From the IMG/VR virus record IMGVR_UViG_3300047325_000169, positions 1 through 34,735 of that record: a stretch of 34,735 nucleotides of DNA. The stretch is one strand, 5' to 3'. A model generated the notes under the pieces. It had not been told where the DNA came from, did no database searches, and worked only from the letters and a program-made list of their open reading frames with translations. Shown here piece by piece: positions 1 to 34,735 of this stretch; the stretch's first letter is position 1, and each line of letters starts with the position of its first letter. Position numbers and translations under genes: made by a program. This DNA is from a virus.

Positions 1-2
1 CA

Positions 3-221
3 AAAAAGTTTATAAAAAAAACAGGAATTACACGTAGAACCCTCTACAATGTTTTAGATGGAAAGGATATGTACCTTTCCGTTGCTGTAAAAATAGAAGA
101 TTCAACAGCAGGACTTGTCACTTGCAGAGAATTATTTGATGATGAAAAACATCTCCTAAGAGAACAAGAAAAGGCTAAAAAAAAATTAGCCAAAAAAAAA
201 GAAGTGTTGCCAACAAATTAA
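3..221 (+). CDS. Helix-turn-helix regulator, 5' end cut by window edge
   Basis: The open frame from base 3 to the TAA at 219-221 gives 72 residues with no start codon inside the window. The segment TGITRRTLYNVLDGKD reads as the recognition part of a Cro/CI- or YdaS-like helix-turn-helix, followed by a lysine-rich tail. If the window closes into a circle, the last four bases (ATGT) supply ATG TCA directly in frame, giving a protein beginning MSKKFIKKTGITRR. It would then lie divergently from the HTH gene at 34532-34693, like a phage control region. The fold is inferred from sequence pattern; the target operator is unknown. Confidence 0.6.
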   Translation, partial: KKFIKKTGITRRTLYNVLDGKDMYLSVAVKIEDSTAGLVTCRELFDDEKHLLREQEKAKKKLAKKKEVLPTN

Positions 222-267
222 TTTTTGTTAAAGATATCATTAAGAAATTAATTAAAAGAAAAAAAAA

Positions 268-289
268 GGGCTAGAAACTTATCTAGCCC
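268..289 (-). terminator. Stem-loop with A-tract on its left; intrinsic terminator for reverse-strand transcripts
   Basis: An 8-bp perfect stem (GGGCTAGA / TCTAGCCC) with a 6-nt loop follows the first gene. The run of A to its left is a U-tract for transcripts coming from the right on the reverse strand. No T-tract follows on the forward side, so forward termination is doubtful. Confidence 0.5.
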
Positions 290-344
290 GCTGAGGATGC
301 ATATTAATTATATTTCATAATCTTCATTGAAATCAAGTAAATTT

Positions 345-635
345 ATGATTCAAAAGTTATATCCTTACACAAGTCCTTATCCGCCTGAGCCTTACTTTGA
401 TCTCATCTTGAAAAACTGCCCTAAAGCTGCACTTTTATATAAGAAATTGTGGAAAGAAAGAAACTCAGACTTTACAGTCGTGCTTGACAAAGAACGTGTA
501 CATACTGAAAATGTAAGCACTAAAAGATTTAGACATAATTTAAAACTACTACTTGAAGAGGGGATGGTCAACTTTTATGAGGATGATTATTATTACAATA
601 TAGAATTGCTTGGCTGGAAGGATGATGATGAATAA
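345..635 (+). CDS. Small winged-helix-like phage protein
   Basis: The 96-residue hypothetical protein has a central stretch (ALLYKKLWKERN ... FRHNLKLLLEEGMVNFYED, then YYYNIELLGW) that follows a winged-helix layout: helices, a recognition helix, then a beta wing. Family members of this kind act in phage replication or transcription control, but I recognise no specific family. I chose ATG at 345; a TTG at 327 would add six residues, and neither has a clear ribosome site. It overlaps the next gene by 8 bases. Confidence 0.6.
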   Translation: MIQKLYPYTSPYPPEPYFDLILKNCPKAALLYKKLWKERNSDFTVVLDKERVHTENVSTKRFRHNLKLLLEEGMVNFYEDDYYYNIELLGWKDDDE

Positions 636-942
636 CACACACAGAAATGAACATGTATGTTTTCATTGTTATCAAACTATTATAAATAATATAGGAATTC
701 ATCCAGCTTATCTGTGGGAACAATCTTGTTTGTATACTTGTAGTAAACTAGCTTTCGTTTTTGACATTCTTTGGTTAGAGTTTTTTGAAGATTTAGAAAA
801 AAAGGGTTATATATCGTTATTTGAATTATCTCCTAAGTCTTTTGCTATAAAAGCTAACGGATATAAAGAAATTTTAAGAAAAGGAAATTTCATAGGTTAT
901 TTTTGCATAGGAAATCATGATAAAGAAATGATTACTCAATAA
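628..942 (+). CDS. Hypothetical small phage protein
   Basis: The 104-residue protein is of unknown function. Three consecutive ATG codons occur at 622, 625 and 628; the GGAAGG at 616-621 is best spaced for 628. The N-terminus has CFHC and a further CSK cysteine; the middle (FDILWLEFFEDLEKKGYISLFEL) looks like a winged-helix helix-wing pair, as in its two neighbours. The start overlaps the end of the upstream gene, which suggests translational coupling. Confidence 0.6.
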   Translation: MNNTHRNEHVCFHCYQTIINNIGIHPAYLWEQSCLYTCSKLAFVFDILWLEFFEDLEKKGYISLFELSPKSFAIKANGYKEILRKGNFIGYFCIGNHDKEMITQ

Positions 943-944
943 AA

Positions 945-968
945 AAGCCAAGTCTTTCAACTTGGCTT
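945..968. terminator. Bidirectional-type stem-loop
   Basis: The stem AAGCCAAG / CTTGGCTT (8 bp) with an 8-nt loop begins 2 bases after the stop codon at 940-942. A run of A lies on the left and a broken T-tract (ATTCTTT) on the right. It probably terminates the 345-942 pair and may block reverse transcripts. Confidence 0.6.
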
Positions 969-982
969 AAGATTCTTTCATC

Positions 983-1393
983 ATGCATGTCCACATGCTA
1001 AACGGACTAACAGATAAGCTTAATTTATATGAATCAAATATTATATTCAACCAAAATAGAGAAAAGATGGATTTAATTCCTGCTAATCACACTCCATTTC
1101 CTAATATAATAATAGAAACCCAACTGTCTAAACTCAATGAAATAGATTTAAAAGTTCTTCTTGTAATGTACAGATTGACTTTTAAGATTTATTTTTGGCC
1201 TTACAAAGCAACAATTCATAAAATCATTGAGCTTACAGGGTTAAAAATAGATAAGGTGGACAGAAGTCTTAAAAAGCTTCTTAAAAAGAAAATCCTATTT
1301 TCTTGCAAAGAAATGGTAGGATCACATGAAATTGAATGCTATTATACAAATATTGCAGATTTTATAAAACCAAAAAACCCTAGTCGAAACTAG
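983..1393 (+). CDS. Winged-helix DNA-binding-like protein, possible replication accessory
   Basis: The ORF gives 136 residues from the ATG at 983. Residues about 40-110 (LSKLNEIDLKVLLVMYRLTF ... ATIHKIIELTGLKIDKVDRSLKKLLKKKILF) match the helix-turn-helix plus wing pattern of phage replication-organiser N-termini. The start is uncertain: there is no ribosome site before 983, while the ATG at 1067 has an AGAG a few bases upstream and begins just before the conserved domain. The stop codon lies inside the following hairpin. The position just ahead of the replication-initiator-like gene fits a replication or control role, by inference. Confidence 0.6.
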   Translation: MHVHMLNGLTDKLNLYESNIIFNQNREKMDLIPANHTPFPNIIIETQLSKLNEIDLKVLLVMYRLTFKIYFWPYKATIHKIIELTGLKIDKVDRSLKKLLKKKILFSCKEMVGSHEIECYYTNIADFIKPKNPSRN

Positions 1394-1397
1394 GGTT
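1376..1397. terminator. Strong stem-loop overlapping a stop codon
   Basis: A 9-bp perfect stem (AACCCTAGT / ACTAGGGTT) with a CGAA loop contains the TAG stop of the upstream gene. A tract of six A precedes its first base pairs and CTTCG follows. It looks like a terminator for reverse transcripts and a weak one, or an RNA-processing stem, for forward transcripts. Confidence 0.5.
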
Positions 1398-1401
1398 CTT
1401 C

Positions 1402-1481
1402 GATAGAATTAAAACGCTCAGATGTTTTAATCCTATCAAGTTTCTGAATTAGAATCAAATAAAAGAAAAAAGTTGATAGGA
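1402..1481 (+). promoter_or_regulatory. Leader with two mutually exclusive hairpins before the replication gene
   Basis: Hairpin A pairs GATAG (1402-1406) and ATTAAAAC (1408-1415) with GTTTTAAT (1424-1431) and CTATC (1433-1437): 13 bp with one mismatch. Hairpin B pairs TCCTATCAA (1431-1439) with TTGATAGGA (1473-1481), and that right arm contains the AGGA ribosome site of the gene at 1489. The two share 1431-1437, so only one can form. This is the layout of a translational switch; the trigger is unknown. Confidence 0.45.
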
Positions 1482-1488
1482 AAAAATC

Positions 1489-2649
1489 ATGAGTATCATT
1501 CGCGTTTCACACAATAGAGATAATCCATATGTAATGATCAATAAAAAAGGTCTTGAAGACGTTAATATGTCTTGGGCGGCTAAAGGTTTATGGAGTTATC
1601 TTATGTCTCGTCCCGATGACTGGGAAATTTCAATTGCTCATTTGAGTTCAATATATAAATTTAAAGGCGGTGGAGAAAAAGCTATTTATAGCCTTCTTAA
1701 TGAACTTATTGAAGAAGGTTATTGCATTAGAACTCAACCCAAAAACTCAAAAGGTGTTTTTGAAAAAACTAGTTATACTTTATTAGAATTCAAAAACAAA
1801 TTACCGCACAGCCCTCAACGGGACGCGGTTGAGCGGGACGCCGTTGAAAGCTCTCTAACTAATAAAGAAGTTTTACTAATAAAAGAACTACTAACTACTC
1901 ACGAACCGGAGCCGCCGCTTCCCGAACTTCCCGATATAGTTCCATCGCAAGAAGTAGTAGTTTTTTTAGATGCAGATAAAAAAGAAAAAATAAACAGCTT
2001 GCAAAAACTTAAACTCAAAGACGAAACTATCGCCAAATGCTTGCGTTATTCCCTCGAAGAAATTAACGTTGCAATTGAATGCTGTTTAAATGCCGATGGT
2101 AAAATCGAAAACATAGATGGCTACCTATGGTCTGCCTTGTCAAAGAAATGGCAGCCAAAGCAAAGCAAATCAAAATTAGAGGCATTGGCAAAGAAGGAAG
2201 TAGAAGAAAAAGAGATTTTGAAGAAAAAACTCAAACTACAAGTCGAAAAACTTTATGAAAAATTTAAACCCCTCTTTAAGAAAAATAAAAATTTCTCTCC
2301 TTCTGCTGAATATTTTTATATCAACGGGGAATGTTACAAATACGATCAAATATCATTGAAACTTCTTAATGATTATTGCAAAAAAAACTTCGATGAAATC
2401 GAACTGAAAAATGTTAAAAAATATTCAGAGATAGCAAAAAAAATAATTGAACCTTTAAAAATACACTTTTCTCAACATAAAGTTATGCTCTTTGACAATG
2501 GATTTTCTATCTGTAAAGGGTTTCAATTGTTAGGAAATTATGAATACAACCAACAAGACATCGAAATTTTAAAAAAATGGTGCAAAGAAACTTTTACCCA
2601 AGAACCTTTATGCAAAGAAACTCAAAAAGCTCAAATGAGGATCGCTTAA
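1489..2649 (+). CDS. Replication-initiator-like protein with N-terminal winged helix
   Basis: The protein is 386 residues. Residues 1-100 (FIRV-type start, then SWAAKGLWSYLMSRPDDWEI, HLSSIYKFKGG, SLLNELIEEGYC) match the helix-turn-helix domain found at the N-terminus of phage DnaD-like replisome organisers and initiators. A charged linker of about 120 residues follows. The C-terminal third carries two copies of a ~55-residue module ending YDQISLKLLNDYCKKNF and YNQQDIEILKKWCKETF. An AGGA site 8 bases before ATG decides the start and lies in a hairpin arm. It likely binds the phage origin; no helicase loader is seen nearby. The frame overlaps the next ORF, which holds a third copy of the module. 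Confidence 0.7.
   Translation: MSIIRVSHNRDNPYVMINKKGLEDVNMSWAAKGLWSYLMSRPDDWEISIAHLSSIYKFKGGGEKAIYSLLNELIEEGYCIRTQPKNSKGVFEKTSYTLLEFKNKLPHSPQRDAVERDAVESSLTNKEVLLIKELLTTHEPEPPLPELPDIVPSQEVVVFLDADKKEKINSLQKLKLKDETIAKCLRYSLEEINVAIECCLNADGKIENIDGYLWSALSKKWQPKQSKSKLEALAKKEVEEKEILKKKLKLQVEKLYEKFKPLFKKNKNFSPSAEYFYINGECYKYDQISLKLLNDYCKKNFDEIELKNVKKYSEIAKKIIEPLKIHFSQHKVMLFDNGFSICKGFQLLGNYEYNQQDIEILKKWCKETFTQEPLCKETQKAQMRIA
2568..2577 (+). other. Possible -1 ribosomal frameshift slippery site
   Basis: In the frame of the replication gene the sequence reads T TTA AAA AAA, a match to the U UUA AAA class of slippery heptamer and also to A AAA AAA. A -1 slip here moves ribosomes into the ORF at 2577-2927. 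The seven-A run is also a place where a real indel or a sequencing error could occur. Confidence 0.4.
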
Positions 2650-2927
2650 CAAGAGTTATATTTTCATCTAACAAAACAATCGAAATAGGATCATTTAGCG
2701 ATAATGTAGAACAAAAAACTTATAAAGATAAAGTTAGAAATTTAGCTGAAAAATATGTTGATTTTCTAATAAATCAAACACAAATAGGACTTTTTCAAAA
2801 TTGCTTTTTTATTTCAGAAAATATAAACGGTTTCAAATTCACCAAATTTTATACATATTCAAAAGAAAATGTAGATGTTTTTCGGAAATACTGCAAAAAA
2901 TTAGAAAAAAAATTTAAAAAAGGATGA
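2577..2927 (+). CDS. Third copy of the replication-protein C-terminal module (separate ORF or frameshift extension)
   Basis: The ORF is 116 residues and overlaps the end of the replication gene by 73 bases in the -1 frame. Its body (LAEKYVDFLINQTQ ... FFISENINGFKFTKFYTYSKENVDVFRKYCKKLEKKF) has the same pattern as the two C-terminal modules upstream: helix, FxI strand, YxYSxxxxxxxxKxYCKK. No ribosome site precedes the ATG at 2577. It is therefore best read as an extension reached by frameshifting, or as the separated end of a once longer protein. The direct repeat TGCAAAGAAACT at 2581 and 2611 lies in the overlap. Confidence 0.6.
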   Translation: MVQRNFYPRTFMQRNSKSSNEDRLTRVIFSSNKTIEIGSFSDNVEQKTYKDKVRNLAEKYVDFLINQTQIGLFQNCFFISENINGFKFTKFYTYSKENVDVFRKYCKKLEKKFKKG

Positions 2928-2931
2928 AAAT

Positions 2932-3147
2932 ATGCAAGAAAATGAAGGAATAACTTCACCTAAACCAAATAAATTTATATACCAAATATTTGAGAATCCC
3001 GATACTTTTCATCAAGACGAAAAAGACTATTTCTACCTCTCAGAAAAAACTAACAGAATTTATAACAAATTAAGAAAAAATTTCAATTTTCAATTAATGG
3101 AAAAAATAGATGAAGCACAAATTTCACGCAAAACCGACAATAATTGA
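2932..3147 (+). CDS. Hypothetical 71-residue phage protein
   Basis: I recognise no family. AGGA lies 8-9 bases before the ATG at 2932, just past the stop of the upstream ORF, so it is in the same transcription unit. The sequence is polar, with aromatic residues (KFIYQIFENPDTF, DYFYLSEKTNRIYNKL), and ends in a basic tail. Its last 38 bases overlap the start of the DUF1064-like gene in another frame, which suggests coupled translation of the two. Confidence 0.55.
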   Translation: MQENEGITSPKPNKFIYQIFENPDTFHQDEKDYFYLSEKTNRIYNKLRKNFNFQLMEKIDEAQISRKTDNN

Positions 3148-3409
3148 TGACATCCGCTTTCACTCAAAAAAAGAAGCTACCCATTACGGACATCTAAAAC
3201 TATTGCAAAATTCGGGAGAAATACTCTTCTTCCTTATGCAAGTTCCATTTCATCTTCCAGGTAAAGTAAAATACCTTCTTGATTTTCTCGTATTTTATTC
3301 CAATGGAGATATAGAATTCATAGACGTAAAAGGTATGAAAACACCTACTTCTAATATAAAAATCAAACAAGTCGAGCAAATTTATGGAATCTTTATAAAA
3401 ATGATATGA
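3110..3409 (+). CDS. DUF1064-family nuclease-like phage protein
   Basis: The 99-residue product begins MKHKFHAKPTIIDDIRFHSK and continues KEATHYGHLKLLQNSGEI, then a YLLDFLVFY strand, then IEFIDVKGMKTPTSNIKIKQVEQIYGI. This is the order seen in DUF1064 proteins, which are phage restriction-endonuclease-fold enzymes thought to resolve branched DNA. The D of LLDF, and D and K of DVKG, would be the catalytic residues. It sits at the end of the replication block, consistent with handling recombination or packaging intermediates. The activity is inferred from the family, not shown. Confidence 0.75.
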   Translation: MKHKFHAKPTIIDDIRFHSKKEATHYGHLKLLQNSGEILFFLMQVPFHLPGKVKYLLDFLVFYSNGDIEFIDVKGMKTPTSNIKIKQVEQIYGIFIKMI

Positions 3410-3465
3410 AATTAAGATATTTTCATCTATCATCATTATGAAGGATATCGGACTCCTCTTTAATT

Positions 3466-3505
3466 CACTCCTAGTTATATCGATGTTTCTAGGAGTGTTT
3501 ATTTT
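3466..3505 (+). terminator. Rho-independent terminator closing the replication block
   Basis: A 9-bp perfect stem CACTCCTAG / CTAGGAGTG (3466-3474 and 3489-3497) with a 14-nt loop is followed by TTTATTTT. It ends forward transcription about 55 bases after the DUF1064-like gene. It also abuts the stop of the reverse gene at 3499. Confidence 0.75.
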
Positions 3506-3696
3506 ACCTGATAGATCATCATATCTCTTATTCTATCCATTTCCTCCCTTATTTTAATCAACTCCTTCCCCAAGCTGCTAAGCATAGAAAACTGACACCT
3601 CCTTTGTTTATCTAAACTTAATTGCATCTCTTCCATTTGTTTTTTCATAATAGATAGGTCGTCATACTCTTCAAAAAAATCTAATTGAATGTCCAT
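3499..3696 (-). CDS. Small coiled-coil protein, reverse strand
   Basis: The 65-residue ORF is almost wholly heptad-like helix after residue 15 (MKKQMEEMQLSLDKQRR ... LGKELIKIREEMDRIRDMM), so a dimeric coiled coil is likely. AAGGA precedes the ATG by about 7 bases on the reverse strand, which supports real translation. It is isolated and opposite to its neighbours, typical of a small accessory gene. Function unknown. Confidence 0.55.
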   Translation of the reverse strand: MDIQLDFFEEYDDLSIMKKQMEEMQLSLDKQRRCQFSMLSSLGKELIKIREEMDRIRDMMIYQVK

Positions 3697-3735
3697 AATT
3701 AATCCTTGTAAACAATTTTATTTAATTTAATATTA

Positions 3736-3765
3736 TTGACTTTATTGCAACTTATATTGTACATT
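3736..3765 (+). promoter_or_regulatory. Putative sigma70-type promoter
   Basis: TTGACT (3736-3741), an 18-base spacer and TACATT (3760-3765) lie 29 bases before the gene at 3794 and just after a terminator and the start of a divergent gene. A start of a new forward transcription unit is expected here. Confidence 0.45.
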
Positions 3766-3793
3766 TTTTGTATTAAAATAAAAGAAATTAATC

Positions 3794-3997
3794 ATGCAAA
3801 TTGATAATCAAACTAACTACTCCGATGATGATAAAGGTATTTCCGAAGTGCTCGACATTATCGATAAATATAACTTAAACTTCAATCTCGGACAATCTAT
3901 CCGATTCATCCTTAGAAAAAATACTCCCGAATTAAAACAACTCGATTACGTACGAGCCCTCAGCTTCTTACATAGAGAAATTAAAAAAATACCCTAA
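3794..3997 (+). CDS. DUF3310-like small phage protein
   Basis: The 67-residue product contains GISEVLDIIDKYNLNFNLGQSIRFILR, then a charged stretch and LDYVRALSFLHREIKKI. DUF3310 (SaV-like) proteins have the pattern E-ie-ii-x-ngLnFnlGNaiKYilR followed by DLxKAxxYLxxEI, so the match is good although the GN pair is GQ here and the C-terminus is short. These proteins are common near phage replication and packaging genes and have no firmly known role. It is the first gene after the promoter at 3736. Confidence 0.65.
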   Translation: MQIDNQTNYSDDDKGISEVLDIIDKYNLNFNLGQSIRFILRKNTPELKQLDYVRALSFLHREIKKIP

Positions 3998-4012
3998 ATT
4001 TAAAAAAAAATA

Positions 4013-4042
4013 TTTACACCTTATCCTTAAATTTCATAGTAT
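4013..4042 (+). promoter_or_regulatory. Putative promoter overlapping an inverted repeat
   Basis: TTTACA (4013-4018), an 18-base spacer and TAGTAT (4037-4042) lie just before the gene at 4072. The -10 box falls in the left arm of the inverted repeat at 4032-4077. RNA started here would begin around 4049, after the left arm, and so would not form the start-codon hairpin. Confidence 0.4.
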
Positions 4043-4077
4043 CAATCTGAAATCAATATTCTTTACCTACTATGAAA
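4032..4077 (+). repeat. 10-bp inverted repeat burying a start codon
   Basis: TTTCATAGTA (4032-4041) is the exact reverse complement of TACTATGAAA (4068-4077), with a 26-base gap. The right arm contains the ATG at 4072. In RNA that includes both arms the start codon would be paired. A chance origin is possible in AT-rich DNA, but see the similar repeats before terL and portal. Confidence 0.5.
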
Positions 4078-4242
4078 AAATACGAATTAAACGTTTCAGA
4101 ATATAAACATATGAAAACCATCGCTAATGCCAATAAAAAATGGTTAGCAAAAAAATATGTAGACCCTGAACAAGAATCGTATAAAAAGAAAATGAATAGA
4201 TTGAGAAAAGCCTTTAATATAGATAATTTAACCCATGAATAA
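4072..4242 (+). CDS. Small basic hypothetical protein ahead of terS
   Basis: The 56-residue ORF (starting MKKYELNVSEYKHMKTIANA and ending FNIDNLTHE) is very rich in lysine and arginine (NKKWLAKKYV, ESYKKKMNRLRKAF). Its last 8 bases overlap the start of terS, and the open frame runs exactly from the ATG in the inverted repeat, so it looks translated and coupled to terS. A nucleic-acid-binding role would fit the charge but is a guess. Confidence 0.5.
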   Translation: MKKYELNVSEYKHMKTIANANKKWLAKKYVDPEQESYKKKMNRLRKAFNIDNLTHE

Positions 4243-4669
4243 AAAAAACGGTAGACCCTTGGCTAATATCGATTGGCAAAAAGTTAACGAACTTCTTGAA
4301 GGAGGTTGCTCGGGTGTAGAAATATCGGGTTTTTTAGGACTCGCCAACTCCACTTTATATGAAAGATGCTTAAAAGATAATAAAATATCTTTTACAGAGT
4401 ATTCATCCAAATTCTATTCAAAAGGGGATGCTTTAATTAGAATGGCTCAATTTGAAAAAGCTTTAGGTAAAAAAATCGAAGGCGATAACACTCTTCTTAT
4501 TTGGCTTGGTAAAAATAGATTAAAACAAAAAGATAAAGAAGAAGAAATATCTCCCCTTGTTCAAGAAAATATCAATCTCCTTAAGCAAGCCAGTGAAATC
4601 TTCACTCAATTTCAATCCGCATCAAACCAAGCTTTAATCAATAATAGCAATGACTCTATTTCAGAGTGA
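4235..4669 (+). CDS. terS: Terminase small subunit
   Basis: The 144-residue protein would bind the packaging start on phage DNA and load the large subunit. Residues 5-48 (GRPLANIDWQKVNELLEGGCSGVEISGFLGLANSTLYERC) form the N-terminal helix-turn-helix typical of phage small terminases. Residues 55-105 (FTEYSSKFYSKGDALIRMAQF ... DNTLLIWLGKNRLKQKDKEE) match the oligomerisation region, including the IWLGK motif. The C-terminal tail is polar and Gln/Asn rich. It lies upstream of terL, separated from it by a reverse-strand ORF that overlaps its 3' end. Confidence 0.8.
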   Translation: MNKKNGRPLANIDWQKVNELLEGGCSGVEISGFLGLANSTLYERCLKDNKISFTEYSSKFYSKGDALIRMAQFEKALGKKIEGDNTLLIWLGKNRLKQKDKEEEISPLVQENINLLKQASEIFTQFQSASNQALINNSNDSISE

Positions 4670-4827
4670 TTGACATAACTATACTTAGCTGCTTCGGGAA
4701 GTTGTCCATATATTGATATTAAATCATCTAAAGACTGTCTTAAACTTTCTTTAGTTTGTTTTTCATATCCCATAAAATCATCCAAAGACTCTTTTAAACT
4801 TTCTTTAGTTTGTTTTTCATTGTCCAT
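4612..4827 (-). CDS. Small reverse-strand protein with an 18-residue tandem repeat
   Basis: The 71-residue ORF starts MDNEKQTKESLKESLDDFMG and then repeats YEKQTKESLRQSLDDL; the remaining part (SIYGQLPEAAKYSYVNHSEIESLLLLIKAWF) is helical. The DNA copies (4721-4766 and 4775-4820) are 54 bases apart, a multiple of three, so the repeat keeps frame. Only a weak TAGG site precedes the start, and the 3' end overlaps terS by 58 bases. Real translation is plausible but unproven. Confidence 0.4.
   Translation of the reverse strand: MDNEKQTKESLKESLDDFMGYEKQTKESLRQSLDDLISIYGQLPEAAKYSYVNHSEIESLLLLIKAWFDAD
4721..4820. repeat. Two 46-bp direct repeats, 54-bp period
   Basis: Copies at 4721-4766 and 4775-4820 differ at only a few positions. 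They encode the 18-residue repeat of the reverse-strand ORF and lie between terS and terL. Confidence 0.8.
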
Positions 4828-4856
4828 AGGATGCCTATTTTTAAGTTTTTTATATC

Positions 4857-4891
4857 CATAATCTTTTTTTTATGTTAAATAAAAGATTATG
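4857..4891 (+). repeat. 11-bp inverted repeat burying the terL start codon
   Basis: CATAATCTTTT (4857-4867) is the exact reverse complement of AAAAGATTATG (4881-4891), with a 13-base loop. The right arm ends with the terL ATG. No good ribosome site precedes terL, so initiation may depend on this structure or on opening it. Confidence 0.55.
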
Positions 4892-6190
4892 AAAGAGATA
4901 TTTTCACCTAAACAGCTTGAATTTATGCAGAATGCGAAGGCAACATGGAATATTGCCTATGGAACGGTAAGAAGCGGTAAAACCGTCGCCACTACTTACT
5001 TATTCATGCAAGAATGCATAAGATGTCCAGATTCAAAAATATATATTGTTGGAAATACTTTTCATACTGCAAAAAGAAACGTAATCGATCTTATTTTAAA
5101 TTCTAACGAATTGTCAATGTTTAAACCTTTTGTTACGTGGTCAGGCAAAAAGCTATTTTTTCGTACCGATACGGAAACCATTAAAGAAATCACCATCTTA
5201 GGCGCAAAAGATGAGGGTTGCTTGCCTAATTTTCAAGGTGACACCTATTCTTTAGTCTATTGCGATGAGATCACGACTTACCCTATTTCTATCATAGAAA
5301 TGATAAACAGCCGTTTAAGCAAAAGCTATAGCAAAGCTTTAACAACGTGTAACCCTACCTATCCAGATCATATAATTAAAAAATGGATTGATAATTATGA
5401 AATACATGGTGACAAAACTTACTACTCTTTACGCTTCTCAATTGATGACAACCCTTTTATACCCACATCCTATAAGGAAATGTTGCGTAACAGCAGCTCT
5501 GGTATCTTTTATAAAAGAAATTACTTGGGACATTGGTGCATGGCAGAGGGTGCAATCTATGAATGTTTTGATAAAGACATCCATGTTAAAGAACGCGCGC
5601 CTAGAGCCGCTGAATATTGGATTTGCGGTATCGACTACGGGGCCTCAAATCCTTTTGCCGCTGTCATTGTCGGCGTTTCAACGGGTATTGCGAATCAATC
5701 GGGTAAGTGTTTATGGGTTGAAGATGAATACTATTGGCCGCACAAACAGAAAAGACAAAAAACTAATAGCGAGTTAGCGGAAGACTTTGAAAGATTTATA
5801 GCCAATTATGGCATTAAAAATATTTACATCGATCCTAGCGCAGCGGCTTTTAAGACCGAGCTGAGAAAAAGAGGCATTCCTTGTACCGATGCGGATAACG
5901 ATGTGTTTAATGGCCTTTCCTTTACCGTATCTGAAATGCGTAAAGGTAATTTATATGTACTTGAGAACTGTAAGAATACCATTAGAGAGCTTGAATCTTA
6001 TGTCTGGGATGATTCCAAGGCTAAAAAAGGCGTTGATGCTCCTTTAAAGCAAAACGACCATCTTATGGATGCTTTAAGATATTGCATATATACGCATAAA
6101 GTTCAAACGTATCAACCTTACCAAAATCCTAAATCAGCGGAAGAATATTTAAATAAAAGATTTATGCCTACTCCTAAAAGATTGTTTTAA
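4889..6190 (+). CDS. terL: Terminase large subunit
   Basis: The 433-residue ATPase-nuclease drives DNA into the prohead and cuts it. Visible motifs are Walker A at residues 25-32 (GTVRSGKT), Walker B at about 121-127 (SLVYCDE), coupling motif TTCNPTYPDH near 152-161, and the RNase H-fold nuclease acidic residues D249 (CGIDYGASNP), D315 (YIDPSAA) and D390/D394 (DHLMDALRYC). All key residues are present and the length is normal. Its base composition is less AT-rich than its neighbours. A headful (P22-type) mode is suggested by the portal downstream. Confidence 0.95.
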   Translation: MKEIFSPKQLEFMQNAKATWNIAYGTVRSGKTVATTYLFMQECIRCPDSKIYIVGNTFHTAKRNVIDLILNSNELSMFKPFVTWSGKKLFFRTDTETIKEITILGAKDEGCLPNFQGDTYSLVYCDEITTYPISIIEMINSRLSKSYSKALTTCNPTYPDHIIKKWIDNYEIHGDKTYYSLRFSIDDNPFIPTSYKEMLRNSSSGIFYKRNYLGHWCMAEGAIYECFDKDIHVKERAPRAAEYWICGIDYGASNPFAAVIVGVSTGIANQSGKCLWVEDEYYWPHKQKRQKTNSELAEDFERFIANYGIKNIYIDPSAAAFKTELRKRGIPCTDADNDVFNGLSFTVSEMRKGNLYVLENCKNTIRELESYVWDDSKAKKGVDAPLKQNDHLMDALRYCIYTHKVQTYQPYQNPKSAEEYLNKRFMPTPKRLF

Positions 6191-6273
6191 ATGCACTTTT
6201 AATGAGAAAGATGTTGCATAAATAATCGTTTTTCGTTTATGATTAATTCACAAACAAAAACAAGGAAAAAAGC

Positions 6274-6657
6274 ATGTATATATCAGAACGTGAATTAGAA
6301 ATAGAGCAATCAAATTTAATTTCAGAAGTTTACCAATGTTTTGAAGATAAAGAAGTTAGAGATAATTTCATTAAAATAATAGATTTAATCGAATTGTTTA
6401 AACATGGTTATGATGAAAATCTTATATATAAAGTAGTAAAAAAACTACATGATATAAAATATTTTCCTAACTACTGTGTACATGATGTTTGTATATTATT
6501 TTTCTTATTATTTGATTACGAGTTCGAGCCTGTATTAAATTTGGCAGAGAAGTTAAATATAGAAAGTAAGCACATGTATGCTTTCAACAATAAAATGTCA
6601 GAATTAATGATAGAAATGTGCAAATACTCTGATGACAGACGCTACTATGAAGACTAA
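6274..6657 (+). CDS. Hypothetical 127-residue protein between terL and portal
   Basis: A clear AAGGA site lies about 9 bases before the ATG. The product is acidic and predicted helical, with leucine- and isoleucine-rich segments (FIKIIDLIELFKHGYDENLIYKVVKKLHDI; VCILFFLLFDYEFEPVLNLAEKL) and no signal peptide. I recognise no family. Its position inside the packaging block suggests it is co-transcribed with terL and portal. Upstream of it, CATAAA / TTTATG form a small 6-bp hairpin. Confidence 0.6.
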   Translation: MYISERELEIEQSNLISEVYQCFEDKEVRDNFIKIIDLIELFKHGYDENLIYKVVKKLHDIKYFPNYCVHDVCILFFLLFDYEFEPVLNLAEKLNIESKHMYAFNNKMSELMIEMCKYSDDRRYYED

Positions 6658-6688
6658 TTAAATAACTTATCTTGATATAATTAAAAAA

Positions 6689-6727
6689 ATTATTTACTCT
6701 ATATCTTTATGATACGGAGTAAATAAT
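6689..6727 (+). repeat. 11-bp inverted repeat covering ribosome site and start of portal
   Basis: ATTATTTACTC (6689-6699) is the exact reverse complement of GAGTAAATAAT (6717-6727), with a 17-base loop. The right arm holds most of the GGAG ribosome site and the AT of the portal ATG (6726-6728). In RNA containing both arms, portal translation would be masked. Confidence 0.55.
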
Positions 6728-8903
6728 GTCATTTTATTATCCTCCCTGGGAAAGCTCTTTAGAGCCCAATCAGGGAAATGTAAGACAATGGTTAGATAAT
6801 TTATACAGCAAATTTCAACCCATAGAGCAAGCTCGTTGGATTGAATCACAAAGAGATTCTCTTTGTTATGCCGGTTGTCACAATTATTTAAATAGTAACT
6901 ATAACTTTTCTAATTACCAAAATTCCGACCAATATTTTTTTAACTTAGTACAACAGCCTGTTAATATGGTTACAGGATATGAAAGACAACATAGAAAGTC
7001 TTTTATGTATCAAGCTACTGAAGGCGCAGATAATAAAACTACTGATCAATATACTAAATTAATTACTCACATTTGCAGCGCAGGGGATGTCCACGAGAAG
7101 AAAAGCAAAGCTAAAGAATTATCCGCTATTTCAGGCATGGTTTTATTACAACCCTATCTAGATTATACAGGAGATGATTTGTTGCAAGGCGAGTGTAAAA
7201 TTAAAATTTGGGAATTTAACAGCTTTCTTACTGACCCTTATTTTCGAATGCCTGATATGTCCGATGCAAATTGGATATGGTGTCAAGAATATATCAGCAA
7301 TCAAGAAGTAAAAGAAAGATTTCCTGATTATAAAAATCGCATTCAACCTATGGCTGGAACTCCTCAAACTTATGGATCTTTCTATTTTCTTCCTGAAAAT
7401 TATAACATGAGTAGAAATGATTTATCGGTTTTGTCTTACGTATGGTACAAATGGAAGAGAAAAAAAAACCGTTTATATAGTAGAAAGCATAACTTATTCT
7501 TTGATTATGCAGGAGGACAAGAAAAAGAAGACCAACTTCTAGCTAATATTCCCGATCTTGAAAAAGTAACCGTAAATACACCGTGCTGGAAAGTAGCCGT
7601 TATTTTAAATGATCAACTTATGTTTCAAGGTTATAACCCCTTGGGATTCACATCATGCCCCATGATACCGTATTTTTGGAATTATGACCCTCATCTTAAT
7701 TACTATAATTTAAGGGTAAGAAGTCTTGTAAGACCCATGAGATCGGCTCAATTTCTCTTTAATCATAAAGTCATACAAAATAATGATATTGCCGAAGCTA
7801 CAATTAATGCCGGATGGAAAAGAAAAATCGGTGCTGTTGCTAACGAAGATAACCTTAAAAAAAGCGGACAAGGCTATGATATTATCATTAATGATGGTTA
7901 TGAACTTACTGATTGTGAAAAAATAATCCCTAGTGCGGTACCTGAATCTGATTTAGCTTTAGCTCAGCAAATGTCGGATTTAATATTTCAAACTAGTGGT
8001 GTAAATTTAGAAAACTGGTCAGGGCAGCAAGATAAACAAATATCTTCATTAACAGCATTAATAAAACAAGCCGCCAATTTAATGGTATTTCAAAAGTATT
8101 TTGACCAATGGGACTATTCAGACAAGCTTTTAGGAGATAAATTATTACAAATTTTTTTACATAATTGGAATTCAGAAAAGATAGCTTTATATATAGGAGA
8201 AGAACCTACACCATTTTTTGACTCAGGGATATTTGTTAAATATAAGACGATAGTTGAGGAAGCTGATTTAACTCCCACTCAGCAAAACTTGCAAGCTCAA
8301 CAAATGATGGAAATAAATCAACAATTCGGTCGAGAAGTCTTTCCACCTTCTAAAATTATACCTAAGCTTAACATTACCGGAAAAGCTGAGATTATTCAAT
8401 TCCTTGAGCAGCAAGAACAGCAAATGCAAAAAATGCAAGAAGAGCAACAACATATTCAACACATGTCAGAAGATGCCAAGATTAAAGAACTTTACGCAAG
8501 GGCTACGGCTCATATTGCTAATGCTAGAGAAGATCACAGTCGTGCAGAAAGCAATTTAGGACTTTATGAAGAACGCTTAAGCATGATTGAAAGAAATAGG
8601 TCTATGTCTCTTAAAGAAAAACAAGAAGCATTAAGTAAATTGCTTGAAAACATACAAATGTATGGTGAAATGAATACTCTAAATCGACAAGCTGAACTTG
8701 ATCAAGAAAATTCCGAGCAAAAAATAGATGAAGAAAGGGAAAAGCAAGATGTAGAAAAAAGAACGGGCGCAAACAAATTTTTAGCTGAAATAATGGGTAA
8801 GGGTATGCCTATGATGGCGGCGCCATTAGATCAATCAGGTCAAGAAGATAGGCAAAATGATGTGCAGCCTGAAGAAGAACAACAACAACAAATGATGTAT
8901 TGA
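6726..8903 (+). CDS. P22-type portal protein
   Basis: The 725-residue product would form the dodecameric ring at the head vertex through which DNA passes. Length, order and motifs fit the P22 gp1 family: an N-terminal region with QPVNMVTGYERQHRKSFMYQ, a central KEARDW-like wing, and SGVNLENWSGQQDKQISSLTALI before a long Gln/Glu-rich helical C-terminus (about 550-690) like the P22 barrel. The protein ends in a poly-Gln stretch. GGAG precedes the ATG by 6 bases and is part of a hairpin. It is followed directly by small virion-associated genes. Confidence 0.9.
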   Translation: MSFYYPPWESSLEPNQGNVRQWLDNLYSKFQPIEQARWIESQRDSLCYAGCHNYLNSNYNFSNYQNSDQYFFNLVQQPVNMVTGYERQHRKSFMYQATEGADNKTTDQYTKLITHICSAGDVHEKKSKAKELSAISGMVLLQPYLDYTGDDLLQGECKIKIWEFNSFLTDPYFRMPDMSDANWIWCQEYISNQEVKERFPDYKNRIQPMAGTPQTYGSFYFLPENYNMSRNDLSVLSYVWYKWKRKKNRLYSRKHNLFFDYAGGQEKEDQLLANIPDLEKVTVNTPCWKVAVILNDQLMFQGYNPLGFTSCPMIPYFWNYDPHLNYYNLRVRSLVRPMRSAQFLFNHKVIQNNDIAEATINAGWKRKIGAVANEDNLKKSGQGYDIIINDGYELTDCEKIIPSAVPESDLALAQQMSDLIFQTSGVNLENWSGQQDKQISSLTALIKQAANLMVFQKYFDQWDYSDKLLGDKLLQIFLHNWNSEKIALYIGEEPTPFFDSGIFVKYKTIVEEADLTPTQQNLQAQQMMEINQQFGREVFPPSKIIPKLNITGKAEIIQFLEQQEQQMQKMQEEQQHIQHMSEDAKIKELYARATAHIANAREDHSRAESNLGLYEERLSMIERNRSMSLKEKQEALSKLLENIQMYGEMNTLNRQAELDQENSEQKIDEEREKQDVEKRTGANKFLAEIMGKGMPMMAAPLDQSGQEDRQNDVQPEEEQQQQMMY

Positions 8904-8949
8904 AATAAATTCATTTCATCCATTATGTTAATTTAAAAGAGGCAATTAT

Positions 8950-9201
8950 ATGGCAGACAGTCAAAAAATGGGGAAAGCTATGTCAGGCGGAAGAAGAATA
9001 GATGATCATTCTTTTTGGGCAGGTGGAAAAGGAAAAGATTCAATTGCACCCGATGGAACTAAAACAAAAGTTATTTCAAATGCAGAAGGTTCGGGAAGTC
9101 TATCAAGCTATGAAGATACTGAAGAAGCGATTAAATCTTCTCAAATGATGGCTAAAAAGAAAATTCATTCTAATCCTAGAAAATCAGATATGAGAAATTA
9201 A
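8950..9201 (+). CDS. Small hypothetical protein following portal
   Basis: The 83-residue product is Gly/Ser/Lys rich (MSGGRRIDDHSFWAGGKGKD, ISNAEGSGSLSSYEDTEEAI) and likely largely disordered. AGAGG lies 8 bases before the ATG. It is followed within a few bases by a set of hairpins, so it closes the terL-portal transcript. I do not recognise a characterised family; a minor head component is a guess from position. Confidence 0.55.
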   Translation: MADSQKMGKAMSGGRRIDDHSFWAGGKGKDSIAPDGTKTKVISNAEGSGSLSSYEDTEEAIKSSQMMAKKKIHSNPRKSDMRN

Positions 9202-9207
9202 TCTTGA

Positions 9208-9262
9208 GTTGCAGTGGTTTTTTTTTGTTTTTTCCTTGAAATTGTACCACTGCAACCCTTTT
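9208..9262 (+). terminator. Large-loop terminator after the portal block
   Basis: GTTGCAGTGGT (9208-9218) pairs perfectly with ACCACTGCAAC (9246-9256) over a 27-base T-rich loop, and CCTTTTTATTT follows. The stem is 11 bp. Confidence 0.65.
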
Positions 9263-9270
9263 TATTTAAT

Positions 9271-9302
9271 AAATTCAAATTACGCGGGAGCGGTTTGAAT
9301 TT
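9271..9302 (+). other. Structured hairpin with GGGA tetraloop
   Basis: AAATTCAAA (9271-9279) pairs with TTTGAATTT (9294-9302), and inside it CGC pairs with GCG around GGGA. It sits between two terminators, with no coding potential. Confidence 0.45.
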
Positions 9303-9303
9303 T

Positions 9304-9332
9304 ACGAGAAGCTAAACGCTTCTCGTTTTATT
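9304..9332 (+). terminator. Strong terminator-like hairpin before the duplicated gene pair
   Basis: ACGAGAAGC (9304-9312) pairs with GCTTCTCGT (9318-9326) over a TAAAC loop, followed by TTTATTT. It lies only 17 bases before the next start codon, so it may act as an attenuator for the genes at 9343 onward. Confidence 0.7.
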
Positions 9333-9342
9333 TGGAGACTAA

Positions 9343-9627
9343 ATGATAGATATAGAATTCCCTGAAAATATTAAAGAATGGTATCCTTTTTCAAATGCAA
9401 TTGTTTCTACACAAATGGATTTTATTAATTTATGTGATTCTTTATTTGATTTTTTATTTTGGGCTTTTGGTAAACACGAAATTACCTATATGAAAATGTA
9501 TGAAGCTTGGAATAAATTACATCCTGAGTATTTATTGAATGAATCCGATGAAATTTATGAGTCTTTATGTAAAATGAATTACATATACAAAAATATTTAT
9601 TTGAAATCCGTAGATAAGGTGGATTAA
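9343..9627 (+). CDS. Tandem-duplicated hypothetical protein, copy 1
   Basis: The 94-residue product shares a clear common body with the next gene: IEFPEN, WYPF, WAFGK, YEAWNKLHPEYL, ESD, SLCKMNYIY and NIYLKSVD occur in both in the same order. GGAG precedes ATG by 6 bases. The mix of tryptophan, tyrosine and acidic residues suggests a compact binding domain. Family unknown. The pair lies after a terminator cluster, among small genes between portal and rtcB. Confidence 0.6.
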   Translation: MIDIEFPENIKEWYPFSNAIVSTQMDFINLCDSLFDFLFWAFGKHEITYMKMYEAWNKLHPEYLLNESDEIYESLCKMNYIYKNIYLKSVDKVD

Positions 9628-9894
9628 ATGCCGAATATAGAATTTCCTGAAAATATGCACTCATGGTATCCTTTTAAGGGTCCAGTGGGTGCAACACCGC
9701 AGGAATTTTATGAATTGTTTCAATTTTTAACGTGGGCCTTTGGTAAATTCGACCCTACTATTGAAAGATATGAAGCTTGGAATAAATTACATCCTGAATA
9801 TTTATTCAGTGAATCCGATGATGTTTACTTATCGCTTTGTAAAATGAATTATATATACCACAATATTTATTTGAAATCTGTAGATAGTATGTAA
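9628..9894 (+). CDS. Tandem-duplicated hypothetical protein, copy 2
   Basis: The 88-residue paralogue of the preceding gene starts at the base after that gene's stop codon (TAA then ATG). The insert around copy 1 residues 22-38 is shorter here, while the C-terminal half is almost the same. Retention of both frames suggests both copies are used, perhaps as different subunits or as counters to varying targets; that is inference only. Confidence 0.6.
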   Translation: MPNIEFPENMHSWYPFKGPVGATPQEFYELFQFLTWAFGKFDPTIERYEAWNKLHPEYLFSESDDVYLSLCKMNYIYHNIYLKSVDSM

Positions 9895-9904
9895 AGGCAC
9901 TTTT

Positions 9905-9961
9905 ATGCAACATAAGGTCTATTATCAGACGCTAATTATTAATTTAAAGGAATTAGAATGA
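9905..9961 (+). CDS. Possible 18-residue leader peptide
   Basis: ATG at 9905 follows an AAGG site by 7 bases and reads MQHKVYYQTLIINLKELE before a TGA that overlaps the next start (ATGA at 9958). Ribosome site plus stop-start overlap argue for translation, perhaps to couple the next gene, but the ORF is too short to be sure. Confidence 0.3.
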   Translation: MQHKVYYQTLIINLKELE

Positions 9962-10167
9962 AAATACCCATACAAAAAAAAAGAGATGTGGAAGATCTTT
10001 TAAAATATATTAGTAGTGAGATGAATGATTTAGGAATTTATGGAGCTGGCGGAAATTATAACGATGATGGCATAGGAATTATTATATATAAAGGTTCTAA
10101 ATCAAAGATAAATGCAATAAAATTATTATTAGAGTCTTTTTCGGATCAATTTGTTACGGATTTGTAA
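9958..10167 (+). CDS. Hypothetical 69-residue protein
   Basis: The protein has a possible alpha-beta layout: helix (KRDVEDLLKYISSEMNDL), a glycine-rich turn with strand (YGAGGNYNDDGIGIIIYKG), then helix (KSKINAIKLLLESF). AAGGA precedes the ATG. The family is unknown. It is part of the run of small co-directional genes from 9343 to 10975. Confidence 0.55.
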   Translation: MKIPIQKKRDVEDLLKYISSEMNDLGIYGAGGNYNDDGIGIIIYKGSKSKINAIKLLLESFSDQFVTDL

Positions 10168-10266
10168 TACAATTTTTAAAGATTAATAATGAAATTACCA
10201 AAAGAAGAAAAAAAGAAACCTATTATGAGTACAGAAAAATAAAAAACTCGACTTGCATATCTAGAG

Positions 10267-10458
10267 ATGCAAATGGAAGAGAATGAAAATTATATTTTAG
10301 ATAAAGCATTTGAAATATTTTTTGAAATAAAAGTACCTGTTGTTTCTATTTACAATGATTACGGGCAGGCTTTTATGATGATGTTCTATGCAAATAAAGA
10401 AGATGAAAAAGAAATTGTAGAATTCATATATAAAATACAAAAAAGGAATGTAAAATGA
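10267..10458 (+). CDS. Hypothetical 63-residue protein
   Basis: A second ATG at 10273 is better spaced from GAG, so the true start may be two codons later. The helix-strand-helix pattern (ILDKAFEIFFEIKVPVVSIYNDYGQAFMMMFYANKEDEKEIVEFIYKI, seen in parts) resembles the preceding gene in size and order. The stop codon overlaps the next ATG (ATGA at 10455), so the two are translationally coupled. Confidence 0.5.
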   Translation: MQMEENENYILDKAFEIFFEIKVPVVSIYNDYGQAFMMMFYANKEDEKEIVEFIYKIQKRNVK

Positions 10459-10718
10459 AAAAAAAATCAAAAAATGTAATAGATCCACCTGTTAAAGGAA
10501 AAAAAATTAAATCTCCTTTTGATTTCGAATCTCCTCCCTATGATGAAAGAAGTAGTGTTTATATTAATGCAGGAACGCATCAAGGATTAGGTAAAACTCA
10601 ACCTGTAGGTCACATGGGAAATGCTAAAGAAACATGCCGATGCTTACCCCAACAAGCTAAAACCATATTCGAAAATAATGGTGATAGGAAAAATATAAAA
10701 ATGGATATTCAAGATTAA
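10455..10718 (+). CDS. Small virion-type hypothetical protein
   Basis: The 87-residue product has a basic N-terminus (KKKSKNVIDPPVKGKKIK) and a polar, glycine-containing middle (SSVYINAGTHQGLGKTQPVG, HMGNAKETCRCLPQQAK). Similar small basic proteins are often found between portal and coat genes in P22-like phages, but no role is established. The ATG overlaps the previous stop; the next gene starts at the base after its TAA. Confidence 0.55.
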   Translation: MKKKSKNVIDPPVKGKKIKSPFDFESPPYDERSSVYINAGTHQGLGKTQPVGHMGNAKETCRCLPQQAKTIFENNGDRKNIKMDIQD

Positions 10719-10904
10719 ATGAAAACAAAAAAACTAACTACTCTTAAGCCGCCGGGAACTAATAAAACCGCTCATACTGCTAACACAAAATTTGTTATGG
10801 GCGACAGTTATGGAACAGGTATAAAGAACAATGTTGGAAAAGCTGTCGACATTACCAACTACCCTAAAATTAAATCGAAAAAGCCCCCCAAAAAATTGGC
10901 ATAA
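10719..10904 (+). CDS. Small basic glycine-containing protein
   Basis: The 61-residue product is rich in Lys, Thr and Pro (LTTLKPPGTNKTAHTANTKF; VMGDSYGTGIKNNVGKAVDI) and ends KKPPKKLA. It begins directly after the previous stop and its own stop is fused with the next start (TAATG). It is likely disordered; a DNA- or capsid-associated role is possible but not shown. Confidence 0.5.
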   Translation: MKTKKLTTLKPPGTNKTAHTANTKFVMGDSYGTGIKNNVGKAVDITNYPKIKSKKPPKKLA

Positions 10905-10975
10905 TGGATATATTGTTTTTAGCAATAAGTATTATTATTTTTTGGTTTGTGTTGAAATTTTTAAGCAAAACATAA
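10904..10975 (+). CDS. 23-residue single-membrane-span micropeptide
   Basis: ATG at 10904 shares its A with the TAA of the preceding gene (TAATG), and the frame runs MDILFLAISIIIFWFVLKFL then SKT and stop. Residues 3-19 form one hydrophobic span with a basic end, as in small holin-like or membrane-acting peptides. The stop-start fusion is the main evidence that it is translated. It sits directly before rtcB. Confidence 0.45.
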   Translation: MDILFLAISIIIFWFVLKFLSKT

Positions 10976-10982
10976 AAAAATT

Positions 10983-12161
10983 ATGAATGTTATAGATAAA
11001 ATTCCTGTGTGGGGTAAAGTCTTACCCGAAGCGTTCAACCAAATGAAAGAGGCGATGAAATATGAAGCTGTGTATGGCGCTCTCATGGCTGACCACCATA
11101 TCGGTTATAGTGTGCCCATTGGTGGCGTTATTGCTTATGAAGGAAAAATCTGTGTTAATGGTGTCGGTTTTGATATTGCCTGCGGTAACAAGGCTGTGCT
11201 GTGCGATTGCGATGCGGATAAACTTAAAGCGAACATTTATCGAACAATGAATGAAGTACAAAAACATATCTCATTTGGGATGGGTAGAAAAAATAAAGAA
11301 AAAATTGAACATGAAATATTCGATGACAATATATGGTCTGAATTGGAAGTTTTGCGGAATCTTAAAGATAAATCAGCAGATCAGTTTGGTACCGTTGGTA
11401 GTGAAAACCATTACGTGGATATCTTTACGGATGAGCTTAATAGGGTTTGGATTGGCGTTCATTTTGGGAGCCGCGGCTTGGGACATAGTATTGCGACATA
11501 TTTCATAAAAGCGACAGGAGGAAAAGATGGAGTCCACGCAAAACCGGTGGTTCTTGATGAAAATTCAGACCTCGGAGTCCAGTATATTAAATGCATGGAG
11601 CTCGCTGGTCGATATGCATATGCGGGGAGAGATTGGGTTTGCAATAGGGTTGCAACTATACTTCGAGCTAATATTAAACAAGAGATACACAATCACCACA
11701 ATTTTGCATGGAAAGAAAGACATTTTGATAAAGATATGTGGGTCGTTCGAAAAGGAGCAACACCTTCTTTTAAAGGTCAAAAGGGCTTTGTTGGGGGCTC
11801 TATGGGAGATATATCATTTATCTTGGAAGGAATTGAATCCCCTGAATCCAGAACCTCCTTGTTCTCCACTGTTCATGGAGCAGGCCGTTTGCTTGGAAGA
11901 AATCAAGCCAAAGGAAAAAAGTGTCGAAAAACAGGAAAAATTATCACCGAAGGAATTGTTAAAAGAGAAGAACATGACGCATGGATTAAGAAAGCGGGTG
12001 TGGAGCTCCGAGGTGGAGAACTTGACGAATCCCCATACGCCTACAAAAGAATTGAACAAGTGATCGAAGCGCATAATGGAACGATAAAAATTCTACACAC
12101 TCTTTTTCCAATAGGTGTTGCAATGGCAAGCGAAAAAGAATATGATCCCTACAAAGATTAG
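10983..12161 (+). CDS. rtcB: RtcB-type RNA ligase
   Basis: The 392-residue enzyme joins RNA 2',3'-cyclic phosphate or 3'-phosphate ends to 5'-OH ends using GTP and manganese. The metal and nucleotide site is intact: ADHHIGYSVPIGG (36-48), VGFDIACGN with D64 and C67, GTVGSENHYVD (136-146), H160 and GSRGLG, HNHHNFAW (236-243), RKGATPSFKG, GGSMGD and the guanylylated histidine in STVHGAGR (H298). Its composition is less AT-rich than its neighbours, suggesting acquisition. In phages, RtcB is thought to repair RNA cut by host defence nucleases. The start at 10983 has no strong ribosome site. Confidence 0.93.
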   Translation: MNVIDKIPVWGKVLPEAFNQMKEAMKYEAVYGALMADHHIGYSVPIGGVIAYEGKICVNGVGFDIACGNKAVLCDCDADKLKANIYRTMNEVQKHISFGMGRKNKEKIEHEIFDDNIWSELEVLRNLKDKSADQFGTVGSENHYVDIFTDELNRVWIGVHFGSRGLGHSIATYFIKATGGKDGVHAKPVVLDENSDLGVQYIKCMELAGRYAYAGRDWVCNRVATILRANIKQEIHNHHNFAWKERHFDKDMWVVRKGATPSFKGQKGFVGGSMGDISFILEGIESPESRTSLFSTVHGAGRLLGRNQAKGKKCRKTGKIITEGIVKREEHDAWIKKAGVELRGGELDESPYAYKRIEQVIEAHNGTIKILHTLFPIGVAMASEKEYDPYKD

Positions 12162-12214
12162 AAGATCATTTCGTAGAAAAATACTAAAAGTTTATTTTAA
12201 ATTGGAGTTTATAT

Positions 12215-12448
12215 ATGGATTTTTTTGAAGCAATGAAGCATATGAAAGAGGGTAAAAAAGTAAAACTGAAGTCTTGGTCTAAAGATAGGTTTATAGGAAT
12301 TAAAGAAGATAGATTTAAAGTTTTTGGAAAAGAAAAGGTTGAATATTCGGTGTTAGATTCTACCGAGATGGACTTATCTCCCGTTATTCCATTTTCCATT
12401 TTAGTAAAAAAAGAATGGGAATTATTTAAGGAAGATGAGAACCTTTAA
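12215..12448 (+). CDS. DUF2829 / Tad2-like protein (possible Thoeris inhibitor)
   Basis: The 77-residue product begins MDFFEAMKHMKEGKKVKLKSW, close to the DUF2829 start (xFxeALxxLKxGkkVxRxxW), continues with FIGIKEDRF and ends FSILVKKEWELFKED, like the family's closing DWxxY/F. Some DUF2829 proteins are Tad2, which sequesters the Thoeris signal molecule. The key binding residues cannot be checked by eye, so this is a candidate. GGAG precedes the ATG by 9 bases. The 3' end overlaps the convergent reverse gene by 23 bases. Its position next to rtcB fits a small counter-defence locus. Confidence 0.5.
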   Translation: MDFFEAMKHMKEGKKVKLKSWSKDRFIGIKEDRFKVFGKEKVEYSVLDSTEMDLSPVIPFSILVKKEWELFKEDENL

Positions 12449-12725
12449 TTGTTTTTTCTTCTTCTGTTTCTTCACAAAAATGGCATAATAGGTTTTTAAT
12501 TTGTTTTAGTCTAACTTCCATACTAAAACATGCTTCCCAATTTGATTTAAATTTTGTTTTATGAATAAAATCAAGGAGATCTTCAATTAAAGCTAAAGTA
12601 GCTTTTAAAGGTAACTCCTTGTGATTACAATCATCTTTTATAGCTTCTTCACTAAACCAAGTAGCATTTTCAAATTTTTTAAGAATAGAAAATTTTTTTG
12701 TTAATTCTTCTTTAGATAATTCCAT
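12426..12725 (-). CDS. Hypothetical helical protein, last gene of the reverse cassette
   Basis: I chose ATG at 12725 (99 residues, MELSKEELTKKFSILKKF), seven bases past the upstream stop; the longer frame would run into the neighbouring gene. The segment LLDFIHKTKFKSNWEACF and the end GSHLP resemble LFNFIDNTKFESIEETGF and DSHFP at the end of the upstream protein, and the matching DNA is recognisable too, so part of this gene is a diverged copy. HFC near the end may bind metal. Function unknown. Confidence 0.5.
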   Translation of the reverse strand: MELSKEELTKKFSILKKFENATWFSEEAIKDDCNHKELPLKATLALIEDLLDFIHKTKFKSNWEACFSMEVRLKQIKNLLCHFCEETEEEKTIKGSHLP

Positions 12726-12729
12726 AAAT

Positions 12730-13059
12730 TTAAGGAAAATGAGAATCCTTATTAAAACCTGTTTCCTCAATTGATTCAAATTTTGTGTTATCAATAAAAT
12801 TAAAGAGATCTTCATTTAATTCTTGGTTTACTTCTTTAACATAATTATCTCTCAGTTTTTTGTCTTCCTCATTCTGCATGTCATAAAGCATACTTCTAAA
12901 TTCCTTATGCTTGTCCCTATCGCAAATAAATTCATAAGCAATTAAAAAAATGCATTCGGGCGAGCATACACGCAGATAGCAAATAGTAAACAAATCACCT
13001 AATTGTACAGGCCATATTTCGCAATTTTTTCCACATACGATACAAGGTTTAGTATTCAA
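12730..13059 (-). CDS. Duplicated zinc-ribbon-like protein, copy 2
   Basis: The 109-residue product has CIVCGKNCEI and then CYLRVCSPEC, a CxxC plus CxxxC set that could hold one zinc in a treble-clef-like fold, followed by a charged helical tail (MLYDMQNEEDKKLRDNYVKEVNQELNEDL, in parts). The start is a TTG with AAGGA 7 bases upstream. It directly follows copy 1 and keeps a longer C-terminus that resembles the end of the next gene. Role unknown; a DNA- or protein-binding antagonist is possible. Confidence 0.6.
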   Translation of the reverse strand: MNTKPCIVCGKNCEIWPVQLGDLFTICYLRVCSPECIFLIAYEFICDRDKHKEFRSMLYDMQNEEDKKLRDNYVKEVNQELNEDLFNFIDNTKFESIEETGFNKDSHFP

Positions 13060-13344
13060 TTATATGTCCTTATTAGTAAAAAGAAAAAAGAGATCTTCAT
13101 TTAATTCTTGGTTTACTTCTTCAACATAATCATCTCTCAGTTTTTTGTCTTCCTCATTCTGCATGTCATAAAGCATTCCTCTAAATTCCTTATGCTTGTT
13201 CCTATCGCAAATAAATTCATAAGCAATTAAAAACATGCATTCGTGTGAGCATACACGCAGATAGCAAATAGTAAACAAATCACCTAATTGTACAGGCAAT
13301 ATTTCGCAATTTTTTCCACATACTATACAAGATTTATTATTCAA
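12804..13344. repeat. Tandem gene duplication, 285-bp period
   Basis: 12804-13059 repeats at 13089-13344 with about 94% identity by eye. A weaker partial match to the same 3' region occurs near 12540-12590 within the third reverse gene. Confidence 0.85.
13060..13344 (-). CDS. Duplicated zinc-ribbon-like protein, copy 1
   Basis: The 94-residue product is nearly the same as copy 2 over its first ~85 residues; the C-terminus then differs (FFLFTNKDI). It again starts with TTG, with AGGAG about 10 bases upstream. The cysteine pattern CIVCGKNC ... CYLRVCSHEC adds a histidine. By eye the DNA of the two copies differs at roughly 15 of 240 positions, so the duplication is recent. It is the second gene of the reverse-strand cassette. 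Confidence 0.6.
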   Translation of the reverse strand: MNNKSCIVCGKNCEILPVQLGDLFTICYLRVCSHECMFLIAYEFICDRNKHKEFRGMLYDMQNEEDKKLRDDYVEEVNQELNEDLFFLFTNKDI

Positions 13345-13417
13345 TTTAATGTTTCTCCTAATTTTTTTAGAAAAATATATAGTGATATGAATTTACTTTT
13401 TTTTCAATAGGTTTTCA

Positions 13418-13870
13418 TTATTTCTTTCCTATAGATGCAATTTCCCTGTATATGGAGTCTATTTGATGATCTTCAAGATCATCGCTCTCCTTTGCTTCCA
13501 ATGATTTCCTATCATGCACAAACAAAGATATGGATTCACTAATAGTTTTGTTTTCTGTAATCAAACCCGTTTTAAATTCTTTCCATAATTCTCTAGGCGG
13601 AATTATCCAAATTACTTTTACCATATCGGTTCCAGGATATGCTTTAAATAACATGCTATTTGTTTGTGCTTTAGGTTTAGTTAACCTAGGTTGCCAAATT
13701 AATCTTTTATTTATTCCATCATCATCGGTTCTAGCATGCGCAAAGATGTAAAAAGGATGATTTCCAAAAGGTCTTTGATCTATTAAATTTTGACAACATT
13801 CACTAATGTTAAAGTCTTTATTTTTGAAATAAGTGTACCTATCATGTGTTTCTAAACGATCTATTTTCAT
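13418..13870 (-). CDS. Hypothetical phage protein, first gene of the reverse cassette
   Basis: The 150-residue product has a tightly patterned core: RYTYFKNKDFNISECCQNLI, DQRPFGNHPFYIFAHAR, RLIWQPRLTKPKAQTNSMLF, VKVIWIIPPRELWKEF. This looks like a folded enzyme or binding domain rather than a disordered protein, but I cannot name a family. AAAGGA four bases before the ATG at 13870 decides the start over a TTG at 13885. It is divergent from the scaffold gene, with a large AT palindrome between them. Confidence 0.6.
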   Translation of the reverse strand: MKIDRLETHDRYTYFKNKDFNISECCQNLIDQRPFGNHPFYIFAHARTDDDGINKRLIWQPRLTKPKAQTNSMLFKAYPGTDMVKVIWIIPPRELWKEFKTGLITENKTISESISLFVHDRKSLEAKESDDLEDHQIDSIYREIASIGKK

Positions 13871-13883
13871 ATATTCCTTTACC

Positions 13884-13933
13884 AAATTAAAATTTTGATT
13901 TATAAATTAATATATAAATTAAAATTTTAATTT
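13884..13933. repeat. 13-bp AT inverted repeat between divergent genes
   Basis: AAATTAAAATTTT (13884-13896) is the exact reverse complement of AAAATTTTAATTT (13921-13933). The 24-base centre is also nearly all A/T. It lies between the reverse cassette and the scaffold gene, so it may hold promoters in both directions or an operator; with such composition a chance origin cannot be dismissed. Confidence 0.5.
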
Positions 13934-13948
13934 TATCCAGGAGAATAC

Positions 13949-14596
13949 ATGACAGCGGATACGGAAAATTCAGTAGTAGAATCCCCAAAAAATGACAAAG
14001 AACTAAATTTTAGAGCTTTAGAATCTAGACTTAAGCAAGAAAGAGAAGCTAGATTAGAAGCTGAAAGAAAAATTGAAGAGATATCCAAAAGGTCTCAACA
14101 AATAGAAGATGAAGAAGACGATTCTGAACCTTATGTTAATTCTAATAAGTTAAAGAAAACATTAAATAAGTTTGGTCAAACGACCCAATCAGAAATTCAA
14201 AAGGCTATGGAAATAGCTAAAATGACTGCTAAAGAAGAATTAAAACAAGAGATGTGGTTAGAAAACAATCCTGATTTCTACGACACCTTAAAACATGCCG
14301 AAAAATTTGCTTTGAGAGCACCTAAATTAGCCGATGCCATTCTTAAGATGCCTGAAGGATTCGAAAGGCAAAAACTTGTATATCAAAATATTAAAGAACT
14401 GGGCATTGATAGACCCGAAAAAAAGAACTCCTCTATTCAAGATCAAATAGATGGCAATAAAAAAAATATGTACTACCAACCGACAGGTATTGGGACAGCT
14501 GCATATAATTCTAATGATGCGGATTTTAGTTCGGAGGGACAAAAATCGGCATATGAAAAAATGCAAAAACTTAAAAAAAGATTAACAAGCTTTTAA
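13949..14596 (+). CDS. Scaffolding protein
   Basis: The 215-residue protein is highly charged and helical: RALESRLKQEREARLEAERK and IEEISKRSQQIEDEEDDSEP, then QKAMEIAKMTAKEELKQEMW, and a basic C-terminus (YEKMQKLKKRLTSF). Phage scaffolds have this composition and lie just upstream of the coat gene, as here; the basic C-terminal helix is the usual coat-binding end. It would guide coat assembly and leave the prohead before packaging. AGGAG precedes ATG by 7 bases. The call rests on composition and position. Confidence 0.75.
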   Translation: MTADTENSVVESPKNDKELNFRALESRLKQEREARLEAERKIEEISKRSQQIEDEEDDSEPYVNSNKLKKTLNKFGQTTQSEIQKAMEIAKMTAKEELKQEMWLENNPDFYDTLKHAEKFALRAPKLADAILKMPEGFERQKLVYQNIKELGIDRPEKKNSSIQDQIDGNKKNMYYQPTGIGTAAYNSNDADFSSEGQKSAYEKMQKLKKRLTSF

Positions 14597-14611
14597 ACAA
14601 AAGGAAATTTT

Positions 14612-14989
14612 ATGAAAATTTTAATATCATTGAGTTCAGTTATATATATGCTACTTGCTCAAAGCTGTAGTATAAGCAAAGAACCTGTAGTTGATCAAAC
14701 TATAAAAAAAGAGACTCATACTAAAAAATATGCTCATCCTGTAGATCCTCATAACAATAATCATACAGTTGAACATAAAATTGTTCATTCTTTTCCGCTT
14801 TATCATTTACCTTCTCAAACTCATCATTTTCCTATACAACATCAAGCGCCAAGTGTTCATAATATTATTGTTCCTCCTGCACCCGCTCCGCATTACAATA
14901 TTTCCATTCCTCAAGGAGAACATCCGACTTGTACAGTGATTAGACCTAAAGTGGCGGCTCCAGTTCAACAAGTACATGTAAATCCATAA
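14612..14989 (+). CDS. Histidine- and proline-rich lipoprotein-like secreted protein
   Basis: The 125-residue product begins MKILISLSSVIYMLLAQSC, an export signal ending in a cysteine in a lipobox-like (but non-standard) LAQSC. The mature part is low complexity with about 14 His and many Pro (HPVDPHNNNHTVEHKIVHSF, QTHHFPIQHQ). AAGGA precedes the ATG. Possible roles are superinfection exclusion at the envelope or metal binding; neither is shown. Being placed between scaffold and coat means late expression. Confidence 0.6.
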   Translation: MKILISLSSVIYMLLAQSCSISKEPVVDQTIKKETHTKKYAHPVDPHNNNHTVEHKIVHSFPLYHLPSQTHHFPIQHQAPSVHNIIVPPAPAPHYNISIPQGEHPTCTVIRPKVAAPVQQVHVNP

Positions 14990-14999
14990 ATTCAAGTCT

Positions 15000-15020
15000 G
15001 GGGACAATTTGTCCCCTTCT
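15000..15020 (+). terminator. Terminator-like hairpin after the scaffold pair
   Basis: GGGGACAA (15000-15007) pairs with TTGTCCCC (15009-15016), in practice a GGGGAC/GTCCCC stem with an AATTT loop, followed by TTCTT. It separates scaffold expression from the coat leader. Confidence 0.55.
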
Positions 15021-15055
15021 TAAAAAAACTTAAGAAAAATGTTTTTGTAATAAAT

Positions 15056-15175
15056 ATGAAATGTGAAAAATGTAAAAAAATATATTTTCATAAACATAGT
15101 CAGCAAGGAGGTTATGTAAATAGTTACTGGTTTTGTAATTATTGCATTCAAAAATTTGACAAATTAAATATTTAA
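15056..15175 (+). CDS. 39-residue zinc-ribbon microprotein
   Basis: ATG at 15056 opens a frame MKCEKCKKIYFHKHSQQGGY then VNSYWFCNYCIQKFDKLNI. Two CxxC pairs (residues 3-6 and 27-30) about 20 residues apart form the standard metal-binding ribbon, so the frame is unlikely to be chance despite the lack of a good ribosome site. It lies between a terminator and the coat leader. Role unknown; zinc ribbons of this size usually bind nucleic acid or protein. Confidence 0.5.
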   Translation: MKCEKCKKIYFHKHSQQGGYVNSYWFCNYCIQKFDKLNI

Positions 15176-15203
15176 ATTTACAATTCAATTACGCACGCAC
15201 AAG

Positions 15204-15290
15204 CGTCATGTGTATTCGCGTTAGAAAGGTTCGCAACTTTCGCAAAGATATGACGAGAATAGATGTAGTTAGGTTCGTCTACCGATCATC
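15204..15290 (+). ncRNA. Structured RNA leader upstream of the coat gene
   Basis: The 243 bases from 15176 to 15418 contain no gene but hold a GC-richer structured core. CGTCATGT (15204-15211) pairs with ATATGACG (15248-15255 zone; 6 Watson-Crick pairs plus G-U and U-A); inside it GCG (15218-15220) or the nested GAAA/TTTC and GTT/AAC stem with a CGC loop forms. A second element pairs GATG (15262-15265) with CATC (15287-15290) and GGT with ACC. Further down TGTTAA / TTAACA (15306-15322) pair. It may control or stabilise the coat transcript. Confidence 0.45.
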
Positions 15291-15418
15291 ATATCATGGA
15301 TAAAATGTTAAGTTTTTTAACAAATGTTAGGTTTTCACACATAATAATGTGACAATTTAAAACATAAATTAAATACATGCATTTTGTCATAACATGATAA
15401 TGAATAAAGTTTTCATAC

Positions 15419-16610
15419 ATGACATCACAGATAACAAATTCAAGTTCATTAGGTCCTCTCATACTCCATAGTCTTGCACCGGCTATGTTGTATGTGCCAA
15501 CTCCTACTATGAACTATATCACCGTTTGCGATAAGGTTTCAATGCCTGCTCACGGTGGTACTACAATTAGATTTATGAGGCCAAGAGCCTTAATACCGCC
15601 CACAATTCAATTGGGTAATTCTGGAATAGACCCCCCCGCACAGGTCCCACAACGCGATATAATCGATTGCCAGACGTCCTGGTTCGGCACAGGGTGTGTA
15701 GTAAACGAGCAAGTTATTTTACAGGATCAAGAAGGCGTTTTAGCATGGATTTCTGAAAGACTGGCTGTTGCCATGAGACAGGCAGAGGATCTAATTTTAC
15801 GTGACTATATAGTTTCAGCAGCTAGCCAATTGATGGCTGGGGGGGGAAGCAATTCTGATAATCCCACTAATTTGGGAATATCCGATTTTAGCCTTGCAGC
15901 TGCAACGTTAGACACTAATAGTGCCTATAAGTTTGTTTCAGGTATAGAGGGAATGGATAGATTCGGTAAACTTTGTGCCGAATTAAAACCTTGGGTAATT
16001 GACTTGGAGTGCCTAGCTGCATAGCAGTAGGTTAACAAGGCGGAAGCGAAAGCACCGTGAGAGACTAAACCCTGAGGACTTCTTGTAAGAAGTATGTGAT
16101 AGTCCGAGCTCGGAATATAAATAAAATCCGAGAAGTAAGCAGAAATGACTTACTCGCCTAGAAATAGGTAGTAACAAATTGACAGGTCCTGTACGAGCCT
16201 CCTATTTCATGCTTTCTAGCACTGAAATACAAACAGATTTTGATGCCTTAATTGGACAAGGATTTAAATCACAATGGGATTACGCTTCAAACACCTCTGC
16301 ATTGCCGTCAGAATACGGAAATGTGTTTAACATTCGTATTTTAACTAGCTCTGAAGCGCCTGTAGCAAGGGGAGCATCAGCAAATGGTCAAGATGTTTAC
16401 TATAATACAGTATTAGGTAAACAAGCTGTTACTCATGTTTCCCAAGACGGCGTAAGTATGAAGCTTATCTATCGTGACCAATACTACAGCGGTATGTTAG
16501 CGCAAAATTGCAGTATTGCCGTAAAATTTTGCCAAGCACAAGCTTTAACTCAAGATACGGCCATACGTAACGTATTGTCAACACGATTAAGCACATTAGG
16601 AGGTCCATAA
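15419..16610 (+). CDS. Major coat (capsid) protein, gene split by a group I intron
   Basis: Join 15419-15996 with 16172-16610. Splicing gives a 338-residue protein with the frame restored at a GT|T valine codon: KPWV then NKLTGPVRASYF. Exon 1 carries PAMLYVPTPTMNYITV and the FMRPRAL, QEGVLAWISERLAVAMRQAEDLILRDY core; exon 2 carries SYFMLSSTEIQTDF ... FNIRILTSSEAPVARG, typical of P22/N4-gp56-type HK97-fold coats. Unspliced RNA stops at TAG 16022-16024, giving 201 residues. The start has only a weak ribosome site after a long structured leader. The stop overlaps the next start (TAATG). Confidence 0.85.
15997..16171 (+). ncRNA. Self-splicing group I intron, 175 nt, no ORF
   Basis: P1: exon UUGGGU (15991-15996) with GCCUAG (16011-16016), a U-G pair at the splice site. 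P2: CUGC/GCAG (16017-16020, 16024-16027). P3: GGUU (16030-16033)/AACC (16068-16071). P4: GCGG/CCGU (16040-16043, 16055-16058), P5: GC-GAAA-GC. P7: GACUA (16063-16067)/UAGUC (16100-16104), the R and S core elements GAGAGACUAAA and GUGAUAGUCC. P8: 16078-16093. P9: CUCGGA/UCCGAG; P9.1: AGUAAG/CUUACU; P9.2: CCUA-GAAA-UAGG. The terminal G is 16171 (16168 is a second in-frame option). No convincing P10 is seen. Confidence 0.9.
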
Positions 16611-17764
16611 TGTCTGAATATAGCAGAATCATTACGGGTCAAGTTACCTCTAATGGAGGTCAAACACTTGTTATTTTACCTTATACGCCTAATTTTATTG
16701 AGATTGACAATCAAACAAGAGCGGTTGCAGGAGCTGGAGTAACAAGCGCTAAATATTATACTGATTGTGGCCAAGGATCTGCTTTCTTAAATACTTTTGG
16801 CACAGGAGCGCAGTTTATTGCCCCTGTAGGAGGTACAAGCAGCTCAGGTTTAACTAGTGGTACAGGTTTTACAACCATTCAAGCGGCTTTATCATTTCAA
16901 TATGGTCCGGTTGTTCAAAATGGTGGAAGCCCTGTTTCTGCATTCTCGATTAGCAAAGCTAATCCGGCTGTAGTTACCACTACCGGAAACCATGGATTAA
17001 CTACCGGTCAATGGGTTGTATTTAGCAATTTAGCTGAAACTTCTTCAACAGGTATGCAACAAATTGCAGGTATTCCATTTATGGTAACCGTGCTATCAGC
17101 TACTACTTTTAGCATTCCATGGAATACTAACCAATCCAATTACACGGCTTTCAATACTGCTACATCTACTAATAACGTAGGGTCTTATAAAACAATTTTA
17201 TATCCTGTTTTATATGCTCCAAATGTGGCTTATATAAGTGCTTTAACTTTAGGTTCAACTACTACTGTGGTTACGACTGCTCCAGCAAATTTTCAAATCG
17301 GTCAAGAAGTGGCCTTTAGAATTCCTAGCGCATGGGGAACCACTCAATTAAATTCTTTACCAAATAATTTAATTCCTGGATCGCCTATTTATGGATACGT
17401 TACTTCGGTAACTAATAGCACAACGTTTGTTGTAAATATTAATTCGACTGCTTACACAGCGTTTAATAGCAATCAACCTTATGCTTCTTATCCGGGTCAA
17501 AAATTCCCTCAAGTTGTAGCTGTAGGTGATGTAAATACAGGAGGCTTGCAGATTTCTGCAGGTTCTGCTTTATATCCATCTCCTCAAGTCTTTAATGGTT
17601 ATGTGTCCAGCACAACAGTTGGCGCAAATACTATTAATGGACCTGCAATCCAAGGAGCTTTTGTTAATGCTACTTTCCAAGGTTTTATAATTGGAGCTGG
17701 TATTAGCGGAACTTCTGGGGATTTAATAGATTTCTATGCAGCTTTAAGCGATACAAATTATTAG
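16610..17764 (+). CDS. Beta-rich virion protein with FCCH-like modules
   Basis: The 384-residue protein directly follows the coat gene, with a strong AGGAGG site and a TAATG overlap. It has a Thr/Ser/Gly-rich beta composition. The module ISKANPAVVTTTGNHGLTTG, with VTVLSATTFSI after it, matches the phage domain often labelled ubiquitin-activating-E1 FCCH-like, and a second module (TTVVTTAPANFQIGQEVAF ... TTFVVNINSTAYTAF) follows. VVAVGDVNTGGLQIS near the end recurs in the next gene. A head decoration or fibre role is likely; no enzymatic residues are seen. Confidence 0.65.
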   Translation: MSEYSRIITGQVTSNGGQTLVILPYTPNFIEIDNQTRAVAGAGVTSAKYYTDCGQGSAFLNTFGTGAQFIAPVGGTSSSGLTSGTGFTTIQAALSFQYGPVVQNGGSPVSAFSISKANPAVVTTTGNHGLTTGQWVVFSNLAETSSTGMQQIAGIPFMVTVLSATTFSIPWNTNQSNYTAFNTATSTNNVGSYKTILYPVLYAPNVAYISALTLGSTTTVVTTAPANFQIGQEVAFRIPSAWGTTQLNSLPNNLIPGSPIYGYVTSVTNSTTFVVNINSTAYTAFNSNQPYASYPGQKFPQVVAVGDVNTGGLQISAGSALYPSPQVFNGYVSSTTVGANTINGPAIQGAFVNATFQGFIIGAGISGTSGDLIDFYAALSDTNY

Positions 17765-17780
17765 TTTTTTGGATCAATTT

Positions 17781-17805
17781 CCCCATTATTTTTAAAATAA
17801 TGGGG
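17781..17805. terminator. Long terminator-like hairpin
   Basis: CCCCATTATTTT (17781-17792) is the reverse complement of AAAATAATGGGG (17794-17805), about ten usable pairs. TTATAATT follows, which may be a weak U-tract or a -10 box (TATAAT at 17807-17812) for the next gene. Confidence 0.55.
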
Positions 17806-17826
17806 TTATAATTACAAAGAGATTTT

Positions 17827-18243
17827 ATGAGCATTTTTCCAGGGCCTACACCTCCTTTTACTAACCCTCCTATTCATCCTGAATATTTTCAACCTTCGCA
17901 ATTTTTTATTGAAAATATAATTTTGGGAAGTGAAACCACGGTTTTTACCACTGTTAATCATAATTATGTCATTGGACAACAAGTGCGATTAAATATCACT
18001 CAATTTTCAGGTTGCAGAGAATTGAATCAAAAAACAGGCATAGTTTTATCTATTCCCTCATTAAATTCAGTGGTTTTAAACATAAACTCAAGCATAAATG
18101 TGAGTGCTTTTATACCAAATACAAGGCCTACTCAATCGCAAATAGTAGCTATCGGTGATATAAATACAGGTTATATTAGTACTACAGGTACATATATACC
18201 TTTGGTTACCATACCGGGAAGTTTCATAAATATTTCACCTTGA
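17827..18243 (+). CDS. Small beta-rich virion protein related to the upstream gene's second module
   Basis: The 138-residue product repeats the pattern of the second FCCH-like module: ILGSETTVFTTVNHNYVIGQQVRLNI, then NSVVLNINSSINVSAF, then QIVAIGDINTGYISTTG, aligned with VVAVGDVNTGG in the neighbour. It thus looks like a shortened paralogue made by duplication. AAAGAGA precedes the ATG. It is probably another decoration or fibre-like component. Confidence 0.6.
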   Translation: MSIFPGPTPPFTNPPIHPEYFQPSQFFIENIILGSETTVFTTVNHNYVIGQQVRLNITQFSGCRELNQKTGIVLSIPSLNSVVLNINSSINVSAFIPNTRPTQSQIVAIGDINTGYISTTGTYIPLVTIPGSFINISP

Positions 18244-18245
18244 AG

Positions 18246-18440
18246 TTTACAGATGAAAATATATTGAAAATTGCTTATTTTAAAATGAAAAATATAATTA
18301 CAAACACGTAAAATATGTCACAAAAATACAAGTCTTTTTATGAGAAAGAGATGGAAAAAGTTAAAACACAGCTAAAATTATTCGAAGAAGATGTTAAAAA
18401 CTTAACTTTAGACAGGATGAACCAAGCTCCTGTTTTAGAA
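18246..18440. repeat. Tandem duplication, left copy (195 bp, offset 229)
   Basis: The left copy matches 18475-18669 across both the promoter-like region and the first ~42 codons of the following gene. Copies have diverged visibly but remain easily aligned. Confidence 0.8.
18271..18298 (+). promoter_or_regulatory. Putative promoter of the short duplicate gene
   Basis: TTGCTT (18271-18276), a 16-base spacer and a perfect TATAAT (18293-18298) precede the ORF at 18315. The right copy has TTGTTT and TTTAAT at the same places (18500, 18522). TATAATTACAAA is shared with 17807-17818. Confidence 0.45.
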
Positions 18441-18473
18441 CTTCATAAATATTCAACCAAATTAAAATTTTAA
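18315..18473 (+). pseudogene. Truncated N-terminal duplicate of the next gene
   Basis: The 52-codon frame begins MSQKYKSFYEKEMEKVKTQL and matches residues 1-42 of the protein at 18544 (MSQKYKSSSEKEMEKVETQL, then the shared DRMNQAPVLE), after which it diverges into LHKYSTKLKF and stops. The frame is open with a promoter-like box upstream, so a short helical peptide could be made. Loss of the conserved C-terminal domain makes a relic more likely. Confidence 0.6.
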
Positions 18474-18474
18474 A

Positions 18475-18669
18475 TTTACAGATGCAAATATATTGAAAAT
18501 TGTTTATTGTAAAATTAAAAATTTAATTACATATAGGTAAAGTATGTCACAAAAATACAAGTCTTCTTCCGAGAAGGAAATGGAAAAAGTAGAAACTCAA
18601 TTAAAAGCATTCGAAGAAAACATCCAAAGCTTAAATTTAGATAGAATGAATCAAGCTCCTGTTTTAGAA
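18475..18669. repeat. Tandem duplication, right copy
   Basis: The right copy of the 195-bp repeat includes the upstream region and N-terminal codons of the intact gene at 18544. Confidence 0.8.
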
Positions 18670-19146
18670 ACGGAGCCTCAAACTAAGATTTCTCAAAAAG
18701 ATTTAGATAAAAAAAAAGATATCTATTTAAAACCAAAAAGATCTATTGGATCTAAAGAAAGATTTAACGAAAAATTTAGATCGGAATATGAATTTTCAAA
18801 AGAATATGTATATTTTACAGCTGAAAATAACGAAATAATCGGTGAAACTATAGAATTTTGGATAAAAAATTTTGCCGGAACTCCTGCAGAAGAATGGTCG
18901 GTTCCTTGTAATAAACCTTTATGGGCTCCTAGATATGTCGCTGAAAAAATAAAAGGTTGTAGATATCACAGGATGCGAACAGAAGATACCGTTACATCAA
19001 ACGAAGGAGATAAAAAATATTATGGTGCAATGGTAGTTGATCACACTATTCAACGTCTTGATGCAAAGCCTGCTACAAAACAAAGATCAATTTTCATGTC
19101 ATCAAATGATTTTCCAACTGAAAAAAAAATTTCTGTTAATTCTTAA
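18544..19146 (+). CDS. Hypothetical virion-associated protein
   Basis: The 200-residue product has a charged helical N-terminus (1-65) and a folded domain: FNEKFRSEYEFSKEYVYFTA, ETIEFWIKNFAGTPAEEWSV, PCNKPLWAPRYVAEKIKGCR, YHRMRTED. The domain looks like one commonly found just before the tail adaptor gene in P22-like phages, though I know no assigned function. AGG precedes ATG. A head-completion or minor capsid role is suggested only by its place between coat satellites and the adaptor. Confidence 0.6.
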   Translation: MSQKYKSSSEKEMEKVETQLKAFEENIQSLNLDRMNQAPVLETEPQTKISQKDLDKKKDIYLKPKRSIGSKERFNEKFRSEYEFSKEYVYFTAENNEIIGETIEFWIKNFAGTPAEEWSVPCNKPLWAPRYVAEKIKGCRYHRMRTEDTVTSNEGDKKYYGAMVVDHTIQRLDAKPATKQRSIFMSSNDFPTEKKISVNS

Positions 19147-19169
19147 TTTTACAAATTTAGGAATTTATA

Positions 19170-20444
19170 TTGAACACTTTGAACGACATACTAACCTATA
19201 TCAGGCGTATAATTAAAAGTCCATCATCTACAGAAATAACAGATATTTTATTGATTGATTATATCAATAGATTTTGGATTATGGATGTAGATGCAAGAAT
19301 ACAGTTGTTTGATCTTAAGACTACCTATCAGTTTCAAACCACACCAAATCAAGATCAGTACAACATGCCATTGTATAGTATTCAGTCGCAAAATCCCGGC
19401 AATACGAATCAACAATATGTTTCTTCCTATCCTGTATATCAAGGTTTTTTTGATCCAATATATGCAAATGGAATAAGACTTAATTTTAGCACTGAGAAGA
19501 CTCATTTGCTAAATTATTGGTCTAATTACGCTACAAATATTATAGTTGGACAAGGAAATGGTACTATTGGACCTTACACATTTCAAATACCTTATGCGCC
19601 TAATTTGCAAAATACTCCTAATCCGATTGCTTCGGGACTGATGCAAGGTCATATCGATATCACAGGAATTATATCGATTATTAATAATGGCGGCCCTAAT
19701 ATTGATCCTCCTCAGGTTACTCCTGCTCAAATAGCTAATCTGCCTACGAGTATTTCTAACGGAACCAGTTTTTGCCAAGTTGTACCTACGACAAGTTTAT
19801 TTCCAACGGTTTATTTTATATCGACAGGTATAGATGGAACTAATGTTCAAGTTTGTGATAGTGGACAATATCTTCAAGGAAATACAACTTATGGATTATT
19901 AATTCAACCGGGTTCAGCGCCTTACGGTAATTTACCTTTAACAGGAAATACAGCGACTCCTAACGCTCAATACTCTATCACTCAAAATACGATTAATTTT
20001 AATACAGGAATTGCTCAAAACGTTTATTTTCCTGCTATTATTCCTCAAGGTCAAAATATCTATTGTGAATGCACTTATATTAATCCCGGTTGGCCAAGAT
20101 CCGTTTACTACTATAATAATGTTCTGCAATTTAGAACGGTTCCCGACAAACAATATCTTATAGAAGCAAGTGCTTATTTAACTCCAGCAGCTTTTTTTAA
20201 TACAGCTAATGCTATTCCATTTGCTTACATGGCTGAATATATAGCTAGAGGAGCCGCAAGAAAAATATTGTCTGATACAGGAGATATAGAACAGTTCATG
20301 TTTTATGAACCTTTATTTAAAGAACAAGAATATTTAGTTTGGAAACGATCACAAAGACAATTTACCAGTACCAGAACACCCACCATTTACTCGGGAAATA
20401 ATCGATCAAATGGTGGTCATTATGGTGGTTATGATTCTTGGTAG
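19170..20444 (+). CDS. Head-to-tail adaptor (P22 gp4-like)
   Basis: The 424-residue product begins with NTLNDILTYIRRIIKSPSST, EITDILLIDYINRFW, a helical pattern found at the start of P22 gp4- and T7-type adaptor proteins. The C-terminus has YIARGAARKILSDTGDIEQF, YEPLFKEQEYLVWKRSQRQF, a conserved-looking helical pair. The large middle (about 100-320) is beta-rich and Pro/Asn/Gln-rich, an insertion that makes it longer than gp4. It would seat under the portal ring. Translation starts at TTG (19170) with AGGA 8 bases upstream. Confidence 0.65.
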   Translation: MNTLNDILTYIRRIIKSPSSTEITDILLIDYINRFWIMDVDARIQLFDLKTTYQFQTTPNQDQYNMPLYSIQSQNPGNTNQQYVSSYPVYQGFFDPIYANGIRLNFSTEKTHLLNYWSNYATNIIVGQGNGTIGPYTFQIPYAPNLQNTPNPIASGLMQGHIDITGIISIINNGGPNIDPPQVTPAQIANLPTSISNGTSFCQVVPTTSLFPTVYFISTGIDGTNVQVCDSGQYLQGNTTYGLLIQPGSAPYGNLPLTGNTATPNAQYSITQNTINFNTGIAQNVYFPAIIPQGQNIYCECTYINPGWPRSVYYYNNVLQFRTVPDKQYLIEASAYLTPAAFFNTANAIPFAYMAEYIARGAARKILSDTGDIEQFMFYEPLFKEQEYLVWKRSQRQFTSTRTPTIYSGNNRSNGGHYGGYDSW

Positions 20445-20500
20445 GTAATTTTATATTATCATTATCATTTTTAATTTAAAATAAGGAAAAGTTAAATTTT

Positions 20501-21073
20501 ATGACTTTCACTAATTATCAATATTATCCTACAGTTCCATACGGTCCCAACTATCCCGGTGACGATCAGCCTTTAATGCAAACAAATACGGCTAACATAG
20601 CCGGTATTTTCGCACAAGATCATGTAGGTTTTAACACTGCAAATGGTGGAATTCATACGGTAGTTCATTTTCAAACTCAAACATTTATTCCTCCTCAAAC
20701 TAATCCTGCTACAGGAGAAATGTATACAGGTGTTCCTTCCGGTGATACAGATGCACAATTATTTTATAAAAGCCCTAACAATGTAATTACTCAATTAACA
20801 AGTAGTATACAAGATGATTCATTGGATGGTTATGTTACCTTACCCGGAGGCATAATTCTTCAATGGGGAACTAAAACAAATTCAGGTAGCTCAGGAACGG
20901 TAACATTTTCTACACCTTACCCAAATAATTGTTTTAATATACAGTTAACTCCACTTACTGGTTCAGCCAACAGACCTTGTAGTGTTTTGTCTTATAATGC
21001 AATTGATTTCACTTATCTTATAAATTCCGGCGATGCAGGGGCTTCTATGTTTTGGTTTGCTATAGGAAATTAA
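20501..21073 (+). CDS. Tail fibre-like protein with gp53-type C-terminal domain
   Basis: The 190-residue product has a Gly/Pro/Tyr-rich N-terminal arm (YQYYPTVPYGPNYPGDDQPL), a region TNTANIAGIFAQDHVGFNT that may bind the virion, and a C-terminal domain DGYVTLPGGIILQWGTKTNS, GTVTFSTPYPNNCFNIQLTP. That last pattern (ixxQWG then tFpxpFxxxC) is typical of tail-fibre receptor-facing tips. AAGGA lies unusually far (13 bases) from ATG. It precedes the hub gene by only three bases. Confidence 0.65.
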   Translation: MTFTNYQYYPTVPYGPNYPGDDQPLMQTNTANIAGIFAQDHVGFNTANGGIHTVVHFQTQTFIPPQTNPATGEMYTGVPSGDTDAQLFYKSPNNVITQLTSSIQDDSLDGYVTLPGGIILQWGTKTNSGSSGTVTFSTPYPNNCFNIQLTPLTGSANRPCSVLSYNAIDFTYLINSGDAGASMFWFAIGN

Positions 21074-21076
21074 ATC

Positions 21077-24013
21077 ATGTCGGATCAAATTTACATAGGA
21101 GACTTTGCAAAGGGTCTAAAATTAAATAGAGCGCCTTTTGTTATCGATAATGACTCATTCCCTTTCCTATTCAATTTTTATGCTTGGCGAGGCCGTATAA
21201 AAAGAAAACGAGGCACTTCTTTAGTAGGTCAGTTACAAGTTCAAGTTCAATCAGTTGCTGCAAATCCTTTAAATTATCAATACGGTCCTATTACTTTGAC
21301 GGGCGGAGAAGCCAATTTACTTGTTTTCCTTGGATTATCACCTTCACCCAATACAATATCTGGAATAACCAACGCAAATCCGGCAATTGTAACCGTTACT
21401 GCAAATAATTTTACCATCGGACAAACCGTTAATGTGGTGGATGTTCAGGGGATGACACAAATAAATGGTGGTTATTATACCATTTTAAGTAAAACTACCA
21501 ATACTATAACTATAAATGTAAATACAACTTCTTTTGGAACTTATACAAGTGGTGGACATGTTTATGTAGCAGCATCGGAAACGATAGTTCCCGGATCTAT
21601 AAGTTTAACCGATGGAACAAATACCTACACTGAACCTACAACACGTAATGGTACATTGATTGGAAATCCTACGGGAACAGGAACTATAAATTATGCAACA
21701 GGTGAAATTACCACTACTACAGGGACAACATTAACAGGAACTTTTTCCTATAATCCTGCTTTACCCGCTTTAGGTTTAAGAGATTTAGTACTTCCAACTA
21801 TTCAAACGACTTTGCTATTTCCCGAGTTATTGGCGTTTGATACGACATACAGTTATCAAATATTTAGTGGAAATTTTTATAATGTAACTTTTTATAAAAC
21901 AAGTGGAGTTCCTTTTTTCTGGTCTGCACCTGATTATCAATTATTTTGGACAGAAAATTATCAAGGTGCTCTTTGGGCAACTAATAATAAACCCGGTTTT
22001 AACTTTTTAAATGGAACTTATGTTTCAGGATCGGGAAGTGAAAATATTACCTTTAACTTTACATCTAATGGATTAAATTTTACGACTCTAGTGGTTGGAG
22101 ATGTTTTATTTTTCAATGAATGGAATACCGGAGGCTCTAACTTAAATCTATTAACTGCTACAGTGAGTTCAATAGCAGGGGCTGCCAGTGGAAATTATGT
22201 TGTGCATTTTACTCAAAATCAAACAGTTACCGGAACCGGTATTGTTCAAATGCTCACAAATACAATACCCGGACAGGATGGTATAAAGTGGTATGACGGA
22301 GATCCTACAAATCACACGGGATTACCTATTAATTCAGGAAATGGATGGGTAAATTTCGCCCCCCCCCTTACTTCATTACAAGTAGCAATCGATGATTTAC
22401 CTCAAGCTACCTATTATTTAGTAGGTGCATTAGCAATCGTGGCTTTTAAAGACAGATTAGTATTTTTTAGTCCTTGGATTCAAACAAGTTCAGGTGCGCC
22501 CATTCAATTATATGATACGGCTATATGGAGCTGGAACGGAACACCTTATTATACTGTAAGTAATTTAGCAACTAATTCATCTCCTGGTACAGCAATTTTA
22601 GTACCCACAAATCAAACCGCAGATCAAAGAGCCTATAATGTTGATCAAACAGGTTTTGGAGGTTATCTTTCAGCGGGTGTATCACAACCTATTAAAACTA
22701 TAACAAATAATGAAGATGTCATTTTAGTCGGATTTGGCGGAAGTGGAAGAAAAACCCGCTTTGTTTATACAGGTGACGATATTCAACCCTTTTTGTTTTA
22801 TAATATAAACTCCGAATTACCCTCTACTTCAACTTTTTCGGCTGTTTCTTTGGATAAAGGTGGTATAGACATTGGTACTTTTGGAATTTGTATAACCGAT
22901 CAACAAAGTTCGGAGCGTATTGATTTAGAAATTCCTGATGCTATATTTGACATACAAAATTTAAACAATGGATTGTTAAGAGTCAATGCAGCAAGAGATT
23001 ATTTAAATGAATGGATTTATTTTGCTTATCCTGTAAGTAATAGTCCTTGGTCATATCCTACACAAACTTTACTTTTAAATTATCGAGATAAAACATGGGC
23101 TGTATTCTATGAAAATTTTACCTGCCATGGTTATTATCGGCCTGTATCTAAATATAATTGGAAAACCATTCCATATCCTTCTTGGCAAGCTTGGAGGGTA
23201 CCTTGGAATGCTGGTGTCAACTACCCTTTAACTCCTAATGTAGTAGCAGGTACACCGCAAGGATATATTTTAAATAAAGGTCAACAAGGCGTTGGAGAGG
23301 CCAACTCATGCACTATTCAAGCTATAAGCAATAACAACGGAAGTATACAAATTACTAGTAACAATCATTGTTTATTAGCTAATAATCCAAATACTTCAAG
23401 TTCTTCACAAGTTCAAGGAGATTATATCCAATTGAATGGAATTTTAGGTATGACAAGTTTAAATGGTGTCATTTGCATGGTTACAGATGTCATTGATGCT
23501 AATAATTTTGTCACGGACTTAAGTGTTTTAATTTATCCTATCATGCCTTATTTAGGACTGGGTAAATTCGCAAAATTATCTCAGCCTTACCTTTTGACTA
23601 AGCAGTTTAATTTTTATTGGGAAAATGGCAGAAAATGCCGATTAGGAGTGCAAAAATATCTTTTAGATAGAACCGCATTAGGACAAATAACATTAGAAAT
23701 TTATTTGTCTCAAGATGCTAATAATCCGTATAATAATATTTCAAACCCTACTGTAGATTATTCTCAAGTCTTATACACATGTCCTGAGAGTACAAATTTA
23801 GGTCTAACGCCTTTTAATGTCAATTTACAAACTCCGACCGCTTTCTCTCAAGATCAAATATGGCATAGAATGAATACATCTTTGTTAGGCGATTCAGTTC
23901 AAATAGGAATGACATTGAATGAATTTCAAATGAAAAACATGGCGTATACTCAAAGTGAAATAACCTTACACGGTATACAATTAACAATACAGGCATCACA
24001 ATTATTATGTTAG
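21077..24013 (+). CDS. Large tail hub/stabilisation protein
   Basis: The 978-residue protein begins YIGDFAKGLKLNRAPFVIDN then DSFPFLFNFYAWRGRIKRKR, a start typical of the large tail protein following the adaptor in P22-like phages (gp10 role; T7 gp12 analogue). Residues ~95-170 hold an FCCH-like insert (ANPAIVTVTANNFTIGQTVN). The centre (VGFGGSGRKTRFVYTGDDIQ; DYLNEWIYFAYPVSNSPWSY; LLLNYRDKTWAVFYENFTCH) looks like beta-propeller blades. It likely plugs the portal after packaging and anchors the spikes. Its stop overlaps the next start by 7 bases. Confidence 0.65.
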   Translation: MSDQIYIGDFAKGLKLNRAPFVIDNDSFPFLFNFYAWRGRIKRKRGTSLVGQLQVQVQSVAANPLNYQYGPITLTGGEANLLVFLGLSPSPNTISGITNANPAIVTVTANNFTIGQTVNVVDVQGMTQINGGYYTILSKTTNTITINVNTTSFGTYTSGGHVYVAASETIVPGSISLTDGTNTYTEPTTRNGTLIGNPTGTGTINYATGEITTTTGTTLTGTFSYNPALPALGLRDLVLPTIQTTLLFPELLAFDTTYSYQIFSGNFYNVTFYKTSGVPFFWSAPDYQLFWTENYQGALWATNNKPGFNFLNGTYVSGSGSENITFNFTSNGLNFTTLVVGDVLFFNEWNTGGSNLNLLTATVSSIAGAASGNYVVHFTQNQTVTGTGIVQMLTNTIPGQDGIKWYDGDPTNHTGLPINSGNGWVNFAPPLTSLQVAIDDLPQATYYLVGALAIVAFKDRLVFFSPWIQTSSGAPIQLYDTAIWSWNGTPYYTVSNLATNSSPGTAILVPTNQTADQRAYNVDQTGFGGYLSAGVSQPIKTITNNEDVILVGFGGSGRKTRFVYTGDDIQPFLFYNINSELPSTSTFSAVSLDKGGIDIGTFGICITDQQSSERIDLEIPDAIFDIQNLNNGLLRVNAARDYLNEWIYFAYPVSNSPWSYPTQTLLLNYRDKTWAVFYENFTCHGYYRPVSKYNWKTIPYPSWQAWRVPWNAGVNYPLTPNVVAGTPQGYILNKGQQGVGEANSCTIQAISNNNGSIQITSNNHCLLANNPNTSSSSQVQGDYIQLNGILGMTSLNGVICMVTDVIDANNFVTDLSVLIYPIMPYLGLGKFAKLSQPYLLTKQFNFYWENGRKCRLGVQKYLLDRTALGQITLEIYLSQDANNPYNNISNPTVDYSQVLYTCPESTNLGLTPFNVNLQTPTAFSQDQIWHRMNTSLLGDSVQIGMTLNEFQMKNMAYTQSEITLHGIQLTIQASQLLC

Positions 24014-24486
24014 TAACACCTATTCAACAAGCTTCTTATCTTAGAAATCAAAGACAATTCCCCTATGATGATTTAAAATCATTATCCCATCAAGTCGATC
24101 AGGCTTATATTGATATAGCATCTAAAGTCAATAAAAGAATCATAGGAACCTTTGCTTTAAATTTTCTGACTGTAACAGGAGAAAGATGGTTTTTTAGGGG
24201 ATCGAATCAATCTCAACAAAGTTTAAGACAAATATATGAATTTACATCGACAGGTAATATTGCTCATGGTTTAACTTGGGAGGCAGTATCACAAATAAGC
24301 CCTAGAAGTTATGGAACTTTTACCGATGGGACTAATTGGTATGGAGCTATTTATGCAAGTAATACAACTATTGCGGGTCAAGTTTCTTTTTATATAACTC
24401 CTACTAATATAGTCATTGTTGCAGGTGCAGGAGCTCCAACTATTGTAAATGGAACTATTGTATTAGAATATATATCAAATTTTTGA
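24007..24486 (+). CDS. Tail-associated protein with fibre-tip-like domain
   Basis: The 159-residue product has an N-terminal helix (YDDLKSLSHQVDQAYIDIAS) then a beta domain: RTIGTF-like start, YGTFTDGTNWYGAIYASNTT, AGQVSFYITPTNIVIVAGAG, APTIVNGTIVLEYISNF. The C-terminal strands are patterned like fibre or baseplate tips in uncultured podoviruses. The start overlaps the hub stop, so the two are translated together and probably assemble together. Confidence 0.6.
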   Translation: MLVTPIQQASYLRNQRQFPYDDLKSLSHQVDQAYIDIASKVNKRIIGTFALNFLTVTGERWFFRGSNQSQQSLRQIYEFTSTGNIAHGLTWEAVSQISPRSYGTFTDGTNWYGAIYASNTTIAGQVSFYITPTNIVIVAGAGAPTIVNGTIVLEYISNF

Positions 24487-24519
24487 AATAATGTTATTAT
24501 TTGGGAAAAGGAGTGTTTT

Positions 24520-25086
24520 ATGAATTCAATGATGGGAAATACAAATGCAGCAGGAAGAGCTTTACAAGGGAATGCTGCGGGTTCTAAATATATGGTAGGC
24601 GGAAAAGCTCCTAAAGGTTATAAAAACTTTCAAAATTTTGATCCTCAAATGATGGAACTTTTTCAAAGTTTATTTGGACATTTAGGTCCTGATAGTTTTT
24701 TATCTAGATTAGCAGGTGGTGATCAAGAGGGTTTCGATGAAACGGAAGCACCGGCATTAAGGCAATTTCAAGGATTGCAAGGTCAATTAGCTTCAAGATT
24801 TAGCGGTGCAGGAATGGGAGCACGAAGAGGCAGCGGATTTCAAAATTCTTTAAACCAACAAACATCCGATTTTGCTCAAGATTTGCAATCCAAGAGGCAG
24901 CAAATGCAGATGAATGCTTTGAGAGAGCTTATGGGTTTTAGTAACGATCTGCTTAAACAACAACCCTATAGTTTGATTAAAAAGGATAGACAGCCTTCTT
25001 TCATGGATTCAATCATGTCTTCCGCTGGACAAAATATAGGACAAATACCAGGTGCAGCAGCTAAATGGGCTATGGGAGGATTCTAA
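24520..25086 (+). CDS. Internal virion / DNA-ejection-type protein (small)
   Basis: The 188-residue product is rich in Gly, Ala, Gln and Met (MMGNTNAAGRALQGNAAGSK) with a helical middle (LRQFQGLQGQLASRFSGAGM; SDFAQDLQSKRQQMQMNALR). In P22-like phages a set of three ejection proteins lies after the tail genes, the first of this size and composition; that is the basis of the call. GGAG precedes the ATG by 8 bases, and its TAA is fused to the next ATG. Confidence 0.6.
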   Translation: MNSMMGNTNAAGRALQGNAAGSKYMVGGKAPKGYKNFQNFDPQMMELFQSLFGHLGPDSFLSRLAGGDQEGFDETEAPALRQFQGLQGQLASRFSGAGMGARRGSGFQNSLNQQTSDFAQDLQSKRQQMQMNALRELMGFSNDLLKQQPYSLIKKDRQPSFMDSIMSSAGQNIGQIPGAAAKWAMGGF

Positions 25087-26384
25087 TGGTTCAGATTATT
25101 GATGAAAATAGACGCCCTAGTAAATGGTCATTATTAGGACAAGGAATTGCTGAAGGTTCTAAAAATTTTGTAAAAGATTTTGGAAATCTTATTCAGGAAC
25201 ATCAGAAAGAAAAAAAACTTTTGCAACAGGTTCAGAAAGAAAATGAAGTCTTACAAAAAAAATTTCCTGATATAAATTTCTCTGCTATTAAAGATCCTAA
25301 AATGCGCCAAAAACTTGTTGAGCAACTTCTTAAAGGCGAGTTAGACAAAGAAAAACATAAAAGAAATATCTCTTCCTTTGGTGACAAATATAAAAGCCAA
25401 TACGATGCTAAGTATAGGGCTCAATTAAATCTAATGAATACATTAGATCTTGGCAATGTTTTTAATGATAATGAAGACAATCAGAATGGTTTTAATCCTC
25501 AATATTTTAATGATCAAAATTCAAATGAAGAACAATCATTTAATCAAAACCCTAATTTTCAAACTCAAAGCCAACAATCGAAGTTAATTCCTCAAAAGAA
25601 GATTGCTCAAATGGCTATGGTAAATCCCGCTGTAGCCGATAAAATGCAAAAATACAATGACCAAATAAGAGATGAAGCTAGACATAAGGAGAATATTTCA
25701 GAAAAAAGATACATGCAAAACAGGAAAGAAGAGACTGAAATTTCTAAACCTGTTCTTTTAGAACTCAATCAAGCAAGAAAAAATATTCCTTTTCAAGAGC
25801 AAGCTATAGAAGATATTAAAAATGCTTCTCAGGAAGTTTCTGGTTTAGATTATATAGCTGATCTTACAGGTTTTGAACCTTTAAGATCTCCTGCGGGTGC
25901 TAAATTAAAAACAGCCATTAAAGACTTTTTCTTATCAGATTTGACCCGCGTAGGTTCCAGACCTAATATGTGGATTGAACAACAATTAAACGAAGCATTA
26001 CCCAAAATTGGACGTTCTACAGAAGCTAATTTAATTACTGCCGAAGGGATGCAATTTAAAGTAGATTTAGCAAAGAAAAGAATAGAATTAATTGATGAAC
26101 TAGCCGAAGAAGATAGAAAAAAATATGGATTTGCTAAGGCGGATATTGATTCAAGAGCTAATAAATTAATGAAGTCTTATGTAATGGATAGGCAAAAAGT
26201 ATTAGAAAAGAACATTGTAAAAATACAAAAAGATTTCAAAGAAAGTAAAAAACCAAATACATTAAAGAAAGTCAAAAAAGGGACTATACTATCCCCTGAA
26301 ATAGCCGGTGAATTTTTAGAAAAATATAAAGGCGATAGATCAAAAGCTGAGAAAGCAGCAAAGGCTTTGGGATATGAGTTCTAA
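25086..26384 (+). CDS. Ejection-type coiled-coil protein
   Basis: The 432-residue product starts at ATG 25086, fused with the upstream stop (TAATG) and preceded by GGGAGGA; an in-frame ATG at 25065 lies inside the upstream gene and is less likely. It is Gln/Asn/Lys-rich, with coiled coils (IQEHQKEKKLLQQVQKENEV) and a helical C-terminal domain (FQEQAIEDIKNASQEVSGLD ... LTRVGSRPNMWIEQQLNEAL, ITAEGMQFKVDLAKKRIEL). It is probably part of the trans-envelope ejection conduit. Confidence 0.6.
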   Translation: MVQIIDENRRPSKWSLLGQGIAEGSKNFVKDFGNLIQEHQKEKKLLQQVQKENEVLQKKFPDINFSAIKDPKMRQKLVEQLLKGELDKEKHKRNISSFGDKYKSQYDAKYRAQLNLMNTLDLGNVFNDNEDNQNGFNPQYFNDQNSNEEQSFNQNPNFQTQSQQSKLIPQKKIAQMAMVNPAVADKMQKYNDQIRDEARHKENISEKRYMQNRKEETEISKPVLLELNQARKNIPFQEQAIEDIKNASQEVSGLDYIADLTGFEPLRSPAGAKLKTAIKDFFLSDLTRVGSRPNMWIEQQLNEALPKIGRSTEANLITAEGMQFKVDLAKKRIELIDELAEEDRKKYGFAKADIDSRANKLMKSYVMDRQKVLEKNIVKIQKDFKESKKPNTLKKVKKGTILSPEIAGEFLEKYKGDRSKAEKAAKALGYEF

Positions 26385-27765
26385 TCCATTCGATATTGCC
26401 CAAAAGAAATTTGAACTACCTTCTAAATTAACTACTACTTTAAACAATAACTATCAGAATTATGAAGATTTTGAAGAAGAAACGACTACTTCAAACGAAA
26501 AATCTTCTCCTTTTGATGAAGCTGAAAACAAAAGAAAACAGCCTGTTTCCTTTGAAACCTATGAAGATTTAGAAAGACAAATAGATAAATCTAAAGCCAA
26601 ACTAACTTCAAGAGGAATTGAAGTAGTTGCAGGACTTCCCGGAGATGTTGTAAATTTTGTAAGAGGACTTTTTGGAAAAGAACCTCATCCCTGGCTTCCT
26701 GATAGTAAAGAGTTACAAAAATTTAGCGAAAAGATTACGGGTGGTTACACAGCTCCAGAAAATGAATTCGAACAAAAAACAGGTGAAGCATTTCAAGATA
26801 TTGCCACAATGGCTTTACCTGGAGCAAAACATTATTCCATAGCTAGAAACATAGGTATTCCAATAGCAGCAAACCTTGCTAAAGAAGGTGTTAATAGAGC
26901 CGGAGGAAGTGAAAAGACTCAAAATTTTACCAAATTAGCAATAAATGTAATTCTAGATTTAATCTTACATAGAAGAGGATTAGGTACAGCTAAAGAAGTT
27001 TCTGGTAAGCTTTTTCAAGAAGCAGATAAAAAAATTCCTAAGGGTTTAAGTATTAATTCATCTAATTTAGAAAGAAATTTAACTAATTTAGAAAAAAACC
27101 TATCAATGGGTGGCTCAAGACCAGATACTGCTGAAGCTTTACAAAAGATAAGTGAAATTAAATCCCAGATTAAATATGGAAAAATTGATTTAAAAGAATT
27201 AGTAGCTTATAGACCTTCTATAAATTTATGGATAGATAAATACAAAGGTTTTGATATCGCAGTACCTGATAAAATACGTAGAAAGATTATAAATAATCTT
27301 CAAAATGTAAAAGGTGAAGTCATCAATGCAGCTGAAGAATATGGAAAGAAATACAATCCTGAATATCTAAAGTTAAGCCAAAATGCTAATAGTTCTTGGC
27401 AAGCTATTGAACAAAGTAATAAAATATCTAAATTCATAGAAAAAACCGCTTCTTCAAAAATAAAAAGTGTGGCTTTAAAATCTGTATTAGGATTAGCTGG
27501 AACAGCTGCATACGGAGGAACAGGAGTATTATTGGGTATGAGCGCAGCTACCGGATTAGGTGGAGCTGGTATGCTAGGTTACAAAGCTTTAAAAACTATG
27601 ATACGAGCAAAAAATCCAGTATTATTAAAACATTACGGAAAAATATTGGAAGGAGCTGCCAAAGGTAATGCTGCTCAAGTTATTAAAAATGTAAAATTCC
27701 TAGATGATTCCTTTTTAGAAATGGAAGAAACGGGGGAGCTCTCTGCAGAAGACGATAATGATTAA
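26374..27765 (+). CDS. Ejection-type protein with hydrophobic segment
   Basis: The 463-residue product overlaps the previous gene by 11 bases. It has an N-terminal polar arm, GIEVVAGLPGDVVNFVRGLF at ~85-105, a helical mid-part (NLERNLTNLEKNLSMGG; LQNVKGEVINAAEEYGKKYN) and a Gly/Ala-rich hydrophobic stretch near 365-410 (LGLAGTAAYGGTGVLLGMSA) that could enter a membrane. This mix fits proteins injected with DNA to span the envelope. It is the last gene before the main non-coding gap. Confidence 0.6.
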   Translation: MSSNPFDIAQKKFELPSKLTTTLNNNYQNYEDFEEETTTSNEKSSPFDEAENKRKQPVSFETYEDLERQIDKSKAKLTSRGIEVVAGLPGDVVNFVRGLFGKEPHPWLPDSKELQKFSEKITGGYTAPENEFEQKTGEAFQDIATMALPGAKHYSIARNIGIPIAANLAKEGVNRAGGSEKTQNFTKLAINVILDLILHRRGLGTAKEVSGKLFQEADKKIPKGLSINSSNLERNLTNLEKNLSMGGSRPDTAEALQKISEIKSQIKYGKIDLKELVAYRPSINLWIDKYKGFDIAVPDKIRRKIINNLQNVKGEVINAAEEYGKKYNPEYLKLSQNANSSWQAIEQSNKISKFIEKTASSKIKSVALKSVLGLAGTAAYGGTGVLLGMSAATGLGGAGMLGYKALKTMIRAKNPVLLKHYGKILEGAAKGNAAQVIKNVKFLDDSFLEMEETGELSAEDDND

Positions 27766-28176
27766 TCACCGCATATTAGATCTATTATAGGATATGCTAC
27801 AAAAAGTATGAATATTATAAAAGCCATTTTATTCTCCTTAATTAAATTAATTATTCTATTTACTCTATTAATTAATTATATTAAATCAATATATATATTC
27901 TGTCAATATTAATTAAAATGTAAGAAATTCTGTTACATTCCATGTAAAAACCATGAATGTAAAGCCGCTTTACATCATTAATTTATTAAAAGGGAAATAA
28001 AACGTAAACACCCGAGTCCCGGCAAGGCTTTTCGGGTGTTTTAGACTCCTAAGAGTCAGCAATGAATGTTGACCTTAAGATAACAGCTATAAAATTTTGT
28101 GTCATTCTTTTTAATAATACTTTTTTTAAAATATACGCTTTTATGTTAAATTAAAAATAAAACTTTACGGAGGCGT
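27766..28176. other. Largest non-coding gap: AT-rich core, ATGTAA cluster, terminator
   Basis: Bases 27830-27915 are almost pure A/T with repeated TTAATTAA-type palindromes. Next come five ATGTAA/TTACAT hexamers at 27918, 27933 (inverted), 27942, 27957 and 27970 (inverted); the outer pairs make two dyads, TGTAA-N9-TTACA and ATGTAAAG-CCG-CTTTACAT. A terminator follows at 28007-28042. This could be an operator or promoter region for the tail-fibre genes or a replication origin; no gene is present. Confidence 0.5.
28007..28042 (+). terminator. Rho-independent terminator
   Basis: AACACCCGA (28007-28015) pairs with TCGGGTGTT (28032-28040), then TT. The 16-base loop contains a CC/GG inner pair. 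The small stem GACTC/GAGTC follows immediately. It closes the long head-tail transcript. Confidence 0.75.
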
Positions 28177-29298
28177 ATGTCTTTTCAACCTGGCGCAATG
28201 GTATATACTCAAGGATTTGGTTCAAGGCCTGAATCTGTTGAGGTTCCCCATGTAGATACAAGAAGTCCAACCACAGCAGACACAGGAAACGGATTTTTTG
28301 GAATAGGAAAAAGATGGATAAACACAACTGCAAATGCTGAATACACGTTAACTTCCCTTTCTTCCTCAGTACTAGCAACTACTGCTAACTGGACATCTTT
28401 GGGTACCGCAGGAGGTGTTCTAAATACATTAACAGATGGATCTGGAAGTACTGTTACTCCTGTTACAAATAATATTCAAATAGCCGGAACAGGAAATCAA
28501 ATAGCGTCAACAGCAGGGAGCGGAGTTATTACCCTTTCACTTATTGGACCTTATACACCTACTACCTACACAGCACATGGAGTGTTGCTCGGTGAAGGTA
28601 CATCTTCAATTAGCGCAACGGCAGCAGGAGCGACAGGACAAGTGTTAGTAGGTAATACAGGAACAGATCCTACATGGACAGGATCACCTAGCTTCAGTGG
28701 CTCAGTCACGGCTGCAACTGGACTAACTGTGACATCCGGTGGATTAACTGTTTCAGCAGGGGGAGAATCCATTACAGGAACTACTACCATCAACACAACT
28801 GGGACAGCAAGTACCACCATTGGAAATGTAAGTAGTACTTTAACAATTAATGCACCTTCAACTTTTTCGCTTGCATCCGGAGCAGGAACAGCAATTGCGG
28901 TTAACACTTCGGCAGGAACAGGCATTCCAATGACATTAACATCGTCAGGGGCAACCGTTGATGATCTTCAATTATCAGGTGGAGGTATTAAAACCGCTCC
29001 TGTAATTGTCGCTGCGGGAGCATCTCCTCAAACTGCTAACGGGCGTTTTATACAGGTAACTTTTAGCGGCGTAAGTATTGCAGCAGGAGCAACACAAACT
29101 TTTGTCATATCAAATTCTGTAGTCACCGGCGCGTCTACTGTTATCGATCTTAAATGGTATGGAGCAACTACGGCATCGGCTTTATCAATAGGCAGTATAA
29201 CGCCATCAGCCGGTTCTATTTCAATTGTAATGACAAATGGAACGGGAGCCACAACAAGCACGGCAAACATAACATTTAATGTATGGGTCATGAATTAA
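28177..29298 (+). CDS. Repetitive tail fibre / adhesin
   Basis: The 373-residue product is dominated by Thr, Ser, Gly and Ala. After an N-terminal virion-binding part (PGAMVYTQGFGSRPESVEVP), it has NTTANAEYTLTSLSSSVLAT, then shaft-like repeats (GLTVTSGGLTVSAGGESITG; TASTTIGNVSSTLTI) and a beta tip (FIQVTFSGVSIAAGATQTF ... NITFNVWVMN). GGAGG lies five bases before ATG. ATACGC / GCGTAT flank the leader, with the ATG at the edge of the right arm. It is the first of four fibre-type genes. Confidence 0.65.
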   Translation: MSFQPGAMVYTQGFGSRPESVEVPHVDTRSPTTADTGNGFFGIGKRWINTTANAEYTLTSLSSSVLATTANWTSLGTAGGVLNTLTDGSGSTVTPVTNNIQIAGTGNQIASTAGSGVITLSLIGPYTPTTYTAHGVLLGEGTSSISATAAGATGQVLVGNTGTDPTWTGSPSFSGSVTAATGLTVTSGGLTVSAGGESITGTTTINTTGTASTTIGNVSSTLTINAPSTFSLASGAGTAIAVNTSAGTGIPMTLTSSGATVDDLQLSGGGIKTAPVIVAAGASPQTANGRFIQVTFSGVSIAAGATQTFVISNSVVTGASTVIDLKWYGATTASALSIGSITPSAGSISIVMTNGTGATTSTANITFNVWVMN

Positions 29299-29310
29299 AG
29301 GAAAAAATAC

Positions 29311-29526
29311 ATGCTTAAAAATATATCTCAACTAACTACTAAAATAAACGATAAAGAATACATTACATCATGTGATCAAGATGCATCTGTAGAGGGTTTA
29401 ATAGAGCATTTGTTACAATGTCTGACATTTTCAAGACAATTATTGGAAAATGTAAAAAAATTTCAGGAAGAAAAACAAAAATCCCAAGAAAAACCTGTTG
29501 AAGAATTAAACAAAATCGAAACTTAA
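29311..29526 (+). CDS. Small coiled-coil protein between fibre genes
   Basis: The 71-residue product has DKEYITSCDQDASVEGLIEH then a helix-rich tail (LLENVKKFQEEKQKSQEKPV). Proteins of this size with a similar SCD start are frequent between tail-fibre genes and may help fibre assembly; no function is established. AAGGA precedes ATG by 9 bases. Confidence 0.55.
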   Translation: MLKNISQLTTKINDKEYITSCDQDASVEGLIEHLLQCLTFSRQLLENVKKFQEEKQKSQEKPVEELNKIET

Positions 29527-29536
29527 GAGAAAAATT

Positions 29537-29872
29537 ATGGTTAATTTGTCATACGATCAGAGGCTTAAGTTTGATACGGAATTATCTTTAGCGGGTTCTT
29601 CATTAACCGGCTCGGCTGTATTAATAGGAACATTAATAAATGAACCCGTAGTCATTTTGGTAAAAAATCAAACTAATCAAACTGTATTTTTTGCAGATAA
29701 TCCGGGCACTACAAATGGAACGCATATGGCAGCAGGCGAGGAATTTGTAATAGATTGTCGTGCTAATGCGGGAACTTCTATAAACATGGGATTTCCTCAA
29801 GGAACTAGCTTTTATGCAACAGGTTCAACAGGAACAGGAAATTTTTATGTTGGATCTCTTTACGCTTACTAA
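29537..29872 (+). CDS. Small beta-sandwich virion protein
   Basis: The 111-residue product alternates short strands (SAVLIGTLINEPVVILVKNQ; TVFFADNPGTTNGTHMAAGE; FVIDCRANAGTSINMGF; TSFYATGSTGTGNFYVGSLY). It has no signal peptide. The spacing to its neighbours (11 and 9 bases) and good ribosome sites place it in the fibre operon. A decoration or fibre-accessory role is likely, but I recognise no family. Confidence 0.55.
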   Translation: MVNLSYDQRLKFDTELSLAGSSLTGSAVLIGTLINEPVVILVKNQTNQTVFFADNPGTTNGTHMAAGEEFVIDCRANAGTSINMGFPQGTSFYATGSTGTGNFYVGSLYAY

Positions 29873-29881
29873 GGAACATAA

Positions 29882-30667
29882 ATGAGTCAAATATATTTTC
29901 CAAACTCCCCCACCGGGACAATTGTTAACTCTGTTACAGGGGGGACAGGTATTACCGTTACTCCTACTACCGGCGCTGTTGTTGTATCTCTTACAAATAG
30001 TCAAGTTAATTCTGTTACAGGAGGGGCAAATATTACAGCAACACCCACAACCGGTGCGGTTGTAGTTTCAGTATCGGGAACTTTACCGATTTCAGTAGGT
30101 GGAACTAACGCTAATTCGTTTAGTACAACAAATGGAATATTAAAATATAACGGTACTTCTTTAGTTTCATCTAGTACTGCTCTTATCGACTCAAATAATA
30201 TACTTTCAAATACGTCTCAACCATTTTTACAAGCAAAAGTGGGCTCAACACCTATAACAGATGCTACCGGTGATGGAACAACGCTAACAGTTGTTTACGA
30301 TACAATTCAAGCTCAGTATGGAAATAATTATAACAATACTACAGGTGTATATACTTGCCCCGAAGCAGGTGTATATATTGTTATGGCTACAATCGGATGG
30401 AATAACTTAACTACAGCACACACAAGAAGTCAAATTCAATTAATGATGAATTCTAGCGCTCAAGTGGTTACCGCAATAGAAGCAAGTCCTGGAGCTTGTC
30501 AAAGTGCATTAAACGTTTATGTTCAATCTGCTCACGCCATAGGTCTAATGGGAGCCGGTGGGACTATTGAAATTCAAGGTTTTGTTGCGGGTTCTACAAA
30601 AACAGTGGGTATATTGGGAGAATATTTTGGAAATTATTCATCACTTTATATTGCAAAATTATTTTAA
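29882..30667 (+). CDS. Tail fibre with C1q/TNF-like head
   Basis: The 261-residue product begins with two ~25-residue repeats (VNSVTGGTGITVTPTTGAVV and VNSVTGGANITATPTTGAVV), a short shaft with the ISVGGTNA motif, and from about residue 115 a C1q-like trimeric domain: QAKVGSTPITDATGDGTTLT, VVYDTIQAQYGNNYNNTTGV, YTCPEAGVYIVMATIGWNNL. C1q domains form trimeric binding heads on phage and bacterial fibres. AAGGAA precedes ATG. It would bind the host surface. Confidence 0.75.
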   Translation: MSQIYFPNSPTGTIVNSVTGGTGITVTPTTGAVVVSLTNSQVNSVTGGANITATPTTGAVVVSVSGTLPISVGGTNANSFSTTNGILKYNGTSLVSSSTALIDSNNILSNTSQPFLQAKVGSTPITDATGDGTTLTVVYDTIQAQYGNNYNNTTGVYTCPEAGVYIVMATIGWNNLTTAHTRSQIQLMMNSSAQVVTAIEASPGACQSALNVYVQSAHAIGLMGAGGTIEIQGFVAGSTKTVGILGEYFGNYSSLYIAKLF

Positions 30668-30678
30668 AGGTAAATTAA

Positions 30679-32643
30679 ATGAATTCATCGCAACAAGCTT
30701 ATGTATTATCTTCCGGAACAACTTCGGTTCTATCTACATCAGGGGTAATATTTAATAGAAATCCTACGCCAAATGACGTAAATTATCCAATAGCAAGATT
30801 GTGGTTTAATATTTCAAACGAAACGGTTTGGTATTTAAACAATCAAACAAATTTATCAGGTAATTTGCAATCTAACTGGGTGCAAATTTCTTTTGGATCC
30901 ACAGCTATAATAAATGTTCCTCAAGGAGGAACCGGATCAAGTTCCTATACTCCATTTAGTATTATAACAGCAGGCGCCACTTCAACTTCACCATTACAAA
31001 ACGTATCCGGTGTAGGTGTCGCCTCGCAAGTTCTGACCTCAAATGGTCCCGGCGCTTTACCCACCTGGCAAAATTCTACTGCTTCAAATGCTGTCACATC
31101 AATTACTACATCTACAGGAACATCACCCGTAATGCCTAGCTCGGGAAATATTAGTGTTTTAGGAAATGGAAGCATCACTACTTTTGGAAGTATGGCCGAG
31201 GTTACCGTAGAATTAACCGGACTTACTCAATATGATATTTTAGTTGGTCAAGGAACGACTACTATCGGACTTATAGCTCCTTCAGCTACTGTGGGTGTAC
31301 CCTTGGTTTCAACTGGCGGATCATCTTATCCGGCATTTGGCACCGCAACAGTGTCGGGAGGTGGCACAGGTGATACAAGTTTTACTGCCTATTCAGTTAT
31401 AACAGGCGGAACGACATCAACAGGTGCCTTGCAAAATGTTTCTGGTGTAGGCACTTCAGGACAAGTTTTAACAAGTCAAGGGCCAGGCAATTTACCAAGC
31501 TGGCAAACATCCAGTGCTTCAGGAGCTGTTACATCAATTACTACATCTACAGGAACATCACCCGTAATGCCTAGCTCGGGAAATATTAGTGTTTTAGGAA
31601 ATGGAAGCATCACTACTTTTGGAAGTATGGCCGAGGTTACCGTAGAATTAACCGGACTTACTCAATATGATATTTTAGTTGGTCAAGGAACGACTACTAT
31701 CGGACTTATAACTCCTTCAGCTACTGTGGGTGTACCCTTGGTTTCAACTGGCGGATCATCTTATCCGGCATTTGGCACCGCAACAGTGTCGGGAGGTGGA
31801 ACAGGTGATACAAGTTTCACACCATTTAGTTTAATAGCAGGTGGAACCACTTCAACAGGACAATTTCAAAGTTTAACTACAGGCATAGCAGGACAATATT
31901 TAGTTTCTACCGGTCCAACTAACATACCGCAATGGCAAACTGTTTCACCTTCGGGTCAAGGAGTAAATGTAATTGTTTTTGGGGGATCAACAGGAGGACC
32001 GGGAACTTTTACCTATACGCCAAGCGCCGGAATGACATCTATTATAGTTGAAGGAATAGGATCGGGGGGATATGGAGGCGCAATACCCGCAACACCGGCG
32101 GGTAGTTATGCCGTAAGTGGAGGAGGAGCTTCCGGAAGTTATACAAAAGGTTATATGCCTGCTTCGGTTGTTGGAAGTTCACAACCGGTTGTAATTGCAG
32201 CAAGTTCAAATAATCCAAGTAGTGGTATTACTTCTACATTTGGAACAGGAACCGCAACTATAAATTTTGCAGGCGGTTCAGCTGCTCCCACGGGTTTTTA
32301 TTATACATCGGGAAGTTTTCCTCAAGTAGCTCTAGGAGGCAAAGGCATTGCCGGCAGTTATGGATCAGGTGTAACACCTATGGTATTAACAGGTTGTAAT
32401 CCGGGAGGTTTTGGATTTATATATGGAACAGGACTTGTGATTGCAGGAAATGGAGCCTCCGGAACATATGTAAGTGAAACTTCTGGAGGTACTATAATAA
32501 ATGGAACTACTACGGCTCCAATTGGTAGTAATGTAAGTGGTGCAGGACCAGGAAATGTTTATTATTCTGCTTCAACACCATCCACAGGAATTTCAGGAAT
32601 TGCTGGAACTTCCGGAGTTATAATTATTACCGAATATTTCTAA
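30679..32643 (+). CDS. Long tail fibre with internal repeats and glycine-rich tip
   Basis: The 654-residue product has an N-terminal part with LWFNISNETVWYLNNQTNLS, then shaft units built on NVPQGGTGSSSYTPFS-like motifs; one 145-residue unit occurs twice (VTSITTSTGTSPVMPSSGNI ...). The C-terminus is Gly-rich (GSGGYGGAIPATPAGSYAVS, FAGGSAAPTGFYYTSGSF), a type used as variable adhesin tips. AAAGGT precedes ATG. Its stop overlaps the stop of the convergent gene at 32640 by four bases. Confidence 0.75.
   Translation: MNSSQQAYVLSSGTTSVLSTSGVIFNRNPTPNDVNYPIARLWFNISNETVWYLNNQTNLSGNLQSNWVQISFGSTAIINVPQGGTGSSSYTPFSIITAGATSTSPLQNVSGVGVASQVLTSNGPGALPTWQNSTASNAVTSITTSTGTSPVMPSSGNISVLGNGSITTFGSMAEVTVELTGLTQYDILVGQGTTTIGLIAPSATVGVPLVSTGGSSYPAFGTATVSGGGTGDTSFTAYSVITGGTTSTGALQNVSGVGTSGQVLTSQGPGNLPSWQTSSASGAVTSITTSTGTSPVMPSSGNISVLGNGSITTFGSMAEVTVELTGLTQYDILVGQGTTTIGLITPSATVGVPLVSTGGSSYPAFGTATVSGGGTGDTSFTPFSLIAGGTTSTGQFQSLTTGIAGQYLVSTGPTNIPQWQTVSPSGQGVNVIVFGGSTGGPGTFTYTPSAGMTSIIVEGIGSGGYGGAIPATPAGSYAVSGGGASGSYTKGYMPASVVGSSQPVVIAASSNNPSSGITSTFGTGTATINFAGGSAAPTGFYYTSGSFPQVALGGKGIAGSYGSGVTPMVLTGCNPGGFGFIYGTGLVIAGNGASGTYVSETSGGTIINGTTTAPIGSNVSGAGPGNVYYSASTPSTGISGIAGTSGVIIITEYF
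31096..31382 (+). repeat. 287-bp near-identical internal repeat of the long fibre, copy 1
   Basis: It repeats at 31531-31817 (offset 435 bp, 145 codons). By eye I count two mismatches over 287 bases, which is far closer than the flanking protein repeats. Confidence 0.9.
31531..31817 (+). repeat. 287-bp near-identical internal repeat of the long fibre, copy 2
   Basis: This is the second copy of the repeat at 31096-31382, in frame. Recombination between the copies would remove or add exactly 145 residues of shaft. Confidence 0.9.
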
Positions 32644-32837
32644 ACCCATTTCTTTTTATTTGTTAAAATGAAAGCTTTTGGGTCTTGTTGAAACACATGA
32701 TAATATTTATTAAGAAAATATTTAGCTTCTTCCAGGCTTGAAAAAGTTTTTGCAAAACCGATGTAATTTTTTCTCATTCTTATTTGAAATCTTTTACCAA
32801 GAGAATTCGTTCGTATTGCCACATTAGGAGTTTTCAT
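32640..32837 (-). CDS. Small AP2/arm-binding-like DNA-binding protein
   Basis: The 65-residue product VAIRTNSLGKRFQIRMRKNY then IGFAKTFSSLEEAKYFLNKY follows the AP2-like pattern: three strands (RFQIRMR, YIGFAKTF) and a helix (SLEEAKYFLNKYY). Such domains occur in phage HNH endonucleases and integrase arms; here it stands alone. A weak AAGAAA precedes the ATG. It is convergent with the long fibre gene. Function unknown. Confidence 0.5.
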   Translation of the reverse strand: MKTPNVAIRTNSLGKRFQIRMRKNYIGFAKTFSSLEEAKYFLNKYYHVFQQDPKAFILTNKKKWV

Positions 32838-32857
32838 AATTTAATTTTTCTTAATTG

Positions 32858-32886
32858 TTGCATAGTTTTAAATAAAAAAGTATATA
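32858..32886 (+). promoter_or_regulatory. Putative promoter
   Basis: TTGCAT (32858-32863), a 17-base spacer and TATATA (32881-32886) lie upstream of the gene at 32917, between divergent genes. Confidence 0.4.
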
Positions 32887-32916
32887 TATAGTAACCTTCA
32901 ACAACAAGGGGTGTGT

Positions 32917-33297
32917 ATGGCTCATTATATTTTGCTTGATAGTTTTTCTGATGCCAACTTTTCATCGAGATGGTCTGATTCTTCCAAATTTTTAGCTTAT
33001 GGAAGATTTTTAAATAAAAATGGAAAATTCGTAAAATTTAGCGAACCATGCACAAAATATCAAGTAGCTATTAAAAAAGAAAGATCTTTTACCATCGGAG
33101 AAAGAGTCGAAAGAGCTATAGAAGGGATATTCTATACATTATTTACTTTAGGATTTTCTCTTTTTTCAAATAAATGTAGAAAACTTTTTACAGATGAAAA
33201 AAAAGTTTTAAGATTTGCTATTTTAGTAAAGGACGAAAAACCTGAACTTAACATAAATAGAATATCCAATACTGTAAACGATAGATTTTTCCTATAA
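32917..33297 (+). CDS. Hypothetical protein with one hydrophobic segment
   Basis: The 126-residue product starts at ATG 32917 behind AAGGGG; a GTG at 32911 is too close to that site. Residues ~65-90 (GERVERAIEGIFYTLFTLGF then SLFSNKCRKLF) form an amphipathic to hydrophobic segment that may touch a membrane. The rest is basic. It reads like a host- or accessory-type gene; no family is recognised. Confidence 0.5.
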   Translation: MAHYILLDSFSDANFSSRWSDSSKFLAYGRFLNKNGKFVKFSEPCTKYQVAIKKERSFTIGERVERAIEGIFYTLFTLGFSLFSNKCRKLFTDEKKVLRFAILVKDEKPELNINRISNTVNDRFFL

Positions 33298-33309
33298 AAA
33301 CTAACTAAC

Positions 33310-33341
33310 TTATAGAGTATGATTAAACTCATACTCTATAA
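33310..33341. other. 13-bp perfect hairpin without U-tract
   Basis: TTATAGAGTATGA (33310-33322) pairs with TCATACTCTATAA (33329-33341) around a TTAAAC loop. It lies between a stop (33297) and a start (33357). Without a T-tract it may be an RNA-processing stem rather than a terminator. Confidence 0.5.
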
Positions 33342-33356
33342 ATAAAAAGAGAATTT

Positions 33357-33503
33357 ATGCCCTTATTAAAAGGCGAAAAAGCTAAAAGTAAAAAAGGCCT
33401 ATCAGAAAATATAAGAAGAGAAGTAAATGCAGGAAAAGGCGTAAAACAAGCTGCTGCAATTGCTTATTCAATTGCTGATAAATTAAAGAAAAAAGGAAAA
33501 TAA
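33357..33503 (+). CDS. Small basic phage protein of the KGxKQAxAIAxS type
   Basis: The 48-residue product reads MPLLKGEKAKSKKGLSENIR then REVNAGKGVKQAAAIAYSIA and a lysine tail. This short basic pattern, a nonpolar start then SxNIxxEvxAGkxxkQAxAIAyS, is common in phage genomes as an uncharacterised family. AGAGA precedes the ATG. The charge would suit DNA binding. Confidence 0.6.
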   Translation: MPLLKGEKAKSKKGLSENIRREVNAGKGVKQAAAIAYSIADKLKKKGK

Positions 33504-33504
33504 A

Positions 33505-33636
33505 GTGGATAAGTCATATAAAAAACTAGTAGGTAAAGAAAAAGCTCTAGAAAAAGATACCATGAAAGTAGTTAAAAAAGACAAAGAAAGAGATAAAATG
33601 GTGGATAAAGCCAAAAAAATGAAAAAAGGTTGTTAA
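33505..33636 (+). CDS. Lysine-rich 43-residue protein
   Basis: The frame starts at GTG 33505, one base after the upstream TAA, with AAGG about eight bases upstream. The product (DKSYKKLVGKEKALEKDTMK ... KMKKGC) is over one third lysine and probably helical. It forms a pair with the preceding small basic protein. Because the DNA is so A-rich, a chance open frame cannot be ruled out. Confidence 0.4.
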   Translation: MDKSYKKLVGKEKALEKDTMKVVKKDKERDKMVDKAKKMKKGC

Positions 33637-33649
33637 ATTTACCTAAGTC

Positions 33650-33670
33650 GGGGGCTATTATATAACCCCC
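33650..33670. terminator. Bidirectional terminator between convergent genes
   Basis: GGGGG (33650-33654) pairs with CCCCC (33666-33670) around an A/T loop that can add a few pairs, followed by TATAATG. It lies between forward and reverse gene sets. Confidence 0.5.
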
Positions 33671-33683
33671 TATAATGAAATAT

Positions 33684-33977
33684 TTATTCCATCATCTCTT
33701 CCCAATAAGAAAGAGGTTGAAAAAGATCAAAAATTTCTTTAGCTAATTCACTTTCGGTTTCAATAGATTTTCTTAAACAATCATTAAATGATTGTTCAAG
33801 TTCTTTTGAATTTTTTCCATTACCAAAAATCATTTTCTTTGCTTTTGGTAAAAAAACACCTCCCATCCATTCTTTTTTTGTAGGATCAAAATATGTTGGA
33901 ACCATTAAATAAACAATTCCCTCATCACTCATTAATCTAAGTTGCATGTAACTATCTGTGTCGTTTATAATTCTCAT
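33684..33977 (-). CDS. Hypothetical protein, reverse strand
   Basis: The 97-residue product has beta then helical parts (YMQLRLMSDEGIVYLMVPTY; FGNGKNSKELEQSFNDCLRK) and is acidic at the C-terminus. AAAGG lies about ten bases before the ATG and inside the end of the upstream gene, so it is translated from the same reverse transcript. No family is recognised. Confidence 0.5.
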   Translation of the reverse strand: MRIINDTDSYMQLRLMSDEGIVYLMVPTYFDPTKKEWMGGVFLPKAKKMIFGNGKNSKELEQSFNDCLRKSIETESELAKEIFDLFQPLSYWEEMME

Positions 33978-33983
33978 ATTTTT

Positions 33984-34532
33984 TTAACCTTTAACCAAAA
34001 CATTTTCATAAAACTCTTTCATACCGTAATGATATTCAGCCCAGTTTAAATAATGTTTAATTTCATTCCATTCATTAATGCAATCGATTCCATATTGACA
34101 GAAAAAAGCTAATAATCCTTGAGTTAATTTACTTAACGGTGTGCCCTTTGGAAGGGTAGCCATAAATGTTACCCAGCACCATATAGATAAATCTCTATCC
34201 GTTTTTCTAGGAATTGCCCAACATAAATTACTAGCTAAATTTGTATATTGATCACCTGCATTTTTATGATATATAATTTTTTGATTAAAATCCTTTTTTT
34301 GATTCGCTGTTAAACAACGAATATCAAATATTTCATCAATTATTTTTTCTATATCTTTTTCATAAGATGGAATAACCTCAAAGGCGCTTACACTACTAAT
34401 TAAAAATAAGCCTGCAAAAGTAAGAGCAAATATTATGGCTCCTTTGAAAAGCACCATTTTAAGCGGAAGCGTTCTATAACAAAACATATGAATTAAACTG
34501 CATACACTTGAAAGAATAAGATTTTTTTGCAT
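33984..34532 (-). CDS. Putative secreted or membrane-anchored protein
   Basis: The 182-residue product starts at ATG 34532, eight to ten bases after AAAGGTG and fused with the upstream stop (TAATG). Residues ~25-50 (MVLFKGAIIFALTFAGLFLI then SSVSA) look like a signal sequence or anchor, with a possible cut after VSA. The rest is helical with cysteines and many Trp (NLCWAIPRK, IWCWVTFMATLPKG). It may act in the envelope, for example in exclusion or lysis; the sequence does not decide. Confidence 0.5.
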   Translation of the reverse strand: MQKNLILSSVCSLIHMFCYRTLPLKMVLFKGAIIFALTFAGLFLISSVSAFEVIPSYEKDIEKIIDEIFDIRCLTANQKKDFNQKIIYHKNAGDQYTNLASNLCWAIPRKTDRDLSIWCWVTFMATLPKGTPLSKLTQGLLAFFCQYGIDCINEWNEIKHYLNWAEYHYGMKEFYENVLVKG

Positions 34533-34693
34533 TATGGCACCTTTAGGGTTACTTCTATATAACATTTGTTACCAACTTTCATTTTTTTTAACAACTTTCT
34601 ACGCAAAAGAAATTTAATTGTTTTTTCATCAACTTTTAATTTTTTGGCTGCTCCTTCTATATCATATAAGTTTTCAGGAATCTTTTTTTTCAT
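34532..34693 (-). CDS. Excisionase/MerR-type helix-turn-helix protein
   Basis: The 53-residue product KIPENLYDIEGAAKKLKVDE then KTIKFLLRRKLLKKMKVGNK follows the excisionase-type HTH pattern: ixEaAkxLxVxxxTIxxxixxgkLxxxkvG. The stop is fused with the next start (TAATG). It faces the window end; if the sequence is circular it is divergent from the HTH gene at 3-221. A regulatory role is inferred. Confidence 0.6.
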   Translation of the reverse strand: MKKKIPENLYDIEGAAKKLKVDEKTIKFLLRRKLLKKMKVGNKCYIEVTLKVP

Positions 34694-34735
34694 GAATTCT
34701 TATTTTTTATTTCATATATTGTTTCTATAATATGT

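Follow-up and report, generated by a model that had tools for sequence, protein, structure and literature searches.

The window, by which we mean the whole 34,735-nt stretch analyzed (positions 1 to 34,735 of IMG/VR record IMGVR_UViG_3300047325_000169), encodes a major capsid protein in two pieces (Table 1). An open reading frame (ORF) of 201 aa opens at 15419 and stops at 16022-16024, and downstream coding restarts in a different frame; ORF analysis bears out a previous reading of the DNA made from its letters alone (the sequence-only reading), which had described this interruption. Both halves match phrog_1357, a major head protein family, and they do so at adjacent profile positions (20-201 for the upstream half and 205-305 for the downstream half). 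Scanning IMG/VR with exon 1 identified 211 relatives, of which 80 were kept, and a second IMG/VR scan with exon 2 as query gave 80 further loci, on contigs partly shared with the exon 1 scan. Six loci were detected in GTDB genomes, all in binned contigs of unrelated taxa, which therefore indicate no host. The exon 1 protein had no relative at E ≤ 1e-5 among 50,697 sequenced phage records, and searches of sequenced phages gave only short, weak matches to the intron DNA (best E = 0.2) and no match to the intron tail peptide.

Boundaries of the insertion and the predicted spliced product

In intronless relatives the protein is continuous through MDRFG-TGPVR, whereas in the window the same residues are parted by exactly 214 nt. 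Because the intronless relatives run FG straight into TGPV, the insertion is delimited to 15968-16181. The last base of the 5′ exon is U15967 and the last base of the insertion is G16181, the terminal G of a group I intron. Excision of 15968-16181 would join U15967 to A16182 and give a 325-residue protein in which MDRFG is followed by TGPVR, the layout found in the intronless relatives. An intron of 175 nt at 15997-16171, spliced through U15996 and G16171, had been proposed previously. We rejected those splice sites: their product would have 338 residues, and the 13 surplus residues, KLCAELKPWVNKL, are intron sequence that occurs in no intronless relative. The sequence formerly taken for the 5′ splice region belongs instead to P3. 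The gap had correctly been said to contain no endonuclease ORF, since the window's intron has no ORF of its own and hence lacks the encoded homing endonuclease that characterizes a homing intron.

Table 1. Predicted features of the interrupted capsid gene in the window, and loci of relatives with mini-introns
Feature	Position	Strand	Evidence
Exon 1 of the major capsid gene, 183 codons, ends MDRFG	15419..15967	+	phrog_1357 match; alignment to intronless relatives
P1 5′ strand, exon GAUUCGGU, last U in U·G wobble	15960..15967	+	Guide-pairing analysis; MFE fold; covariation
Predicted group I intron, 214 nt, U/G boundaries, phase 0 after codon 183	15968..16181	+	Exact insertion relative to intronless alleles; spliced alignment; covariation
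Intron-encoded in-frame extension of the predicted unspliced product, KLCAELKPWVIDLECLAA then stop	15968..16024	+	In-frame reading across insertions
P10 strand UUUGU, pairs with exon 2 ACAGG at 16182-16186	15972..15976	+	5 bp vs. control mean 0.7 bp
Internal guide sequence (P1 3′ strand), GCCGAAUU	15977..15984	+	Guide-pairing analysis; fold
P3 5′ strand (3′ strand 16069-16077)	15989..15996	+	Fold; covariation
P4 (16003-16006 with 16036-16039) around P5 (16011-16020 with 16024-16032)	16003..16039	+	P4 100% paired, compensatory changes
ssrA-like C-terminal codons CTA GCT GCA TAG (LAA, stop), within P5	16013..16024	+	ORF list; tail analysis
P6/P6a, GAAA loop	16040..16058	+	P6 100% paired, compensatory changes
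P7 (16061-16067 with 16100-16105), pseudoknotted with P3; P8 at 16078-16093	16061..16105	+	P7 99.4% paired
P9, P9.1, and P9.2 hairpins	16109..16169	+	P9 100% paired; P9.2 poorly aligned
Terminal guanosine (omega G) of the predicted intron	16181	+	Intronless alleles; spliced alignment
Exon 2 of the major capsid gene, starts TGPVRAS, 142 codons plus stop	16182..16610	+	phrog_1357 match; intronless relatives
Mini-intron loci in relatives: L137, L203, L205, L228, L232, L245, L249, L251, L252, L256, L271, L274, L276, L278, L283, L284, L286, and others			

A compact group I fold with covariation in its core helices

Minimum free energy (MFE) folding of 15955-16190 gives P1, P3, P4, P5, P6, P8, P9, P9.1, and P9.2 (z = -3.9). 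P7 fits as a pseudoknot of GAGACUA with UAGUCC, in which G16061, G16063, and the ACUA segment pair with 16100-16105 and A16062 is bulged. P1 comprises 8 bp including the U·G, with the last exon U facing a guide G, and the U·G is present in all 24 of the aligned introns that have letters at that column. The guanosine-site pair G16063-C16104 is G-C in 27/27 introns, next to the bulged A16062. In 27 compact introns of the capsid gene family, 82.0% of cells are paired compared with 61.0% after shuffling, and the covariation score of 0.483 compares with 0.169 for shuffled alignments and at most 0.169 when the alignment is slid by 1-3 columns. Compensatory changes were found in P3, P4, P5, P6, P7, P8, and P9. 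The element thus has the P4-P6 and P3-P9 domains with the P3/P7 pseudoknot that define group I introns.

The MFE fold, the P7 pseudoknot, and the covariation agree with the sequence-only reading that the gap contains a group I core, and its P7 pairing stands. Among the other helices that it listed, P3, P4, P5, P8, P9, P9.1, and P9.2 all appear in the MFE fold, but its P1 was wrong, the true P1 pairing the exon sequence at 15960-15967; nothing between P1 and P3 could be drawn as a P2; and the GAAA hairpin that it assigned to P5 sits in P6. A covariance search with the Intron_gpI model, suggested as a check, was run: Rfam RF00028 gave no match on the window, either at the gathering threshold or at E ≤ 10. 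The same model does find another group I intron in a relative (L229, 2561-2803, 76.9 bits), which belongs to another subtype within the same gene family. Because RF00028 misses the window's intron, the call rests on comparative evidence and not on the public model. That evidence, consisting of the comparative boundaries, the exon matches of P1 and P10, and the covariation of all core helices, strongly supports the prediction that the major capsid gene holds a compact group I intron. That RF00028 fails here suggests that similarly compact introns are going unnoticed in viral genomes.

DNA alone was looked at, and a capsid gene split by a bypass or frameshift element, or by an assembly error, would require no intron at the RNA level. 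We regard such an origin as highly improbable and rejected it, since 214 nt are inserted exactly relative to the intronless alleles, the group I fold covaries in 27 relatives, the guide pairs with both exons, and comparable insertions are found across many independent contigs.

Insertions across the capsid gene family

A purpose-written spliced-alignment program, which favored U/G ends and did not force them, was applied to 126 distinct loci, among which some near-identical ones remain. No insertion was found in 66 loci, and the other 60 contain one to five each, amounting to 137 insertions at about 34 positions; because the introns share ancestry, these counts do not represent independent events. 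U/G boundaries are present in all but one of the 137 insertions. The guides match their own exons, with P1 averaging 7.0 bp versus 3.6 bp when paired with the exons of other sites, and P10 averaging 2.8 versus 0.7 bp. At the window's own site, codon 183, the introns of relatives are 370-827 nt long, and two of them (L025 and L081) contain a LAGLIDADG ORF on the opposite strand. Two nearby sites are also used, one at codon 182 (phase 2), 5 nt before the window's site, and one at codon 186, 9 nt after it, and the guide is matched to each.

An in-frame tail ending in Leu-Ala-Ala

Without splicing, the exon 1 frame runs 57 nt into the intron and adds 18 residues that end VIDLECLAA before the stop codon (GKLCAELKPWVIDLECLAA), 15 intron-coded residues preceding the LAA. 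This is the very stop codon quoted in the sequence-only reading, which did not mention the tail. ClpXP recognizes the ssrA tag chiefly by its terminal Ala-Ala, and LAA by itself is too short a tail on GFP, where longer ones are effective (PMC7652416); LAA is the common end of bacterial ssrA tags (PMC9382460). The tail in the window has such a C-terminal Ala-Ala behind an extended tail, where the comparison is with bacterial ssrA in general, which may differ from that of the phage's host.

Endings of this kind are rare among other ORFs: only one of the 81 ORFs in the window ends in AA, the exon 1 read-through ORF, and the background in relatives is 27/1357 ORFs. When the exon frame is followed to its first in-frame stop, the reading ends in Ala-Ala in 81 of the 137 insertions, including 51 with LAA; the corresponding number in each of the other two frames is 0/137. 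At the first insertion past residue 60 that a ribosome would meet, the Ala-Ala ending is present in 50 of 55 genes, and two of the five exceptions end in LVA and one in LTA. None of the 12 insertions at residue 36 or less has it, and the later insertions without a tail are nearly all downstream of a tail-bearing insertion. Two clear exceptions are tail-less first introns past residue 60, in L206 (residue 122), which has an immediate stop, and in L249 (residue 68), which has an immediate or near-immediate one. The Ala-Ala tail occurs at 22 of 34 distinct sites and in all three phases. The P4 motif GACTTGGA lies in frame 0 in 43/43 tail-bearing introns (phases 0, 1, and 2) and in scattered frames in the others, and the alanine and stop codons of the tail vary synonymously.

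In other phages, 45 members of this intron family have a long upstream ORF; 41 of the 45 are in frame 0, and 23 of those 41 end in AA. Such cases are mostly in other capsid-like genes, and one is in what we take, judging from its sequence, to be an anaerobic ribonucleotide reductase gene. We found no report of intron-encoded degradation tails in the open-access papers searched.

Coreless mini-introns in relatives

Relatives of the window also carry 34 insertions of only 32-93 nt, at capsid protein residues 90, 94, 106, and 116 (loci in Table 1), which have U/G ends and are too small to hold a ribozyme core; the window itself has no mini-intron. Their guides pair with both exons, with 7.0 bp in P1 and 4.8 bp in P10 versus 0.6 in controls, and each of the 34 is followed, 24-168 nt downstream, by a full group I intron of the same gene. 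The arrangement suggests that the mini-introns are probably spliced by the core of the neighboring intron. Two longer insertions at residue 106 (953 nt in L210 and 950 nt in L257) are likewise coreless and contain a 292-codon LAGLIDADG ORF between the LAA stop and the guide; this element is possibly a mobile intron without a ribozyme. The group III introns and twintrons of Euglena plastids are short introns, related to group II, that rely on the catalytic machinery of another intron. The mini-introns parallel the group III introns conceptually but carry group I guides (P1/P10), and splicing by a neighbor, if it occurs, would make these coreless introns an equivalent, within group I, of group II's dependent introns.

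Origin and proposed role of the tail

Four different places encode the same ending. In the window and in most other introns the tail is coded in the P5 hairpin; in some relatives it is coded in the P6 region (QAKAA and QYALAA); L211 at 125, L229 at 92, and several mini-introns code it before the guide, in the P1 loop; and one class of mini-intron obtains it from exon 2 read out of frame (RLAA). The L229 insertion opens with its in-frame tail, YLLAA, and also has a LAGLIDADG ORF. In the RLAA class one exon codon is ATA or GTA in 7/7 alleles, compared with 10/88 alleles without a nearby mini-intron (p = 1.8e-6), and the coding sequence of exon 2 seems to be tuned to yield the Ala-Ala ending. Because the ending is encoded in four different places, RNA structure does not account for the tail. 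As a control, the T4 td and nrdB exons were read into their introns and end in LG and FA, with no such tail.

These observations bear on whether the tail is selected as protein. The window could contain an ordinary compact group I intron in which LAA plays no part in protein turnover and is a by-product of the conserved P5 motif (the GCUGCAUAGC hairpin) and of common ancestry; the introns are indeed homologous, and in the window and many relatives the alanine codons fall in the P5 hairpin. We consider this unlikely, given that the ending arises from four unrelated RNA places, in three insertion phases and in the exon frame only, that early introns and those downstream of a tail-bearing mini-intron keep the core without the tail, and that exon 2 codons appear recoded to produce it. 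It is quite unlikely, too, that the extension is retained for RNA reasons, translation aiding folding or timing splicing and the stop having to fall before P4/P6, with Ala-Ala merely a favored termination context. Splicing of a T4 intron has been proposed to depend on translation (PMC11878797), and the frame across P1-P4 does stay open in tail-bearing introns, but such an explanation predicts neither Ala-Ala at 22 sites, including mini-introns that have no P4, nor the absence of the tail from introns near the gene start, and the T4 td and nrdB readings lack the tail.

We therefore favor, with a probability of roughly 0.8, a group I intron with an in-frame ssrA-like tail that would mark capsid fragments made from unspliced mRNA for ClpXP-type proteolysis. 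In the proposed mechanism, guanosine would attack after U15967 in P1, and P10 would help join exon 1 to A16182 to give the 325-residue capsid protein. A ribosome arriving ahead of splicing would produce exon 1 plus the 18 intron-coded residues ending in Leu-Ala-Ala. By mimicking a bacterial ssrA tag, this tail would direct the truncated capsid fragment to degradation by the host's ClpXP or a comparable C-end protease; the phage, we infer, would benefit in that capsid fragments would be kept from accumulating and poisoning head assembly. The position of an intron would then matter, because the very short fragments from early introns would need no tag whereas long capsid fragments would. The tail-less first introns of L206 and L249 count against the degradation-tail reading, as do endings in a more distant phage group: in related introns there (L096, L109, L140, L164, L166, L182, L184, and others; capsid ~45% identical) the endings are VVALS, EVVFN, EVAFS, AVANS, or similar rather than AA, and these are perhaps a degradation signal for another host.

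A broader proposal, which we hold somewhat more probable than its negation, is that two-part devices combining a ribozyme with an in-frame ssrA-like degron are found in a large uncultured phage lineage, and that the coreless introns of relatives, each consisting of a guide and a degron and one carrying a LAGLIDADG gene, are spliced by the next ribozyme downstream. If the degradation-tail reading is correct, it would show how a phage affords introns in a top-expressed, assembly-critical gene, with splicing failures yielding quickly destroyed protein, and it would tie self-splicing RNA to bacterial protein quality control. It would also suggest that the cost of unspliced products shapes introns.

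Comparison with known introns and degradation tags

Phage capsid genes were already known to contain introns. Mycobacteriophage LittleE has a capsid-gene intron whose splicing was demonstrated through RT-PCR and protein sequencing, and the same paper cites lactococcal phage Tuc2009 as a further case (PMC3706429). The LittleE intron is, like the one in the window, group I-like and located in the major capsid gene, and it has a LAGLIDADG-type ORF on the bottom strand, a feature shared by L025 and L081 at the window's site. It is, however, 819 bp long and known from one site, whereas the capsid family here has about 34, and the available text describes no degradation tail (PMC3706429), whereas the window's intron encodes an LAA tail.

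With phage group I introns more widely (T4 td, nrdB, and nrdD, SPO1, Twort, and Bastillevirinae) the predicted intron shares the U·G of P1, the terminal G, the P3-P9 core, and the guanosine site in P7, and those introns are likewise in protein-coding genes, with or without a homing endonuclease. Unlike them, the window's intron has no P2 that we could find, is 214 nt long, and is undetected by RF00028. The T4 td reading stops at the first intron codon, whereas the exon frame in the window continues for 57 nt to the LAA stop. Like the ssrA (tmRNA) tag and the Ala-Ala degrons of ClpXP, the window's intron would give a truncated protein an extended tail with Leu-Ala-Ala at its C terminus (PMC7652416). 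It differs in being intron-encoded and added by ordinary translation up to a stop codon, whereas the ssrA tag is added by tmRNA.

Other features of the window

A second intron elsewhere in the window, in particular between the ORF at 4235-4669 and the ORF beginning at 4889, was considered and rejected, as these ORFs resemble terminase subunits (small and large) and the stretch between them has no core motif. An RtcB-type RNA ligase gene (10983-12161; phrog_1075, E = 4.6e-75) lies ~3.3 kb upstream of the capsid gene. In the 42 relatives readable over the 4.4 kb upstream of the capsid gene, whether intron-bearing or not, RtcB is absent, which leaves a role for RtcB in intron removal unsupported. 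Downstream of the capsid gene, the virion-region proteins encoded at 16610-17764 and 21077-24013 match the Pfam E1_FCCH domain (ubiquitin-activating enzyme E1 FCCH domain) with E = 8.6e-9 and 3.4e-12.
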